DNA from: Solitalea lacus | Lineage (GTDB): Bacteria > Bacteroidota > Bacteroidia > Sphingobacteriales > Sphingobacteriaceae | Assembly (NCBI RefSeq): GCF_022014595.1 | Contig: NZ_CP091740.1 | Span: 868,001-932,000, forward strand | Length of the DNA: 64,000 nucleotides | Direction of reading: 5' to 3' | Part shown: one piece after another, positions 1 through 64,000 of the stretch | Position numbering within the stretch: position 1 is the first letter of the stretch | How the letters are laid out: the number at the start of each line of letters is the position of its first letter | Notes under the pieces: generated by a model | Databases searched by the model: none | Told to the model about the DNA's origin: nothing | What the model saw: the letters and a program-made list of their open reading frames with translations, nothing else | Made by a program: the position numbers and the translations under genes

Positions 1-399
1 GATAAAGCATATGATAGTTCATTAATGCTGGATTATGATAACGCAATGGTATTGAATAATTATGCATATTACTTAAGTTTGCGCGGCAAAGATTTGCTTA
101 AAGCAGAGCGAATGGCTCGTCGGGCAAATCAAATCGAACCTAATAATACTTCATTCGAAGATACCTACGGCTGGGTGTTGTATAGGTTAGGGCGTTATCA
201 GGAAGCAAAAATGTGGATTGAAAAAGCATTAAGTAATAATGTGTCAAAAAGTGCAACCTTGGTTGAACATTATGGTGATGTTTTGTTTAAGTTAGGCGAT
301 CGTGATTCGGCGCTGTCTTATTGGAAAAAAGCAAAGGAATTTGGGAGTAAATCAGAGTTGTTAGAAAGAAAAATAAATGATCAAGCTTTACACGAATAA
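1..399 (+). CDS. TPR-repeat protein, C-terminal part
   Basis: The frame is open from the first base, so this is the 3' end of a longer gene; a Met at base 25 is probably internal. About 132 codons are visible. They contain at least two tetratricopeptide-type helical pairs: one around NNYAYYLSLRGKDLLKAERM, then YGWVLYRLGRYQEAKMWIEK, then YGDVLFKLGDRDSALSYWKK. TPR arrays are protein-protein scaffolds. The gene overlaps the following DUF4292 lipoprotein by 23 bp, and an EnvC-like gene follows, so it probably belongs to an envelope operon. The N-terminus, and with it any signal peptide, lies outside the window. Partner and exact role are unknown. Confidence 0.85.
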   Translation, partial: DKAYDSSLMLDYDNAMVLNNYAYYLSLRGKDLLKAERMARRANQIEPNNTSFEDTYGWVLYRLGRYQEAKMWIEKALSNNVSKSATLVEHYGDVLFKLGDRDSALSYWKKAKEFGSKSELLERKINDQALHE

Positions 400-1168
400 G
401 TTCTTTATAATTATTAGTCTATTAGGGTTGTTTACAACGGCCTGTAAAACCAAAAAAGCGATAGTAGAAACAGGTCCTTTAAATAAAAAGGAGCTTACAG
501 AGCTAGAAAAAGCAAAGCTCCGCTTTGAAAAACAAGTTGACAGCGCAGAGTTGTCGTTCAATTATTTTAGCGGTAAGGCAAAAGCTGTTATTGCTGCCGA
601 AGGCCGTGAGGATAATGCTACAATCAATCTTCGTATTAAAAAAGATGAAATCATTTGGGCTTCAGTAAGTGCTTTGGGGTTCGAAGCTGCTCGTGCATAT
701 ATTACTCCCGATAGTATTAAGGTTTTAGTGCGTTTAGGAAAGAATGCTTATATCAGTAAGGGTTTTGACTACATTCAACAATTGACCAATAAGAAAGTCG
801 ATTTTAAAACACTACAGGCAATTTTGGTAGGGAACAAGGTGCGAAACTTTTCTTCTCCGAATGATGATTTTAAGATCGAAGATCTATTTTTTATTATTAC
901 AGGAGGCGATGACACGTTGAAATATAAATTCAACTATAATAATCAGTTTAAAACAAATAGTTTCTCAATTGAGAATTCAACACCTGATCAGCATTTGGAT
1001 GTCAATTACGGCACTTATGCAACATATAATGATCGCCTGGTGCCTTTAGAGTTATCAATTTCCTCACAAACAGGTGGTAAAAAGTTGGGAGTTTCCCTTC
1101 GATATAATAAAATTACGGTTAATGAACCGCTTGAGTTCCCTTTTTCTGTGCCTAAAAGATTTAATTAA
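377..1168 (+). CDS. DUF4292 family lipoprotein
   Basis: A 263-residue protein with an N-terminal hydrophobic segment and a lipobox (LFTTAC), so it is probably a lipoprotein. The residues after the Cys are basic (KTKK), unlike the acidic surface-export signal of Bacteroidota, which suggests it faces the periplasm. The body alternates beta strands and matches the Bacteroidota DUF4292 family as I recognise it; the fold is thought to resemble LolA/LolB-type lipid-binding barrels, but the function is not established. It starts inside the preceding TPR gene (23-bp overlap in another frame), and the EnvC-like gene starts 9 bp after its stop. That tight TPR/DUF4292/EnvC packing suggests one transcript serving envelope maintenance. 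Confidence 0.8.
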   Translation: MIKLYTNKFFIIISLLGLFTTACKTKKAIVETGPLNKKELTELEKAKLRFEKQVDSAELSFNYFSGKAKAVIAAEGREDNATINLRIKKDEIIWASVSALGFEAARAYITPDSIKVLVRLGKNAYISKGFDYIQQLTNKKVDFKTLQAILVGNKVRNFSSPNDDFKIEDLFFIITGGDDTLKYKFNYNNQFKTNSFSIENSTPDQHLDVNYGTYATYNDRLVPLELSISSQTGGKKLGVSLRYNKITVNEPLEFPFSVPKRFN

Positions 1169-1177
1169 ACTATACCG

Positions 1178-2476
1178 ATGAAATTGCTTCTTCATAAAAA
1201 GAATTTTTACTGCGCTCTTTTCTGTTTGATGCTTTCGGGTAGTTCTTTGGTTGTACTTGGACAATCAAGAGAAGAACTTGAAAAGAAGAAAAAACAGCTA
1301 AATCAGGATATAGAATACACCAATAAAATTCTAAAGCAAACTCAAGAAAAAAAAGCCACTTCTTTAAAAGGATTACGGGTACTAAATAGTCAGATTAATA
1401 CGCGTGAAAAAGTAATAGGTACAATTAATACCCAAATTAAGGTGCTTAACTCGGAAATTGTGGCAAAGAATCAAAATATATCCTCGCTTCAGCGTCAACT
1501 TGAACAGTTGAAAAAGGAGTATTCAGGTATGGTATTATTTGCCTTTCGTAACCAAAGTGCCTATAATAAAATGATGTTCATTTTTGCCGCTACAGATTTT
1601 AATCAGGCCTATAAGCGAATGAAATACTTGCAGCAGTTTGGGACTTATCGCCGAAAGCAAGCCGAATACATTAATCGCACCCAAACGGCTCTGAACGTAA
1701 AAGTGATGGAGCTTAGTACCAACAAGAAAGAGAAAAATACATTGCTTGTAGAAGAACAAAAGGAAAAGGCGACCCTAACCAAGGAGAAAGTTAAGCAGAC
1801 AGAAGTTGTTGGGCAGTTACAAAGCAGAGAGAAAGCATTACGTCAGGAGATTGCCAAAAAACAACGAGAAGCGCAAAAGCTGAATAAAGCAATACAAGAT
1901 ATTATTCGCAGAGAGATTGAAATTGCAAGGAGAAAAGCTGAGGAAGAGGCTCGCCGCAAAGCAGAAGCCGAGGCTAAGGCCAAGGGATCAACGGCTCCGG
2001 TTGAAGCTGCGAAGCCAACTGCTACAGGTTCTGCAGTTCTTTCTGCAACACCAGAGGCAGCTAAACTTACTGCCGACTTTGTAAGTAACCGTGGACGCTT
2101 GCCTTGGCCGGTTGAGAAAGGTGTTATTGTGGATCGTTTTGGCACTCACCAGCATGAGGTGCTTTCTAAGATTACAGTAAACAATGATGGTATTGATATT
2201 AAAACAAATTCAGGTGCCGCTGTACGAGCTGTATTTTCAGGTGAGGTAGTTGCCGTAACCCAGATATTTGGTGAGTATGCTATCATAATCAGGCATGGTG
2301 AGTATTTTACGGTTTATTCAAACTTACGGTCAGCTTCAGTTAGATCAGGAGAGAAAGTAGGAATCAAACAAGTAATAGGTACGGTGGCAACAGATGCGGA
2401 AGGAAATGCAGAAGTGAATTTCCAGGTACGTAAAGGCCAAACTGCCATGAATCCGGAAGGATGGTTAGCCAATTAA
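1178..2476 (+). CDS. EnvC-like murein hydrolase activator (degenerate M23/LytM)
   Basis: 432 residues: signal peptide to about residue 29 (ending VVLGQ), a long coiled coil rich in K, E and Q from about 30 to 260, an Ala/Lys-rich linker, and a C-terminal LytM (peptidase M23) domain from about 300. In active LytM enzymes zinc is held by an HxxxD and an HxH motif. Here the first His position reads NNDGIDI (near residue 336) and the HxH position reads YSNL (near 380), so key ligands are missing. That is the pattern of EnvC/NlpD-type activators, which switch on cell-wall amidases at the septum instead of cutting peptidoglycan. It follows the DUF4292 gene by 9 bp. The activator call is inferred from the lost ligands. 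Confidence 0.85.
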   Translation: MKLLLHKKNFYCALFCLMLSGSSLVVLGQSREELEKKKKQLNQDIEYTNKILKQTQEKKATSLKGLRVLNSQINTREKVIGTINTQIKVLNSEIVAKNQNISSLQRQLEQLKKEYSGMVLFAFRNQSAYNKMMFIFAATDFNQAYKRMKYLQQFGTYRRKQAEYINRTQTALNVKVMELSTNKKEKNTLLVEEQKEKATLTKEKVKQTEVVGQLQSREKALRQEIAKKQREAQKLNKAIQDIIRREIEIARRKAEEEARRKAEAEAKAKGSTAPVEAAKPTATGSAVLSATPEAAKLTADFVSNRGRLPWPVEKGVIVDRFGTHQHEVLSKITVNNDGIDIKTNSGAAVRAVFSGEVVAVTQIFGEYAIIIRHGEYFTVYSNLRSASVRSGEKVGIKQVIGTVATDAEGNAEVNFQVRKGQTAMNPEGWLAN

Positions 2477-2524
2477 TTGTGTTCAAATGAGTTATTCTTC
2501 ATTTAATCTTCATCAGACCATTGC

Positions 2525-2533
2525 TATCTTTGC
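2525..2533 (+). promoter_or_regulatory. -7 promoter element for tatA/gatA
   Basis: The sequence TATCTTTGC fits the Bacteroidota -7 consensus TAnnTTTG. It lies 67 bp before the ATG chosen for tatA and just after the EnvC-like gene. I see no convincing TTTG at -33. Confidence 0.5.
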
Positions 2534-2599
2534 ATGATGATTGGGATTAATTAAGATGCTTAAGAATAATTGTTCGTATATTTGCCAAAATTTAAAGCG

Positions 2600-2818
2600 A
2601 TGTTAAATAGCAGTTTATTGTTTTTAAACCTAGGTACAGGAGAGATTGTACTTATCGTACTTGTTGTGTTATTGTTGTTCGGTGGTAAAAAGCTCCCTGA
2701 ATTGGCTCGTGGTTTGGGAAAAGGTATCCGAGAGTTTAAAGACGCATCTAGCGGCATTAAGCAGGAGATTGAAGACAGCATGAATAATCCTGAACCTCCA
2801 AAAAGAGAACAGAAGTAG
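2600..2818 (+). CDS. tatA: Sec-independent translocase subunit TatA/E
   Basis: A 72-residue protein with the TatA layout: a single N-terminal membrane helix ([20 protein letters not shown]), the FGGKKLPEL hinge, then an amphipathic helix ([18 protein letters not shown]) and a short charged tail. TatA oligomers form the twin-arginine pore that exports folded proteins. The frame is open upstream to a TTG at 2570, but the ATG at 2600 puts the membrane helix at the usual distance from the N-terminus, so I chose it. No tatC lies nearby; tatA standing apart from tatC is common. A TATCTTTGC promoter element lies 67 bp upstream and gatA follows 54 bp downstream. Confidence 0.92.
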
Positions 2819-2872
2819 TCTTGTTAAGTCATCAAAATAATTTTCGTTTAAAAGAAATACACTTTTTAGACC

Positions 2873-4306
2873 TTGCAATCTTACGATTCTTTAAAAGCTG
2901 TTCAGGAAGCTCTGAGCGAAAGAGCTATTACGCTGGAACAGATAGTAAATAATTATCTGACTCGTATTGAGTCCAATAAACACCTCAACGCTTTTGTTGA
3001 GGTGTTTTCTGATGAAGCTGTTCAGAAAGCACAGCAAATTGATCAAAAGCTTAAGAATGGCTCTGCCGGTAAATTAGCCGGTATGGTAATCGGTATAAAG
3101 GATAATATTTGTTATAAAGATCATCAGGTAAGTGCTTCCTCTAAAATATTGCAAGGATTTACTTCTGTTTATTCATCAACAGTTGTTGAGCGCTTGTTAG
3201 CTGAAGATGCAATCATTATTGGTCGGCTAAATTGCGATGAATTTGCAATGGGTGGTTCTAATGAAACGTCATATTATGGGCCGGTATTAAATGCGGCTGA
3301 TAATGCTAAGGTTTCAGGAGGGTCTTCCGGAGGCTCGGCTGTTGCAGTACAAGCGGATTTGTGTTTAGCAGCCTTGGGGACAGATACAGGCGGATCTGTT
3401 CGTCAGCCTGCTGCTTTTTGCGGTACGGTAGGTATTAAACCGACTTATGGTCGGGTATCTCGTCACGGAATTATTGCTTATGCATCTTCTTTTGATCAGG
3501 TTGGTCCTATAACTAAGACAATCGATGATGCAGCTTTATTGCTTGAAATTATTGCAGGTAAGGATGAATATGACAGTACTGCTTCATCTCATCCAGTGCC
3601 CGCTTATTCGAAACAACCATCGTTTAGCGGCAAAGCTCGTATTGCATATTTAAGTGAAACATTAAGTAGCGAAGGACTAGATCCGGAAATTAAAGCCTTA
3701 ATGCAGCATAACATTGATTTGTTGCGAGCAGAGGGTCATGTGGTGGAAGAAGCGCATTTCCCACTACTTGACTACGTTGTTCCAACTTATTACATATTAA
3801 CAACGGCAGAGGCTTCGTCTAACCTAGCGCGTTATGATGGTGTGCATTATGGTTATAGAAGTCCGAATGCCACAGATTTGGAATCCACCTATAAAAAATC
3901 AAGAACAGAAGGATTTGGTTTAGAGGTTAAACGACGGATCATGCTAGGTACTTTTGTTTTAAGTGCCGGTTATTATGATGCATACTATGCCAAGGCTCAA
4001 AAGGTACGTCGATTGATTCGCGATAATCTCAACGAAATTCTTTCTCAATACGACTTTATTCTACTGCCCAATGCGCCAACTACAGCTTGGAATTTGGGTG
4101 AAAAACTTAAAGATCCAGTGGTGATGTATCTGGAAGATATTTTTACCGTTCAAGCTTCATTAGCAGGGTTGCCGGCAATCTCTGTTCCGGTTGGAATTCA
4201 TTCTAATAAGCTGCCTATTGGGTTACAACTTATCGGGAAGAAGTTTGATGAAAGTGGCCTGTTTTCTTTTTCGAAATTACTTTTAAGTATTAATAAAAAA
4301 GCGTAA
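2873..4306 (+). CDS. gatA: Glutamyl/aspartyl-tRNA(Gln/Asn) amidotransferase subunit A
   Basis: 477 residues of the amidase-signature family. The catalytic Ser-cisSer-Lys triad is visible: K76 in GIKDNI, S151 in GGSSGGS and S175 in DTGGSVRQPA, with the same spacing as characterised GatA enzymes. GatA releases ammonia from glutamine for GatCAB, which converts Glu-tRNA(Gln) to Gln-tRNA(Gln). The start must be TTG: the frame is closed by TAG at 2867-2869 and the protein begins MQSYDSLKAVQEAL right after it. gatB and gatC are not in this window, which is usual for Bacteroidota, where the three subunits are scattered. The protein reads full length with no damage. Confidence 0.95.
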   Translation: MQSYDSLKAVQEALSERAITLEQIVNNYLTRIESNKHLNAFVEVFSDEAVQKAQQIDQKLKNGSAGKLAGMVIGIKDNICYKDHQVSASSKILQGFTSVYSSTVVERLLAEDAIIIGRLNCDEFAMGGSNETSYYGPVLNAADNAKVSGGSSGGSAVAVQADLCLAALGTDTGGSVRQPAAFCGTVGIKPTYGRVSRHGIIAYASSFDQVGPITKTIDDAALLLEIIAGKDEYDSTASSHPVPAYSKQPSFSGKARIAYLSETLSSEGLDPEIKALMQHNIDLLRAEGHVVEEAHFPLLDYVVPTYYILTTAEASSNLARYDGVHYGYRSPNATDLESTYKKSRTEGFGLEVKRRIMLGTFVLSAGYYDAYYAKAQKVRRLIRDNLNEILSQYDFILLPNAPTTAWNLGEKLKDPVVMYLEDIFTVQASLAGLPAISVPVGIHSNKLPIGLQLIGKKFDESGLFSFSKLLLSINKKA

Positions 4307-4364
4307 CTTAAAATAGCTGAAACTTAACAAGTTGGGTTTTGTGCTTGAAAATCAGCGCTTTTTT
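4295..4364 (+). terminator. Possible terminator after gatA
   Basis: An AAAAAAGCG at the end of gatA can pair with CGCTTTTTT about 50 bases downstream, ending in a T run. The loop is long, so this is a weak candidate. Confidence 0.3.
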
Positions 4365-4489
4365 ATAGATTAAAACATAACAAACGTTCTTTGTTCATCG
4401 TTTTACAATTTGTTTAAGCCTGAATGGCATAGATTATGGTTTTACTCTTGTGAATATATAAGTGTGAGTTTTAATCTAGGTAAAAGCAA

Positions 4490-5947
4490 ATGAAATTACA
4501 GATGAAAAAAACTATACTTTCTCTCATTGTTTCAATTGTATTCGGTGTTTCATTAGCACCAGGAGACATGTATGCTTCGGGTTTTAAAAGGAACTCAATT
4601 CCTCCCGGAGACAAAGATTCACTTGCGGCCGAAGTAATGGCCTGTTTAACTACCGATACCTTATTCGTTCTGCCCTCTGATCCGGATGAAATTCCGTTCT
4701 ACGAAAATCATATTTATAAACTTCGATTAGACTCCATTAAAAGTGAGATTCCTCTTGATTATAATGAGTTTGTGCAAAAGCATATCGATTTGTATGCTTT
4801 TAAGTACAGAGGATTGGTCTCTCGCATGCTTGGAGTCGGAAAATATTATTTCCCCATTTTTGAAAAATATCTTAAGGAAGAAGGCCTGCCTGTTGAATTA
4901 AAGTATCTTCCAATTATTGAATCAGCCTTAAACCCATCAGCAATTTCAAGAGTGGGAGCCACTGGTTTATGGCAATTTATGTACGGTACCGGTAAGATGT
5001 ACGACTTGGATGTTGATTATTATATTGATGAACGTCGTGATCCAATTGCATCAACTATTGCGGCAGTCAATTTCTTAAGTGATTTATATGACAGGTATAA
5101 TGACTGGTTATTAGTAATTGCGGCCTATAACTGTGGACCTGGTAATGTGGATAGAGCTATTTCCCGTGCAGGTGGTAGCAGTAATTTCTGGGATATTCGC
5201 CCTTTTTTACCAAGAGAAACGGCTAACTATGTACCAGCCTTTATTGCTGCAACCTATGTTATGACCTATGCTCCACAGCATAATATACAGCAGATGGATG
5301 TGGAGTTTAGTGCGGAAACGGATACACTAGTAGTTGATAAAGCGGTTTCTTTAACCAAAATGGCTTCAGTGCTTAATATTTCAGCTGAAGCGTTAAAATT
5401 TTTAAATCCGAAGTATAAGAAACATGTAGTGAACGCCACTGTTGATAATCCTCAAGAAATCCTGTTGCCTAAATACGCAGGAGACTATTTTGCAAGTTTA
5501 AATACCTCTTTGCTTGATCAATGCGTAGTTCAACTGGCTAAGTATTCAGCATCTTCGGAGCGAAATAATACAGATGACGAGTTTGTAAAGCTGCTGAAAA
5601 ACAGTCGTAAAAAACGAACCATAATCTATTACAAGGTTAAAAGGAATGATAATTTAGGTTCCATAGCAGCTCATCATAAATGTACAGTTAAAGATTTGAA
5701 AACCTGGAATGAGTTGAGATCGAACAAGATTGCAAGCGGCCAGCGATTGAAAATTTATGCATCGAAGGACGCATATCTGGCTGCCAATAAATCAAAATCG
5801 CCTTTAACTTATAAAGTAAGATCCGGCGATACGCTATCGACTATTGCAGAAAAGTTCAAAGGTATGACTGTTGAAAAATTAAAAAAGCTTAACAATATTA
5901 AAAATGCTAAATCTATTTATCCCGGTAAAATATTAAAGGTTGGTTAG
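4490..5947 (+). CDS. Membrane-bound lytic transglycosylase (MltD-like) with two LysM domains
   Basis: 485 residues: signal peptide (first 30 residues; a second ATG at 4502 is an equally possible start), a GH23 transglycosylase domain at about 110-260, and two C-terminal LysM repeats at about 380-422 and 441-485. The catalytic Glu is E144 in LPIIESALNPS, followed by the conserved GATGLWQFM and AAYNCGPGNV motifs. The enzyme would cleave the MurNAc-GlcNAc bond with formation of 1,6-anhydroMurNAc, and the LysM repeats would anchor it on peptidoglycan. This is the MltD architecture. It stands alone: 183 bp of upstream spacer and a strong terminator after it. Two shorter LysM-less relatives lie at 35188 and 36214. 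Confidence 0.92.
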   Translation: MKLQMKKTILSLIVSIVFGVSLAPGDMYASGFKRNSIPPGDKDSLAAEVMACLTTDTLFVLPSDPDEIPFYENHIYKLRLDSIKSEIPLDYNEFVQKHIDLYAFKYRGLVSRMLGVGKYYFPIFEKYLKEEGLPVELKYLPIIESALNPSAISRVGATGLWQFMYGTGKMYDLDVDYYIDERRDPIASTIAAVNFLSDLYDRYNDWLLVIAAYNCGPGNVDRAISRAGGSSNFWDIRPFLPRETANYVPAFIAATYVMTYAPQHNIQQMDVEFSAETDTLVVDKAVSLTKMASVLNISAEALKFLNPKYKKHVVNATVDNPQEILLPKYAGDYFASLNTSLLDQCVVQLAKYSASSERNNTDDEFVKLLKNSRKKRTIIYYKVKRNDNLGSIAAHHKCTVKDLKTWNELRSNKIASGQRLKIYASKDAYLAANKSKSPLTYKVRSGDTLSTIAEKFKGMTVEKLKKLNNIKNAKSIYPGKILKVG

Positions 5948-5991
5948 CATGAAAAGATGGTGTATTGTGTAAGCGGAAATTAACCAATCAT

Positions 5992-6017
5992 AAAAGGCCC
6001 CTTATTGGGGCTTTTTT
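5992..6017 (+). terminator. Rho-independent terminator after the MltD-like gene
   Basis: AAAAGGCCCC, loop TTATT, GGGGCTTTTTT: a GC-rich hairpin running into a T tract, 45 bp after the stop codon. Confidence 0.85.
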
Positions 6018-6118
6018 GTTAATATTTAAATTGATAATGAAAGGATTATGGCAGTATTAAGCATTTTTCAATAATTCATCTAATAAAATATAAATCTGAA
6101 AGTTTTTATATGATTTTA

Positions 6119-6126
6119 TATTTTTG
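6119..6126 (+). promoter_or_regulatory. -7 promoter element for maeB
   Basis: TATTTTTG matches TAnnTTTG, 25 bp before the maeB ATG. The upstream DNA is very AT-rich and no clear TTTG is seen at -33. Confidence 0.45.
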
Positions 6127-6151
6127 GCGATTCACTAAATAAAATATATAA

Positions 6152-8431
6152 ATGAGTAAGACCACTCGTAAACAGGATGCACTTGATTATCACGCATTAG
6201 GACGCCCTGGAAAAGTAGAAGTTGTTCCTACCAAAGCAACAAATTCTCAACGCGACTTATCATTAGCGTACTCTCCCGGAGTTGCCGAACCATGCCTTAG
6301 AATTGCCGAAAATAAAGACGACGTTTATAAATATACTGCAAAAGGAAACTTAGTTGCCGTAATCAGCAACGGTACGGCCGTGCTTGGTTTAGGTAATATT
6401 GGGCCTGAAGCCGGAAAGCCAGTAATGGAAGGTAAAGGGGTTTTGTTTAAGATTTTTGCTGATATTGATGTCTTTGATATAGAGCTGAATGTTACCGATG
6501 TGGATGAGTTTGTCCGCACTGTAAAGGCGCTTGAACCAACATTCGGTGGGGTTAACCTTGAGGATATTAAAGCTCCAGAGTGCTTTGAAATTGAGCGTCG
6601 CTTAAAGGAAGAAATGAATATTCCTGTAATGCATGACGATCAGCACGGTACTGCTATTATTTCTGCTGCTGCATTATTAAATGCACTAGAGTTGCAAAAT
6701 AAGAAGATTGAGAATGTTAAGATTGTGGTTGGTGGTGCAGGCGCTGCTGCAATGTCATGTACTCGTTTATATGTATCATTAGGTGCACGTAAAGAGAACA
6801 TTGTAATGCTCGATAGTAAAGGGGTTATTCGTTCTGACCGTGATGGGTTGGATGCTTCTAAGAAAGAATTTGCTACTGAACGCCGTGATGTTAAAGATTT
6901 AGCTGAAGCCATGGTGAACGCCGATGTGTTCATTGGTTTATCTGCTGCAGATACTGTATCTGCTGATATGTTAAAGACGATGGCTGCTAATGCCATTGTA
7001 TTTGCGATGGCTAACCCTGATCCTGAAATTGGTTATGAACTTGCAACTGCAACCCGTAACGATATTATCATGGCTACTGGTCGTTCTGATTATCCTAACC
7101 AGGTAAACAATGTATTGGGCTTCCCTTACATTTTCCGTGGAGCGTTGGACGTTCAGTCGACTCAAATTAATGAGGAAATGAAGCTTGCTGCAGTAAAAGC
7201 CATTGCAGAGCTTGCAAAGAAACCTGTTCCTGAAGCAGTAAATCTTGCGTATAATCAAAGTAATATTGTTTTTGGTAAAGACTATATCATTCCTAAACCT
7301 TTGGATATGCGTTTGATTACGCATGTGGCTCCTGCAGTAGCTAAAGCCGCAATGGAATCGGGTGTAGCTCGTAAGCCAATTACTGATTGGGATGCTTATA
7401 TTGAAGGTCTGAAAAAACGTCTTGGCTTAGACGATAAACTGATGCGCAGCATTTCGCAGCGAGCTAAAACAACTCCGAAAAGAGTTGTATTTGCCGAGGC
7501 CGATAACTATAAAATGTTGAAGGCTGCACAAATTGTAAAGGATGATAACATTGCAATTCCTATTCTATTAGGCGATATAGAAAAAATCAACGCGCTTATT
7601 GAACAGCATAATCTTGATTTAGCAGGTACTACTATTATCGATCCTTTTAAAGAGCCGAAAACTTTACAGAAATACGCTGCGATTCTTTACAAGAAACGTC
7701 AGCGTAGAGGAGTGAGCATGAGCGATGCTCTTAAGCTGGTTCGCGACCGTAACTATTTTGGTTCAATTATGGTTGAGTTAGGCGAAGCTGATGCAATGAT
7801 TTCCGGTTTGACTAAAAGCTATAAAAATGTGGTGAAACCTGCATTGGAAGTTATTGGTACTCGTCCTGGTGTGAAAAAAGTTGCCGGTATGTACATGATG
7901 CTTTCAAAAAGAGGACCTATCTTCTTTGCTGATACTACTGTGAACTTAGATCCAACACCGTCAGAGATTGTAGATATCACTTTGTTAGTTAGCGAGGCAG
8001 TAGAAACCTTTAATATTAAGCCTCGAGTGGCATTGTTGTCTTACTCAAACTTTGGATCTAGTGCTGGTGCCTCTGCTGTGAAAATGAGGGAGGCTGTTTC
8101 GATTTTACACAAAGAACATCCTAGTGTATTAGTTGACGGTGAAGTGCAGGCCAATTTTGCGATTAACACTGAAATGATGCAGGCTAATTATCCATTCTCA
8201 TGTTTGGCTGATGGTCCTGCTAATACGTTAATTTTTCCTAACCTTGAGTCGGGTAATATTGCATACAAGTTATTGCAGGAAGTTGGTGGAGCAGAGGCTG
8301 TGGGGCCTATTCTACTTGGTTTGAACAAACCGGTGCATGTTTTGCAGATGGATAGTTCTGTTCGTGAAATTGTAAACATGGTTACAGTAGCAGTTGTTGA
8401 TGCTCAGCAACGCGAAAAACTTGCCCAATAG
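6152..8431 (+). CDS. maeB: NADP-dependent malic enzyme fused to a phosphotransacetylase-like domain
   Basis: 759 residues in two parts. Residues 1 to about 420 are malic enzyme: Y40 in YSPGVAEP, K95 in MEGKG, metal-binding E137-D138 and D162-D163 (HDDQHGTA), the Rossmann loop [12 protein letters not shown] and NPDPEIG. Residues from about 445 form a phosphate acetyltransferase-like domain ([42 protein letters not shown]). Malic enzyme decarboxylates malate to pyruvate with NADPH formation; in MaeB proteins the C-terminal domain is usually regulatory, sensing acetyl-CoA, and not catalytic. It is monocistronic, with its own -7 element and a long terminator hairpin. Confidence 0.95.
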
Positions 8432-8452
8432 GCAATTTTTTACACCATAGAT

Positions 8453-8504
8453 AAGTCCGGTGGTTAATTATATTTTATTTAATTAACCACCGGATTTGTT
8501 TTTA
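8453..8504 (+). terminator. Terminator after maeB, long hairpin
   Basis: AAGTCCGGTGGTTAATTA pairs with TAATTAACCACCGGATTT with one mismatch and a loop of about ten bases, followed by a T-rich stretch. The 18-bp stem starts 22 bp after the maeB stop. Confidence 0.8.
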
Positions 8505-8576
8505 TAAAACATGGCTTGAAAGTAACCTTTAGTTATATTTTTGAGTATAATTATCAGATTATTTGTGCATTAACAT

Positions 8577-8584
8577 TATGTTTG
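8577..8584 (+). promoter_or_regulatory. Possible -7 element for ruvA
   Basis: TATGTTTG matches TAnnTTTG and lies 25 bp before the ruvA ATG. No TTTG is found at the right -33 spacing. Confidence 0.35.
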
Positions 8585-8609
8585 GCACTATGTTTTTAAT
8601 CACATTCGT

Positions 8610-9209
8610 ATGATTGCATATATACACGGAAAAGTAACCTTCATCTGCCCAACATATGTACTTATGGAGACTGCAGGGGTTGGCTATCAGATTCATATAT
8701 CATTAAATACCTATTCATTAATTGCTGATTCAATTAATAATGGCAATGCTCTTTTAAAGCTGCATACCTATCTAAGTATTAAGGAAGATGCCCATACTTT
8801 GTATGGTTTTGCAGAAGAGGGTGAGAAGAGGTTGTTTGTTCATTTGATTTCAGTTTCTGGAGTTGGGCCAAACACAGCTCGCATGATGCTTTCTTCTATT
8901 ACACCTGTTGAAATTGAGCAGGCAATTATTAAAGGAGATGTTCCTCAAATTCAGCGTATAAAAGGAATTGGGCCTAAATCAGCGCAAAGGCTGGTTTTGG
9001 AACTTCAGGATAAGCTTAAAAAAGAAATAGGTAATTCACTTATTCAAATACCACAAAATAATAGTATCAAAGATGAAGCATTATCTGCTTTGGTAATGCT
9101 AGGGTTTGTAAAAAGTGCTGCAGAAAAAGTTATTGACAATGTTCTGAAAAAATCAACAAATGGTATGACTGTTGAAGGGTTGATTAAAGAGTCATTGAAA
9201 AATCTTTGA
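8610..9209 (+). CDS. ruvA: Holliday junction DNA helicase subunit RuvA
   Basis: 199 residues, the usual RuvA length. An N-terminal OB fold (MIAYIHGKVTFI, LYGFAEEGEKRLF) is followed by two helix-hairpin-helix motifs (SVSGVGPNTARMM and IKGIGPKSAQRLV) and a C-terminal domain that contacts RuvB (DEALSALVMLGF). RuvA tetramers hold Holliday junctions while RuvB drives branch migration in recombination repair. ruvB is not adjacent. sprA follows after 43 bp; from memory, this ruvA-sprA order recurs in Bacteroidota, and it supports both calls. Start is the ATG giving the canonical MIAYIHG N-terminus. Confidence 0.96.
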   Translation: MIAYIHGKVTFICPTYVLMETAGVGYQIHISLNTYSLIADSINNGNALLKLHTYLSIKEDAHTLYGFAEEGEKRLFVHLISVSGVGPNTARMMLSSITPVEIEQAIIKGDVPQIQRIKGIGPKSAQRLVLELQDKLKKEIGNSLIQIPQNNSIKDEALSALVMLGFVKSAAEKVIDNVLKKSTNGMTVEGLIKESLKNL

Positions 9210-9252
9210 TAATTTTTATTTTAATGACCTATTATCCAATAATTAAACGAAT

Positions 9253-12200
9253 TTGAAACCAAAATTTACTATTGTCTTTTTAGCGGGGTTGTTGTTTGTT
9301 TTTCTTTGTGGGTGTTGTAGCAATGCTCAAGGGCAAGCTATTTCATCAACTACTAAAGCTGACACGAACAATTTGCGATACCCTTTTAAGGAAAGAAGAG
9401 ACGTTTTAAATCGTTATAATTCTATTATTGGTTTAAAAGATCCTTCAAATGTTTCCCGACGTGTTGAATATGATCCTAAAACCAATACTTATGAGATCAT
9501 AGAAACAATTGGCGGAAGGACGTATCGTTCTCCTCAAAAATTAACATTTGAGGAATATAAAAGATATACGTTAGAAGAAGCAAAGCGAAGTTACTGGCAG
9601 CAAAAAACGGGGCAAAGTAATGAAATTGTGCAGAACAGAGGCTTGCTCCCTAAGCTAACTTTTCAAAGCAAAACGTTTAACGATTTATTCGGTGGAAGTT
9701 TTATTGATATTCGTCCACAGGGTTTTGCTGAAGTTAATCTTTCTACCCGATTCAATAAAAATGAAAATCCTTTATTCAATACCCGTCAGCGCCAGCAAGC
9801 CAGTTTGGATTTTGATGAGCGGCTTCAATTAAACTTAACCGGACAGATCGGTGAAAAGTTGAAGATAAATACCAATTTTAATACGCAAGCTCAGTTTGAT
9901 TTTGAGAATCAGATGAAGTTTGAGTATACCGGTAAAGAAGATGAGATTGTACGGAAGGTTGAAGTAGGTAATGTGAGCATGCCCATTGCCGGAACATTGA
10001 TCAACGGAAGCCAAAGCCTTTTTGGTATTAAAACTCAAATGCAGTTTGGTCGTCTTGGAGTAACCGGACTATTCTCGCAACAGCGAAGCGAGATGAAGGA
10101 GATCAATATTACCAATGGTGCGCAAGAGAGTGAGTTCATGATTCAGGTGGATAACTACGAAGCCAACAAACATTATTTCTTAGCCACCTATTTTCGTGAT
10201 AAGTACAATGAAGCATTATCACGTCCTCCTATCGTCAATTCAGGGGTGGTAATTAATAAAATTGAAGTTTGGGTAACCAATCGAACAAACAATAATAGCG
10301 ACTCAAGGGATATACTTGCGTTTTTGGATTTGGGTGAGAATAAACCTTATAATTCAACTTTGTTCCTAAGTGGGCAGGCGTTAAATCCATCAGGTTTTAA
10401 TGACGGAGTAACACCTCAGTCTAATAATTTATTAACTACGATTCCTTCGCAGTTAAGGTTTACTAATGACAACACCGTAAATGCATACTTTCAAGGTACA
10501 GGAGGTAGCGACAATTATGCAAAACTTACCTATGCTCGTAAACTTAACGACAGAGAGTATAAGTTTGATCCTGTGCTAGGTTATATTTCCCTAAACCAGC
10601 CTTTAAATAACGACGAAGTATTGGCGGTTGCTTACCGTTACACATTAAATGGTGTTCAGTACCAAGTGGGTGAATTTTCAACGGATGTTCCGCAAGACCC
10701 TTCAAAACCAGTTGTGCTTTATGTAAAACTGCTGAAGAATGAATTGCTGAAAACGTATTTGCCAACCTGGGATCTGATGATGAAAAACATTTACAGCTTA
10801 AATGCTTATCAGGTTAGTCAGGATGGCTTTAGATTAAATGTAATTCGACTGGATGAAAAATCAGGTGTAGAACAACCTGTAATGCCTGAAGGATTAAATA
10901 CCAAGGGCAAGCCATACATTCAGTTAGCCAATCTGGACCGGATAAATAATCAACAAAATAATGAACCAGATGGAGTTTTTGACTTTATAAACGGTGTTAC
11001 CATTGATCCTTTGAACGGTCGGATTGTATTTCCGGTAGTAGAGCCTTTTGGTAAAGATTTGGCTTCCAAGTTTTCTCCAACAGAAGTTGACCTAATAAGA
11101 AAGTATGTTTATCAACCTTTATATGATTCAACCCGATTTGTTGCTCAGCAGTTTCCATCGTTAAACAGATATTATTTAAAGGGTATTTACAAATCAAGCA
11201 CCAGCTCTGAGTTTAACCTTAATGCCATTAATGTGCCACAGGGTTCGGTACTATTAATGGCTGGTCCAACCCAAATGGTGGAAGGAGTGGATTTTACGGT
11301 TGATTATAATTTAGGTAGAGTGAAGATTTTAAATGAAGCATTGTTGAATTCCGGTATGCCAATTAAGATCAAGCTTGAAAGTACGGAGTTGTTTGGTATT
11401 CAATCGCGGACAATGATGGGGGCAAGATTCGATTATAATGTAAACGATAAGCTGAATCTTGGGAGTACAATCCTAAGCCTAAGTGAACGACCATTAACAC
11501 AAAAAGTAAATATTGGCGACGAGTCAATTTCTAATACCATTTATGGTTTTGATGCCAACTTTAGGTCTGAATCAAAGCTCTTAACCAGGCTGGTCGATAA
11601 GTTGCCATTCATTTCAACTAAAGAGCCATCATCAATTAGTTTTAACGGAGAGTTTGCTCAGTTTATGCCGGGTCATGCCAGGGCCTTGAATATTGCCGGC
11701 GACAAAGGTGGGGTGTCTTATCTGGATGATTTTGAAACCACCCGTTCAATAATTGATCTTAAGAATTTTAATAACTGGTTTATCTCGGGTACACCACAGT
11801 TGTTTCCTGAAGCTCAGTTTAGCAACGATTTAAGCTATGGTTATAATCGTTCGTTATTAGCTTTTTATACTATTGACCCAATCTTTTATTCTATCGGAAA
11901 CAGCACTACACCTTCAAATATTAAAAATAACAAAGAAGAGCAGTCCAACCCTTACGTGCGTGAAGTAACCGAACAAGAGGTGTTCCCTAATAAACAAGCA
12001 GTAACTGGAACACCTTTGCTTTTACCAACTCTCGACGTTGCTTTCTACCCTAAAAAACGTGGTCCGTATAACTATACAACAACAGGAGTTTTGCCTGATG
12101 GAACATTAAGTAACCCGCAAAGTCGTTGGGGGGGGATGTTTAGAAAGTTGGAGCAGAATGATTTTCAGGCGCTAAATGTTGAATACATTGAGTTTTGGGT

Positions 12201-15200
12201 GATGGACCCCTTCTTGGGGAATCCTAACTCTAAAGGAGGTGATCTCTATTTTAACTTAGGGAACATTTCAGAAGATATTTTAAAGGATGGTTCTAAAAGT
12301 GTTGAAAATGCCTTGCCTGCTGGTGGCGACCCTAATTTGGTAACTTCTACCGTCTGGGGTAATGTGGGTAAAAATCAGCCTGTTACTCAGGCTTTTGATA
12401 ATGACCCATCAGCTCGTCAACGTCAGGATGTGGGATTGGATGGTTTAAGTTCAGAACAAGAAAGTGCTTTCTTTCAAGTTTATTTAAATCAGTTGCGTAG
12501 TGTACTTCCTGCAGGTTCTTCTGCATTAGAACAGGCTGAAAAAGACCCTTCCTCTGATGATTTTGTGTATTTCCGTGGACCGGCACTTGATGCTCAGAAT
12601 GCATTGATTCTTCAGCGCTACAGCCGTTTTAACGGTACCGAAAGTAACTCAAAAACCAGTTCGCAGGCACAGCAGATTGTTGGAATTGAAAATGCGGCAT
12701 CAACTCCTAACCCAGATGGAGAAGATATTAACCGCGACAACAACATGAGTGCTTCTGAAGAATATTTTCAGTATAAAGTTTCCATTCGTCAACAGGATTT
12801 GGTTATTGGCCAAAACTTCCTGAATGATAAAGTGGTAACTAACGTGAAATTGCAAAATGGAAAAGTGCAACCTACAACATGGTATCAATTCCGAATTCCT
12901 ATCACTGCGTTTCAATCACGGGTAGGTAATATCCAGGACTTCAGGTCTATTCGTTTCATTCGTATGTTCATGACAGGTTTCACTGATTCGGTGATTATGC
13001 GTTTTGCCAAACTGCAATTGGTAAGAGGCGAATGGAAGGAGTTTAATCCTGACAATAACCCTTTGATGGTTTTGCGTGAACAAGGACTGCCTGCTTCAAC
13101 TACAGATAATTCCAACCTTAATTTAGCTGCAATCAATCTTGAAGAAAATGGTAATCGTGAACCCATTCCATATGTGATTCCTCCAGGTATTGAGCAACAA
13201 CAAGTTCAAGGTGTTTATCGTGAAAATGTGCGCCTGAATGAGCAATCATTATTGTTAAGGGTTGATAATCTGAGTGATGGATTTTCCCGTGCTTCTTATA
13301 AAACAATCAATTTTGACTTTAGATCCTATAAGCGTCTTAAAATGTTTGTCCATGCTGAAGGAGGGCTTTCTTCTGGAGACGTTAGGGCTATTGTTCGTTT
13401 GGGAACTGATTATGACCAAAATTATTACGAGTACGAAGTTCCATTAACAGTAACACCTCCAGGTTCTAAAAATCCGGATGTGATTTGGCCTTCTGATAAT
13501 AACCTTGACATTGCCTTTGAAACGTTACAGAAGCTTAAGCGTGACAGGAATGCCTTGAACTTACCGATTAATGAATTATATACCATTGTAGAGGGACGTT
13601 ATCGAATTTCAATAAAGGGACAGCCTGATTTGAGTAAAACAAGAGTGCTGATGCTGGGTGTAAGAAATCCATACCAGGGGAATAATTCGGGCTTTGATGA
13701 TGGTTTACCTAAGTCTGCTGAACTTTGGTTCGACGAATTGCGCATAGCCGAGTTTAAGGAAGAAGGTGGTATGGCCATGACTGGTTTAATGAATGCTAAG
13801 TTGGCTGATTTTGCCACCGTGAGCTTGGCTGGAAGCATGAGCACCTTTGGATTCGGTTCGTTGGATAGAAAAGTAAGCCAGATAAACAGAAGTCAGAATG
13901 CTACTTACGATGTTTCATCGAACATAGAGTTAGGGAAGTTCTTTCCAAAGAAAGTTAATTTCTCAATTCCAATGTATATCTCCTATGCTCGTGATACCAA
14001 AAAGCCTGAGTACAGTCCAATTTCTCCAGATCTTTTGCTAAATGATGTATTAAATTCATATAGAGGAGATAATAGAGAAAGAAGGGATTCGCTAGCAAGT
14101 GTAGTGAATGATGTTACTACGCGTAGAAGTATCAACTTTACCAATGTGCGAAAAAATAGAAACCCCGGAGATAAGGTTAATTTCTATGATTTTGAAAACT
14201 TCAACTTTACCTTTGCCCATACTGAATTCAGAAATCGTTCTTATACAGTTCAAAATAACGAGGTACGGACTTATAAGGCGATAATTGCATATAACTTCCA
14301 AAAGGAATCGAAAAACTTTAAACCTTTCGGGAAAGTATTTAAGAAAGGCTGGAGCTTAATTAGAGATCTCAATATGAACCTGGCGCCTCAGGTTATTGAC
14401 GTGCAGTTTATGTTGGATCGTTATTACAGCGAGAATACGTTGAGGGCCACTGAAGAATCATCATATTTTATTGCGCCTAGTACGTATAACAAATCCTATT
14501 ACCTTACAGGAATTTATAATGTTGGATGGGACATGAGTTCGGCCTTAAGGTTCGATTACAGTGCTCGAAGTTTGTCATCAGTTGATGAGCCTTCGGGTGC
14601 TATTACTCCTCAGGTCAAAGATTCTATTCAAAGTAACCTGTTTAAATTTGGTCGCCCGGTAGAGTTTAGTCAAAGGCTTGGTTTAACCTATAACGTCCCG
14701 CTTAATCGCATTAAACCCCTTTCTTGGACCTCGTTTAATGTTCGTTATGCAGTTGACTATAACTGGCGGTCAGAACCCCTGTCGACCATGAAGGTTGAAA
14801 GTGAACGATTTGGTAATACCATTCAAAATGCACGAACAGTTGGGTTTACAGGTCAGTTAAATTTTGCACAGCTATTTGGTAAAATCAGATTCTTAAGAGA
14901 TCCGGATCCCAAAGACTTTGAAGCCGGCGACATTTACCGAGGTTTTTTAACCATGTTAAAAAATGCTAATGGTACCTATACTTTGAGTGATGGGACATTT
15001 TTGCCAGGATATTTACCGCAAACTAGTGTTTTCGGTTCTAATCCGGGTCTAGGATTTATGATGGGAAGCCAGAAGGATATCCGTTACGAGGTGGCTAGTA
15101 AGGGACAACTTACTACTTACGCTAGCATGAACAGCTTATACATGCAAAATCGTAAAGAAGATTTAAGTTACAGAGTAATTGTTGAGCCGATTAAGGATTT

Positions 15201-16290
15201 TAGGATTGAGCTTTCGGGTACCTGGGGTAAACAAATGAATGATCAGTCGAATTTTAGGTATGATGATTTAACAGGTACCTTCCAGGAGTTTAGTCCTGTA
15301 AGAACAGGAATGTTCACTATTAGTACCATTGCATTAAATACTGCATTCGAAACAGAGAATAATATTGATCACATTTCTTCAACCTTTACACAATTTGATC
15401 AAAGCCGTAAGGTGATTTCGGAACGTCTGGGCAGCGCTAATGTAGATAATTCCATTGGAAAGGATGCTCAAGGATATGCTGACGGGTATGGTCGTACGCA
15501 ACAAGATGTGGTGGTAAATGCGTTTTTATCGGCCTATTTACGCAAGGATGCTAATTCGATGTCGCTTAACGCATTTCCTAGTATTCCTTTGCCTAACTGG
15601 CGTGTAACATATAACGGATTGACAAAGATTCCTTTTGTTTCAGAACTGTTCTCGTCAATCAATATTAATCATTCGTATAAATCGGTTTACACAATCACCA
15701 GTTTTACAACCTTGATTAATTATGCGGTGGATGCAAACGGTAACGTAACCAGTAGAAGTGCCCTTTCCGATGACAATGGCAATTTCAATTTCTTGCCTGA
15801 ATACCAAATGGGTTTTGTAACCTTGTCAGAAGATTTTTTGCCATTATTGGGTATGGACATGAAGTTTAAAAACAACATGACTGCCAATTTTGAGTTTAGA
15901 AAAAGTCGTTTGTTGAGCTTTAGTTTGGCCAATACTCAAATGTCGCAGATGAAAGATAATCAGGTTACGTTTGGGTTGGGTTATCGCACGCAGAAATTTA
16001 AACTGCCATTCAGAGTGGGTAATTTGCATACAACTAATAATGATTTGAACTTTAGGATGGATTTTAGTTTACGTGGAAATAGAACTATTATTTATCAGTT
16101 GGATAACACCGTCGCACAAGTTGCAGGAGGAACCACCACCCTTTCAGTACGCCCTTCTGTCGACTATGTAATTAACCAACGATTCAATTTTAGATTATAC
16201 GTTGATAGAAACGTGACTAAGCCCGAAACTTCGAATACCTATAAAACTTCTTATACCAATGTTGGAGTTGGGTTAAGACTTACATTATAG
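9253..16290 (+). CDS. sprA: SprA, outer-membrane translocon of the type IX secretion system
   Basis: 2345 residues, close to the roughly 2400 of the Flavobacterium SprA whose structure is known as a giant 36-strand beta barrel. A signal peptide ends near residue 28. The rest is beta-rich with repeated SprA-type segments (for example LNLTGQIGEKLKINTNFNTQ near 195, and similar alternating strands in the last 700 residues). SprA is the pore through which T9SS cargo, including gliding adhesins and surface enzymes, crosses the outer membrane. The start must be TTG: the frame is closed by TAA at 9244 and no Met occurs early enough to keep the signal peptide. It is flanked by ruvA and gcvH, an arrangement I recall from other Bacteroidota. 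Other T9SS genes are not in this window. Confidence 0.96.
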   Translation: MKPKFTIVFLAGLLFVFLCGCCSNAQGQAISSTTKADTNNLRYPFKERRDVLNRYNSIIGLKDPSNVSRRVEYDPKTNTYEIIETIGGRTYRSPQKLTFEEYKRYTLEEAKRSYWQQKTGQSNEIVQNRGLLPKLTFQSKTFNDLFGGSFIDIRPQGFAEVNLSTRFNKNENPLFNTRQRQQASLDFDERLQLNLTGQIGEKLKINTNFNTQAQFDFENQMKFEYTGKEDEIVRKVEVGNVSMPIAGTLINGSQSLFGIKTQMQFGRLGVTGLFSQQRSEMKEINITNGAQESEFMIQVDNYEANKHYFLATYFRDKYNEALSRPPIVNSGVVINKIEVWVTNRTNNNSDSRDILAFLDLGENKPYNSTLFLSGQALNPSGFNDGVTPQSNNLLTTIPSQLRFTNDNTVNAYFQGTGGSDNYAKLTYARKLNDREYKFDPVLGYISLNQPLNNDEVLAVAYRYTLNGVQYQVGEFSTDVPQDPSKPVVLYVKLLKNELLKTYLPTWDLMMKNIYSLNAYQVSQDGFRLNVIRLDEKSGVEQPVMPEGLNTKGKPYIQLANLDRINNQQNNEPDGVFDFINGVTIDPLNGRIVFPVVEPFGKDLASKFSPTEVDLIRKYVYQPLYDSTRFVAQQFPSLNRYYLKGIYKSSTSSEFNLNAINVPQGSVLLMAGPTQMVEGVDFTVDYNLGRVKILNEALLNSGMPIKIKLESTELFGIQSRTMMGARFDYNVNDKLNLGSTILSLSERPLTQKVNIGDESISNTIYGFDANFRSESKLLTRLVDKLPFISTKEPSSISFNGEFAQFMPGHARALNIAGDKGGVSYLDDFETTRSIIDLKNFNNWFISGTPQLFPEAQFSNDLSYGYNRSLLAFYTIDPIFYSIGNSTTPSNIKNNKEEQSNPYVREVTEQEVFPNKQAVTGTPLLLPTLDVAFYPKKRGPYNYTTTGVLPDGTLSNPQSRWGGMFRKLEQNDFQALNVEYIEFWVMDPFLGNPNSKGGDLYFNLGNISEDILKDGSKSVENALPAGGDPNLVTSTVWGNVGKNQPVTQAFDNDPSARQRQDVGLDGLSSEQESAFFQVYLNQLRSVLPAGSSALEQAEKDPSSDDFVYFRGPALDAQNALILQRYSRFNGTESNSKTSSQAQQIVGIENAASTPNPDGEDINRDNNMSASEEYFQYKVSIRQQDLVIGQNFLNDKVVTNVKLQNGKVQPTTWYQFRIPITAFQSRVGNIQDFRSIRFIRMFMTGFTDSVIMRFAKLQLVRGEWKEFNPDNNPLMVLREQGLPASTTDNSNLNLAAINLEENGNREPIPYVIPPGIEQQQVQGVYRENVRLNEQSLLLRVDNLSDGFSRASYKTINFDFRSYKRLKMFVHAEGGLSSGDVRAIVRLGTDYDQNYYEYEVPLTVTPPGSKNPDVIWPSDNNLDIAFETLQKLKRDRNALNLPINELYTIVEGRYRISIKGQPDLSKTRVLMLGVRNPYQGNNSGFDDGLPKSAELWFDELRIAEFKEEGGMAMTGLMNAKLADFATVSLAGSMSTFGFGSLDRKVSQINRSQNATYDVSSNIELGKFFPKKVNFSIPMYISYARDTKKPEYSPISPDLLLNDVLNSYRGDNRERRDSLASVVNDVTTRRSINFTNVRKNRNPGDKVNFYDFENFNFTFAHTEFRNRSYTVQNNEVRTYKAIIAYNFQKESKNFKPFGKVFKKGWSLIRDLNMNLAPQVIDVQFMLDRYYSENTLRATEESSYFIAPSTYNKSYYLTGIYNVGWDMSSALRFDYSARSLSSVDEPSGAITPQVKDSIQSNLFKFGRPVEFSQRLGLTYNVPLNRIKPLSWTSFNVRYAVDYNWRSEPLSTMKVESERFGNTIQNARTVGFTGQLNFAQLFGKIRFLRDPDPKDFEAGDIYRGFLTMLKNANGTYTLSDGTFLPGYLPQTSVFGSNPGLGFMMGSQKDIRYEVASKGQLTTYASMNSLYMQNRKEDLSYRVIVEPIKDFRIELSGTWGKQMNDQSNFRYDDLTGTFQEFSPVRTGMFTISTIALNTAFETENNIDHISSTFTQFDQSRKVISERLGSANVDNSIGKDAQGYADGYGRTQQDVVVNAFLSAYLRKDANSMSLNAFPSIPLPNWRVTYNGLTKIPFVSELFSSININHSYKSVYTITSFTTLINYAVDANGNVTSRSALSDDNGNFNFLPEYQMGFVTLSEDFLPLLGMDMKFKNNMTANFEFRKSRLLSFSLANTQMSQMKDNQVTFGLGYRTQKFKLPFRVGNLHTTNNDLNFRMDFSLRGNRTIIYQLDNTVAQVAGGTTTLSVRPSVDYVINQRFNFRLYVDRNVTKPETSNTYKTSYTNVGVGLRLTL

Positions 16291-16314
16291 GTTTATTTTT
16301 TAAAAAAAGAACTG

Positions 16315-16322
16315 TACTTTTG
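16315..16322 (+). promoter_or_regulatory. -7 promoter element for gcvH
   Basis: TACTTTTG matches TAnnTTTG, 26 bp before the gcvH ATG and just after the sprA stop. Confidence 0.5.
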
Positions 16323-16348
16323 GGCACTTAATAAAAAATTAAAAACTT

Positions 16349-16729
16349 ATGAATTTTCCAGCAGAATTAAAGTATACGAAAGATCACGAATGGGTAAAAG
16401 TTGATGGTGGCGTAGCCATTGTTGGTATTACAGAATTTGCACAACGTGAGTTGGGTGATATTGTATACGTTGATATTAATACAGTAGGCCAATCAGTAAA
16501 TGAAGGCGAAGTTTTCGGTACAGTTGAAGCGGTTAAAACTGTTTCTGACCTTTACATGCCTGTTAGTGGTGAGGTTTTAGAGTTCAATCCAAAATTGGAC
16601 GCTAATCCTGAATTGGTAAACTCGGATCCATATGGTGATGGCTGGATGATTCGTATTAAAATTGCCGATGACGCTCAGTTAGCTTCATTATTATCTGATG
16701 CTGATTATAAACAACAAATAGGCGAATAA
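16349..16729 (+). CDS. gcvH: Glycine cleavage system H protein
   Basis: 126 residues, standard GcvH length. The lipoyl-lysine is K63 in [13 protein letters not shown], within a biotinyl/lipoyl-type barrel ([18 protein letters not shown] at the front, [11 protein letters not shown] after the Lys). GcvH shuttles the aminomethyl group between the P, T and L proteins when glycine is split to CO2, ammonia and methylene-tetrahydrofolate. The other gcv genes are absent here, and stand-alone gcvH next to sprA is familiar in Bacteroidota. Two bases separate its stop from the VanZ-like gene, so the two are very likely cotranscribed. Confidence 0.96.
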
Positions 16730-16731
16730 GG

Positions 16732-17130
16732 ATGTTTCTCAAACAGCTAAAATTAGCGCTTGTTTGGATTGTTGTTATATTCATTTTATGCAACATGAGG
16801 CCCTCGGAATTACCGAAGGCCTCATTGTTCTTTCCAGGGTTTGACAAATTCGTACATGCTGTATTTTATTTTGTCTTGACCTTTCTGTTAAGCCGGGGAT
16901 TTTATCTGCAAACCCGCTTTAAGCTATTAAAGCTTTTACCTGTAACTTTTGCAACATTTATTTGTTTATTTTACGGAGGTTTAATAGAATTGATTCAGCT
17001 AAAAGTGTTCACCTATCGCTCTGGAGAATGGGATGACTTCATAGCCGATGCCGTTGGAACATTTTTAGGAATCATTCCATTTTATGTTTATAAAAAAATT
17101 ATATCCAGACCCCATGAACAAATTGCTTAA
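16732..17130 (+). CDS. VanZ-like family membrane protein
   Basis: 132 residues with about four hydrophobic helices: LALVWIVVIFILC, KFVHAVFYFVLTFLLSRG, FATFICLFYGGLIELIQ and AVGTFLGIIPFYVYK. The motifs FDKFVHAVFYF, GGLIELIQ and EWDDFIADAVGTFLG are typical of VanZ-like proteins. The family is named after teicoplanin-resistance VanZ, but the chromosomal members have no settled function. It starts 2 bp after the gcvH stop, and its last 17 bp overlap the start of a 38-codon lipoprotein gene. No glycopeptide-resistance genes are nearby, so a resistance role should not be inferred. Confidence 0.88.
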   Translation: MFLKQLKLALVWIVVIFILCNMRPSELPKASLFFPGFDKFVHAVFYFVLTFLLSRGFYLQTRFKLLKLLPVTFATFICLFYGGLIELIQLKVFTYRSGEWDDFIADAVGTFLGIIPFYVYKKIISRPHEQIA

Positions 17131-17230
17131 ACGGGCCTTATTTATTGCATTTGCCCTTTTTACTTTTACTATGGTTTCCTGTGCATCAAGCCGTTGTGGT
17201 TGCCCAACAGTAAAGTATAAAGTAAGGTAA
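17114..17230 (+). CDS. 38-residue Cys-rich lipoprotein
   Basis: A short gene that a length cut-off would miss. It encodes MNKLLKRALFIAFALFTF, then TMVSC as a lipobox, then ASSRCGCPTVKYKVR. The basic start, hydrophobic core and Cys form a full lipoprotein signal, leaving a mature peptide of only about 16 residues with three Cys in total. It begins inside the VanZ-like gene (17-bp overlap, other frame), which suggests translational coupling in the gcvH-vanZ transcript. I do not recognise a named family. The function is unknown; entericidin-like or zinc-binding roles would be guesses. Confidence 0.65.
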   Translation: MNKLLKRALFIAFALFTFTMVSCASSRCGCPTVKYKVR

Positions 17231-17395
17231 TAACTGTTTGTTTAAATACTTAATTTATTAGCCTTTAGCTGACCAAAATCATATTTTTGATCATTATTCT
17301 TATCTACCATTGTAATAGTATTGGTACACCCTTTTTGCTTACTTGGAATTATTATAAATAAGGGGTATCTTGCGCCTGTTTGTTAGGATAATGTT

Positions 17396-17614
17396 ATGAA
17401 ACTTTCGGAGTTAATGGTTGGTGATAGCGCTACCATTTTAGAGTTTACCGATCAGGAAATGTCGGTAAAGCTAATGGAGATGGGATGTTTGCCGGGTGAA
17501 TTGGTGAAGTTGGAACAAGTCGCTCCTCTGGGCGATCCAATTGCTATAACCGTTGCGGGCTACAAATTGAGCCTGCGCATTAATGAAGCTGCAACCATTT
17601 TATTAAAAAAGTAA
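17396..17614 (+). CDS. feoA: Ferrous iron transport protein A
   Basis: 72 residues, a single SH3-like FeoA domain: MKLSELMVGDSATI, then MEMGCLPGELVKL, then GDPIAITVAGYKLSLRINEA. FeoA is a small cytosolic partner that supports FeoB-dependent Fe(II) uptake. feoB starts 12 bp after the stop, so the two form an operon. The 165-bp region upstream, after the small lipoprotein, is AT-rich and contains TATCTTGCG, which only partly fits the -7 consensus. No clear Fur or DtxR site could be assigned by eye. Confidence 0.93.
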   Translation: MKLSELMVGDSATILEFTDQEMSVKLMEMGCLPGELVKLEQVAPLGDPIAITVAGYKLSLRINEAATILLKK

Positions 17615-17626
17615 GAGCCATAGCGA

Positions 17627-19741
17627 GTGAGTGAACACCTTAAAGTAGCCCTTATTGGCAATCCAAATACTGGAAAATCAACTTTATTTAATGATCTTAC
17701 GGGGTTAAACCAGAAAGTTGGAAACTTTCCGGGGGTTACAGTTGATAAAAAAACAGGCCTTGTAAAACTTTCTAATGGCCAATCGGCCGAAATTATTGAC
17801 CTTCCCGGTATTTACAGTCTTTATGCAAAATCCAAAGATGAGCAAATAGCTTTTGAAGTACTGTATGATCGTAAAGGTAAACTACGTCCTGATTTGGTTG
17901 TAGTTGTTGCTGATGCTTCTAACTTAAAACGCAATTTGTTGCTATACACGCAGGTGGCCGATTTGAATATTCCGGTTATTCTGGTGCTCAACATGATTGA
18001 TGTTGCTGAGAAGAACGGATTAAGAATTGACGTTGATAGGCTCGCTGCTCGTTTAGGGATACGAGTCATACCTGTAAACGCTCGTGAGAACAAAGGCGTT
18101 AATGAGGTAAAATTGGCTATTGGTGAAGCAACTAAAATTGCCACGCAAGTAAAAACAATTGAAGTTGAAGAATTGGCTCCAGCCTTAATTGATGAAATCA
18201 GTGGAAGCTTTGAAACAAGCAGCCCTTATGAAGCATTACAGCTTGCGCACCAGCATGAAAATCTTAGCAGCTTAACAATTGAACAAAGCGATTTTATTGA
18301 AAGCTTGGAGCAAAAGCATGCATTTCATTCAGCTAATTCTCAGTCAAAAGAAACCATTGCTCGTTATAATTTCATCAACGATCTGTTATTTGACACAGTC
18401 AAACAAGATGAATCAGCTAAAGGTGAAACGTTTAGCAATAAAATTGATAAAGTATTAACACATCGTGTATTCGGACTGGTTATTTTCGTTATAATACTGT
18501 TTTTGGTGTTTCAGTCGATTTTTACATTTGCTGAATATCCAATGTCATTTATAGAGAAGGGCTTTTTAAGTATTGAACAATGGCTTTCTGGAGTTTTACC
18601 TGTTGGCGTGTTTACCAATCTGCTTATTGATGGTGTTCTGGCGGGATTAAGCGGAGTATTGGTCTTTCTTCCGCAAATTGTTATTCTCTTCTTTTTTATT
18701 GCTATTCTTGAAGATACTGGCTACATGGCACGCGTTACGTTCATGATGGATAAACTGATGCGTAAAGTGGGGTTAAATGGAAAGTCGGTAGTACCTTTAA
18801 TTAGCGGTGTTGCTTGTGCTGTGCCGGCTATTATGGCAACACGGACTATTGAAAGCTGGAAGGACCGGATTATTACCATTTTGGTCACTCCTTTAATGAG
18901 CTGCTCTGCTCGCTTGCCGGTTTATACTTTGCTTATTTCCTTAGTTGTTCCTGATCAAAAAATACTTGGATTCTTAAGCTTGCAAGGACTAGCATTATTA
19001 TCAATGTACTTAGTGGGCTTTTTTGCTGCTATCGGGGCTGCCTGGATCATGAAAAGGATTGTAAGAAGCCGAGAGCGCGGCTATTTTATAATGGAATTGC
19101 CAATTTACCGTATGCCTCGCTGGTCGAACATAGGATTGCAGTTATATGAAAAAGCCAGGACCTTTGTTATTGAAGCAGGAAAGGTAATTATTGCAGTTTC
19201 TGTAATCTTGTGGGTATTATCTACATACGGGCCAAGTGATAAAATGAGCACTATAGATACACATTTCGAGACTTTAGCAAAAGTGCCTGGAGCGAACATC
19301 GGATTGTTAGAGCAAGAGAAGGGTGCCCAAAAACTGGAAGCTTCTTATGCAGGTATATTAGGCAAAGCCATTGAGCCTGTGATAAAGCCTTTGGGTTATG
19401 ATTGGAAGATAGGCATTGCGTTAATTACTTCATTCGCTGCTCGAGAAGTGTTTGTAGGAACCATGTCTACTATTTATAGTGTTGAGGGTGATGGAGAAAA
19501 TATTGTTTCGGTAAGGCAAAAGTTGGCAACGGCAATAAATACCGAAACCGGACTACCCGTGTTTAGCTTAGCTACTGCGATATCTTTAATGTTTTTTTAT
19601 GCTTTTGCTATGCAATGTGCAAGTACTATAGCCGTTGTTTATCGTGAAACCAAGAGTGTTAAATGGCCCATAATTCAATTGGCATACATGACTACACTGG
19701 CATATGTGGCAAGCCTTATTGTTTATCAGGTATTGAAATAA
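17627..19741 (+). CDS. feoB: Ferrous iron transporter FeoB
   Basis: 704 residues. The N-terminal G domain shows G1 GNPNTGKST (residues 11-19), G3 DLPG and G4 NMID. A helical linker follows to about residue 270, then a polytopic membrane region with the Gate motifs GVACAVPAIMATRTI and SCSARLPVYTLL and the core segment AAREVFVGTMSTIY. FeoB imports Fe(II) across the inner membrane in a GTP-dependent way. The start is GTG (MSEHLKVALIGN), placing the G1 loop ten residues in as usual; no ATG is available in frame near the start. It pairs with feoA 12 bp upstream. No feoC is seen. Confidence 0.96.
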   Translation: MSEHLKVALIGNPNTGKSTLFNDLTGLNQKVGNFPGVTVDKKTGLVKLSNGQSAEIIDLPGIYSLYAKSKDEQIAFEVLYDRKGKLRPDLVVVVADASNLKRNLLLYTQVADLNIPVILVLNMIDVAEKNGLRIDVDRLAARLGIRVIPVNARENKGVNEVKLAIGEATKIATQVKTIEVEELAPALIDEISGSFETSSPYEALQLAHQHENLSSLTIEQSDFIESLEQKHAFHSANSQSKETIARYNFINDLLFDTVKQDESAKGETFSNKIDKVLTHRVFGLVIFVIILFLVFQSIFTFAEYPMSFIEKGFLSIEQWLSGVLPVGVFTNLLIDGVLAGLSGVLVFLPQIVILFFFIAILEDTGYMARVTFMMDKLMRKVGLNGKSVVPLISGVACAVPAIMATRTIESWKDRIITILVTPLMSCSARLPVYTLLISLVVPDQKILGFLSLQGLALLSMYLVGFFAAIGAAWIMKRIVRSRERGYFIMELPIYRMPRWSNIGLQLYEKARTFVIEAGKVIIAVSVILWVLSTYGPSDKMSTIDTHFETLAKVPGANIGLLEQEKGAQKLEASYAGILGKAIEPVIKPLGYDWKIGIALITSFAAREVFVGTMSTIYSVEGDGENIVSVRQKLATAINTETGLPVFSLATAISLMFFYAFAMQCASTIAVVYRETKSVKWPIIQLAYMTTLAYVASLIVYQVLK

Positions 19742-19805
19742 AAATTTATCTGTTCTTTGTAGTAGTTGTTTTTATTTTAGCTCCCTAGAAATTTAATTAG
19801 TTTTC

Positions 19806-20420
19806 TTGGATAAAATCAGTATTCTTCAAAAGTATATTCCTGCACCTGCAGCTCCGCTAATTGTAAAGTGGATAGATTATTATAAGGCTGAGCTTAAAAT
19901 CAGTAGAAATCGTAGTACCAAGTTAGGAGATTATCGTCATCCTTATGGCGGTAAAGGACATCGGATTTCGGTGAATTATAATCTCAATCAATATTCATTT
20001 TTGATCACCCTGGTACATGAGTTCGCCCACCTCTTAAATTATAATCGACATAAAAATAAGGTAAAGCCTCATGGTACGGAATGGAAAAAGGCATTTCAAG
20101 AAATGATGCATCCTTTTTTCGAAATGAATATTTTTCCGGTTGATGTTGAGTCTGCATTAAAAGCATACATGCAAAATCCGGCAGCATCGAGCTGCAGTGA
20201 TATGAATTTGTTGCGAGTTCTAAAGAATTACGATAAAAAGCAAGAGGTTTTGCTTGCCGTAGAAAAATTACCGTTTAATGCAGTTTTTTCTTTACCCAAT
20301 GGACGGAAGTTTCAAAAGTTAGAACTAATCAGAAAACGTTACCGTTGTGTTGAGCTGAGTACTAAAAGAATGTATCTTTTCAACCCTTTGGCTGAAGTGG
20401 TAGAGCTCAACAATCACTAA
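19806..20420 (+). CDS. SprT-like zinc metalloprotease family protein
   Basis: 204 residues with a SprT-like domain: H71-E72-x-x-H75 in LVHEFAHLLNYN and a third candidate ligand, H89, in KPHGTEW. The spacing and the GTEWKKAF motif are typical of SprT/Spartan-like domains; in eukaryotes Spartan cleaves DNA-protein crosslinks, but bacterial roles are not settled. The start must be TTG: TAA closes the frame at 19794 and no early ATG exists. The C-terminal zinc-ribbon seen in some family members is not evident. It lies 64 bp after feoB and converges with the next gene on the other strand. Confidence 0.82.
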   Translation: MDKISILQKYIPAPAAPLIVKWIDYYKAELKISRNRSTKLGDYRHPYGGKGHRISVNYNLNQYSFLITLVHEFAHLLNYNRHKNKVKPHGTEWKKAFQEMMHPFFEMNIFPVDVESALKAYMQNPAASSCSDMNLLRVLKNYDKKQEVLLAVEKLPFNAVFSLPNGRKFQKLELIRKRYRCVELSTKRMYLFNPLAEVVELNNH

Positions 20421-20424
20421 CTTC

Positions 20425-21342
20425 TTATTGAGCCGGAGCCTCAATATCCAATACAATTCTCCAGAATCCAGAATTTTCTTTGCGCCAAACTCTTAAATAA
20501 TTAATGTTTTGAGTCGTTTTTTGGTTTTTAACGATTGTTGTAATGCTTCCTGTGCCAGTTGTATAGCCTAGATCTCGGGAAGGGGCTACGTACACGTGTG
20601 AGTTACGATAAGAGTACTCGACGTATTGTGAATTCAAATAGGTTAATGCAGGTGATTTTCCTAAAATTGGTAACTGATTATTTCTTAATAACCGTATGCT
20701 TGAACTAAGAAACTCCTTATAGGTAGTTTCAGTTTTTCCATTTGTTATGGCGCCACAATAAAGTTCATCGGTGGCTTTTAATATTTCCATGGAGTTTTTT
20801 TGCTGCTCTTCGGCAATAAAGTCAAGTGTTGCGCGCTTCATCCCAAATGTCATAGGGTTTGCATAGGTGAATTGTGGAGTGAACGCAGTTTTTCCATGGG
20901 CAATACCTAGGTCCAGCATCAACTCCCATTTCTTTTTCTCCTTAATCCAAATAGAAACATATTCGCCGGAATTGATACTAATAACCCCATCATTTTCTCC
21001 TTTGTAATCGTATGGTCCTGTTGTAAATCCCAAGGTCTGGTCATTGGAAACATCTGCAAAAACAGGTTCTCGCGTAAGAGTTCCAGGTATATCGTTTGGG
21101 AGGAGTTTAAAATAATTGATTCCATTCACCGGCTCGGGTCGGAATATAATACCATCTTTATGTAAAACAGATAAATATGCCTCCTTTATTCCTTTTTGTC
21201 CCGCCATCGCACTAAACTGTTTATCCCTATGGATAATATTCTCTATAAAGTCGGGTACAGTTTGGGAAAATAAATTAGAAGTTAGGATGGTAACTAGGTA
21301 TAAAGTAGAAATGAGTTTTATAACGATTCGTTTTACTGTCAT
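20425..21342 (-). CDS. Exported protein of unknown function
   Basis: About 305 residues from the ATG at 21342, which gives a clean signal peptide (MTVKRIVIKL then ISTLYLVTILTSNLFSQ). The frame continues upstream to a TTG at 21393, but that would bury the signal. The mature part has repeated aromatic/Gly stretches (LGFTTGPYDYKGEN and DLGYTTGTGSITTIV) and ends YLRVWRKENSGFWRIVLDIE. That ending resembles the NTF2-like/DUF4440 pattern, possibly two such domains in tandem. No catalytic motif is visible. The gene sits alone between convergent and divergent neighbours, so context offers no help. Confidence 0.75.
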   Translation of the reverse strand: MTVKRIVIKLISTLYLVTILTSNLFSQTVPDFIENIIHRDKQFSAMAGQKGIKEAYLSVLHKDGIIFRPEPVNGINYFKLLPNDIPGTLTREPVFADVSNDQTLGFTTGPYDYKGENDGVISINSGEYVSIWIKEKKKWELMLDLGIAHGKTAFTPQFTYANPMTFGMKRATLDFIAEEQQKNSMEILKATDELYCGAITNGKTETTYKEFLSSSIRLLRNNQLPILGKSPALTYLNSQYVEYSYRNSHVYVAPSRDLGYTTGTGSITTIVKNQKTTQNINYLRVWRKENSGFWRIVLDIEAPAQ

Positions 21343-21478
21343 TTGAGCCTTAACGGTATTTTTAATAATTGTAAAAATAGGTGGATACTGCAAAAGTTAG
21401 AGAAAAAAGTGATAATTTTAATAGAATGCCTATCTATTTTGAAAAATAAGTCTCTTATCAGTATTAACGCATAAACAT

Positions 21479-22153
21479 ATGAAAAAGTTATTGCATCTAT
21501 TTTTTCTAGGGATAATTGGATATTGCTCAAATGCTCAAGATCTTGATGGCTACCGACTTTCAGGCGGTGCCTATATTGCTCCCAAAGCATATACAACCTA
21601 TAAGCAACTGCCATTTTTTAAAGAATCCTTTTTAAAAGGAAAACTTACAACCGTAAGCGGCAGAGTTATCAATCCCATTAGTTTAAGGTTTGATATGTTC
21701 GCAGAGGAGTTGCAATATATTTATGATAAAAAAGTATATCTGGTTAGTGAGCCTGTTGCAGAGTTTGTATTATATGATTCTTTGGGAGACATTGCAACGG
21801 AATATGTTTTTAGACGCTATTTTATTGAACCGGTCGTTAAGCCCAAGCCTGTATTTTGTCAGGTATTGTATGATGGCAAAACTAAACTTGTAAAATATGT
21901 GAAGAAAACTGAAGTAACAGTGTCTGATATGACAAGTGCTACCACAGAAAAAAGTTTTACTGATTATCAAGCGCTATATTTTCAGCAGGGTACTAATCAG
22001 CTGGTAAAGCTTGATAAAAATATAAAAAACCTGCTGTTAACGTTATCTAATGATAAACAACAGCAGGTTCAAAATTATATTAAAACAAATAAGGTAAAAC
22101 TGAGTGATGAAGCCCAATTGACAAATTTATTTGTGTACTTAGACAATCTTTAA
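21479..22153 (+). CDS. Exported protein of unknown function
   Basis: 224 residues with a signal peptide ending near residue 19 ([11 protein letters not shown]). The mature protein has beta-type segments such as [19 protein letters not shown], then [17 protein letters not shown] and YVFRRYFIE, and ends in a Lys/Gln-rich helix ([17 protein letters not shown]). I do not recognise the family. It is divergent from the exported protein at 20425, and its last four bases overlap the end of cysS on the other strand. Confidence 0.75.
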
Positions 22154-23610
22154 ACAGTACTCCAAGTGGTACCTTCTTTACTGTCTTTTAGTTGATACCC
22201 TATTTCAAGTAGTTTATTTCTGATTGCATCCGAAGTAGCATAATCTCTATTTGCTTTAGCATTATTACGGATATCGATCAGAAGGTCTATTACTTTTCCA
22301 ACATTATTTGCAGCATGTTCGTCCTTGGTTAGTCCAAAAATATTGAATAAAAAGCTGTTAAATAATTGTTTTAATGCTTCCAGGTCTTCAGGAGTAATGG
22401 TTTCCAATCCTGCTTTTACAGAATTGATGATTCGTACTCCCTCAAACAATTCAGCGATTGCAATAGGTGTATTGAAATCATCACTCATGGCATCATAACA
22501 TCTTTTCTTTAAGGCCATGATATCAGAAGTAGACTGGTCTGACGTGCTTAAGTCCTCTAATAAATCATAAGCCGCCATCATGCGTTTAAACCCTTTTTCA
22601 GAGGCATCTAAGGCTTCATTTGAAAAATCTAATGTACTACGGTAATGAGCTTGAAGCATAAAAAAGCGAACTACCATAGGGCTATAGCCTTTGTTCAGTA
22701 ACGGATGGAGACCTGTGAAAAGTTCATGAGGCAAGAAGCTGTTGCCTAATGATTTTGACATTTTTTGTCCGTTAACAGTAAGCATATTTGTGTGAACCCA
22801 ATAGTTGGCTGGGTGTTTACCACAGAATGCAATATTTTGAGCTATTTCGTTAGTGTGGTGAGTTGGAATAAGGTCCATGCCTCCACCGTGAATATCAAAA
22901 TGTGAACCCAGGTATTTGTTGCTCATAGCCGAGCATTCAAGGTGCCAGCCCGGAAAGCCCATTCCCCATGGAGAAGGCCATTGCATTAAATGCTCAGGTT
23001 TTGCTTTTATCCAGAGGGCAAAGTCAAGTGCTCCACGCTTTTCTTCTTGTCCGTCCAAATCGCGGGTATTATTAAGCAAATCCTCTATGTTACGACCACT
23101 TAGAATACCATAATTTTGCTCTTTATTGTATTTGTCAACATCAAAATAAATGCTGCCGTTAACCTCGTACGCATAGCCATTTTCCAACAGTTTGCGAGTC
23201 ATTTCAATTTGCTCAATGATATGTCCCGTTGCTGTAGGTTCAATACTTGGCGGCAAAACGTTAAATACTTCCATTACCTGTCTGAATCCTACAGTGTACT
23301 TTTGTACAATCTCCATCGGTTCCACTTGGGCAAGTTTTGCTTTTTTTGCAATTTTATCTTCGCCTACATCGGCATCGCTTTCCAAATGACCGGCATCGGT
23401 AACGTTGCGTACATACCTAACCTTATAGCCTAAATGGCTTAAGTACCTGAAAATAATGTCGAAAGAGATAAAAGTGCGACAATTACCCAAATGCACATCG
23501 CTGTAAACGGTCGGGCCGCATACATACATACCAACAAGTGGGGGATTGATCGGCTTAAATTCTTCCTTACTTCTGCTTAAAGTGTTGTAAATAATTACAG
23601 GTTGTTGCAT
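22150..23610 (-). CDS. cysS: Cysteinyl-tRNA synthetase
   Basis: 486 residues, class I aminoacyl-tRNA synthetase. The zinc/Cys site CGPTVY starts at C31, the HIGH-type motif is HLGN at 40-43, and the KMSKS loop is intact near residue 283 ([10 protein letters not shown]). HLECSAMS and HHTNEIAQ supply further conserved zinc-site residues. It charges tRNA(Cys) with cysteine. A TAATTTTG -7 element lies about 35 bp upstream. It converges with the exported protein at 21479 with a 4-bp overlap of stop regions. No T-box is apparent and none is expected in this phylum. Confidence 0.97.
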
Positions 23611-23644
23611 GTGCGTTAAACTTTTACTCTTTATTGAATTGCCA

Positions 23645-23652
23645 CAAAATTA
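23645..23652 (-). promoter_or_regulatory. -7 promoter element for cysS
   Basis: On the minus strand this reads TAATTTTG, matching TAnnTTTG, 34 bp before the cysS start. Confidence 0.45.
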
Positions 23653-23834
23653 ACAATCTTTATGTCAACGAACTACTAATAGTTGTTAAGGCATAACAGA
23701 ATAGGTAGATTTTTGTTGCGTTTTAGATTCTTTTAATTTAATAGCTAGCGATTCGTTCTATATGTTAATAATCCGTCAGTTCAGCTTGATCGCATCAAAA
23801 AGCTTTCCAAATTTTAATAAAAAAGGAGCCGAAG

Positions 23835-24944
23835 CTAATTAAACATTATGTCACTTCGCACCGGATAGTGATCCGATAGCTTTTTGGGTGTGATTTTATA
23901 GGTTTTGGCTTTGAAATAATTGTCAAATAGAATAAAGTCGATTTGAAAATTAGGGAAGGCCCCACCATAAGTTTTTCCAAAGCCTACACCCCGTTGAGTA
24001 AATGCACTGTTCATGCCCTTTGAAACAGTACAATAAGCATAAGAAAGTGGAGTGTCATTAAAATCTCCACAGAGTAAGACCGGATATGGGCTACTTTGGA
24101 CCGCTTCTGCAACAAGCTTGGCTTGAATACTTCGTTTTTCAAATGCTTTTTTCAGCATTCTTGCTATCCTGCGGGTAAGTACCGGATCGGTGCTAAGGGA
24201 ATCCCTTATTTTTTGATAATATTTATAATCTTGTTGTTGAAAACTTATCGATTGTAAGTGAATGTTAAAAATCCGTACGATTCTTCCATGAATATTCAGG
24301 TCGGCATAAATACAGGTATTGTCAGTTCTTTCGCCTGAAAAAGGTATTTCCTTACTGCTTTCTATAGGATATTTTGAAAATATTGCCAATCCTGTTGATT
24401 CGTAATCATCTCCAATAATTTTTTTTACATACACATCCTTGGTTCCCATTATATGCTGTATGCTGTCTTTAATATTGAACTTACCTTTCTTTCTGGTATA
24501 GAATTCCTGAATACAAAGTATATCCGGATTTTCATTACGTATCAGCTCCAATATTTTGTTCTTGGTGGAGTCATCATTACTTCGTTTGTTGATAGGACGG
24601 AAATAATGCGTATTGTAACTCATTACCCTAATAGAGCTGTCGGGTTTGTGTTCAATGTCATAGGGTAAGTTGAAACCAAAACTGTTTTTATGGAATGGGG
24701 TACCAGCGGCTATAACTATTAGGGATAGCCAGGCAGGTCTGCGCCAAATAATAAGCCAGAATAAGAAAAATAATAAATTAATTAATAGAATAAATGGATA
24801 AGCCAATCCAAAAAAGGCGATTGGCCATAAATATACAGGATCAATAAATGGAGCCAGATAGCATACCAGCAAAAAAATAGCGGCAACAATATTAGCGGTA
24901 AAAACGAATTTATGGGCTAAACTTCTTCTTTTATGGTTTTTCAT
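23835..24944 (-). CDS. Membrane-anchored endonuclease/exonuclease/phosphatase family protein
   Basis: 369 residues. The first 95 or so contain about three membrane helices (FTANIVAAIFLLVCYLAPFI, IAFFGLAYPFILLINLLFFLFW, PAWLSLIVIAAG). The rest is an EEP (exo-endo-phosphatase) fold with the family motifs MSYNTHYF, ILCIQEFYT, GDFNDTPLSYAY, DFILFD and SDHYPV. These supply the Asn, Glu, Asp and His of the metal site. The substrate is unknown: such enzymes can be nucleases or sphingomyelinase/inositol-type phosphatases. It overlaps the rhomboid gene by 4 bp and so belongs to a mutL-rhomboid-rhomboid-EEP run. Confidence 0.88.
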   Translation of the reverse strand: MKNHKRRSLAHKFVFTANIVAAIFLLVCYLAPFIDPVYLWPIAFFGLAYPFILLINLLFFLFWLIIWRRPAWLSLIVIAAGTPFHKNSFGFNLPYDIEHKPDSSIRVMSYNTHYFRPINKRSNDDSTKNKILELIRNENPDILCIQEFYTRKKGKFNIKDSIQHIMGTKDVYVKKIIGDDYESTGLAIFSKYPIESSKEIPFSGERTDNTCIYADLNIHGRIVRIFNIHLQSISFQQQDYKYYQKIRDSLSTDPVLTRRIARMLKKAFEKRSIQAKLVAEAVQSSPYPVLLCGDFNDTPLSYAYCTVSKGMNSAFTQRGVGFGKTYGGAFPNFQIDFILFDNYFKAKTYKITPKKLSDHYPVRSDIMFN

Positions 24945-25834
24945 TCTTTTTCCTGGCTTGCTCTGAACAGGATATCCTTTTCTTCTTTGGTTAACCCTTC
25001 GTAACCATACTTAGATATTTTGTCGAGAATCCGGTCAATGATTTCTTGTTTATCTAGTTGCTTTTTAACGTTTTTCTTGTCATTTGCGGGATTGCGGTAC
25101 GTCACTTTCAACTTGGGTTTTCGTTTAAAAAGTTTGGTAAAGAACCTGAAGAAAGATTGGAAAGGAGAACTTACATCACGCCCCTTTCGTAACTGCTTAA
25201 TATAGACGAACCCGATTATAGCTCCTCCCAAGTGAGCAATATGCCCACCTGCATTATCACCGGTGATATTTATCAAATCAATTAATACAAAGAATAAAAC
25301 CAGGTACTTTATTTTTACTAAGCCCAAAAACAATAACATAAACTGATGATCGGGCAATAAAGTTGCAGTAGCAACAGCAATAGCTAATACACCTGCAGAA
25401 GCGCCTACGGTTCTGGATTGAGCCACAACATTTTCAAATACAGGGAAAAGGTTGTAAACTGCAATGAATAGTAGCCCGCCTACTAACCCTCCAAATATGT
25501 AGATAAGAGAGAACTTCTTACCTCCCAGGTATTCCTCCAATAGCTGACCGAACCAATATAAACCTAACATGTTGAACAAAAGGTGGAAAAAATCTTTATG
25601 CAAAAACATATAGGTAAACACACTCCATGGCTGTTTGATTAGAATATCAAACGATGCCGGTATAGATAAATACTCAATGATTTTTGTGGAAAAATTAGAG
25701 GGAAGCTTAAATAAAGTTTCAAAAACAAAAACCAGTTTGATGACAAAAAAGACAAAAACGTTTACTGCGATAAACTGATGCAGTTTTCGACGTGGACGGA
25801 AAAGAACCTGTTTTAACTCTTCAACTAAGCTCAT
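24941..25834 (-). CDS. Rhomboid family intramembrane serine protease
   Basis: 297 residues with about six membrane helices and a hydrophilic Lys-rich C-terminal tail. The fold markers are FLHKDFFHLLFNMLGLYWFG (L4 and TM2 region), a Ser motif GASAG and the His helix HIAHLGGAIIGF. The usual GxSG reads GASA-G here, a variant seen in some rhomboids, so activity is likely but not certain. Rhomboids cut membrane-embedded substrates using a Ser-His dyad. The stop overlaps the EEP gene by 4 bp and a second rhomboid lies 2 bp upstream, giving a tandem pair. Confidence 0.9.
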   Translation of the reverse strand: MSLVEELKQVLFRPRRKLHQFIAVNVFVFFVIKLVFVFETLFKLPSNFSTKIIEYLSIPASFDILIKQPWSVFTYMFLHKDFFHLLFNMLGLYWFGQLLEEYLGGKKFSLIYIFGGLVGGLLFIAVYNLFPVFENVVAQSRTVGASAGVLAIAVATATLLPDHQFMLLFLGLVKIKYLVLFFVLIDLINITGDNAGGHIAHLGGAIIGFVYIKQLRKGRDVSSPFQSFFRFFTKLFKRKPKLKVTYRNPANDKKNVKKQLDKQEIIDRILDKISKYGYEGLTKEEKDILFRASQEKE

Positions 25835-25836
25835 GA

Positions 25837-26523
25837 TTAATAATATGAACCGGGTTTACGGATTTTCCACACTTTTAATAAAATGAAACCAAATAGCATG
25901 CCGCCTAAATGTGCATAGTGAGCAACATTGTCATTCGGGTTATTCTGTATTGCCATATAAAGTTCGATAGCTCCGTAAATAATTACAAAATATTTTGCCT
26001 TAATTGGGAAAAAAAAGTAAATATAAAGCATCATATTTGGGAATAGCAGCCCAAATGCTATTAGCAGTCCAAAAACTGCTCCAGATGCACCCAATACCGG
26101 TGGGTAACGAAACTCATTGGCGGATATGATATCCTGATGAATTGGAAAAAAGCTGCCACTTAAATTATATATCTGAATACCAGTTATCAGAAAATGCATG
26201 GCGATTGCTCCAATAACAGTAAGCATATAATAAGTTAAAAACCGTTTTGAGCCTAAATAGTTTTCAATGACAGGGCCGAAAACGAATACGGCAAACATAT
26301 TAAAGAACAAGTGTGCATATCCTCCATGTAAAAAGGCATAAGTAAATACCTGCCAAATCCTGAAATTGGGAGAGTCAACGTAAAATGCGGCACAATGTTC
26401 AGTCAGCCATGCATTAATGACTGGATTGAGTTGCGCTAAAAAACAAATAACATTAATAATTAATATATTCTTTACTACCGGAGGTAGCATGCTAAAGGCC
26501 GACGGTGGTCTGTAATTACTCAT
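25837..26523 (-). CDS. Rhomboid family intramembrane serine protease
   Basis: 228 residues, a compact six-helix rhomboid. It has the TM2 signature FLHGGYAHLFFNMFAVFVFG, the classical catalytic Ser motif GASGAVFG and the His helix HYAHLGGMLFGF. Unlike its downstream neighbour it keeps the canonical GxSG. The two genes are 2 bp apart and probably translated together; they differ too much to be a recent duplication. mutL lies 109 bp upstream on the same strand. Confidence 0.93.
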   Translation of the reverse strand: MSNYRPPSAFSMLPPVVKNILIINVICFLAQLNPVINAWLTEHCAAFYVDSPNFRIWQVFTYAFLHGGYAHLFFNMFAVFVFGPVIENYLGSKRFLTYYMLTVIGAIAMHFLITGIQIYNLSGSFFPIHQDIISANEFRYPPVLGASGAVFGLLIAFGLLFPNMMLYIYFFFPIKAKYFVIIYGAIELYMAIQNNPNDNVAHYAHLGGMLFGFILLKVWKIRKPGSYY

Positions 26524-26632
26524 ATTAAACAGCGTATAATCAATATGTGGGTGTTATGTTATTGATGGAATGTTCAATAATTTAATCAATTAAATTCAAA
26601 TATTTGTGCGTTTCCTGCTTCATGTTAAAGCT

Positions 26633-28495
26633 TTATGAAGAAAATCTTTTTACCAATTCTTCCAAGCCAATTGTTATGAATGTTGGTTTCCCCGACACAG
26701 CTACTTTAGGCATCTGACATGCAAATAGCTCATCAATTAACAGGCTCATTTCTTCTTTGCTCAATGCTGTTCCTGATTTTATGGCAGCCGTTCGAGCTAG
26801 GGAACGAGCAAGGTTATCTCGTTTATCTACCTTTAAAATAGTAGCATTTTGTTTAAAACTTTCTAAAAGGTTCTCAAGCAAACGGGCCTCATTACCACTG
26901 GCCACGTCCGACGGCACCCCATCAACCACCACTGAATTCCGCCCAAATTCCCTGATATCAAATCCCAAGGCTTTTACCTCATTCATCATCTCTTTTAAAA
27001 GTTCAAAATCGGAAGGTGACAATTCCAGTGTTTGCGGAAACAAACTTTGCTGACTGCTCCCTTTATGTGTTTCCAATGAGTTTAAATAACGCTCATATAG
27101 AATCCGTTCGTGTGCTGCTTGCTGATCAATTACAATAAATCCTGATTTTATGGGTGAAATAATGTAACGGTTGTGAATTTGAAACGACTGGTTTTCATTT
27201 AGCTTAAACTTAGGCGATTCTTCTTTTGGAGCAGGGAGATCAAATAATGGATGGGTATGAACATCTTTTTTGTCTTCATCTTCTCTAACAATTTTATAGA
27301 GTTGCTCCCAATTACCCACGTTTATAGCAGGCTGTGAGGTCGGTTGTCTGAATGAAGAACCTCCAGAGCGGCCGTTCTGCTGCTCAAATGGATTAAATTC
27401 AGGATTAACAGTTATAGTCGGCATACGAACTGCTGCTGTTGACGGCACAAAATCACGCAAGGCTGTGCTGGTTGGTGCCGCATCAAAATCAATAGCAGGG
27501 CTGATGTTATACTGTCCTAAAGAGCGTCTTACTGCCGATCGGATGATGGCGTAAATTACTTTCTCATTGTCAAATTTGATCTCCGTTTTGGTTGGATGAA
27601 CATTGATGTCGATATGAATAGGATCGATATTAATGAACAATACATAAAACGGGAATGAATCGGCAGGTAACAGCTCCTCATAAGCGGTAGTTATTGCATG
27701 ATTTAAATAGGCGTCCTTAATAAACCTGTTGTTGACAAAGAAAAATTGTTCACCCCTGGTTTTTTTTGAATACTCGGGTTTGCCTATAAAACCTTTAATG
27801 CTGATAATATCGGTTTGTTCCTCTAGTGGAACTAAACGTTCGTTATAACTATTTCCAAAAATATGGACAATGCGTTGTTTTAGTGTTCCCTTTGGCAAAT
27901 GAAACACTTCTTGCCCATCGTGATGCAGACTGAAAAAAACGTTAGGATTAGCCAATGCTATTCGCTGAAACTCGTCAATAATATGACGCATTTCAACAGG
28001 GTTGCTTTTTAAAAAGTTACGACGAGCCGGAATGTTGAAAAATAGATTTTTGGCAGAAAAGGAAGTGCCCGCACTGCAACTGCATGCTTCTTGCAACTTG
28101 ATTTCAGAGCCTTCAATCAACAACTGTGTGCCTACTTCGTCCTCATGGCGACGGGTTTTTAATTCAACCTGGGCAACTGCGGCAATAGAGGCGAGAGCTT
28201 CTCCCCGGAAACCCATGGTCCGAATAGAAAAAAGGTCCTCTGCTTTACGTATTTTTGAGGTGGCATGCCGTTCAAAGGCCATGCGACTGTCGGTGGCGCT
28301 CATTCCACAACCGTCGTCAATTACTTGTAAAAGTGCTTTTCCGGCATCTTTAACAATCAGTTTAATAGTGCTAGCCCCGGCATCAATAGAGTTTTCAATC
28401 AACTCTTTTACCGCTGATGCGGGTCGCTGCACTACTTCTCCTGCTGCAATCTGGTTGGCTACCGAATCCGGTAATAGTTGTATGATGTCTGACAT
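26633..28495 (-). CDS. mutL: DNA mismatch repair protein MutL
   Basis: 620 residues. The GHKL ATPase motifs are clear near the N-terminus: ENSIDAGAS, DDGCGM and TMGFRGEALASI. A transducer domain follows (VNVHPTKTEIKF), then a variable linker and the C-terminal dimerisation domain. MutL couples MutS mismatch recognition to strand removal. The endonuclease motif DQHA(x)2E(x)4E appears as DQQAAHERILYE, so His is replaced by Gln, and the usual Cys-Pro-His zinc motif near the end reads AVSGKPTF. Nicking activity is therefore uncertain. It heads the run mutL-rhomboid-rhomboid-EEP. Confidence 0.96.
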   Translation of the reverse strand: MSDIIQLLPDSVANQIAAGEVVQRPASAVKELIENSIDAGASTIKLIVKDAGKALLQVIDDGCGMSATDSRMAFERHATSKIRKAEDLFSIRTMGFRGEALASIAAVAQVELKTRRHEDEVGTQLLIEGSEIKLQEACSCSAGTSFSAKNLFFNIPARRNFLKSNPVEMRHIIDEFQRIALANPNVFFSLHHDGQEVFHLPKGTLKQRIVHIFGNSYNERLVPLEEQTDIISIKGFIGKPEYSKKTRGEQFFFVNNRFIKDAYLNHAITTAYEELLPADSFPFYVLFINIDPIHIDINVHPTKTEIKFDNEKVIYAIIRSAVRRSLGQYNISPAIDFDAAPTSTALRDFVPSTAAVRMPTITVNPEFNPFEQQNGRSGGSSFRQPTSQPAINVGNWEQLYKIVREDEDKKDVHTHPLFDLPAPKEESPKFKLNENQSFQIHNRYIISPIKSGFIVIDQQAAHERILYERYLNSLETHKGSSQQSLFPQTLELSPSDFELLKEMMNEVKALGFDIREFGRNSVVVDGVPSDVASGNEARLLENLLESFKQNATILKVDKRDNLARSLARTAAIKSGTALSKEEMSLLIDELFACQMPKVAVSGKPTFITIGLEELVKRFSS

Positions 28496-28631
28496 GCCTT
28501 TGTGTTAATCAATTTGATTGTTCCTTTTACTTAGGAATGTAGCTAGTCTTCTAGTAATAAATACGATGAATTAAACCCGAAAGTAAACCGTTTGTTTTAC
28601 ATAAACCATACAGATAGATCGATGCTACTCT

Positions 28632-28754
28632 ATGGTAAAATACTTAGTTTTGTCGGGGTTATTATTATTTGGGTTTTCAGTTGCTCGTATTTCGTTCAAA
28701 ATCAAAGTGTTGAAAGACGAGGTGAAAACAAATAAGGTTTCCGTAAAAGTATAA
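28632..28754 (+). CDS. Possible 40-residue membrane peptide
   Basis: A short open frame from ATG to TAA in the mutL-GH3 gap. It begins MVKYLVLSGLLLFGFSVARI, one hydrophobic helix, and continues with a basic tail (SFKIKVLKDEVKTNKVSVKV). The helix-plus-Lys/Arg tail looks protein-like, and it lies 36 bp before the GH3 gene on the same strand. I do not recognise a family. It could be chance. Confidence 0.3.
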   Translation: MVKYLVLSGLLLFGFSVARISFKIKVLKDEVKTNKVSVKV

Positions 28755-28790
28755 AATTCAATTCTAACAATTAAATATTCGTTAAAAACA

Positions 28791-31730
28791 ATGTTTAACT
28801 GCGCTAAGCACATTTTTTTGATCATTATTGCTTTATTTATTTCAAGTTGCACTCGTGCACAAAATCAGCCTAAAATTACAGGTGAGCAGCTTGAGGCTCC
28901 CTCAGCTTGGGTTGATTCAGTATTTAAAACATTGAGTCCTGATCAAAAGCTCGGACAGTTAATCATGGTTACAGCATATTCTCATGCTGACAGAATACAA
29001 ACCGAACGCATTGCTGAGTTAATCAGGTATTACCACATTGGGGGGGTGATGATGGCTCAAGGTGGGCCACAAAGGCAGGTGAATCTGGTGAATTACTTTC
29101 AATCAATTGCTCATGTTCCGTTATTGGTTTCAATGGATGCGGAGTGGGGGCTTTCAATGCGCTTAGATAGTACGATCAGTTTCCCTCGCCAAATGCCTTT
29201 AGGGGCAATTAATGATGATAAGCTTATTTATGAGTTTGGATTAGAAATGGCCAGGCAATTACGCAGGGTCGGTGCTCATATAAGCTTCTCTCCTGTGCTT
29301 GATATCAATAGCAATCAGTGGAATCCGGTAATTAGTACCCGCTCGTTTGGGAGTGACAAGAAACAAGTGGCCGAACGCGCCTTGCAATACATGAAAGGAT
29401 TACAAGATGGAGGAGTGTTGGCTTGTGCAAAGCATTTTCCTGGCCATGGTGATACCGATAATGATTCTCATACCTCATTGCCATCTCTATTTAGAAGCAA
29501 AGCTGCATTGGATTCAGTGGAGCTTTATCCATATAAACAACTAATACCAGCGGGCTTATGTGGGGTAATGATTGGGCATATTGGCGTGCCTGCATATGAT
29601 GCTTCTAATTCTCCCTCAAGTCAGTCGTATGCAATATCCACCTCTTTACTGAAAAATCAACTGGGGTTTAAGGGCTTGGTAATTACTGATGATTTATTGA
29701 TGAAAGGAGCCAATGGGAATTTCTCTTCAACAGAATCTGCAGTGAAGTCACTCATTGCAGGTAATGATATTTTATTGAATCCTGAAAGTGTTCCTGCAAC
29801 TATTTACAGTATAAAAACGGCTATAAGCAAAGGACGCCTGTCATGGAAAGAAGTTGATGCAAAAGTGAAGAAAGTTTTGGCTGCAAAGTTTTTGGTTGGG
29901 CTGAATAAAAACAGGTTAGTTTCAACAAAAAATGTTATTACAGATTTAAAGTTGGATGCTGCCAAATACCTGAACTACGAATTAGTGAAAAACTCATTGA
30001 CCCTAGTTCGCAATCAAAAGAATTTATTGCCAATTATTGACGTTGAAAAGCAGAAGATTGGAGCCGTCAGTATTGGTGCTGAGCTTGATAATGCGTTTTT
30101 AAACACGTTGGCAAAGTATGGGCCGGTAAGCCGATATTCGGTCTGGATGAATGATGAAGAGGCTGAGTACGAAAAACTTTACCAATCATTAGCAGATATG
30201 CAAACAGTAATTATTGGTTTGCATAGCATTGATACAAACGTTAAGGATAATTTTGCGATTTCCGAAAATGCCCGTAAGCTGATAGTAAGGCTTAGCAAAA
30301 CAAGTAATATTATACTTGCAATTTTTGGCAATCCTTATTGCATTACCAATTTCGACTATTTGCCAGCCATATTAGTGGCTTATGATGACAACGCCTTGGC
30401 TAAAAGTTTGGCGGCACAGGCTGTTTTTGGAGGGATTGGTCTTAGTGGAAAATTGCCCGTGACAGTTGGTGTGGGATTTAAAAAAGGTGATGGGGTTGCA
30501 ACCAAACCAACACGCCTCGAGTATGCTATGCCGGAAGCTGTAGGGATTCAATTGTCTGATTTGAATAGAATAGATTCAATAGCACAGGATGGCGTGAATA
30601 AACGTGCCTATCCGGGATGTGTTGTATTAGTCGCCAAAGATGGAAAAGTGATTTATGAGAAGGCATTTGGTTATCATTCTTTTGAGAATACTGTACCTGA
30701 TAAGGTAACAGATGTATTCGACCTGGCGTCTGTAACCAAGATTGCAGCAACTACGCAGGGTGTCATGCGTCTTTATGAACAAGGTCGAATCGATCTGAAT
30801 TCAACTTTGGGAAGTTATGTGCCTGTGGCACGCGGGTATGACAAATCGCAGTTATTGATTAAGGACCTCATGACCCATCAAGCCGGACTTACACCTTTTA
30901 TCCCGTTTTATAAAAATTTAGCCTCTGGTGATTATAATTATGATTCTTCTGCAACTTTTCCTACCCGTGTAGCGCAAAATTTTTATATCCGTAAAGGCTA
31001 TTTTAATAATGTGATGCTCCCTCAAATGCTTGCTTCTCGTTTAAATGCACCGGGTAAATACGTTTACAGCGATTTAAGCATGTATTTTATGCAGCAGGTT
31101 GTTCAGGAGGTTTCCGGTCAGCCGTTGTATACCTATTTGAAAACGAACTTTTACAAGCCTTTAGGACTTACCACCATGGGTTACAACCCCAGGAGCTTTC
31201 TTTCTGTGAACAGGCTAGTGCCAACGGAGAATGATCGTGCTTTCCGTCATCAAGTAGTGACTGGTGATGTACATGATCAGGGTGCAGCAATGGCGGGTGG
31301 TGTTGCCGGGCATGCCGGACTGTTCTCTAGTGCCAATGATTTAGCTGTATTAATGCAGATGCTGCTGAATGAAGGTGAATACGGTGGTTTGCGTTACTTT
31401 CAACCCGAAACGATCAAGAAATTTATTGTTTATCAAAACCCGGAGATAAGCAGAAGAGGTTTAGGGTTTGATAAGCCTGAGGTTTCTTTAGCAGAACGTT
31501 CGTATGGATCTACGGCAAAAGAAGTTTCTGATGAAACTTTTGGTCACACCGGTTTTACCGGAACTTGTGTTTGGGTTGATCCGAAATATAAGCTTACTTA
31601 TATATTTCTTTCTAACCGTTTGATGTCAGCAGAAGATAGTAATAAGCTGGGAGGCATGTCGATACGACCTAAAATTCATCAGGTGGTTTATGATGCAATA
31701 TTAAAAGTTGAAAGAAGTGCCAAACAATAA
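28791..31730 (+). CDS. GH3 beta-N-acetylglucosaminidase (NagZ-like) fused to a beta-lactamase-family domain
   Basis: 979 residues in three parts. A signal with lipobox (LFISSC) is followed by a GH3 domain to about residue 370 carrying the NagZ signature KHFPGHGDTDNDSH (from about 213) and VITDDLLMKG. A GH3 C-terminal domain follows, and from about residue 585 a serine beta-lactamase/PBP-like domain: S647-V-T-K650, YSD near 758 and HTG near 919. NagZ-type enzymes remove GlcNAc from muropeptides; the lactamase-like domain may act as an esterase or D-peptidase on the same material. As I recall, this fusion is common in Bacteroidota. It is likely periplasmic or surface-anchored, and a terminator follows directly. 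Confidence 0.9.
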   Translation: MFNCAKHIFLIIIALFISSCTRAQNQPKITGEQLEAPSAWVDSVFKTLSPDQKLGQLIMVTAYSHADRIQTERIAELIRYYHIGGVMMAQGGPQRQVNLVNYFQSIAHVPLLVSMDAEWGLSMRLDSTISFPRQMPLGAINDDKLIYEFGLEMARQLRRVGAHISFSPVLDINSNQWNPVISTRSFGSDKKQVAERALQYMKGLQDGGVLACAKHFPGHGDTDNDSHTSLPSLFRSKAALDSVELYPYKQLIPAGLCGVMIGHIGVPAYDASNSPSSQSYAISTSLLKNQLGFKGLVITDDLLMKGANGNFSSTESAVKSLIAGNDILLNPESVPATIYSIKTAISKGRLSWKEVDAKVKKVLAAKFLVGLNKNRLVSTKNVITDLKLDAAKYLNYELVKNSLTLVRNQKNLLPIIDVEKQKIGAVSIGAELDNAFLNTLAKYGPVSRYSVWMNDEEAEYEKLYQSLADMQTVIIGLHSIDTNVKDNFAISENARKLIVRLSKTSNIILAIFGNPYCITNFDYLPAILVAYDDNALAKSLAAQAVFGGIGLSGKLPVTVGVGFKKGDGVATKPTRLEYAMPEAVGIQLSDLNRIDSIAQDGVNKRAYPGCVVLVAKDGKVIYEKAFGYHSFENTVPDKVTDVFDLASVTKIAATTQGVMRLYEQGRIDLNSTLGSYVPVARGYDKSQLLIKDLMTHQAGLTPFIPFYKNLASGDYNYDSSATFPTRVAQNFYIRKGYFNNVMLPQMLASRLNAPGKYVYSDLSMYFMQQVVQEVSGQPLYTYLKTNFYKPLGLTTMGYNPRSFLSVNRLVPTENDRAFRHQVVTGDVHDQGAAMAGGVAGHAGLFSSANDLAVLMQMLLNEGEYGGLRYFQPETIKKFIVYQNPEISRRGLGFDKPEVSLAERSYGSTAKEVSDETFGHTGFTGTCVWVDPKYKLTYIFLSNRLMSAEDSNKLGGMSIRPKIHQVVYDAILKVERSAKQ

Positions 31731-31743
31731 GGCACTTTTTTTC
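31715..31743 (+). terminator. Terminator at the end of the GH3/beta-lactamase gene
   Basis: AAGTGCC, loop CAAACAATAA overlapping the stop codon, then GGCACTTTTTTTC. A short stem ending in a T run. Confidence 0.75.
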
Positions 31744-31925
31744 TTTATAGTGTAAGTTAATTTAATTAAGAATTATAGGTTAGTTGAAGTACACTATAAG
31801 TTTATAGCTGTGCATCTTTAATGTTACTTAACATAAACCTGTTTACTTAACTTATAACTTGTATTTTATCAGTAATTTCGGGCAACCAAATAAGCTGTTA
31901 GGCTGCTAACATAAACCTAAATTAT

Positions 31926-33068
31926 ATGAAGATTGGTATAGTTTGTTACCCTACTTTTGGAGGCAGCGGAGTGGTTGCCACTGAGCTAGGGAAAGCACTG
32001 GCAGAAAAAGGCCATAAAGTGCACTTTATAACCTATAGTCAGCCTGCACGGCTCGATTTTTTCTCAGAAAATCTTTTTTATCACGAAGTTTCAGTTTCAA
32101 ACTATCCATTGTTTGATTATCCTCCCTATGAGTTGGCATTGGCAAGCAAGCTGGTAGATGTGGTGATGTATGAGAAACTTGATTTATTGCATGTGCACTA
32201 TGCAATCCCCCATGCATCGGCGGCTTATATGGCCCGCCAAATTTTAGCGTCTAATGGCATTCATATCCCATTTATAACCACTTTGCACGGTACTGATATA
32301 ACACTTGTTGGTAAAGATATCACTTATAAACCTGCTGTTACCTTCTCCATAAACCAATCGGATGGGGTAACCTCTGTTTCTCAGCATTTGAAAGAAGATA
32401 CTTACCAGCATTTCGCGATTGAAAATGATATCCGGGTAATCCCAAATTTTATTGATTTTCGCCGTTTTAGCTTAAAGCCACGCGATCATTTTAAAAAAGC
32501 AATTGCGCCTAACGGTGAGAAAATCATCACGCACACTTCTAACTTTAGGAAAGTAAAGCGTGTAACTGACGTGGTTGAAGTTTTTGCAAAATTAATTGAA
32601 AAGGTGCCTTCAAAATTATTGATGGTAGGAGATGGTCCTGAACGGGTGAATGCGGAGCAGTTGTGCCGAACCTTAGGAATTTGTGAGGATGTTCGCTTTT
32701 TGGGTAAGCAGGAAGCAGTAGAAGAAGTCCTTTCCATTTCAGATTTATTTATCATGCCTTCGGAGAATGAAAGTTTTGGATTGGCAGCTTTGGAAGCAAT
32801 GGCTTGTCAGGTACCAGTGATTTGTTCAAATGCAGGGGGTATGCCGGAATTGAATGTACATGGTGTCACTGGATTTATGAGTAATGTGGGAGATGTTGAG
32901 GATATGGCAAAAAATGCAATCTACATTTTGGAAGATGAGGGACGTTTAGCCTTATTCAAGAGCCAGGCTTTAGCGCGAGCAAAAGAGTTTGACATTAACT
33001 ATATAATGCCGATGTACGAACAATTTTACTCGGAAGTAATTGAGAAGAATAAGCTGGCTGTAATTTAA
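31926..33068 (+). CDS. bshA: N-acetyl-alpha-D-glucosaminyl L-malate synthase
   Basis: 380 residues, a GT4 glycosyltransferase with the BshA-specific start MKIGIVCYPTFGGSGVVA, the HVHYAIPHA segment, FITTLHGTDITLVG and the nucleotide-sugar motif ENESFGLAALEAMAC. BshA joins GlcNAc from UDP-GlcNAc to L-malate, the first step of bacillithiol biosynthesis; bacillithiol is the low-molecular-weight thiol of many Firmicutes and Bacteroidota. bshB and bshC are not in this window, so the pathway is scattered. The gene has its own 195-bp upstream region and ends at a strong bidirectional terminator. Confidence 0.95.
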   Translation: MKIGIVCYPTFGGSGVVATELGKALAEKGHKVHFITYSQPARLDFFSENLFYHEVSVSNYPLFDYPPYELALASKLVDVVMYEKLDLLHVHYAIPHASAAYMARQILASNGIHIPFITTLHGTDITLVGKDITYKPAVTFSINQSDGVTSVSQHLKEDTYQHFAIENDIRVIPNFIDFRRFSLKPRDHFKKAIAPNGEKIITHTSNFRKVKRVTDVVEVFAKLIEKVPSKLLMVGDGPERVNAEQLCRTLGICEDVRFLGKQEAVEEVLSISDLFIMPSENESFGLAALEAMACQVPVICSNAGGMPELNVHGVTGFMSNVGDVEDMAKNAIYILEDEGRLALFKSQALARAKEFDINYIMPMYEQFYSEVIEKNKLAVI

Positions 33069-33091
33069 TAAACGAGAGTATTAAGATAAGC

Positions 33092-33127
33092 AAGAAGGCT
33101 GTTTCATTGAGATGAAACAGCCTTCTT
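33092..33127. terminator. Bidirectional terminator between bshA and the pseudouridine synthase
   Basis: A perfect 16-bp stem: AAGAAGGCTGTTTCAT, loop TGAG, ATGAAACAGCCTTCTT. A/T-rich ends serve both convergent genes. Confidence 0.85.
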
Positions 33128-33157
33128 TGTATGCAAGTAATTTGATATGATATCAAA

Positions 33158-34816
33158 TTATTTTACCAAACGTTTTATGAAAACTAACTCTTCTTTTGTT
33201 AGGTGTCTCCAGCGACTGCGAGGCAAGTCCTTTTTCGTTAAGTTAGCATAAACCACACGGTCAAGTTTTTCAACTTCGTAACCCATAGTTTCGAAAATAC
33301 GACGCACTATTCGGTTTTTACCACTGTGAATCTGAATTCCTATTTCTTTTTTACTTGCTCCCTCAACAAACGCCAGATCATCAGGCTTAATAAAGCCATC
33401 TTCTAATTCAATTCCTTCTGACAAGCGCTCAAAGTCTTCTTTGCGGAAGCTTTTGTTTAGCGTTGCGTGATAAATTTTAGGAATTTGATTTTTAGGATGT
33501 GCCAGTTTTTCAGCTAAGTCTCCGTCATTGGTCAATAATAATAAACCGGTTGTATTGCGGTCTAATCGTCCAACAGGGTAAATGCGCTCTCTTGAAGCCT
33601 TTTCAACCAAATCCATCACCGTTTTACGCTCACGTGGGTCGTCAGTAGTGGTAATATAGTCCTTAGGTTTGTTCAAAAGCACATACACCATCTTCTCCCT
33701 GCGTAACAGCTGCCCGTTAAAGTGTACAGTATCACTAACGTTAACTTTAAAGCCCAATTCGGTAACCACTTGTCCGTTAACTGAAATTTCACCTAAAGCA
33801 ATTAACTCGTCAGCTTTTCTACGCGAGCATACTCCCGCATTGGCAATGTAACGGTTTAGACGGATCTCATCATAGTTGACATTAGAGTCGTCCTCTTTTT
33901 TCTTTGAAGGTTTGCGATCTCTGAATCCTCTGTCTTTAAAGGATTTATTTGGATGCTGGCGTTCGATGTAGCTTCGCTCATTAAATCCACGGCTGTCTTC
34001 GCTGCTTCTTCTTCCCTCAAATTTCTTTGCTCCGTATGATTTTCTTTCATCACCACCACGTTCATTTCTGTCGCTGAATGGCTTCTTTTCAAAGGAGCGC
34101 TCGGAACCGTATGGTTTCCTTTCTCCCCGTTCTGAGTCATAAGGTTTGCGCTCACGGTCACTGTATGATTTGCGCTCACGATCTCCGCCAAATGACTTTT
34201 TATCGTCAAATCTGCCGGCTCCGTATGGTTTGCGATCCTTGTCACCGCCAAATGATTTGCGTTCACCTCTGTCAGAGTAAGAAGTTTTTCTGTCCTCTGA
34301 TCTTCCGGCTCCATATGGCTTACGGTCTTTATCGCCGCCAAATGATTTGCGTTCGCCTCTGTCAGAGTAAGAAGTTTTTCTGTCCTCTGATCTTCCGGCT
34401 CCATATGGCTTACGATCTCTGTCGCCGCCAAATGATTTGCGTTCGCCTCTGTCAGAGTAAGAAGTTTTTCTGTCCTCTGATCTTCCGGCTCCATATGGCT
34501 TACGATCTCTGTCGCCGCCAAATGATTTGCGTTCGCCTCTGTCAGAGTAAGAAGTTTTTCTTTCATCTGATCTACCGGTTCCATATGGTTTGTTATCTCT
34601 GTCGCCGCCAAATGATTTGCGCTCGCCTCTGTCAGAATAAGAAGTTTTTCTTTCATCTGATCTACCGGTTCCATATGGTTTGCGATCGCCGCGGTCGGTA
34701 TTGAATGATTTTTTTTCATCACGGCTGGTTCCAGCAGGTCTTGCTGAATATCCGGCACTATCCCCTCGTCCACGTTTAGCGGAGATGTCTTCACGACTTT
34801 TCCTTGGTCTTTTCAT
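33158..34816 (-). CDS. RluB/RsuA-type pseudouridine synthase with a long repetitive basic N-terminus
   Basis: 552 residues. Residues 1 to about 310 are low-complexity, rich in Arg, Lys, Gly, Ser, Asp and Tyr, with five near-identical 30-residue units (48-197, YGAGRSEDRKTSYSDRGERK type) and degenerate units after them. From about 315 an S4 RNA-binding domain (IRLNRYIANAGVCSRRKADEL) is followed by the synthase domain with catalytic Asp in GRLDRNTTGLLLLTNDGD. It should isomerise a uridine in 23S or 16S rRNA. RluB proteins usually lack so large an N-terminal tail, though extended Arg/Gly-rich tails occur in Bacteroidota. The tail may bind RNA, by inference from composition. A TACCTTTG -7 element lies 100 bp upstream. 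Confidence 0.9.
   Translation of the reverse strand: MKRPRKSREDISAKRGRGDSAGYSARPAGTSRDEKKSFNTDRGDRKPYGTGRSDERKTSYSDRGERKSFGGDRDNKPYGTGRSDERKTSYSDRGERKSFGGDRDRKPYGAGRSEDRKTSYSDRGERKSFGGDRDRKPYGAGRSEDRKTSYSDRGERKSFGGDKDRKPYGAGRSEDRKTSYSDRGERKSFGGDKDRKPYGAGRFDDKKSFGGDRERKSYSDRERKPYDSERGERKPYGSERSFEKKPFSDRNERGGDERKSYGAKKFEGRRSSEDSRGFNERSYIERQHPNKSFKDRGFRDRKPSKKKEDDSNVNYDEIRLNRYIANAGVCSRRKADELIALGEISVNGQVVTELGFKVNVSDTVHFNGQLLRREKMVYVLLNKPKDYITTTDDPRERKTVMDLVEKASRERIYPVGRLDRNTTGLLLLTNDGDLAEKLAHPKNQIPKIYHATLNKSFRKEDFERLSEGIELEDGFIKPDDLAFVEGASKKEIGIQIHSGKNRIVRRIFETMGYEVEKLDRVVYANLTKKDLPRSRWRHLTKEELVFIKRLVK
34226..34675 (-). repeat. Five tandem 90-bp coding repeats in the pseudouridine synthase gene
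   Basis: Five in-frame copies of a 90-bp unit, encoding 30 residues each. The three central copies are almost identical at DNA level (for example the segment starting CCATATGGCTTACG recurs at 34311, 34401 and 34491). The outer copies carry a few substitutions. Near-perfect DNA identity implies recent expansion or homogenisation and a potential for copy-number change by slippage or recombination, always in frame. Confidence 0.9.
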
Positions 34817-34915
34817 GTTAAATTTCTATAAGTGCAAAATTGAACACCTTTAAAGCTATGTTAAAACTTCTCATTAAAGCTTCATTATCAGTTGTTAAGG
34901 TTGTTCAAAGAATTG

Positions 34916-34923
34916 CAAAGGTA
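34916..34923 (-). promoter_or_regulatory. -7 promoter element for the pseudouridine synthase gene
   Basis: On the minus strand this reads TACCTTTG followed by C, matching TAnnTTTG, about 100 bp before the start codon. No clear -33 TTTG. Confidence 0.4.
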
Positions 34924-35078
34924 CGGTTTTAATCGGCAACGGCTCAGAATAGTTTGTTTTAATTTTTTCTCAGAAAAGGATGCCAGTTCAAAATCGTTGC
35001 ATACGGTTTTTAATCGTCGATTTTGCTGCTTTTTGAGGGAGTGAAAAGGGGTGGTGAATTGTATATTTTTCACAAATG

Positions 35079-35110
35079 CTTGTTAATCAGTAAAATATAC
35101 CTTACTTTTG
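35079..35110 (+). promoter_or_regulatory. Promoter for the tandem transglycosylase genes
   Basis: CTTG at 35079-35082 and TACTTTTG at 35103-35110, separated by 20 bp, fit the Bacteroidota -33/-7 arrangement. The ATG of the first transglycosylase lies 77 bp downstream. Confidence 0.55.
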
Positions 35111-35187
35111 CCGCTGGATTTTTGTGAGGGAATGGTGTCAACAGTCATTCCAGGTGTTAATCAACTGAAAGGTTTAAAGAAATAGGG

Positions 35188-36114
35188 ATGAAGAAACACT
35201 TTTTTATGTGCGCATTGTTGATTGCGTTTTCAGGGTCATTATTCGTAAGTAAAGCAAAAGCTGCTAAACTGGATGATCCGTACAATACAGCTCTAATGAT
35301 GAAATCATTAGACGACAAAAAGGCTCAAAGTTATTTAATTGAAGCCTTAACTTTCTCAGGGGAAGCTGTTCCGTTTGATAACAATGATGTTTATCAAAAA
35401 TTCATCAGAAACTTGAATTTGCGTATTTCGCAAGGGTTTATTGAGAATTTGCAAGGAGTGGCTCTAAAATGGTTCCCGATTATTGAACCCATTTTAGCCC
35501 AGTATGGAATTCCTGAAGATTTTAAATTTTTACCCGCTATTGAATCAGGATTCAAGCAAAATGCCCGTTCACATGCAGGTGCAGTTGGATACTGGCAGTT
35601 TATGCCAGCAACAGCAAAAGCATATGGTTTAAAGGTGAGTAGAAAAGTAGACGATAGGAAGGATATTGTTAAATCAACAGTTGCAGCTTGCAGGTATTTG
35701 AATGATTTGTATGAGCGTTTGGGCTCATGGACATTAGTTGCTGCTGCCTACAATGTAGGTCATGGGGCGCTAGAGTCGGCAATGAATCGTCAAAACGAAA
35801 GCGACTATTTTGATCTGAAGCTTAATAAAGAAACCGGTAATTATGTATATAAAGTATTGGTTTTTAAGCATATTCTTCAACATGCCGGAGACTTTGATTT
35901 GTATTTCGATGAATCGTCTGTACGTGTAGCTGATTTGCAAGCCATTGGTAGCATTGGATTGTTAAGTTTAGGAGCGTTGACAGGTATGGGTACAGAAAAT
36001 GGCAGTAATACTAATCATCTGCCAAAACCGGTAACCACTCGTGTACAGCCCAAAACGGCGAATTCGAAAAAGAAACTGATTGCCAAAGCAGGTCGTCTGT
36101 TTAACTGGATATAA
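35188..36114 (+). CDS. Lytic transglycosylase (GH23)
   Basis: 308 residues with a signal peptide (to about residue 26, VSKAKA) and a GH23 domain. The catalytic residue is E119 in LPAIESGFKQN, followed by GAVGYWQFMPATAKAYGL and the AAAYNVGHGALE motif. It would cut glycan strands to 1,6-anhydromuropeptides in the periplasm. Unlike the MltD-like protein at 4490 it has no LysM repeats; the C-terminal 70 residues are Thr/Lys-rich and probably unstructured. A related gene follows 99 bp later in the same orientation, so the two look like an old tandem duplication sharing a promoter. Confidence 0.9.
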   Translation: MKKHFFMCALLIAFSGSLFVSKAKAAKLDDPYNTALMMKSLDDKKAQSYLIEALTFSGEAVPFDNNDVYQKFIRNLNLRISQGFIENLQGVALKWFPIIEPILAQYGIPEDFKFLPAIESGFKQNARSHAGAVGYWQFMPATAKAYGLKVSRKVDDRKDIVKSTVAACRYLNDLYERLGSWTLVAAAYNVGHGALESAMNRQNESDYFDLKLNKETGNYVYKVLVFKHILQHAGDFDLYFDESSVRVADLQAIGSIGLLSLGALTGMGTENGSNTNHLPKPVTTRVQPKTANSKKKLIAKAGRLFNWI

Positions 36115-36213
36115 ATGAGAATTAACTGGTATGATAGTTGTGGTCATGCCAGTAAATAGATATTAGTTTTGGTATTGATTGGCGAAAGCTGGTCATATTA
36201 AAAATGAAAGACT

Positions 36214-37077
36214 ATGATTAGAAAACACGTAATTGCGTGTGCTTCTGGTGTAATAGTGTTCGCTCTCATTAATTTTTTGTTCTTTAATTCAAATTCGGGG
36301 TTTTCTGTAAATAAGGAACCTCTGAGCACAACACCAGCAAGTACAAAGGCGACGGTTCAAAAATCAGTTGATTTTGCCGGTGAAGAAATTCCGCTTCACG
36401 ATGCCTGGGTAAAAAAACGGTTTATCGCTACGCTTAAACAAACCAAACTGACGCTTCGTCAGGTTGGTAACGCGAAGGCCAGAGCGAAACGGTGGTTTAA
36501 AGTCATGGAGCCAATACTGGCAAAGCATGGTATTCCTCAGGATTTTAAATACATACCAGTGATCGAATCAGGTTATGATTTTGGTTCTGACACATCAAGA
36601 AAGGGAGCCGCAGGATTTTGGCAGTTTATGCCATCCACCGCCCGGAGCTACGGCTTGGCAGTGAGAGAAGGGGTTGATGAACGTTATGATCCAATTAAAT
36701 CAACTCATGCAGCATGCCGATATTTAAAAGATCTGTACAGAGAGTTTGGATCTTGGACAATGGTAGCTGCAGCCTATAACATTGGATCGACAAAGCTTCA
36801 AATGCATTCGAAGCAACAAAAAGAGGATGATTATTTTAAGTTGAAATTAAATAAAGAAACCTCAATTTATGTGTACAAACTTATTGCGGTTAAAACTGCC
36901 ATAAACAGAACTCCGGTAAATAATGCTGTACAAAACAAAGCTCCTAAAACGCTGACAGCAGGCTACACAATTAATTTAAGTAACCTGTATTCTTACAGTC
37001 CGGAGTTTATAACTGATATGCTTAAGCATTTTGGTTATTCATCCTTAAAGAATTTAGAACAAAAACCTGCCAAATAA
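36214..37077 (+). CDS. Lytic transglycosylase (GH23), tandem paralogue
   Basis: 287 residues. An N-terminal hydrophobic segment (VIACASGVIVFALINFLFF) acts as a signal or anchor, and a GH23 domain follows. The catalytic Glu is E118 in IPVIESGYDFG, followed by GAAGFWQFMPSTARSYGL and AAAYNIGSTKLQ. The sequence resembles the preceding gene across the whole domain (GEEIPLHD against GEAVPFDN, LKLNKETSIYVYK against LKLNKETGNYVYK), supporting tandem duplication followed by divergence. The long uncleaved-looking N-terminal helix could keep it in the inner membrane. A terminator follows 22 bp after the stop. Confidence 0.9.
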   Translation: MIRKHVIACASGVIVFALINFLFFNSNSGFSVNKEPLSTTPASTKATVQKSVDFAGEEIPLHDAWVKKRFIATLKQTKLTLRQVGNAKARAKRWFKVMEPILAKHGIPQDFKYIPVIESGYDFGSDTSRKGAAGFWQFMPSTARSYGLAVREGVDERYDPIKSTHAACRYLKDLYREFGSWTMVAAAYNIGSTKLQMHSKQQKEDDYFKLKLNKETSIYVYKLIAVKTAINRTPVNNAVQNKAPKTLTAGYTINLSNLYSYSPEFITDMLKHFGYSSLKNLEQKPAK

Positions 37078-37099
37078 CAGCAGGTAGAGCACATTGCAC

Positions 37100-37136
37100 A
37101 AAGCCGAAAGTAGAAATATTTTCGGCTTTTGCTTTT
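37100..37136 (+). terminator. Terminator after the tandem transglycosylases
   Basis: AAAGCCGAAA pairs with TTTCGGCTTT across a ten-base loop, followed by TGCTTTTTAT. Confidence 0.75.
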
Positions 37137-37184
37137 TATATCTTGCCTTTTAAAGTATTAGCAATTTATAGAAACTGTATAAAA

Positions 37185-37213
37185 CAAAAGGAGCAAACGT
37201 GATCCGTTGCTCC
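37185..37213 (-). terminator. Terminator after the TonB-type receptor gene
   Basis: On the minus strand GGAGCAACG pairs with CGTTTGCTCC with one bulge, followed by TTTTGTTTTA. It lies 29 bp after the receptor stop codon. Confidence 0.65.
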
Positions 37214-37241
37214 CTTGCTAAACTTATATTTTGGAAAAGTC

Positions 37242-39890
37242 TTATCTGCCCCTTTGCGGTCCGCCTGCAGCATTAAATCCTCCGAAGTTATAATTCAAGC
37301 CCAGCCTGATTACCCTTGTTACGGTTTGGTTCTTACTGGTTTGAACAAAGCTTCCCGAAGTTATACGAGCTGCATTACGGGTGTTAAATAAATCGTCGGC
37401 ACTTATGGTAAGGTTAAGCTTTCGGTTTAAGAAGGTTTTTCTTAAATCCATACCAGCTGTAAAATAGCCTTCGGTATAGCCTTGAATAAAGGCTTGAGGC
37501 CCAAAGTAACGCAGGTTGGCGCTCAGGTTCCAGTTTTGAGGTAAACTTAAACGCGCATCGCTATTGGCATTAAAAGTTAAGCGATCTCTGTTAAATTCAC
37601 TATTTCTTTTATTTACAAAACTGTTTTTGTTTAAGCTGGCGCCGCCACTAAGATTAAGTTTGCCGGCAAAGAGCATTAAGTTGCCGTTTAATTCAACGCC
37701 ATAGGCCCTATTTTGTCCAATATTGCCATAGGTAGTAAATGAGGTATCACGTTCTCGAACTAAGGTTATGCTGTTAATCATATCGTCAGTTTGACGATAA
37801 TATACTGAGGAGCTGATGCTGCCTTGAGAAGTGAAACGATTATACCCTAACTCAAATGAATGTCCCCTTGAAGGATCCAGGTTGATATCACCAAAACGTA
37901 TATTTAAGGGGTCTGAATTGTCAATATAAGGGTTCAATTGATTCATAGAAGGTCGATTGATACGATTGCTGTACGAAAGCTTGAAGCTTTGTACATCATC
38001 CATCTTATAGAAAATATTCAAGCTTGGATGCAGTGTTAAAAAATCTTTATCGAAATTAAATGACCTTGAAATCAAGTCTGCATTCAATTTATAGTATTCA
38101 AGACGTAAGCCGCCGGTAAAAGTGAACTTCTTAATAGTGTGCGAAAACTGTGAGTAAATAGCTCCTACAAAGTCAGTTTTATCAAAATCGTTTCTTAACA
38201 AGCGGTTCTCCTCGAAAGAACCATTATTGGCTAAGGTGTCGAGGCGGTATCTGTTGGTGTCAAATGCCAAGTTTGAGCTGACCCCTGTTTCAAAGCGGCT
38301 TTTGTTTTGGTTGAATGGCCATGTTAGATCAGCTTTAAAGCCTAAAGTATTGCCATAATCCGTAGAGTAGTTATTTTGTAAGGAAGTATCGAGCGCAGGC
38401 ACATAATAATATTGGTTGTAAGCGTTGTTGCTGGCTCTGTTACTTCTTGAGAAATTCAGCTCGGTTTTTAGCTCCTTTTGATTTTGAAAATCGAAACCGC
38501 GCATACGCATACCGCCACCTCCTTGTCCGCCGCGGTTTCCACCACCACCTTGCATAGTAAATCCTGCTTGTTGTGCCATACGGGCATTTTCAGGATTTTG
38601 CATAACCTTACGAATCGAGTCGGCGAAGGCCGGATCTTTTGACATTTGGTTGCGAATGGAATCCATTCTTTTAGCTATCCGGTCGAAGTTTTGCTGTTGA
38701 GACTTATTAACAAATATATGGCGGTAACCAACCCCTACTTTTAATGTTAAATTATCATTTGATGAGTTGTTGTTTCTTGTAAAGTTTCCATATTCAACCA
38801 ACTCGCTGTTTAATTGAGAATTGAGTGATGAATTGGTGTTGTTATTAGTGCTTCCGGTAACGCCCAGGTTCACCGTCATACTATTGGTTGTATTAAAACG
38901 GATGGTGTTATTTGAGAAAAAGTTGTGGTTTTGTGAGTTGTTGTTACCTGAACTTCTTTGGTTAAGATAACTAATGCCGTTGTTGCTGTAATTTTCGCGG
39001 AACAACTCACTCGATGTGTTGTTGTTAAACGGACTATAGTTATAGTTGTTAAAGCTTGAAAATTTGCGAGTAAAATAATTATAGCTTAAACGTCCGCTGT
39101 AGCGGTTACGGGTATTAGCGTTAGCTCCAACGGTAAGACTGCTGCCACGAAGACCTGCCCTGTTTTTGGTAACTATATTGATAATGCCTCCAGATCCTTC
39201 GGCAGTGTACTTGGCTGATGGATTGGTTAGTACCTCAATCTTTTGCAGGGCGTTGGCCGGAATCATATCCAATACTTTTGACAGTTCGGTGGGTTCTCCA
39301 TCAATCAATACTTTAATATCACTGCTGCCGCGCACAGTAATTTTTCCATCGGCATCAACCTGAACCGAGGGAATTCTTTGAAGGGCTTCAACTGCTGAAG
39401 CTCCTGAGTTTTGCAAGCTCTCTTCAACATTATAAGTTAAACCATCGGCGCCTACCTGAAACGGACTGCGTTGAGCGGTTACCGTAACCTCATTAAGTTT
39501 GGTGGAAGCTTGCTTCAGTTTTATTTCATCATATTTTAAAACTGGTTTCTCTGCCGATAGAACAACATTGGTTAACGTATAGGTTTCGTAGCCAACAAAG
39601 CTGAACGTAATCTTATAGGCTCCAAAGGGTATCTTCTGAAAGATGAATTCACCGCTTTCGTTGCTGTATGTGCCCTTGGTTGCAGCAGTTTCTGTAGATT
39701 TTAATAGGGAAATGGTCACAAAGTCAACAGGCTCCTGTGTTTTTGCATCAATTACCTTACCGGTAATTTTCCCCGTTGTTACAGGCTTGGTGCTTGCTGT
39801 TGTTTGAGCATGTGTTAAAACAGGCAAGCCAATAAAGGCTAGCATAAATAGTCCCAGTGCCTTTGATAAAAATGTAGAAATTGAATTCAC
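37242..39890 (-). CDS. TonB-dependent receptor-like outer membrane beta-barrel protein
   Basis: 882 residues: signal peptide to about 29 (GLPVLTHAQ), a CarboxypepD_reg-like domain at about 40-125 (GKITGKVIDAKTQEPVDFVT), a plug domain at about 145-250 (GSSDIKVLIDGEPTEL, IEVLTNPSAKYTAEGSGGII), and a barrel to the C-terminus with an aromatic-poor end. Around residues 440-460 a Gly-rich insert (GGGGNRGGQGGGGMRMRG) interrupts the barrel region and probably forms an extracellular loop. The architecture is the outer-membrane-beta-barrel group of TonB receptor relatives and does not look like SusC; no SusD partner follows. The substrate is unknown. The start is GTG at 39890, with a TATTTTTG element 22 bp upstream. 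Confidence 0.88.
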   Translation of the reverse strand: MNSISTFLSKALGLFMLAFIGLPVLTHAQTTASTKPVTTGKITGKVIDAKTQEPVDFVTISLLKSTETAATKGTYSNESGEFIFQKIPFGAYKITFSFVGYETYTLTNVVLSAEKPVLKYDEIKLKQASTKLNEVTVTAQRSPFQVGADGLTYNVEESLQNSGASAVEALQRIPSVQVDADGKITVRGSSDIKVLIDGEPTELSKVLDMIPANALQKIEVLTNPSAKYTAEGSGGIINIVTKNRAGLRGSSLTVGANANTRNRYSGRLSYNYFTRKFSSFNNYNYSPFNNNTSSELFRENYSNNGISYLNQRSSGNNNSQNHNFFSNNTIRFNTTNSMTVNLGVTGSTNNNTNSSLNSQLNSELVEYGNFTRNNNSSNDNLTLKVGVGYRHIFVNKSQQQNFDRIAKRMDSIRNQMSKDPAFADSIRKVMQNPENARMAQQAGFTMQGGGGNRGGQGGGGMRMRGFDFQNQKELKTELNFSRSNRASNNAYNQYYYVPALDTSLQNNYSTDYGNTLGFKADLTWPFNQNKSRFETGVSSNLAFDTNRYRLDTLANNGSFEENRLLRNDFDKTDFVGAIYSQFSHTIKKFTFTGGLRLEYYKLNADLISRSFNFDKDFLTLHPSLNIFYKMDDVQSFKLSYSNRINRPSMNQLNPYIDNSDPLNIRFGDINLDPSRGHSFELGYNRFTSQGSISSSVYYRQTDDMINSITLVRERDTSFTTYGNIGQNRAYGVELNGNLMLFAGKLNLSGGASLNKNSFVNKRNSEFNRDRLTFNANSDARLSLPQNWNLSANLRYFGPQAFIQGYTEGYFTAGMDLRKTFLNRKLNLTISADDLFNTRNAARITSGSFVQTSKNQTVTRVIRLGLNYNFGGFNAAGGPQRGR

Positions 39891-39912
39891 TTTTTCTCGT
39901 TTAGATTAGTTT

Positions 39913-39920
39913 CAAAAATA
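39913..39920 (-). promoter_or_regulatory. -7 promoter element for the TonB-type receptor gene
   Basis: On the minus strand this reads TATTTTTG, matching TAnnTTTG, 22 bp before the GTG start. Confidence 0.4.
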
Positions 39921-40104
39921 GATGAATGGAATGGAGTATGGTTTAATTTTGATGTGCAACATTACAGTTACCTGAAGGCTCAGGTAAATTATGGAGTGTT
40001 AAAAGAACGGTGGAATTGATCTAACCTGCATTCAACTTTTCTGCAACCTACGTCTTGCAGGTGTAATCAATAATTCTGCTCCTTAGCCCGAAACTTAAAT
40101 TACT

Positions 40105-40113
40105 TATCTTTGC
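40105..40113 (+). promoter_or_regulatory. -7 promoter element for uvrA
   Basis: TATCTTTGC matches TAnnTTTG, 26 bp before the uvrA ATG. It also shows that the upstream TTG at 40110 cannot be the start, since it overlaps the promoter. Confidence 0.55.
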
Positions 40114-40139
40114 GTTTCGGATTTTGTTTTTTGTTGACT

Positions 40140-42986
40140 ATGAGTGAAAACTTTACCGATTTAGGTGAGCAATCGGAAGTAGAGGTTTATGGCGCACGTG
40201 TTCATAACCTGAAAAACATAGATGTTTCTTTTCCGCGCAATAAGCTGGTGGTTATAACTGGTTTAAGTGGTAGCGGTAAGTCGTCATTGGCTTTTGATAC
40301 AATTTATGCCGAAGGCCAGCGCCGTTATATGGAAACCTTCAGTGCATACTCGCGCCAGTTTATGGGGGGGATGGAGCGTCCGGATGTGGACAAGGTTTCA
40401 GGGCTGAGTCCTGTTATTGCTATTGAACAAAAAACGACTTCCAAAAATCCACGTTCAACAGTAGGCACCATCACCGAGATTTATGACTTTTTGCGTTTGC
40501 TGTATGCCCGCGTTGGTGATGCTTTTTCGTATAATACAGGCGAGTTGATGCAGAAAATGTCTGAAGATCAGATCATCAACAGCATTATGGAGCAGTACGA
40601 AGGCAAGCCCATCAATATTTTGGCTCCTGTTGTAAAAGGACGTAAAGGGCATTACCGCGAGCTGTTTGAACAAATTCGAAAGCAGGGGTATACGAAGGTG
40701 AGGGTTGATGGAGAGATACAGGATGTAACTCCTAAAATGCAGCTCGACCGTTACAAAATCCACGATATTGAAATTGTTATTGATCGGGTAGAAGTAAAGG
40801 CGGATAATCGCAAACGTATTGTAGATTCAGTGGCCGCAGCGATGAAACAAGCCAAAGGCATTATTAAAATTGCCGACAAGGAAGGTAATGTTTCGCATTT
40901 CTCTAAGTTTTTGATGTGCCCTACAACGGGTATTTCATACGATGAGCCGCAGCCGAATACTTTTTCATTTAACTCACCTTATGGCGCTTGTCCACGGTGC
41001 AGTGGCCTAGGCTACATTTTTGAAATTGACGAGCATACAGTCATTCCAAATCCGAAATTGAGCATTATGGAAGGCGGTTTGGCTCCATTGGGCGAATACC
41101 GCGAAACCTGGATGTTCCAAATATTGAAAGCGCTTTCAAAGAAGTATGATTTTTCGCTTTCAGTCCCAATTGAAAAGTTAAAGCCCGAGATAAAGGAAAT
41201 CATCCTTAACGGAGCTCCGGATATTATTACTGTTCCTGTAAAGTACGGAAGCTATAACACCCAAAACTACCAGGTGACGTTTGACGGTTTAATTAAAACT
41301 CTGGAAGAGCAGCAGGAAAACCGTAAAGATGATGAAGACAGAAGCGATCTGGAAGGTTTCAGAACTTTGAAGGTTTGCCCCGAATGTAATGGTGCCCGAT
41401 TAAAACAAGAGGCGCTGCATTTTAAAATTGATGATAAAAACATTTTTGAGCTGAGTTGTATGGATATCAATTCGCTTAAACAATGGTTTGCTGGTATTGA
41501 AGTGCGACTCTCAGAACGGAAAAATATCATCGCTAAAGAAATTCTGAAAGAGATAAGGGCGCGCATTGGATTTTTGGTGGATGTTGGCTTGACCTATTTA
41601 ACACTTGACCGTACCTCTCGTACCCTTTCAGGAGGGGAAGCGCAACGTATCCGTTTGGCTACTCAAATAGGCTCGCAACTGGTTAACGTGCTGTATATTT
41701 TAGATGAACCAAGCATTGGGTTGCATCAACGTGATAATAACCGCTTGATTGAAGCGCTGAAAAGCCTGCGTGATGTAGGTAATACTGTGTTGGTTGTTGA
41801 ACATGATAAAGACATGATTGTGGAGGCCGATTATGTAATTGACATGGGACCTGCCGCAGGCGTACATGGCGGTCAGGTGGTGGCACAAGGTGCGCCCGAT
41901 CAGCTGCTGGGTTTCCATACCATCACCACCGATTATATTAATGGTATAAAGGAAATTGAGCTTCCTGAAAAACGCAGGGAAGGAAATGGACATGTCCTGA
42001 AATTGGTTGGGGCTAAAGGCAATAACCTAAAGAATGTAAGTATAGAACTGCCTTTGGGTAAGTTTATTACCGTTACAGGTGTTTCAGGTAGCGGTAAATC
42101 AACTTTAATTACTGAAACTCTTTACCCAATTTTAAACCAGTATTTCTTCAATGCCAAGAAAAAGCCGTTGGAGTATGAAAAAATTGAAGGCCTGGAGCAT
42201 GTCGACAAGGTGATTGAGATTGACCAGACGCCAATTGGACGTACTCCGCGTTCTAATCCGTCGACTTATACGGGTGTATTTTCAGATATACGTAACCTGT
42301 TTACCCAACTGCCCGAATCTAAAATTCGCGGTTATAAACCAGGTCGATTTTCGTTTAATGTAAAAGGCGGGCGCTGCGAAACTTGTCAGGGTGCGGGGAT
42401 GAAGGTAATTGAGATGAATTTCTTACCCGATGTGATGGTAAATTGTGAAGAGTGCCAGGGACGACGCTATAACCGTGAAACTTTGGAAGTGCGCTACAAA
42501 GGTAAATCCATTAGTGATGTATTGGACATGAGTGTGGAGGATGCTGTTCCGTTTTTTGAGAATATTCCGGCTATTCATCGTAAAATTAAGACTTTGTTAG
42601 ATGTAGGCTTGGGCTACATCACTTTAGGGCAATCGTCGGTAACACTTTCCGGAGGGGAAGCTCAGCGCGTAAAACTGGCCACAGAGCTTTCTAAAAAAGA
42701 TACCGGCAAAACCTTTTACATTTTAGATGAACCTACAACTGGTTTGCATTTTGAAGACATTCGCATTTTGTTGGGTGTATTAAACCGATTGGTGGAAAAG
42801 GGTAATACGGTGTTGGTAATTGAGCATAACCTGGATGTAGTAAAAGTAGCCGACCATGTGATTGACCTTGGTCCGGAAGGTGGAAAAGGTGGTGGAACTA
42901 TTGTATTTGAGGGTACACCAGAAGGGCTAATTGAATGCACTAACAGCTTTACCGGTGAGTTTTTGAAAAAGGAGATGGCTATATAA
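40140..42986 (+). CDS. uvrA: UvrABC excision nuclease subunit A
   Basis: 948 residues. There are two ABC ATPase halves: Walker [11 protein letters not shown] at 41-50 and [10 protein letters not shown] near 645, each with its LSGGEAQR signature. The zinc-finger cysteines are visible: CPRCSGLGY and CPECNGAR in the first half, CETCQGAG and CEECQGRR in the second. UvrA dimers scan DNA for bulky lesions and load UvrB in nucleotide excision repair. The frame is open to a TTG at 40110, but that overlaps the TATCTTTG promoter box, so I start at the ATG at 40140 ([11 protein letters not shown]). Monocistronic; uvrB is not nearby. Confidence 0.96.
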
Positions 42987-43171
42987 GAACAGACGATAGC
43001 CAACCTGGATATTATTGCATAGTATTAATTAAATATTAGGTTAAGGAATATTGACTTCTATTACTCTGAATGCAGTATTTTACAGATGCTTGGTGACGAA
43101 TTCAATAACCGAAACATTGCCAGTTCTAAAATGAACAGCGATCTTAAGATTATCAAGTAACAAGATAAAGT

Positions 43172-44359
43172 TTGAAGTACATCACACGAACAATTTGGAT
43201 CTTATCAGTCGTTAGTTTGCTGACAGATACGGCAAGCGAAATGCTGTATCCGATAATGCCGATTTATTTAAAATCAGTTGGTTTTTCAATTTTACTTATC
43301 GGAATACTTGAAGGCGTTGCAGAAGCAACAGCGGGGCTGAGTAAAGGTTATTTTGGTAAACTTTCTGACATGTCGGGCAAACGAGTTCCGTTTGTGCAAA
43401 TCGGTTACGCTTTTAGTGCGATCTCAAAACCAATGATGTCAGTTTTCATTTATCCGCTTTGGATATTTTTTGCGAGGACCATTGACCGTTTAGGAAAAGG
43501 TATTCGGACGGGTCCAAGAGACGCAATCCTTTCAGATGAAGCAACTCCGGCAACAAAAGGGAAAGTTTTTGGTTTCCATCGTTCAATGGACACTTTAGGA
43601 GCAGTAATTGGACCTTCATTCGCTTTGCTTTATTTGTATTATTACCCACAAGATTATAAAACGCTTTTTTTAATCGCATTTATTCCCGGGCTACTTGCGG
43701 TTTTATCTTCGCTATACTTGAAGGACAAAAGATCCATAGGACATAAAGCCAAAGTTTCAACACCGTTTTTTTCATTCCTGAAATATTGGAAAGTAAGCTC
43801 GACAGAATACAGAAAAGTGGTAATTGGGCTTTTAGTATTTACTCTTTTCAACAGTTCAGATGTCTTCCTTTTATTAAAGGCAAAGCAAGAAGGATTTGGT
43901 GATACATCGATTATCGGAGTTTATATTTTTTACAATCTCATATATGCCTTATTTGCCTTTCCTATTGGTGTCATTGCCGATAATGTGGGGCTGAAAACAA
44001 TTTTCATTTTCGGGCTTTTCTTGTTTGCGATAGTATATTTTGGCATGTCGGTAAATACAAATCTTTACTTTTTTTTCGGGCTATTTTTTCTTTATGGTGT
44101 TTATGCTGCTGCAACGGAGGGGATTTCAAAAGCGTGGATTTCAAACATCGTATACGAAAAGGATACAGCAACAGCAATCGGGACTTTTTCGGCATTGCAA
44201 AGCATCTGTACAATGTTAGCAAGCTCTCTGACCGGATTAATTTGGTTTCAGTTCAATGCCACAGCTGCATTATTGACAACCGCAACAGTAACTTTATTCG
44301 TAATCGTTTATTTTTTGACATTTCCTAAGCCGACAATAATAACCAATGGCACTAAATAA
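43172..44359 (+). CDS. Major facilitator superfamily transporter
   Basis: 395 residues with twelve predicted membrane helices. MFS signatures include the loop 2-3 motif GYFGKLSDMSGKRVP and the related IGVIADNVGLKT between helices 8 and 9; RTIDRLGKGIRTGPRDAIL is typical of one uncharacterised subgroup. The cargo cannot be read from sequence. The start must be TTG (MKYITRTIWIL), because TAA closes the frame at 43166 and the next Met lies inside the first helix. The 185 bp after uvrA hold no other convincing gene. A GNAT gene follows 149 bp later with its own promoter. Confidence 0.88.
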   Translation: MKYITRTIWILSVVSLLTDTASEMLYPIMPIYLKSVGFSILLIGILEGVAEATAGLSKGYFGKLSDMSGKRVPFVQIGYAFSAISKPMMSVFIYPLWIFFARTIDRLGKGIRTGPRDAILSDEATPATKGKVFGFHRSMDTLGAVIGPSFALLYLYYYPQDYKTLFLIAFIPGLLAVLSSLYLKDKRSIGHKAKVSTPFFSFLKYWKVSSTEYRKVVIGLLVFTLFNSSDVFLLLKAKQEGFGDTSIIGVYIFYNLIYALFAFPIGVIADNVGLKTIFIFGLFLFAIVYFGMSVNTNLYFFFGLFFLYGVYAAATEGISKAWISNIVYEKDTATAIGTFSALQSICTMLASSLTGLIWFQFNATAALLTTATVTLFVIVYFLTFPKPTIITNGTK

Positions 44360-44402
44360 TAATAACTACAGATAATGGTTTACTGGAAACAACACCTTTC
44401 CA

Positions 44403-44435
44403 TTTGTTGAAAGTGTGCGCAATAAATTATCTTTG
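44403..44435 (+). promoter_or_regulatory. Promoter for the GNAT gene
   Basis: TTTG at 44403-44406, 21-bp spacer, TATCTTTG at 44428-44435: the best full match to the Bacteroidota TTTG/TAnnTTTG promoter in this window. Confidence 0.7.
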
Positions 44436-44508
44436 AATTGGTTTGACAGTTTGGGTGCTTCGAAATCCAGTATGGATGGCAACCAATCTGAAATTTACCA
44501 TGAATGCA

Positions 44509-45015
44509 ATGAAACTTAGAAAAGCAAATCTTTCAGATGCAGCCTCAATTTGGGAAATACTGCAACAAGCTATCGCCCAAAGAAAGGCAGATGGTAGTGA
44601 GCAATGGCAAAATGGTTATCCAAATGAACAGACTGTTTATGATGACATTACAAATGAATACGGATATGTCATTGACGACAATAACGCGATAATTGCCTAC
44701 GCTGCCATTATCTTTGGGGTTGAACCAGCTTACAACGAAATTAAAGGACGTTGGTTGACAAACGGTGATTATGTTGTAGTTCATCGTGTAGCTACATCAA
44801 ATGCGGTTAAGAAACAAGGTGTGGCAACTAAATTGTTCAATATGATTGAGGATTTATCCCTTGAGAATAACATTTTTAGCATAAAAGTTGACACTAATTA
44901 TGACAACATTCCAATGCTTAAAATATTGGAAAGATTAGATTATAATTATTGTGGTGAAATTTTTTTCGGTGGAGCGCCACGCAAAGCCTATGAGAAAATC
45001 TTAGGAAACAAATGA
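44509..45015 (+). CDS. GNAT family N-acetyltransferase
   Basis: About 168 residues from the ATG at 44509 (MKLRKANLSDAASIWEIL), which matches the normal GNAT N-terminus; an ATG at 44500 is three codons earlier. The frame runs back to a TTG at 44443, but that is inside the transcript leader only a few bases after the promoter. The acetyl-CoA loop reads VKKQGVATKLFNMI, close to the Q/RxxGxG/A consensus, followed by the beta-6/7 region ILERLDYNYCGEIFF. The substrate is unknown; the overall form resembles small-molecule or toxin-like GNATs. It stands alone with a strong promoter. Confidence 0.85.
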   Translation: MKLRKANLSDAASIWEILQQAIAQRKADGSEQWQNGYPNEQTVYDDITNEYGYVIDDNNAIIAYAAIIFGVEPAYNEIKGRWLTNGDYVVVHRVATSNAVKKQGVATKLFNMIEDLSLENNIFSIKVDTNYDNIPMLKILERLDYNYCGEIFFGGAPRKAYEKILGNK

Positions 45016-45269
45016 CTCAAACTTTTCAAAATGAAGGATTGATTTATTAAATTAACCCTATTCTTCATTATTTCCAGCTGCTAAGCTAACTATCGCGTCA
45101 TGCAATCCGGTCTGCCAAAAAATATTATTAGTTATCCTTTCTCTTTCCAGTCATTTTCATAAAGTCTATAGCATTTACACTTGATAGATAGCGGTAATCC
45201 GTGGTGGGTTAAAGGATGTAACCGAACAAATTGATACATTAGTGGATAGTCATGAAAAACTAGCTCATC

Positions 45270-45890
45270 ATGAGAGAAGAAAACCCAAATAAGCGTCTTG
45301 AAATGTTTTCTGATGGTGTTTTTGCCATTGCAATTACATTACTCATTATTGAAATAAAAGTTCCGGCGCTCAACTTGATGGGTTCCACCAGTGATGTTTG
45401 GAATGCTACTATCCATCTTTGGCCGTCCTTCTTTGCGCTTTTTCTGAGTTTCATCCTTATTTTTATTAGTTGGTACGGGCATCATGTATTGTTTGATGCC
45501 CTCGATAAAGCTTCCGACCGGTTTCTGTTTGCCAGTGGTTTTTTTCTGCTAACCGTAGTAATACTTCCATTTCCTACCGCTTTCATGGCCGAATACCTTA
45601 ACACACTTTATGCTCAACCTGCTAATGTATTCTATAGCTTTTGTTGCCTGGTGCATAATTTGGGATGGCGACTATTACTTAATAGTACTAAAAAACCGAA
45701 ACAGCTTGCAAAATCACCAGAGCATATACAAAAAATTAATGAGGCAATGAGGAGTAACCGAATGGGCACTATTGCAAGCGTCGCAATTTTGGTATTGTCA
45801 TGGTGGTTCCCTTATATAGCCTTGATCATTAGTCTTATTTTATGGAGTTTTTGGATATATGTTTCCTCTAAAATTAAAAGGAAATTCTAA
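45270..45890 (+). CDS. TMEM175 (DUF1211) family potassium channel-like protein
   Basis: 206 residues with six hydrophobic helices. The N-terminus carries the diagnostic helix-1 motif RLEMFSDGVFAIAITLLIIE, where the FSDGVFAIA segment lines the pore in TMEM175 channels. Prokaryotic members form tetrameric cation channels with modest K+ selectivity. Length and helix count match bacterial homologues, so it appears intact. Its 5' neighbour is a GNAT on the same strand 254 bp away, with no sign of cotranscription, and a terminator follows at 46055. The physiological role in bacteria is not established. Confidence 0.88.
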   Translation: MREENPNKRLEMFSDGVFAIAITLLIIEIKVPALNLMGSTSDVWNATIHLWPSFFALFLSFILIFISWYGHHVLFDALDKASDRFLFASGFFLLTVVILPFPTAFMAEYLNTLYAQPANVFYSFCCLVHNLGWRLLLNSTKKPKQLAKSPEHIQKINEAMRSNRMGTIASVAILVLSWWFPYIALIISLILWSFWIYVSSKIKRKF

Positions 45891-46054
45891 GCGTAGAGAC
45901 GATAAGATAAACCCGATCGCCAATTTTGCTAACAGACATTTTGTAAAACAGCATGAAAAATAAAAAGAGCGGATAAGCTAACACAATACGCAGAAGGGAA
46001 GTTTAAAAACCATTAATACAATACGACGGTACAATTTTCTTCGAGCCTTCAGCA

Positions 46055-46097
46055 AAAAGCCCCTGAAAATTGAACGAGCAATTTTCAGAGGCTTTTT
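46055..46097. terminator. Bidirectional terminator between the TMEM175 gene and the B12 operon
   Basis: AAAAGCCCCTGAAAATTG pairs with CAATTTTCAGAGGCTTTT (one mismatch, loop AACGAG), with A and T runs on both sides. It should end the B12 uptake transcript 19 bp after its last gene. Confidence 0.85.
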
Positions 46098-46115
46098 ATG
46101 ATAAGTCCGCGCAAC

Positions 46116-47045
46116 TTAGAAATTCAAATCTTCAATTCCTGCAATTTCGGTAGAAGTTTCGCCGAGCCAGCCGGCCTCTTGGTTAACGGCGGTATAAATC
46201 TTAATGAAATTAATTCCCGAAAGATTAACCGGTTGGCCATTCGCATCAACCGCCCATGCAATATCAAATGTGGCATCGGCATGTGTGTTGATTTGATTAT
46301 CTGCATAGCCCCAAGGGTAAGCCGGTAACACCCAGCTCTGTGCCACCGGATCAGGATTACTATCATATGCATTGTTTGGAATTTTAGTTCCTGTAAATGT
46401 AAGCTGACTGCCTGCCCACAGTGGATAGTAAGAAGCTTGCGTATGATAACTATTTCTTTTTATGAACCCTGAACCTCCTTGATTGTCGGTCCAAGCTACA
46501 TTGCCATTTAAGGGATTTGGCTTTGAATAGGTAATCTGGTAATTCTTAATCGTGCCTGGTTTATAATACTCACTACCGGCCAGCTCGTACCAGGTATCAT
46601 CAGGCAACCCATTACCATTGGCATCATAAGCAACCATTACAATGCCTGGTTCCGCATTATTGGCAAATGCATTAGTGTAAACCTTAAAATCGCGGGCGTT
46701 AGCCACATTGGAAATGGTGTGATCAAAACCTACAATAAGGTAACCGCCATATCCGCCTAAACAAACCAGCCCGTTTGTTTTGCCTACTAATGACGTAGCC
46801 ACCTTTGCTGCCATTGTTTGCGCGTTATCTCCGCTAGCGTAAGCAGGCAGTGTGTTGATAAACTGACCTGGAGCCGGGAGATACTCAAAAACCTGTGTGA
46901 TGTATTTTGAAGTTCCAATCAAGGCATTGGTTTCCCTAGCTTCCGGTTGTTTTAAATTAGATTCTTTAAAATCAACTGTTTCGTTCTCCTTGCATCCGGC
47001 AAGAAGAACCGCTGCCATGCTGGTAATTGTAAATAGTTTTTTCAT
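46116..47045 (-). CDS. Surface lipoprotein, third gene of the B12 uptake operon
   Basis: 309 residues: lipoprotein signal (VLLAGC) followed by KENETVDF, an acidic stretch typical of surface-exported Bacteroidota lipoproteins. The mature part is beta-rich with GLVCLGGYGGYLIVGFDHTI, a Ca-binding-like loop DANGNGLPDDTWYEL, and W/Y-rich strands. Homologues are annotated only as cell surface protein, often beside DUF5074 proteins, as here. It lies 37 bp downstream of the BtuG-like gene in the riboswitch-controlled operon, so a role in cobalamin capture is a fair inference; Bacteroides use several surface B12-binding lipoproteins. It could also be a structural accessory. Confidence 0.78.
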   Translation of the reverse strand: MKKLFTITSMAAVLLAGCKENETVDFKESNLKQPEARETNALIGTSKYITQVFEYLPAPGQFINTLPAYASGDNAQTMAAKVATSLVGKTNGLVCLGGYGGYLIVGFDHTISNVANARDFKVYTNAFANNAEPGIVMVAYDANGNGLPDDTWYELAGSEYYKPGTIKNYQITYSKPNPLNGNVAWTDNQGGSGFIKRNSYHTQASYYPLWAGSQLTFTGTKIPNNAYDSNPDPVAQSWVLPAYPWGYADNQINTHADATFDIAWAVDANGQPVNLSGINFIKIYTAVNQEAGWLGETSTEIAGIEDLNF

Positions 47046-47082
47046 TAGTTAGGATTGTATAGTTAGTAGGATAAGGTTGTAT

Positions 47083-48180
47083 TTACTGCTTTTTGGGCTT
47101 TTGTACAAACACCACATTGTTAGGGTTTAGCCCGGCCTGGAACTTAAACTTTAGCTTGCCTTCTTTGGAGAAACAATAGACGTCGCCGGTTGTGGTAAAG
47201 TCGTAAACATCAGTTATGTATACATCTCCGTTAGATGGATTTACATCAATGCCATAAGGTGTAGTGATTTTTGTTTCGTCTGTTATAAAGTTTTCTGTAA
47301 CAATTTCTTCGGTCTTCACATTTAACAATTTAAAGCTTGCTTGCTGGGTAGTAAAGTTGTAGTTGTACAGATAAGCTAAATCTCCGTTAATGGTAAAGTT
47401 GAGTACTTCGAGCCCCTCGAATACTTTTTTCACCTGATCAGTTTTGCTGTCAATCGCCTGGAACGTGCAATGAATATCACCATAATCCCCCCTTGAAACC
47501 ACGTATACATCACCGTAATCGTCAGCCTGAATGGTATAAGGATTTACTTGAACACTAATTTTTTTAAGCTCGGTAAATGAAGGAATATCAATTACAGATA
47601 CAGTATTGTCATAATTTGGAAAATCTAATCCGCCTGAATTACTCACATACAGTTTGTTGTTGGCTACACAAATTCCATCAGGCTGGCGACCGGCTTTAAC
47701 AAACTTGTCGAACTGCAGGGTAGCTGTATCGAGGCGGCCAACTGTACCATCAAACGAACATACATAAGCCTTGCCTGCATGAAAAGCGATATACCTCGGC
47801 TGGCGCGGTACTCCTTGTTCATCAAGCATCGAAATCTGCTTTAGCGACTTTCCGGTGTTAGGATCAATCACTTCCAGTTGACTTGAAACGTTTACCACAG
47901 CATACATTTTTGATCCATAGATCTTCAAATCATTCCCTGTATCTCCTAAACCACGTTTGTTTTTCTGCTCGAAATAATCGGTTTTGGCCACTCCTGTTAA
48001 AGTGTCAATGCCCGTAAGGGTGGTATTGTTCATGTTAAATAGACCTTCGTTTAATACGTATAAGCTTGCCTGAAAAGGTTGAGGAGCTGGATCGTCATTT
48101 TTTCGGCAACCTGCAAAAAAGATGGCACCGGCCAGTGCTAATGATTTTAGTCCGATTGCTGTTAATTGGTGTTTTGTCAT
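47083..48180 (-). CDS. BtuG-like YncE-type beta-propeller lipoprotein (DUF5074)
   Basis: 365 residues with a lipoprotein signal (IFFAGC) and the acidic export motif RKNDDPAP after the Cys, so it is expected on the cell surface. The body is a beta-propeller built from repeated blades such as LYVLNEGLFNMNN, KMYAVVNVSSQLEVIDPNTG, KAYVCSFDGTVGRLD and KLYVSNSGG. Bacteroides BtuG proteins share this fold and bind cobalamin with extreme affinity before handing it to BtuB. Location directly after a riboswitch-controlled btuB (15 bp gap) makes the BtuG role very likely, although the binding residues cannot be checked by eye. Confidence 0.85.
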   Translation of the reverse strand: MTKHQLTAIGLKSLALAGAIFFAGCRKNDDPAPQPFQASLYVLNEGLFNMNNTTLTGIDTLTGVAKTDYFEQKNKRGLGDTGNDLKIYGSKMYAVVNVSSQLEVIDPNTGKSLKQISMLDEQGVPRQPRYIAFHAGKAYVCSFDGTVGRLDTATLQFDKFVKAGRQPDGICVANNKLYVSNSGGLDFPNYDNTVSVIDIPSFTELKKISVQVNPYTIQADDYGDVYVVSRGDYGDIHCTFQAIDSKTDQVKKVFEGLEVLNFTINGDLAYLYNYNFTTQQASFKLLNVKTEEIVTENFITDETKITTPYGIDVNPSNGDVYITDVYDFTTTGDVYCFSKEGKLKFKFQAGLNPNNVVFVQKPKKQ

Positions 48181-48195
48181 ATACTTGTTTTACTT

Positions 48196-50244
48196 TTAAA
48201 ATTTCAGTGAATAGGATACACGCAAAGAGCGGCCGGGCATGGGAAAGTTCCGCACAACTTCGTATTGTGTATTAAGTATGTTTAGTACTTCTAGGCTTAG
48301 TTTATTTTTTAGTTTATATACTTTGAATGCTTTAGAAAGAGTAAGCCCATGCTCTGAATAAGCCGATAGGTAGTTTTGAGGAATGTTTTCATTAAGTATA
48401 TACCTGCTGCCGGCAAAAAGAAGATTATAGGCCAAATCAACTGGCGGGGTGCTCAAACTGAAGATTGCCGAGCCTGAATGCTTAGGCGTATAAGCTAGCT
48501 GATCTCCATAGGTTTTCTCCTCAGGGTTAGTCATGTCTAACACTTGCTGAAAAGTATAGGTGCCTTCAATGGCTGCAAAAACCGAATTGCCTATTTTCTT
48601 ACCTGCTTTTACACTGAGATCAATGCCATTAATGTAAACAAGGCCAATATTCCTCATCGTCCAGATAAACAGGTTTTTCGTTGGCTTGGCTACTATTTTA
48701 TCCCTCACCTTGTTGTGGTATGCATCCAATGAAGAGGACAGGTATGAGCCATCCGTCGCAGTAAAGTAATTATAAGAAAGTCCCAGGTTGAACTGATGTG
48801 CATTCTCAGGTTTAAGTTTGGTGTTGCCTATTTGCGTGTAAAACAGGTCATTGAATGTAGGCATCCGGAATATATCCTTGTAAAAGAAACGGAAGCTCAG
48901 CTTATTGTTTGCAAAGGGCTGATAACTTACAAGTACAGAAGGTGAAAAACGAAAATGATTTTTAGGAGTATCTCCTTGTTTTACAGCTTCATACACGGCA
49001 GAAGACAGAACTCCCAATTGAATATTAAAACGATTACTTGTCCATTTTGAGTTAAGGGCCGTAAGCCAGGTAAAGCGAGACGGGTAGGCAAACTGGTGGA
49101 GGTCGGCGTCCATGCTGTTGTAAAAAACATCACTTGAAAGACCAACCTGAAATTCGTTCGACGCTTTATATACTGCGGCGGCCGAGCCATAAACTTCGTT
49201 TTGGTGATAGTTGTTGTCTTGCACGTCTACTATCACGCCCAGGTAATCGGGGTTGAGATAGCGCAAGTAGCTTTTTGCATACTTTACGTTAAAAAGGGCT
49301 TCAATTTTAGCTGAGAAAGATTTTTCGTATTTAGATTGAACAAAAAAGGTTTTATCCCACAAACGTTCGGATGAATGCGTATTGTACAGAATAGTAGCTC
49401 CAGGCAGACCTCGTTCGCTTTGAAAGTAATAGATTTTGGAACTGAGTTTTTCCTTTTCATTGAGGGTTATAAAGAAGTTTTCTTCTAAACGGAGGGTTAC
49501 TATATCGGTATTAGACCTTTTCTCACTGGAAACACTGTCATCTTTTGAACCGCTACCTCCATAGTGTAAAACAAATGGGTACTTTCCGTTTGCATTTTGA
49601 AATTCAGATAGAAATGAATTGGAAACTTTATCACTAAGTTTATTGTGAATAGTAATAGATGGTGAAATTAATCCAAATGACCCGACCTTGAGCAGGCCAT
49701 TCATTGCCATGTTTTCCCCTGATGTAAAAACCGGAGCTGTAGTATTTACGGTTAATAAACTGGCCGATGAAAATGACCTGGCGGTGTTTAAAATACTTTC
49801 AGGATTGCCAATTGTGAGTGAAATCTGATCGACATTGTTTACAGAGAATTTACCTAAATCAATTTGTCCGGTTTGATTGTCGGTAATGGTAATTCCATCA
49901 TAGCAAAAACCTGTGTGATTGGCACCTAATCCGCGTACCGAAACGGTTTTAAGGCCACCGATGCCCCCGTAGTCTTTTACGGTAACACCGGCAAAATGCT
50001 TAACCACATCTGATAATTGAAACGCTTGAATTTGCTGCAGACTGTAGCGGTTAATTGTTTGCACGGGCGCCATACCGGGCTGGGTCGGCAACGCTTTACT
50101 TGTTATCTCCACCTCTTTTAGGCGTTTAAGCGTATCGGTTTGGCCAAGGGCCTCCTTGCTGGAGACGCCGGTAAAAAAGCACAAAAAAAGAATATGTGGA
50201 TATAATCTTCCCAATGAAGAATACCCATTAACTGGTAATGACAT
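48196..50244 (-). CDS. btuB: TonB-dependent cobalamin receptor BtuB
   Basis: 682 residues: signal peptide, a plug domain at about 60-170 (ALPTQPGMAPVQTINRYSLQ, then VKDYGGIGGLKTVSVRGLGANHTGFCYDG), and a beta barrel to the end (GRSLRVSYSLKF, terminal Phe as usual for BAM-inserted barrels). The short length without a CarboxypepD domain fits BtuB and not SusC. Substrate assignment rests mainly on the cobalamin riboswitch in its leader and the BtuG-like gene 15 bp downstream. It imports B12 across the outer membrane using TonB energy. btuCDF are not in this window. Confidence 0.9.
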   Translation of the reverse strand: MSLPVNGYSSLGRLYPHILFLCFFTGVSSKEALGQTDTLKRLKEVEITSKALPTQPGMAPVQTINRYSLQQIQAFQLSDVVKHFAGVTVKDYGGIGGLKTVSVRGLGANHTGFCYDGITITDNQTGQIDLGKFSVNNVDQISLTIGNPESILNTARSFSSASLLTVNTTAPVFTSGENMAMNGLLKVGSFGLISPSITIHNKLSDKVSNSFLSEFQNANGKYPFVLHYGGSGSKDDSVSSEKRSNTDIVTLRLEENFFITLNEKEKLSSKIYYFQSERGLPGATILYNTHSSERLWDKTFFVQSKYEKSFSAKIEALFNVKYAKSYLRYLNPDYLGVIVDVQDNNYHQNEVYGSAAAVYKASNEFQVGLSSDVFYNSMDADLHQFAYPSRFTWLTALNSKWTSNRFNIQLGVLSSAVYEAVKQGDTPKNHFRFSPSVLVSYQPFANNKLSFRFFYKDIFRMPTFNDLFYTQIGNTKLKPENAHQFNLGLSYNYFTATDGSYLSSSLDAYHNKVRDKIVAKPTKNLFIWTMRNIGLVYINGIDLSVKAGKKIGNSVFAAIEGTYTFQQVLDMTNPEEKTYGDQLAYTPKHSGSAIFSLSTPPVDLAYNLLFAGSRYILNENIPQNYLSAYSEHGLTLSKAFKVYKLKNKLSLEVLNILNTQYEVVRNFPMPGRSLRVSYSLKF

Positions 50245-50369
50245 GCTAGCTATGTTGATGTTTAATCAAATAGCCTCCATAGAATAAAATGAAAACCAAT
50301 GGTTAACCTTTAATTGGCCAACGTTAGGATTCAAGCTTCAGTCCACGAAAGCTTAAACTGTATGCATAC

Positions 50370-50538
50370 ATGGCAGGTCTTCTGACTTATCCCAATGTTG
50401 AGCGCCTTCCCATCTTATCGACAGTGGCATTAGTGTTTGCTCAACATCTTTTTAAGGACTTACAGCAGCGGGTCTGTTCAGGATTTTCACCTGATTCCCT
50501 TTTAATCAACAAGCATTGAACAACGCTTGTTAAACCAT
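50370..50538 (-). promoter_or_regulatory. Cobalamin (AdoCbl) riboswitch
   Basis: On the minus strand the conserved cobalamin riboswitch blocks occur in order: GGGAATCAGGTGAAAATCC, ACAGACCCGCTGCTGTAAG, the B12 box GCCACTG (50422-50428), GGGAAGGC (50404-50411) and GTCAGAAGACCTGCC (50372-50386). Order and spacing are standard. It lies between a TATCTTTG promoter box and btuB, leaving about 125 nt before the start codon for an expression platform. High intracellular B12 should repress the btuB-btuG-lipoprotein operon. Confidence 0.95.
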
Positions 50539-50546
50539 AGCGGGGC

Positions 50547-50554
50547 CAAAGATA
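50547..50554 (-). promoter_or_regulatory. -7 promoter element for the B12 uptake operon
   Basis: On the minus strand this reads TATCTTTG, just upstream of the riboswitch. Transcription would start near 50540, so the aptamer occupies the very 5' end of the RNA. Confidence 0.65.
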
Positions 50555-50559
50555 ATAAA

Positions 50560-51062
50560 TGAGAAGAAAATATCGGTAAAGAATTGGATGTAGGTAGTCC
50601 ATTGTGGAGGATAAGTGCGTGACTTGTAACTAGGAAATCACAAAACCATTAATATCTTTACCACACGGCGGGCTAAGGCGGTGCAGTTTTCATGGTGTCT
50701 TCGGGCAAGCACCGTGCGAAGTAAAAAAACATAGCCAACAAACAGTTTGGCGAGACAAATATGAAAGGACTATGCGAGTATATGGCAAAGACAAACTAAT
50801 CGGGCTGCTAAAATCAGAAAGTGACTTGTGGACAATATTAAAAACAGTTAGCTTAACAAAGGAGAATATAAATAAAGAATTAAGAAACGAAGTGAAATTG
50901 CCATTAGCAACGGTTTGGCACTTGCAAGAGTGATTTTCTACTAAAATAACCATAAACCAGCTTTTACCTGTGATATTGGTAGTTTAACTCAAGCTATTGA
51001 TATTAGGCGAAGGTGGACTGATGTGAATACGGCATGATATCACGATATTTTAAAAAGTATTA
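50560..51062. other. Spacer of about 500 bp between the B12 promoter and the glycosidase gene
   Basis: No recognisable gene apart from one short open frame described separately. An inverted repeat CGGTGC/GCACCG flanks about 24 bases near 50675-50710. The region looks like decayed or acquired sequence. Confidence 0.4.
50772..50933 (+). CDS. Possible 53-residue protein or gene remnant
   Basis: An ATG-to-TGA frame beginning MRVYGKDKLIGLLKSESDLW and rich in Lys, Leu and Glu, with a composition like a soluble helical protein. I do not recognise a family. It may be the remnant of a longer gene or chance. Confidence 0.2.
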   Translation: MRVYGKDKLIGLLKSESDLWTILKTVSLTKENINKELRNEVKLPLATVWHLQE

Positions 51063-53309
51063 ATGAAAAAAATAGGCTCAGTAATAATTTCAAAAAATCC
51101 ATTAATTGCTGTTGTATTATTGACTGCTTTTTTTGTTGGGAAGGTAAAAGCACAAGATAAATCCGCAGAAACGATTATCAGTAAATACCGGAATGTGTTT
51201 GAAATGCCTCCACAAAAAACGCCTTCTAATGTGGCGGTGGATGCACCTTTGCTTGGAAATGGTTCTTGTGCGGCAGCCCTTGCCGGTCCGCCCGAACAAC
51301 AAACCTATTACCTGTCCCGTAATGATTTCTGGAGATTGAAAACGGGTTATGATCAGGCATTTCCTGCTGTGTTAGGCAAGCTGCAGATCAATATACCGGC
51401 ATTAAAGCAGGCTCATTACAGGGTAGAACAGGATATCTATAATGCCGCTACGATTTCTAATTTCAGCAAAGCAGATACTTCCGTTATTATTCAGTCGACT
51501 CTGATGGCTACTCAAGATCTGTTGCTGGTTGAAATTACCAACACCGGAGCCGCTACTATAAACGGTAGTTTGCTATTGCTATTACCTCAAAAGGATCAGG
51601 TTTCCAATCAGGAAAGATTTCCCGACACACTGGCCTTTGGAAGTGATGCCAGTGGTGTTCAGTGGATTCAAAGAGGGTTTGTTAAGGATGTAACTATAAA
51701 AAGTATGGCAGCCGCTGCGCTGAAGATAGTTGGAAAAAACAGTGATCGATTTACGCTTGCCTCAGGTCAGAAAATTACGGTTGTCTGTTCATTGTCCAGC
51801 AATTTTAAATCTGGTGATTGTCTTCGTACAGTGTGTCAGTACGTACAGCAAATTACATTACAGGAGATCAAAGAGATACAAACTGGGCATGTAAAATGGT
51901 GGCATCGTTTCTGGAATGAAAGCTATGTAGATATAGCCGATTCCGTTATTGAGCACCAATATTATCGTTCTCAGTATAACATGGCTTCGTGCAGTCGCGA
52001 CTCCAAATTTCCTCCTGGAATTTTTGGCACTTGGATTACTAAGGAAACTCCAGCATGGAATGGCGACTACCATCTCAATTACAATTACAGTGCTCCTTTT
52101 TATGCTTTGCATTCTTCAAATCATTTGCAGCAACTATTGCCTTATGAGGCTCCGCTGCTGGATTTCATGGAACGCGGAAGGTATTATTCTACCTATATGA
52201 CAGATGTACCTGATGGCGTGCTGTATCCTGTTGGTATTGGTCCGCTTGGTATTGAAACTACCCGAGTAAAGGAGCCTACTGGCGGCAGGGGAGCTGCTGT
52301 AGAAGAGGAAGGTTTGTTTCTGGGACAAAAGAGTAACGCTGCCTATTGTGTAACGAATTTATCCATGACCTTTTATCGGACTCATGATGCTGAGTATGCA
52401 AAGCGTGTATATCCGTTCATCAGGTCTGTAGCTGTATTTTGGCAGCACTATCTTCAAAAGGAAAATGACCGTTACATTATTTTAAACGATGCGATCCATG
52501 AAGGAACGATCGGAACTATGAATCCGATTCTTTCACTGGGATTGGTTCCAATGGTGTTTAGTACTGCAATTGACATGAGTATCTTGTTGAATACAGATAA
52601 AGACTTGCGGAGTGATTGGCAATTTAAAATGAATCATGTAGCAAAATTCAGCACGCAAATTCGTAATGGTAAAACAGTTTTCAGATACAGTGAGAGAGGA
52701 ACAGATTGGTGGCCCGATAATACATTAGGTATTCAGCATATTTATCCTGCCGGCCTAATTGGATTAGAAAGCGACAGCACTACATTACAGATAGCAAAAA
52801 ATACCATTGATGAATTGCATCGTTGGAAAGATTTTAATGGAACGAACAGTTTTTATCCGGCTGCGGTCAGGGTTGGTTATAATGCTGATAGCATTTTGGC
52901 AAATATACACAACTACAGTTTACGTATCTACCCCAATGGTTTTCAAAAGAATAACCCACATGGAATAGAAAATTGCAGTACGGTTCCTAATACCATTAAC
53001 GAAATGCTTTGCATGTCCAACCAGCAGGTGTTGCGTGTTTTTAAAGTATGGCCTCATAAAATAAATGCTTCCTTTTCGAATATTAGAAGTGAAGGAGCTT
53101 TTTTAGTTTCATCAACTTTAAAGGATCAGTCAGTTCAGTTTGTAAAAATTATAAGTGAGAAAGGTAGAGTCTGTATTTTGGAAAATCCATGGCCAGACAA
53201 GGTTTTGCTAGTAAAAAGTAATAAAAGAAGAACGCAGCAATTAAATGGTGAAAGAATACAGCTGCCTACTTTACCTGGGGAAACATTAACGATAACGGCC
53301 GTGGAATAA
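51063..53309 (+). CDS. Putative (alpha/alpha)6-barrel glycoside hydrolase, GH95-like
   Basis: 748 residues with a signal peptide to about residue 31 (GKVKAQ). The N-terminal part holds a beta-sandwich like that of GH95/GH65-type enzymes (APLLGNGSCAAALAGPPEQQ, YYLSRNDFWR, FPAVLGKLQINIPAL). The middle is a helical barrel (WWHRFWNESYVDIAD, GNGD-like WNGDYHLNYNYSAP, ILNDAIHEGTIGTMNPILSLGLV), and a C-terminal beta domain follows (WPHKINASFSNIRSEGAFLVS). GH95 enzymes are mostly alpha-L-fucosidases or galactosidases, but the sequence is too divergent for a substrate. It is not in a PUL: no SusC/SusD pair or regulator is adjacent. Confidence 0.7.
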   Translation: MKKIGSVIISKNPLIAVVLLTAFFVGKVKAQDKSAETIISKYRNVFEMPPQKTPSNVAVDAPLLGNGSCAAALAGPPEQQTYYLSRNDFWRLKTGYDQAFPAVLGKLQINIPALKQAHYRVEQDIYNAATISNFSKADTSVIIQSTLMATQDLLLVEITNTGAATINGSLLLLLPQKDQVSNQERFPDTLAFGSDASGVQWIQRGFVKDVTIKSMAAAALKIVGKNSDRFTLASGQKITVVCSLSSNFKSGDCLRTVCQYVQQITLQEIKEIQTGHVKWWHRFWNESYVDIADSVIEHQYYRSQYNMASCSRDSKFPPGIFGTWITKETPAWNGDYHLNYNYSAPFYALHSSNHLQQLLPYEAPLLDFMERGRYYSTYMTDVPDGVLYPVGIGPLGIETTRVKEPTGGRGAAVEEEGLFLGQKSNAAYCVTNLSMTFYRTHDAEYAKRVYPFIRSVAVFWQHYLQKENDRYIILNDAIHEGTIGTMNPILSLGLVPMVFSTAIDMSILLNTDKDLRSDWQFKMNHVAKFSTQIRNGKTVFRYSERGTDWWPDNTLGIQHIYPAGLIGLESDSTTLQIAKNTIDELHRWKDFNGTNSFYPAAVRVGYNADSILANIHNYSLRIYPNGFQKNNPHGIENCSTVPNTINEMLCMSNQQVLRVFKVWPHKINASFSNIRSEGAFLVSSTLKDQSVQFVKIISEKGRVCILENPWPDKVLLVKSNKRRTQQLNGERIQLPTLPGETLTITAVE

Positions 53310-53393
53310 TAATTTTCAGTATGGTATAGCTACTTTCTTTATCGAGTAAATCAATGTTAACGCAACCGGCAATTAATATTTAAGACAAGTAAA

Positions 53394-53681
53394 ATGTTTA
53401 TTGTTTCATTATCATACAAAAAAGAAATTGCTGAAGTAGAAAGGTTCATCGAGCCACATGTCCAATTTTTGGACAAATACTATTCAGAGAAGAAATTTAT
53501 TTTTTCGGGCAGGAAAAATCCACGAACGGGCGGAATTATAGTGGTTCGCAACGTGGACAAGAATGCATTAATGGAAATTATTAAACAAGATCCTTTCTAT
53601 CAAAACGAAATTGCAGACTACGACATCACTGAAGTAGTTCCGACTAAATATGATGAAGACTTTGCTTGTTTCATAGAATAA
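53394..53681 (+). CDS. YCII-related (YciI-like) protein
   Basis: 95 residues with a ferredoxin-like YCII fold: MFIVSLSYKK, then FIEPHVQFLDKYYSEKKFIFSG, with the conserved His of the family in EPHVQFL, and ending DITEVVPTKYD. YciI-like proteins are small dimers whose biochemical role is poorly known; some act on chlorinated or muconate-type compounds or bind small ligands. A second YCII-type gene follows 143 bp later, and a run of stress-type genes continues to 57094. Confidence 0.82.
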   Translation: MFIVSLSYKKEIAEVERFIEPHVQFLDKYYSEKKFIFSGRKNPRTGGIIVVRNVDKNALMEIIKQDPFYQNEIADYDITEVVPTKYDEDFACFIE

Positions 53682-53824
53682 ACTTTGCCAACAGTTGCCC
53701 CAAAGCGCATATAACAAGAGGTTTGGTTGGCAGATGTCGAACTTAAGTTTATGTATAAATCATGTGTCAACAAAACCGATAGAAGGTTAATGAAAAAATC
53801 AATGATTCTCAAATTAGCTAAACA

Positions 53825-54202
53825 ATGAAAGAATTCATGTTTTACATCCGAAACTCAGGAGATGCCAAAGCCGCGCTATCTTCGGAGGATCATTTAGCTT
53901 TTGTAAAAAAGTGTGAAGTATATATTGGAAAACTAAAATCCGAAGGGAAATTAATCGCTGCTCAGCCCATAATTCGAGAAGGTTTTGTGATTGCTAAGTC
54001 AGCCAACAATTGGACAAAAGTTGCACTTGACCCGACAAAGGAAGTGCAAGTCGGATACTACCACATTTTAGCAGAGAGCATGGACGAAGCAATTGAGATA
54101 GCAAAACTTAATCCGGAGTTTGAGTATGTACCATCAGCTAAAATTGAAATTCATCAAATAAAAACAAAAGAAGAAGAAACTAGTTTTGTTTACCCAACAT
54201 AG
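53825..54202 (+). CDS. YCII-related (DGPF-type) protein
   Basis: 125 residues. The pattern is KEFMFYIRNSGDAKAALSSE, HLAFVKKCEVYIGKLKSEGKL, a Val/Ala-rich beta strand and GYYHILAESMDEAIEIAKLNPEF, typical of the YCII/DGPF family often found near ECF sigma factors. The GYYHILAESMDEAIEIA segment corresponds to the conserved G-x-x-x-x-A/E-S-x-D-E-A motif. The function is unknown. In other genomes DGPF proteins accompany ECF sigma factors of the ECF41/SigJ-like groups, and an ECF gene occurs 2.2 kb downstream here, so a loose functional link is possible. Confidence 0.82.
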   Translation: MKEFMFYIRNSGDAKAALSSEDHLAFVKKCEVYIGKLKSEGKLIAAQPIIREGFVIAKSANNWTKVALDPTKEVQVGYYHILAESMDEAIEIAKLNPEFEYVPSAKIEIHQIKTKEEETSFVYPT

Positions 54203-54247
54203 TTATAGTGATAGTCAAAATTACCGAAGATTAAAAACGACCATATC

Positions 54248-54829
54248 ATGAATTTTGATCTTATTCTTAACAACGTTGCCAAACATGTGCGACTTGATAA
54301 AACTGAAACCGACTTTTTTCTTTCATTACTTCAACACAAATCAATCAAAAGAAAAGACTACCTTTTAAAACAAGGCGACATTTGTAAAACCGAAAATTTC
54401 ATCATAAAAGGGTGCTTACGGACCTATTCAATTAACGAGAATGGGGTTGAGCGCATTGTGATGTTTGGAAAGGAAGACTGGTGGGTTGGGGATCTTTACA
54501 GTTTTCTAACAGCTACACCTGCAAATTTTTATATTGACGCATTAGAAGATACCGAGATATTACAAATTTCAAAGCAAAAGCTAGACATACTATATGAACG
54601 AGTTCCTAAGTTCGAAAGATTTTTTCGCATAATCATTCAAAATGCTTTCATTGCTCAGCAAAACCGTATCAACCAAAATCTCTCATTTACTGCCGAACAA
54701 CGCTACTTAGATTTCATAAAAAATTATCCACTCCTCGAACAAAGAATTCCTCAGAAACAGGTAGCCGCGTATTTGGGTATAACGCCTGTGTTTTTAAGTA
54801 TGTTAAGGAAAAAAATAGTTCATAAGTGA
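54248..54829 (+). CDS. Crp/Fnr family transcriptional regulator
   Basis: 193 residues: cyclic-nucleotide-binding-type beta roll at about 20-115 (KRKDYLLKQGDICKTENFIIKGCLRTY, abbreviated here to its core), a dimerisation helix, and a C-terminal HTH ending IPQKQVAAYLGITPVFLSMLRKK. The effector is unknown; Fnr-type iron-sulfur cysteines are not arranged in the usual N-terminal cluster, and the cAMP-binding Arg is not evident. In Bacteroidota these short regulators often control an adjacent gene, here probably the flavodoxin-fold/DoxX pair 72 bp downstream. Confidence 0.85.
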   Translation: MNFDLILNNVAKHVRLDKTETDFFLSLLQHKSIKRKDYLLKQGDICKTENFIIKGCLRTYSINENGVERIVMFGKEDWWVGDLYSFLTATPANFYIDALEDTEILQISKQKLDILYERVPKFERFFRIIIQNAFIAQQNRINQNLSFTAEQRYLDFIKNYPLLEQRIPQKQVAAYLGITPVFLSMLRKKIVHK

Positions 54830-54901
54830 TTTATTAAAGTAGTTTAATTTTTATCCTATTCTTTCGTTGTTGCTTTGTGATGTTAATTAAACAATGCAAC
54901 A

Positions 54902-55459
54902 GTGAAAGTAATAATCGTTTACCACAGCGGATATGGGCATACAAAAATTGTAGCCGAGTATATCCAGAAAGGTGGCTTGTCAATTCTACCCGATGTGGAA
55001 TTGTTATCCACCATAGAAGCACAAAACAATTTCGACTTGCTTCACAAAGCCGACACGCTTGTTTTTGGCAGTCCTACTTATATGGGTACTGTTTCGGCAG
55101 AGTTCAAAAAATTTATGGAAGCCACTAGCAAATTTTGGTATGCCCAACAATGGAAAAATAAATTTGCGGCTGGCTTTACCAATTCCTCTACACTCAATGG
55201 AGACAAATTAAATACCCTTCAGCAACTTTCAATTTTTGCTGCACAACACTCCATGCTGTGGATTTCAGCAGGGATATTACCCAGGTTTGAGAATGATATA
55301 CAATTGGATGAACCCAATGGACTTGCCAGTTATTTAGGACTGATGACACTTTCTGATAACGCTATAAAGGAAGTTAATCAGCCTAAAGGACTTGTAACCG
55401 CTGAACTATTCGGTAAACGAATCGCAGAAATTACACAACAGTATAAACAGTCAAATTAA
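54902..55459 (+). CDS. Flavodoxin-fold NAD(P)H-dependent oxidoreductase (WrbA-like)
   Basis: 185 residues with a flavodoxin fold: the phosphate loop in VIIVYHSGYGHTKIVAEYI, then TLVFGSPTYMGTVSAEFKKF and the FMN-site segment KFAAGFTNSSTLNGDK. These match FMN-dependent WrbA-type quinone reductases or NADPH-dependent FMN reductases. The start is GTG (MKVIIVYHSGYG), with no better upstream choice. A DoxX gene follows after 7 bp, so the two form an operon, and a Crp/Fnr gene precedes it. It would protect against quinones or related electrophiles by two-electron reduction, which is inference from the family. Confidence 0.88.
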   Translation: MKVIIVYHSGYGHTKIVAEYIQKGGLSILPDVELLSTIEAQNNFDLLHKADTLVFGSPTYMGTVSAEFKKFMEATSKFWYAQQWKNKFAAGFTNSSTLNGDKLNTLQQLSIFAAQHSMLWISAGILPRFENDIQLDEPNGLASYLGLMTLSDNAIKEVNQPKGLVTAELFGKRIAEITQQYKQSN

Positions 55460-55466
55460 TAAGACT

Positions 55467-55907
55467 ATGAAAAATCAAATTTTTAAAACAAACAATGATT
55501 GGACAGGTACAATTACCCGTCTTTCTATAGGATTAATTTTATTTCCTCATGGAGCTCAAAAAATGCTTGGTTGGTTTGGTGGTTTCGGTTTTACAGGTAC
55601 TATGAGCTTTTTTACCGACACAATGCACTTGCCATGGTTAATAGCTTTTATGGTAATAGTTATTGAATTTATTGGTTCATTATCATTGATAGCCGGTTGG
55701 GCCAGCCGAATTTGGAGTGCTTTAGCAATAGTTTTGATGTTGGGAATCATCCTTACATCACACCTAACTAATGGGTTTTTTATGAATTGGTTTGGTAATC
55801 AGAAAGGAGAAGGTTTTGAATTTCATTTGTTGGTAATTGGGCTTTCAATCGTTACGCTTATTAACGGTAGTGGCAAGTTTTCGGTTGATTCAAAAATTGT
55901 AAAGTAA
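55467..55907 (+). CDS. DoxX family membrane protein
   Basis: 146 residues with four membrane helices and the DoxX N-terminal signature RLSIGLILFPHGAQKMLGWFGGFGFTG. DoxX-like proteins are small inner-membrane proteins; some members link thiol or sulfur oxidation to respiration or act with SodA and rhodanese partners in stress resistance. Here it follows the flavodoxin-fold reductase with a 7-bp gap, so the pair may move electrons from NAD(P)H via FMN toward a quinone. That pairing is an inference from proximity. Confidence 0.88.
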   Translation: MKNQIFKTNNDWTGTITRLSIGLILFPHGAQKMLGWFGGFGFTGTMSFFTDTMHLPWLIAFMVIVIEFIGSLSLIAGWASRIWSALAIVLMLGIILTSHLTNGFFMNWFGNQKGEGFEFHLLVIGLSIVTLINGSGKFSVDSKIVK

Positions 55908-56055
55908 CATTAGGTGGGGCTGCCAATAACAGTGGTTTTGTGTGGCCCCGCTTATTGTCAGCTATTAGCTCATTAAAGTCTTACCACTTGGTCAAATTTT
56001 TTGTAACCTTTCCATACCTCTTTTACTCTAATCAATTACTAACAATTTAAAAGAA

Positions 56056-56457
56056 ATGGAAAGTAAAAACACAGAACAGTCATTGATACTAACATTCAAA
56101 CTGTTAAAGTTTACATTCGGGATTGTACCGATCGTTGCAGGGGCTGACAAGTTCACTAATCTGCTTACAAATTGGGAGCAATATATCAATCCTTCCATTG
56201 AAGGTTTGCTGCCGTTTTCCGGCTCTACCTTTATGATGATGGTAGGTGTTGTTGAAATTATTGCAGGACTTATCGTGCTTAAAAAAACCGAAATTGGCGG
56301 ATACATTGTTGCTGCCTGGCTCACTATTGTTGCACTGACATTGTTGCCTGGCCTCAACTATGTCGATGTAGCAGTCCGTGATCTGGTAATGGCGGTTGCA
56401 GCTTTTGCTATGGCAAGAATAGCTAAAATTATTGCTTTAAATTATGGCACAGTTTGA
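56056..56457 (+). CDS. DoxX-like small membrane protein
   Basis: 133 residues with four hydrophobic helices: LLKFTFGIVPIVAGADKF, FMMMVGVVEIIAGLIVL, YIVAAWLTIVALTLLPGL and AVRDLVMAVAAFAMARIA. The VAGADKF and VEIIAG motifs are close to DoxX/DoxD relatives but different from the neighbour at 55467. Its last 14 bp overlap the start of an ECF sigma factor gene (ATGGCACAGTTTGA), so translation of the two is likely coupled. It takes the position where an anti-sigma factor would be expected, although it precedes the sigma gene and has no obvious sigma-binding cytosolic domain. Confidence 0.8.
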   Translation: MESKNTEQSLILTFKLLKFTFGIVPIVAGADKFTNLLTNWEQYINPSIEGLLPFSGSTFMMMVGVVEIIAGLIVLKKTEIGGYIVAAWLTIVALTLLPGLNYVDVAVRDLVMAVAAFAMARIAKIIALNYGTV

Positions 56458-57094
56458 AAGGTTTACCGAAGCAGAACTTGTTGAGCGGATAACAAATGGA
56501 GAAAAATCCCTTTACGAAGTTATTGTAAGAAGGTTTAATCCATATTTGTACAAAATAGGCCGGTCGTATAATTATAATCATGAAGACACGCAGGATTTGA
56601 TGCAGGAAACCTTTATTGATGCCTATAAAAACCTGTTACAGTTTGAAGGTCGCTCGGATTTTAAAACCTGGATTATCCGCATCATGCTCAACAACTGTTA
56701 CCGAAAAAGAAAAAAGTTGAGTCTTAAAAATGAAGTTACACAAGATACTGATGACAATTCAACGCCAATGTTTACAAGTTCGAATAATGACACCGATAAA
56801 ATAGTTCAAAACCGGGAATTGGGGCACATTATTGAAAATGCTCTTGGTAAAATTCCTTTTGATTACCGAATAGTATTTTCATTAAGAGAAATAAACGGAC
56901 TGAATGTATCAGAAACTGCCGGCTTGCTTAATATCAGCGAATCTAATGTAAAAGTGAGGCTTAATAGGTCGAAAGCTATGCTGAGAGCCGAGATAGAGAA
57001 AACATACACTGCTCATGAACTATTTGAATTTAATTTAATCTATTGTGATGCGATGGTAAAAAATGTATTGAATAAAATAAATGAACTCTATTGA
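56444..57094 (+). CDS. ECF-type RNA polymerase sigma factor
   Basis: 216 residues. Region 2 is clear (YNYNHEDTQDLMQETFIDAY, then FEGRSDFKTWIIRIMLNN). Region 4 reads IPFDYRIVFSLREINGLN, then VSETAGLLNISESNVKVRLN. About 35 residues extend beyond region 4 (HELFEFNLIYCDAMVKNVLN), a feature of some Bacteroidota ECF groups. It should direct RNA polymerase to a dedicated regulon. The start overlaps the DoxX-like gene by 14 bp, and no separate anti-sigma gene follows; the next gene is 326 bp away behind a hairpin. Control could be through the DoxX partner or through the C-terminal extension. Confidence 0.9.
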   Translation: MAQFERFTEAELVERITNGEKSLYEVIVRRFNPYLYKIGRSYNYNHEDTQDLMQETFIDAYKNLLQFEGRSDFKTWIIRIMLNNCYRKRKKLSLKNEVTQDTDDNSTPMFTSSNNDTDKIVQNRELGHIIENALGKIPFDYRIVFSLREINGLNVSETAGLLNISESNVKVRLNRSKAMLRAEIEKTYTAHELFEFNLIYCDAMVKNVLNKINELY

Positions 57095-57420
57095 AGAGGA
57101 TCTGCCACTAAATACAGATAACGTTTCCCGGTAAACGTTATCTGTAATCCTCCCTATTTCAAAGGAATTGATTCCTTCGGCTAACGTTTAACCTAGTAGC
57201 AAAGTTTGAAATTCATGAGGATAAAAAAGCGGTTTAAAGTTACATTAAGCCAATAATTGAAAAACATTAGTCAGAATCTTTATACCCTCCTCTCGGTCAT
57301 ATCCCCTCATTCGTCTGATCGTACAAATCATAGAATTCAATGTTTGCTTTTTTATGTCAAATGGAAAGATTGATTATCCCAAAATAATTTCTCAATTTAA
57401 ATAGAAAATAAAGCAGCAAT
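57095..57420. other. Spacer between the ECF sigma factor and methyltransferase genes
   Basis: 326 bp. Besides the hairpin at 57114-57145 I see no gene, no clear TAnnTTTG box and no riboswitch-like conserved blocks. Confidence 0.5.
57114..57145. terminator. Perfect 13-bp hairpin after the ECF sigma gene
   Basis: ACAGATAACGTTT, loop CCCGGT, AAACGTTATCTGT. It lies 20 bp after the stop but lacks a T run, so it may be a terminator, a processing site or a palindromic operator. Confidence 0.5.
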
Positions 57421-58467
57421 ATGACAAATTTAACAAACGCGCAAACTCAAATAACGCCCGCACGCATCATGGAAACAGGATTGGCTTTTTGGGTGTCAAA
57501 AACGTTACTTTCAGCCGTTAAGTTGGGAGTATTTACGCTTCTTGGCGGAAATAAGAAGCTGAGTGGAAAAGAAATTCAAAAAGCTTTAGGATTGCATGAT
57601 CGAGGTGTATATGATTTTTTGGACGGATTGGTTGCTGCTGGTTTTTTAAATAGAACGGGGCTACTTGAAACTGCAGAATACAGTAATACGGATGAGACTG
57701 AATTATTTCTTGATAAAAACAAACCCTCTTATCTTGGGGGTATTCTGGAAATGGCCAATGATCGCCTATATAGATTTTGGGCTGATTTAGATGAAGCTCT
57801 CATCACTGGCAAGCCTCAAAATGAGATGAAGCATCATGGAATTTCAATGTTTGACGAGTTGTATGCCGACTCTGCACGTCTTAAACAATTTATGAATGCA
57901 ATGTCGGGTATATCAACGGGCAATTTTATTGCACTTGCTAATAAGTTCGATTTTTCCCCTTACCAAACGCTTTGCGATATAGGAGGAGCTGCGGGAATAT
58001 TATCCATTCAGGTTGCCAAGCATAATCCCCACATGAACTGCACCACTCTTGATCTGCCACAAGTGGCTCCTATAGCCAATGAAACTATTGCGTCCCATGG
58101 GCTTAACGACAGAGTGAAAACCGGTGTAGTTGATTTCTTTACGGATGAATTTCCGAAATCAGATGTGATAACAATGGGTATGATTCTGCATGACTGGGAC
58201 CTCGAAAACAAAAAAATGTTGATTAAGAAAGCGTATAATGCTTTGCCCGAAGGAGGTGCTTTTATAGCCATTGAAGCACTGATAGATGATGACAGGAGAA
58301 AAAATATTTTTGGTTTGATGATGTCGCTAAATATGCTGATAGAGTTTGGTGTAGCTTTTGACTTTACCGGAGCTGATTTTGAATCATGGGTTAAAGAAGC
58401 CGGGTTTAGTCGGGTCGAAATTATACCGCTTGCAGGTCCATCCAGTGCGGCAGTTGCCTATAAATAA
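57421..58467 (+). CDS. SAM-dependent O-methyltransferase family protein
   Basis: 348 residues with the two-domain layout of plant-type/acetylserotonin O-methyltransferases. An N-terminal winged-helix dimerisation domain lies at about 25-95 (LGLHDRGVYDFLDGLVAAGF). The C-terminal Rossmann fold has motif I LCDIGGAAG at 184-192, LDLPQVAP, and the HDW motif at 257-259, where the His is the general base in active family members. Likely substrates are phenolic or polyketide hydroxyls, but no biosynthetic cluster surrounds it. It is alone, with about 240 bp to the next gene. Confidence 0.85.
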   Translation: MTNLTNAQTQITPARIMETGLAFWVSKTLLSAVKLGVFTLLGGNKKLSGKEIQKALGLHDRGVYDFLDGLVAAGFLNRTGLLETAEYSNTDETELFLDKNKPSYLGGILEMANDRLYRFWADLDEALITGKPQNEMKHHGISMFDELYADSARLKQFMNAMSGISTGNFIALANKFDFSPYQTLCDIGGAAGILSIQVAKHNPHMNCTTLDLPQVAPIANETIASHGLNDRVKTGVVDFFTDEFPKSDVITMGMILHDWDLENKKMLIKKAYNALPEGGAFIAIEALIDDDRRKNIFGLMMSLNMLIEFGVAFDFTGADFESWVKEAGFSRVEIIPLAGPSSAAVAYK

Positions 58468-58705
58468 CATTTATTTACAAGAATTATTAGGCTATAAAAC
58501 AAAGCAGTTGGAGATTTAAAATCTTCCCTAGAAAGAACTTGAGAACAGATTGATTAAATCCATTCATAGAGTTTGAGATTGCCCTACTATTAGGAATCAT
58601 TGGCACTATTCTTGACATTAACCAATCGTTAATTAATTGTTAATTGTAAAGGCAGTCAGTCAAGAATGGATCATTAACGCATGATCTATTAAGCTCTCAA
58701 TTTCT

Positions 58706-59374
58706 ATGGAAAAAATCAAATTTCAATCTAAATCTTTTCTGGGGTATAAATTCTTGTTGTATTTCAGTTACATTATAGCTTTCTTAATAATACCTGTTGT
58801 AGCAATAACAAGCCACTTACTCCATATTCCTGTTTACCATCTAACCAGAGATATTGCAGCTGTTTTGGGTTGTCATCCTTTTACAGGTATTATGTCGAAT
58901 CTGGGCGTGCTTATCTGGTGCATTACGGTGGCAATTTGCTTTTTTACAGTATCAATTATCAGGTTTACTAGGGAGAATGAATATACCGGGTTTTTATTCA
59001 TTTCCGGGTTATTTACTTCTTTTCTAATGTTGGATGACTTCTTTATGTTTCATGAATATGTCTTTCCTAAAATTTTTCACTTACCGGAAAAGGTGTTTGA
59101 CTCTCTATATGTAATGCTTACGGTGCTTTATCTCTATAAATATTATAAGGTAATTCTTAAAAATGATTTTTTGATAATATTCCTCGCTTATTGCTTTTTT
59201 GCCTTGTCGATGTCTATGGATGTGTTTTTCGATCAAAAAGGCTGGGAATTTCTATTTGAAGACGGCCTTAAATTAATGGGTATTATAAGTTGGTTCGTCT
59301 TCTTCAGTAGGGTTTGTTTTACTCAGATTACTTCGGTCTTGGCCGAAACAGAGCCAATTCTTGAAGAGGTTTAA
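58706..59374 (+). CDS. Polytopic membrane protein with conserved acidic and His residues
   Basis: 222 residues with about six or seven hydrophobic helices. Polar motifs sit at helix ends: D110-D111-FFMF-H116-E117, D172 and E185-D186-GLKLMG. Clustered Asp, His and Glu at membrane borders recall intramembrane metal-dependent hydrolases such as the CREST superfamily (ceramidases, PAQR), but the spacing does not match those well enough to assign it. I believe similar unnamed proteins occur in other bacteria. It is alone on its strand, with an AT-rich promoter region carrying TTAA repeats. The function is unknown. Confidence 0.75.
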   Translation: MEKIKFQSKSFLGYKFLLYFSYIIAFLIIPVVAITSHLLHIPVYHLTRDIAAVLGCHPFTGIMSNLGVLIWCITVAICFFTVSIIRFTRENEYTGFLFISGLFTSFLMLDDFFMFHEYVFPKIFHLPEKVFDSLYVMLTVLYLYKYYKVILKNDFLIIFLAYCFFALSMSMDVFFDQKGWEFLFEDGLKLMGIISWFVFFSRVCFTQITSVLAETEPILEEV

Positions 59375-59473
59375 TTCATTCATGTTCGTTCGTTTTAAGT
59401 AGTTGAAAAACATTAATTTAGTGCTTGTTAGGGTGGCATTCTCCAGCCTAATGACATATCTCACTCAATTGAT

Positions 59474-61189
59474 ATGCGAAAAGTACTAAACAAGGTATCC
59501 GAACTGCTTTGTGTTTTTTTGTTGGTATTTGTCTCCTGTCGTGAAAAAAATAAAGCACCAACATCGGAAGCAATAAATTCCATGAACCTTAAGGTGGGAG
59601 AGATTCCTTTTTGCGGTCCTGCTGACAAGCAATTTGGGGCTGTAGGGTTTGGAACATCATGTTCCGAAAAGATACAGAAAGAGTTTGAACTGGCTTTAGC
59701 ACTCTTGCATTCGTTTGAATATGACGAAGCTGAAAAGATGTTTGCAAAGGTTATTGATTTGGCCCCGGACTGCATGATGGCCTATTGGGGAGTAGCCATG
59801 TGTAATTATCATCCTCTTTGGGCCCCTCCTTCGCAATCCGAGCTAAAAAAGGGTTCCAAAGCCATCATAATTGCCAAATCCCTTACATCAAAGTCAAAAA
59901 GAGAGTCGGATTACCTTGATGCTATTGCTTCATTTTATAAAAATTGGGATAAAATAGATCATCGCACCCGAAGCCTCCGATTTGAAAAGGCGATGGAAGT
60001 AATTTATAAAGAATATCAGAACGATAAAGAAGCCGCCATTTTTTATGCCTTATCACTTATTGCTGCTGCAAATCCAGCTGATAAGACGTTTGAAAATCAA
60101 AGGAAAGCTGGTTCTATTTTAAATGAACTCTATCGTCAAGAACCTAATCATCCGGGAGTTGTCCATTATATTATTCATGCTTATGATTCTCCGGAGCTGG
60201 CAGAAAATGCATTGCTTGCTGCAAGGCAATATGCGTCTATTGCTCCATCGTCTGCACATGCGCTGCACATGCCTTCGCATATTTTTACAAGGCTGGGATT
60301 ATGGTCTGAAAGTGTTAAATCAAATCTTGAATCTATTGCCTCAGCCCAATGTTATGCTGAACAAACTGGAATAAAGGGGCACTGGGATGAGGAACTTCAC
60401 GGCCTTGATTACCTCGTTTATGCTTATCTGCAAAAAGGAGAGAATGTGTTGGCAAAAAAGGAATGTGATTACCTTCAATCAATTCAAGTGGCTAATCCGG
60501 TTAATTTCAAAGTTGCATACGCTTTTGCCGCTGTTCCAGCTCGTTACTTATTGGAAAATAAACTTTGGAAAGAAGCTGCAGGTTTGCAAATTCAGAAGAC
60601 AAATGTTAACTGGAATGATTATCCGTGGCAAAGAGCAATCCTCCATTTTGCACGTTTGCTTGGCTCAATACATATTGGTAATTTAGATTCAGCCAGGGTA
60701 GAGCTAAAACAATTAAATTCGATTCATGATATACTGGTGAATCAAAAAGATGAGTACAAAGCCAACCAGGTATTAATTCAAATTAAGGCATCTGAGGCAT
60801 GGCTTTTATTTAAAGAAGGGCAGGAGGATGAAGCACTAAAATTGTTGTACGTGGCAGCCGATATGGAAGACAAAACAGAAAAGCATCCAGTTACTCCCGG
60901 AGAGGTGATGCCTGCTAGAGAACTATTAGGAGATATGTTGTTGCAAATGGATAAATCCGCGGAAGCCTTAATTGCCTATGAAGCAGATCTTAAAAAACAT
61001 CCTAACCGGTTTAATGGCCTATATGGAGCCGGATTAGCAGCCGAAAAATCAAATCAGATTGAAAGGGCAGCGTTTTATTACAGAAAACTTATAGCAATTG
61101 CGAATTCACCTGGGGCCAGCAGGCCTGAACTTGAAGCGGCTAAGATGTTTATAAAAAAGAAAGGAGCTTTGTATTCTACTATTCGCTAA
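59474..61189 (+). CDS. TPR-repeat lipoprotein
   Basis: 571 residues: signal with lipobox (FVSC at about residue 22) and then scattered tetratricopeptide repeats, for example FELALALLHSFEYDEAEKMF, MMAYWGVAMCNYHPLW, a central AARQYASIAPSSAHALHMPS segment with an HxxH-like HMPSH, and DMLLQMDKSAEALIAYEADL near the end. The PADKQFGAVGFGTSCSEKIQ front and the HALHMPSHIFTRLGLW motif mark a recognisable family of large TPR proteins with no known function. The residues after the lipid Cys (REKNK) are mixed, so surface export is uncertain. It stands alone, followed by decayed sequence. Confidence 0.82.
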   Translation: MRKVLNKVSELLCVFLLVFVSCREKNKAPTSEAINSMNLKVGEIPFCGPADKQFGAVGFGTSCSEKIQKEFELALALLHSFEYDEAEKMFAKVIDLAPDCMMAYWGVAMCNYHPLWAPPSQSELKKGSKAIIIAKSLTSKSKRESDYLDAIASFYKNWDKIDHRTRSLRFEKAMEVIYKEYQNDKEAAIFYALSLIAAANPADKTFENQRKAGSILNELYRQEPNHPGVVHYIIHAYDSPELAENALLAARQYASIAPSSAHALHMPSHIFTRLGLWSESVKSNLESIASAQCYAEQTGIKGHWDEELHGLDYLVYAYLQKGENVLAKKECDYLQSIQVANPVNFKVAYAFAAVPARYLLENKLWKEAAGLQIQKTNVNWNDYPWQRAILHFARLLGSIHIGNLDSARVELKQLNSIHDILVNQKDEYKANQVLIQIKASEAWLLFKEGQEDEALKLLYVAADMEDKTEKHPVTPGEVMPARELLGDMLLQMDKSAEALIAYEADLKKHPNRFNGLYGAGLAAEKSNQIERAAFYYRKLIAIANSPGASRPELEAAKMFIKKKGALYSTIR

Positions 61190-61300
61190 AGTCATTTAGT
61201 GACTCAATAACAGTTGGTTAAGGGTGTGACGGACAAATTGAACTATCTCAATTGGGTAATTTTTAGGTTTTTATCTAAATTACTTCTCAAACCTATCCAT

Positions 61301-61547
61301 ATGAAAACACTGCTTACTGAAAAAACAGAACTTGAGGATTATATTATTTTTACCTACAGAAGAGTCAGGCGAGCAATAGGTTACTTAGGATTTTTTTGCC
61401 AATCATCCTTGTCATTCTTTCTCTTTTTAGTTTTTTCAAAACTCCAATTCAGCCTTCGATAAGTGATTATTGCTATACCAATTTTCGAGAGATCCTTACA
61501 GGAACTTTAAGCGCTGTATGTAGGTGTAGGACTGTTTCTTATCAGGT
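61301..61547 (+). pseudogene. Small membrane protein gene, 5' fragment with frameshifts
   Basis: From an ATG the frame reads MKTLLTEKTELEDYIIFTYR, RVRRAIGYLGFF, then breaks at a run of seven T (61391-61397). One extra T would restore LPIILVILSLFSFFKTPIQP, SISDYCYTNFREILTGTLSA. A second shift near 61530 is needed to read VGVGLFLIR. After that the sequence enters the TnpB element. SISDYxYTNxREIL is a motif I associate with small uncharacterised membrane proteins of Bacteroidota. With two frameshifts and an insertion the gene is very probably dead; a later fragment may lie at 62747. A simple frame scan shows only an 82-codon chimera here. Confidence 0.6.
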
Positions 61548-61680
61548 GTGAACTACCCATTTGCTAAAGACAAATGGGCTTCGGACTTCAACGCCTTGTG
61601 CTTCTTTTCAGAAGTCTTATTTAAGGCTCTGCCCGTGTTATCGGAGAGTTCCGCCCCGATTATTCTTAATCCTTCTTCAA
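61548..61680 (-). ncRNA. Putative omega (reRNA) scaffold overlapping the tnpB 3' end
   Basis: TnpB guide RNAs are made from the 3' end of tnpB through the right end, with the guide taken from the flanking DNA. Here the 8-bp right-end hairpin (61556-61578) and TTCAC boundary are intact. The predicted guide would start at 61547 on the minus strand (ACCTGATAAGAAACAG). The 5' limit given is a guess. Confidence 0.35.
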
Positions 61681-62746
61681 GGATATTTTTACTTGCATTT
61701 ATGTCCCTGTCTAAAGTATGCCCATTTGGACAAGTCCATATTCTTTCAGAAAGAGTTAAGTCCTGATGGATATATCCACATTCGTTGCAAGTCTTTGACG
61801 ATGGATAGAAGCGATTGATTTTAACGATTCGTTTATCATTCCAGTTTGCTTTATATGCTAAAAGCTTGACGAATGTTCCCCAACTTGCATCCGCTATATG
61901 CTTTGCAAGTTTATGGTTGGTCATCATTCCCTTTACGTTCAAATCTTCCAAACATATAATATCGTACTCATTGGTTATCTGTGTAGATACTTTATGCAAC
62001 ACGTCAAGTCTTGCATTTGCAATCTTTTCATGTATTGCAGCTACTTTTAGTCTTTGCCTGTTTCGACTGTTTGAACCTTTTACCTTTCTTGAAAGATGTT
62101 TTTATGCTTTTGCTAATTGCCTTTCATATCTTTTTAAATGATAGTTATTTTTAAACCTTGTACCATCGGAAGTAACAGCAACATCTTTAATTCCTAAGTC
62201 GATACCAACTTGTTTTTCCGTTGGTTGAATTTGCGTATGCTGCACTTCACAAAGAATAGAAGCAAAATAGTTACCTGTCGGTGTTTTTGAAACTGTGCAA
62301 TGTTTCACTTGGCCTCTTAATTCCCTGTGTTCAATTATTTGGATACCCTCTTTGAATTTAGGGAAAACCAATTGGCCATGTTCAATCTCAACAAATTGCG
62401 GAACAGTGAAACTATTCTTTTTGCGTTTGCTTTTAAAGCGTGGAAATTTCGCATTGCCCCTGAAAAAGTTTACAAAGGCGGTATCTAAACTTCGTAATGC
62501 CGTTTGCAAGGTTTGGCTATTGACCGCTTTTAACCACTCCGTTTCTTCTTGCTTCTTTAGCAATGTCAATGAGCCTGCTTGTTTATGGTAATTGTCGGAT
62601 TTTTTACGTTCCTTATATTGTTCAATTCTTTTATTCAAAAAATGATTGAATACAAAGCGGACACTCCCGAAATGCTTATTCAAAAGAACTTCCTGTTCCT
62701 TTGTCGGTAACAACGCAAAACGATAGGTCTTATATATTGTTTTCAT
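61553..62746 (-). pseudogene. tnpB: tnpB RNA-guided nuclease gene with one in-frame stop
   Basis: The N-terminal part (62746 to 62102, MKTIYKTYRFALLPTKEQEV) and the C-terminal part (to 61553) are in the same frame, separated only by TAA at 62102-62104 followed by 33 sense codons (KHLSRKVKGSN onward). Restoring that codon (likely CAA, Gln) gives a 397-residue TnpB. RuvC motifs are present: D183 in VGIDLGIKD, the Glu in ICLEDLNVKGM (about 267) and DRDINAS near the end. The zinc ribbon reads CNECG then CPNGH. Without suppression the product stops just after RuvC-I and should be inactive. Confidence 0.85.
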
Positions 62747-62853
62747 TTTCGGTGTAATGATAATACTTTTTTTACAATCCCGATAAGGGTAAAGATTGTT
62801 TCACCAAAACTTCGCTACCAGGTCACACTCATCCGAACTTTTTCCATTTCGTC
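62747..62853 (+). pseudogene. Probable second fragment of the interrupted membrane protein gene
   Basis: On the plus strand, right next to the tnpB start codon, one reads a hydrophobic stretch (IFGVMIILF), then after a shift at another seven-T run NPDKGKDCFTKTSLPG and HTHPNFFHFV. This continues the type of sequence expected for the protein whose 5' part is at 61301. It ends at 62853 where the IS4-type element seems to begin. The link is my inference from reading frames and motifs. Confidence 0.4.
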
Positions 62854-64000
62854 TAAATTTAAGGGCTTAGCGAATGAATACAGGGGTTTTGCTATGAAAA
62901 CGGCAGAAAACAAGTAGGGAGTCAGGTGGCAAAAAGCGTATGCTCCCGTTCATTTTTCATAGTAGCCTGTACCGGACGGATACTTCGGACGAGGGGCTGT
63001 ATTCGTTCAATCACATAATCAAGGGTCAGGTAATAGCACAGGCAGATACGGATTTTCTCTACAAAGTTGGAAAAGGCGGTTCTGCCTTTGGCTTTCACTC
63101 TTCTGAGCAGTTCCAACAGCAGGTAGGTGATCAGGGCTACAAAGATTTGCGATTTAACGGCGTTTTCACTCGTGCCGATGAATGTTTTAACATTCAGGTT
63201 TTGTTTGAGTTGTTTGAAAAATATTTCAATATCCCAGCGGCGTTTGTAAAGGGCGGCAATGGTGGCAGCCTTCCAGGAAGTATTATTGGTGATGATTTCC
63301 AGTTGCAGATTGTTTTCCTGATCAAACACCACCACTCTTCGCAGAATCTCTAGCGATAGCCTGTTGGCTTTTGCTTTCGTGCCGGTTAAATGAATCAATT
63401 CGTCCTTTAGTATGTGTTGGTCTTCCTGCTCAGGCAGCTCCAGTTCTTCGATCACTTCATATACCGTATTGTCCTTTATGCGGGTGACAAAGGTGTTTTG
63501 AGCTTTTATGCTGGCCAGGATTACCTCATAATCCCAATAGCCCTTGTCTTCCAGGATGATGGTATCCTTTGGAAAGATAGTTTGTTCGAAACCTTTGCTG
63601 TCATGCGTTTGGGCCTGGCTGATGTTGACCAGGTTGGGCAACATCATGCTTTCATCCCATTGGGTGTGGATTTTAAGACCTCCTTTAGCTGTCCGAAACT
63701 TTGCCCAGTCAAACATGCTTAAACAAACGCTAATCGTGCTGCTATCTCGAATCAACAGGGTTTTGTCTTTGACTTCCTCCACAATTTGCTGATTGGAGTA
63801 TTTACTCAGGCTGCTGCCGTAATGCTTCAACAGGGCCGTATAAAGATGGTCAAACACTTGCCAGTTGCGTTTTTTATTTCCATCGCTCATGGTGCTTTTG
63901 GCGGGGCTTTGCTGCAATCCGAGGTCTTTAATGAAGGTTTCGGATACTCCGATGCCCACCGAAATATCCTCCAAAGTGCTGCATTTACACAGCTGTCCGA
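62854..64000 (-). mobile_element. IS4-family insertion sequence, continuing past the window
   Basis: Contains an IS4-type transposase on the minus strand. Its end is placed at about 62854, where the plus-strand host-like frame stops and the motif TAAATTTAAGGGCTTAGCG begins, a candidate terminal repeat. The other end, and any target duplication, lies outside the window. Confidence 0.65.
62922..64000 (-). CDS. IS4 family transposase, N-terminus outside the window
   Basis: At least 358 codons; the frame continues to the window edge (GQLCKCSTLEDISVGIG), so a start at 63974 would be internal. DDE catalytic residues are recognisable: first Asp in LIRDSST, second Asp in ILEDKGYWDYE, and the IS4 signature Y-R-E-K in YKRRWDIEIFFKQLKQN. 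The N-terminal portion (DLGLQQSPAKSTMSDGNKKRNW) matches IS4 relatives with a DUF4372-type front. The visible part has no frameshift or stop, so the copy may be functional. Its 3' end lies 69 bp from the inferred element end. Confidence 0.9.
   Translation of the reverse strand, partial: GQLCKCSTLEDISVGIGVSETFIKDLGLQQSPAKSTMSDGNKKRNWQVFDHLYTALLKHYGSSLSKYSNQQIVEEVKDKTLLIRDSSTISVCLSMFDWAKFRTAKGGLKIHTQWDESMMLPNLVNISQAQTHDSKGFEQTIFPKDTIILEDKGYWDYEVILASIKAQNTFVTRIKDNTVYEVIEELELPEQEDQHILKDELIHLTGTKAKANRLSLEILRRVVVFDQENNLQLEIITNNTSWKAATIAALYKRRWDIEIFFKQLKQNLNVKTFIGTSENAVKSQIFVALITYLLLELLRRVKAKGRTAFSNFVEKIRICLCYYLTLDYVIERIQPLVRSIRPVQATMKNEREHTLFAT

Follow-up and report, generated by a model that had tools for sequence, protein, structure and literature searches.

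Genes and regulatory elements of the locus

The window, that is, the whole 64,000-nucleotide stretch of Solitalea lacus DNA that was analyzed, carries a btuB-btuG-btuH operon on its minus strand. The three open reading frames are intact (682, 365 and 309 codons) and are separated by intergenic gaps of 15 and 37 bp. The following features were assigned, with coordinates counted from the first letter of the window:

50554 to 46054, minus strand: btuB-btuG-btuH operon span, including promoter box and terminator
50547..50554, minus strand: promoter box TATCTTTG, a Bacteroidota-type -7 box (TAnnTTTG)
50355..50554, minus strand: cobalamin riboswitch aptamer, RF00174 (101.7 bits, E 2.7e-24)
50245..50354, minus strand: leader from the aptamer to the btuB start (scan and fold)
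48196..50244, minus strand: btuB, TonB-dependent outer-membrane corrinoid transporter of the BtuB1 type, 682 aa (homology)
47083..48180, minus strand: btuG, propeller surface lipoprotein of the BtuG1/BtuGH G-domain type, 365 aa (homology)
46116..47045, minus strand: btuH, surface lipoprotein of 309 aa, predicted to bind B12 (homology and ligand residues)
46054..46097, minus strand: intrinsic terminator hairpin (fold -31.4 kcal/mol, z -5.9)

The promoter, the cobalamin riboswitch and the three tightly spaced minus-strand genes described in an earlier note on this DNA were all recovered. The aptamer matched RF00174 over its full length (model positions 1-189 of 189), its 101.7 bits comparing with a gathering score of 31.5, and it was the sole Rfam match at the gathering threshold within the 64 kb. 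The leader folded with a z of -3.3, one of 100 shuffles being as stable. It has a weak hairpin resembling a terminator at 50322-50302, and its predicted fold brings the 5' end of the transcript into pairing with bases immediately before the btuB start codon. A cobalamin riboswitch also preceded the operon or the first btuH in all ten named loci chosen from the best 80 of 235 btuH loci (one aptamer was cut off at the locus end), and the operon in three of three relatives (G002, G008 and G017). The operon is most likely B12-repressed.

The box TAnnTTTG, which we take to be the -7 promoter motif of Bacteroidota, was compared across 16 cobalamin riboswitch sites (L122, with its aptamer cut off, was omitted). 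It occurred within 70 nt round the aptamer start at 15 of the 16 sites, as against 0.46 expected in the same loci, so TATCTTTG exceeds a chance match. At 14 sites the box lay between -9 and +3 relative to the aptamer start, so transcription probably starts just inside the Rfam match; the first bases of TATCTTTG fall inside it. No clear TTG -33 element was seen, and scanning the region for general sigma-70 sites returned 12 compared to 11.9 in shuffles, which is no excess.

At the other end of the operon, the terminator hairpin (~46097-46054) begins ~18-19 bp past the btuH stop codon, in agreement with the 19 bp claimed earlier, and none of 200 shuffles was equally stable. Its stem is flanked by A-rich sequence before and T-rich sequence after, and the terminator scan reports the stem on the plus strand; the terminator is possibly bidirectional and would then also serve the convergent gene at 45270-45890 on the plus strand.

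Homology of the receptor and the two lipoproteins

The best solved relative of BtuB was by far chain 8blw_A, BtuB1 of Bacteroides thetaiotaomicron (1e-181); the remaining Bacteroides BtuB chains scored between 2e-22 and 5e-20. Two Pfam families matched over the cut-off, PF00593 (TonB_dep_Rec, 2.5e-28) and PF07715 (Plug, 7.7e-13). Scores against the NCBIfam equivalogs lay below the cut-off (TIGR01779, 87.5 of 599.7 bits; PRK10641, 60.8 of 836), which counts against the main reading; these models were presumably built on enterobacterial BtuB. A position of the extracellular loop EL8 is singled out in a passage of PMC10404256 as Tyr in BtuB3, Phe in BtuB2 and Trp in BtuB1, and the window BtuB has an aromatic residue there as well, Trp528, aligned with the Trp of BtuB1. 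The position was located through its equivalence to Tyr538, with which the Phe of BtuB2 and the Trp of BtuB1 agree, as the numbering Ser524-Leu531 in that passage did not match the chain numbering.

BtuG, whose gene lies 15 bp from btuB, matched residues 49-377 of 8blw_B at 3e-95 and DUF5074 (PF16819) with 38.4 bits over a cut-off of 27.2 (1e-9). Its relation to BtuG2, a protein with the cavity residues Trp194, Trp272 and Tyr316, is distant (2.6e-20), a point against the main reading. Homology suggests that BtuG caps BtuB. A signal peptide was recognized by eye (FFAGC, with Cys25, followed by RKNDD), as it was in BtuH (VLLAGC, with Cys18, followed by KENET); the acidic export signals ascribed earlier to both lipoproteins are therefore present, each as a Cys followed by acidic residues. 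Homology and the reading of the signal peptides likewise support the proposed btuB, the BtuG propeller and the surface-lipoprotein signals.

For the third lipoprotein, searches of Pfam and NCBIfam returned no family over the cut-off. A sequence search of the PDB placed it in BtuH, by which its candidacy as a novel family was ruled out: it matched residues 378-661 of 8blw_B, the H domain of BtuG1/BtuGH, at 9e-79 and 7biz (BtuH2) at 1e-56, and consists of a single H domain of the expected ~270 residues, with neither an Ig/PKD nor a propeller part. Since both matched proteins bind B12, the third lipoprotein is BtuH, a putative B12 binder as judged from its sequence. The earlier note was right that a third lipoprotein is encoded; its unnamed status does not stand, the protein belonging to a known B12-binding class. 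That class was described in 2022, as passages of PMC8941943 relate, and BtuG1, for which the name BtuGH is now in use as well, joins a BtuG to a BtuH domain in one protein, both of them cobalamin-binding (PMC8941943, PMC12751083). Passages of the same two papers report that BtuH2 binds B12 and aids fitness under B12 scarcity.

The B12 contacts of BtuH2 are given in a passage of PMC8941943 as Q333, N399, F401, H476, Y510, W511, W577 and L578, and all eight fit the chain numbering with one offset. Seven of the eight are kept in the window BtuH (Q61, N125, F127, H201, W238, W293 and L294). The exception is Y510, which corresponds to Ser237 and was counted against the main reading.

Comparison with related B12 capture systems

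The closest solved relative of BtuB, G and H alike is the BtuB1-BtuG1 complex (BtuGH, BT_1490; 8blw) encoded by locus 1 of B. thetaiotaomicron, which like the window has a riboswitch-controlled operon. The two differ in that G and H are separate lipoproteins in the window and one fused BtuGH in locus 1. Passages of PMC12751083 also place BtuK1, BtuK2, BtuH1 and BtuJ1 in locus 1, none of which was seen in the window operon. BtuH2 (BT_1956, 7biz) has a C-terminal B12-binding domain like the window BtuH, with which it shares the seven contacts, and N-terminal PKD/Ig domains that the window BtuH lacks. The gene order of the window recurs in Chitinophaga ginsengisegetis (L051), Chryseobacterium flavum (L088) and Bacteroides xylanisolvens (L112), with a riboswitch in front of the L051 and L112 operons; unlike the window BtuH, those of L088 and L112 carry an N-terminal extension. 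Some loci with separate btuB, btuG and btuH continue with DUF4465 (BtuJ) or further propeller genes.

Distribution and gene order of btuH loci

A BtuH profile was built from 13 domains and searched in named genomes, and the best 80 of 235 confirmed loci were kept and classed with B, G, H and DUF4465 (BtuJ) profiles, the last built from one seed sequence. Among these best 80 of 235, separate adjoining btuG and btuH genes were found in 60, a fused GH in 7 and another state in 13, the last class including loci cut by contig ends. The plain order B-G-H seen in the window was the commonest (48/80, including L102, which has a G-H gap of more than 300 bp and was classed as other) and occurred in many Bacteroidales, Chitinophaga, Chryseobacterium, Arenibacter, Myroides and Dysgonomonas. 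The locus, described earlier as a compact test case, is not a special one, since the arrangement is common; the operon is an ordinary B12 surface-capture gene set of known type. Chitinophaga, Chryseobacterium, Pedobacter and Arenibacter are genera mainly not from the gut. BtuB-BtuG-BtuH capture, described in gut Bacteroides and intact both here and in named Bacteroidota, is thus probably no gut speciality. A literature search found no report of BtuB-BtuG-BtuH operons in genomes other than those of the gut. Closest to the subject came PMC13398666, passages of which describe B12-binding DUF4465 proteins in a wide range of environments, frequently next to TonB receptors and PF16819 propellers.

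Closer to the window, BtuG was detected in 22 of the 60 genomes of a sample of relatives and BtuH in 4, in both cases including the window's own, so that BtuH was present in 3 of the 59 others; in a sample of the phylum it was present in 12 of 395 genomes (own included). The rarity among relatives was counted against the main reading. Gene order varied among these kin, being B-G-H in G008, H-B-G in G017 and propeller-H-B-G in G002, each behind a riboswitch. Family searches found both BtuG and BtuH in the genus mate G002 and neither in the genus mates G001 and G003, a distribution that may reflect horizontal gain of btuG and btuH or their loss.

Proposed mechanism of corrinoid capture

Passages of four papers (PMC10404256, PMC8941943, PMC12751083, PMC6143338) describe how, in B. 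thetaiotaomicron, BtuG forms a lid on BtuB that binds the corrinoid, and how, once this lid closes, EL8 can push the vitamin off towards BtuB; BtuH2 is described there as binding B12 near-irreversibly and as having no stable association with BtuBG. The intact aptamer and promoter box, the three intact open reading frames, the homology to the BtuB1-BtuG1 complex and BtuH2, the kept ligand contacts of BtuH, the lipoprotein signals and the terminator make it very likely that the segment is a B12-repressed operon for corrinoid capture at the outer membrane that works as in B. thetaiotaomicron, and nothing in the window sequences speaks against that mechanism. By this analogy, the riboswitch would permit expression of the operon when corrinoids are scarce, and BtuH and BtuG would expose binding sites of high corrinoid affinity at the cell surface. 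BtuG would act as a lid on BtuB, the closing of which would let EL8, through Trp528, dislodge the vitamin from BtuG towards BtuB, and energy supplied via TonB would bring it into the periplasm. BtuH, as a separate lipoprotein, would collect the vitamin and hand it over transiently. The inner-membrane step would be provided elsewhere and, going by the family search, not by BtuCD.

Two other readings concern the ligand. The third lipoprotein might have the BtuH fold and bind another ligand, such as a surface glycan, riding along in the operon; the modest structural resemblance of BtuH2 to an alginate lyase noted in a passage of PMC8941943 would fit such a role, as would the sparse occurrence of BtuH among the 59 other relatives, which marks it as dispensable. 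We regard this as very improbable in view of the seven B12 contacts that are kept, the riboswitch in front, the closest solved relatives, which bind B12, and the repeated neighborhood with btuB and btuG among the best 80 of 235 loci. An operon that imports corrinoids and prefers another cobamide or cobinamide over cobalamin is less far-fetched and still unlikely: BtuG2 binds cobinamide too (PMC10404256), and the cobU, cobT and cobS genes of a second riboswitch locus stand for nucleotide-loop assembly from incomplete corrinoids, but neither the riboswitch class nor the binding residues discriminate, and nothing points to a particular ligand.

Fusion history of BtuG and BtuH

To follow the fused state, quick trees were calculated for G (75 of 86 loci, no G domain having been found in 11) and H (86 of 86), on which nine rows carried the fused label, L025 and L054 being identical. 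The label required six changes on the 75-row G tree, five of them forced by well supported branches, and four on the 86-row H tree, all four forced. Careful trees of 38 loci chosen from the 86, with long branches (L022, L024, L068, L084, L087, L102, L110, L122), some others and near copies left out, again gave six (G) and four (H) changes, of which five and three were forced, and a single origin was found in 0% of 200 bootstrap trees. The fused state thus forms one clade on neither tree. As fused forms lie near the tips, amid split ones, repeated fusion of G and H is the simpler reading, the change counts in themselves being blind to gain versus loss.

That the separate btuG and btuH derive instead from the split of an ancestral fused BtuGH gene appears improbable. 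The window BtuG would suit such a split, as it groups, at a support of 100/100, with just four other rows, namely the G domains of three fused BtuGH proteins and one split G (L091). On the other side stand the majority of separate G-H pairs (60 split compared to 7 fused among the best 80 of 235 loci), the scatter of the label changes near the tips of both trees, and the H domain itself: the identity of the window BtuH is 51% with the H domain of L054, a fused locus, and reaches 57% with free BtuH at loci with both genes and 61% with the BtuH of Gynurincola endophyticus (L048), a locus whose examined stretch yielded no G, so that it is no nearer to L054 than to free BtuH. On the quick H tree the window BtuH stood apart from the fused L025/L054/L083 group, and on the careful H tree (38 loci) it had no supported place. 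The idea of the window operon as a direct unfused ancestor of BtuGH found no support, its BtuG pointing to BtuGH-type proteins and its BtuH not. G and H thus resemble interchangeable modules, free or fused, whose histories are in part separate.

Probable B12 requirement and the inner-membrane step

The genome is a single contig of 4.40 Mb rated 100% complete. It encodes a MetH-type protein (PF02965 in a 1253-aa frame) and gave no match to the MetE catalytic domain PF01717, a combination that fits a need for corrinoids; another riboswitch precedes an open reading frame with the MetE N-terminal domain only. For de novo corrin synthesis GATase_3 was the sole family used, and it gave one partial match above the cut-off, lying in a frame of 240 aa, and a second that fell short of it. 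These frames seem too short for CobB/CobQ, and CobB/CobQ-type cobyric acid synthesis is not evident from them. A second riboswitch operon encodes a BtuB-like receptor, a DUF6580 membrane protein, CobU, a DUF71 protein, CobT and CobS, together with a CobC-like phosphatase and a sirtuin-like protein that were named by eye; passages of PMC3541065 already tie the DUF71 family to B12 salvage. With this second BtuB-like gene in another riboswitch locus (L005), the window operon need not be the sole route, which was counted against the main reading.

The earlier note had called the operon complete, which does not hold, as btuF, btuC and btuD are absent from it and the outer-membrane step alone is covered. 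A search of this one-contig genome for the FecCD/BtuC permease family PF01032 gave no match at E <= 0.001; run on 14 control genomes, it was positive in 13. As this family covers iron and siderophore permeases besides BtuC, a match is in itself no proof of BtuC. The genome has a single Peripla_BP_2 protein, with no signal peptide evident by eye. By these searches it seems to be without the usual inner-membrane B12 pump. The same was seen in kin: 37 of the 60 relatives (own included) had a cobalamin riboswitch and no full-length FecCD match, in a riboswitch scan whose stricter filters lost some weak matches.

With FecCD missing from the inner-membrane step in many kin, DUF6580 (PF20221) is a concrete candidate importer. 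We tentatively propose, at somewhat less than even confidence, that BtuBGH feeds a cell without BtuCD and that DUF6580 is a BtuCD-independent inner-membrane corrinoid importer used by many Bacteroidota. In the present genome its gene comes next after the BtuB-like gene of a cobalamin riboswitch operon. Across the 60 genomes (own included), 8 had DUF6580 and full FecCD, 34 DUF6580 only, 14 FecCD only and 4 neither, an inverse distribution (Fisher p 2.7e-5, not corrected for kinship) in which the 22 genomes with full FecCD remained from 24 after two with partial hits were dropped. Only three FecCD copies (in G013, G032 and G035) had a cobalamin riboswitch within 8 kb, all in genomes without DUF6580. 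A same-strand riboswitch lay upstream of ten DUF6580 copies, at a distance of 1.5-2.1 kb in nine cases, about the length of one BtuB gene.

Against this role stand the position of about half of the DUF6580 loci away from B12 genes, the eight genomes with both families and the iron permeases included in FecCD. When 42 DUF6580 loci were inspected (up to ~6 kb on each side), 17 had BtuB, BtuG, DUF71 or a cob gene close by, and one more had its nearest such gene 8.7 kb away; in four others a sirtuin-like gene alone was close. The remaining 20, several of them at contig ends, had none of these genes nearby, one of them (L138) having a riboswitch 1.5 kb upstream. A riboswitch was found in none of 11 scanned DUF6580 loci that lacked one in the genome-wide list, which was also counted against an importer.

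A structure predicted from three DUF6580 sequences (mean pLDDT 43.9) was too poor for a fold search. The DUF6580 profile had no match among PDB sequences, and searches of Pfam and NCBIfam gave no match to an ECF family, outcomes that also counted against an importer. A literature search on DUF6580 found no paper. NCBI names its members putative transport proteins. In two loci DUF6580 follows a btuB-btuG-btuH cluster, with one propeller-like open reading frame between in a Dysgonomonadaceae genome (L115) and two more open reading frames between in Pedobacter sp. Hv1 (L122), and in Fermentimonas (L074) it follows the H gene.

Other cobalamin riboswitch loci and neighbouring genes

The loci are given in their own coordinates (L, fetched locus; G000, the Solitalea lacus genome).

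L005 (G000:C1:2816000-2835000), 5301-12680: S. lacus operon, the second in this genome headed by a cobalamin riboswitch
L005, 15789-16310 (-): further DUF6580 gene, the second in this locus
L004 (G000:C1:2249000-2268000), 5322-7129: another cobalamin riboswitch locus of the same genome
L122, 218-12496: single riboswitch-headed gene run of Pedobacter sp. Hv1
Window, 51063-53309 (+): GH95-like protein (PF22124, 1.2e-17), divergent neighbour of the btu operon

The L005 operon encodes a BtuB-like receptor, DUF6580, cobU, DUF71, cobT, cobS, and cobC-like and sirtuin-like genes, and its DUF6580 protein is a candidate inner-membrane importer. In L004, the riboswitch is followed by a 291-aa ORF whose MetE homology is confined to the N-terminal domain, and then by a PAS-domain ORF; the MetE catalytic domain was not found anywhere in the S. 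lacus genome.

The L122 run comprises btuB, three btuG, two btuH, a propeller gene, a 436-aa ORF, DUF6580, and sirtuin-like and DUF71-like genes, the last two named by eye.

No B12 connection was evident for the GH95-like neighbour.

Three btuH-like genes in tandem were observed in Flavobacterium and other genomes (L085, L103, and contigs G296:C23 and G375:C19), the later copies having far lower BtuH-profile scores.
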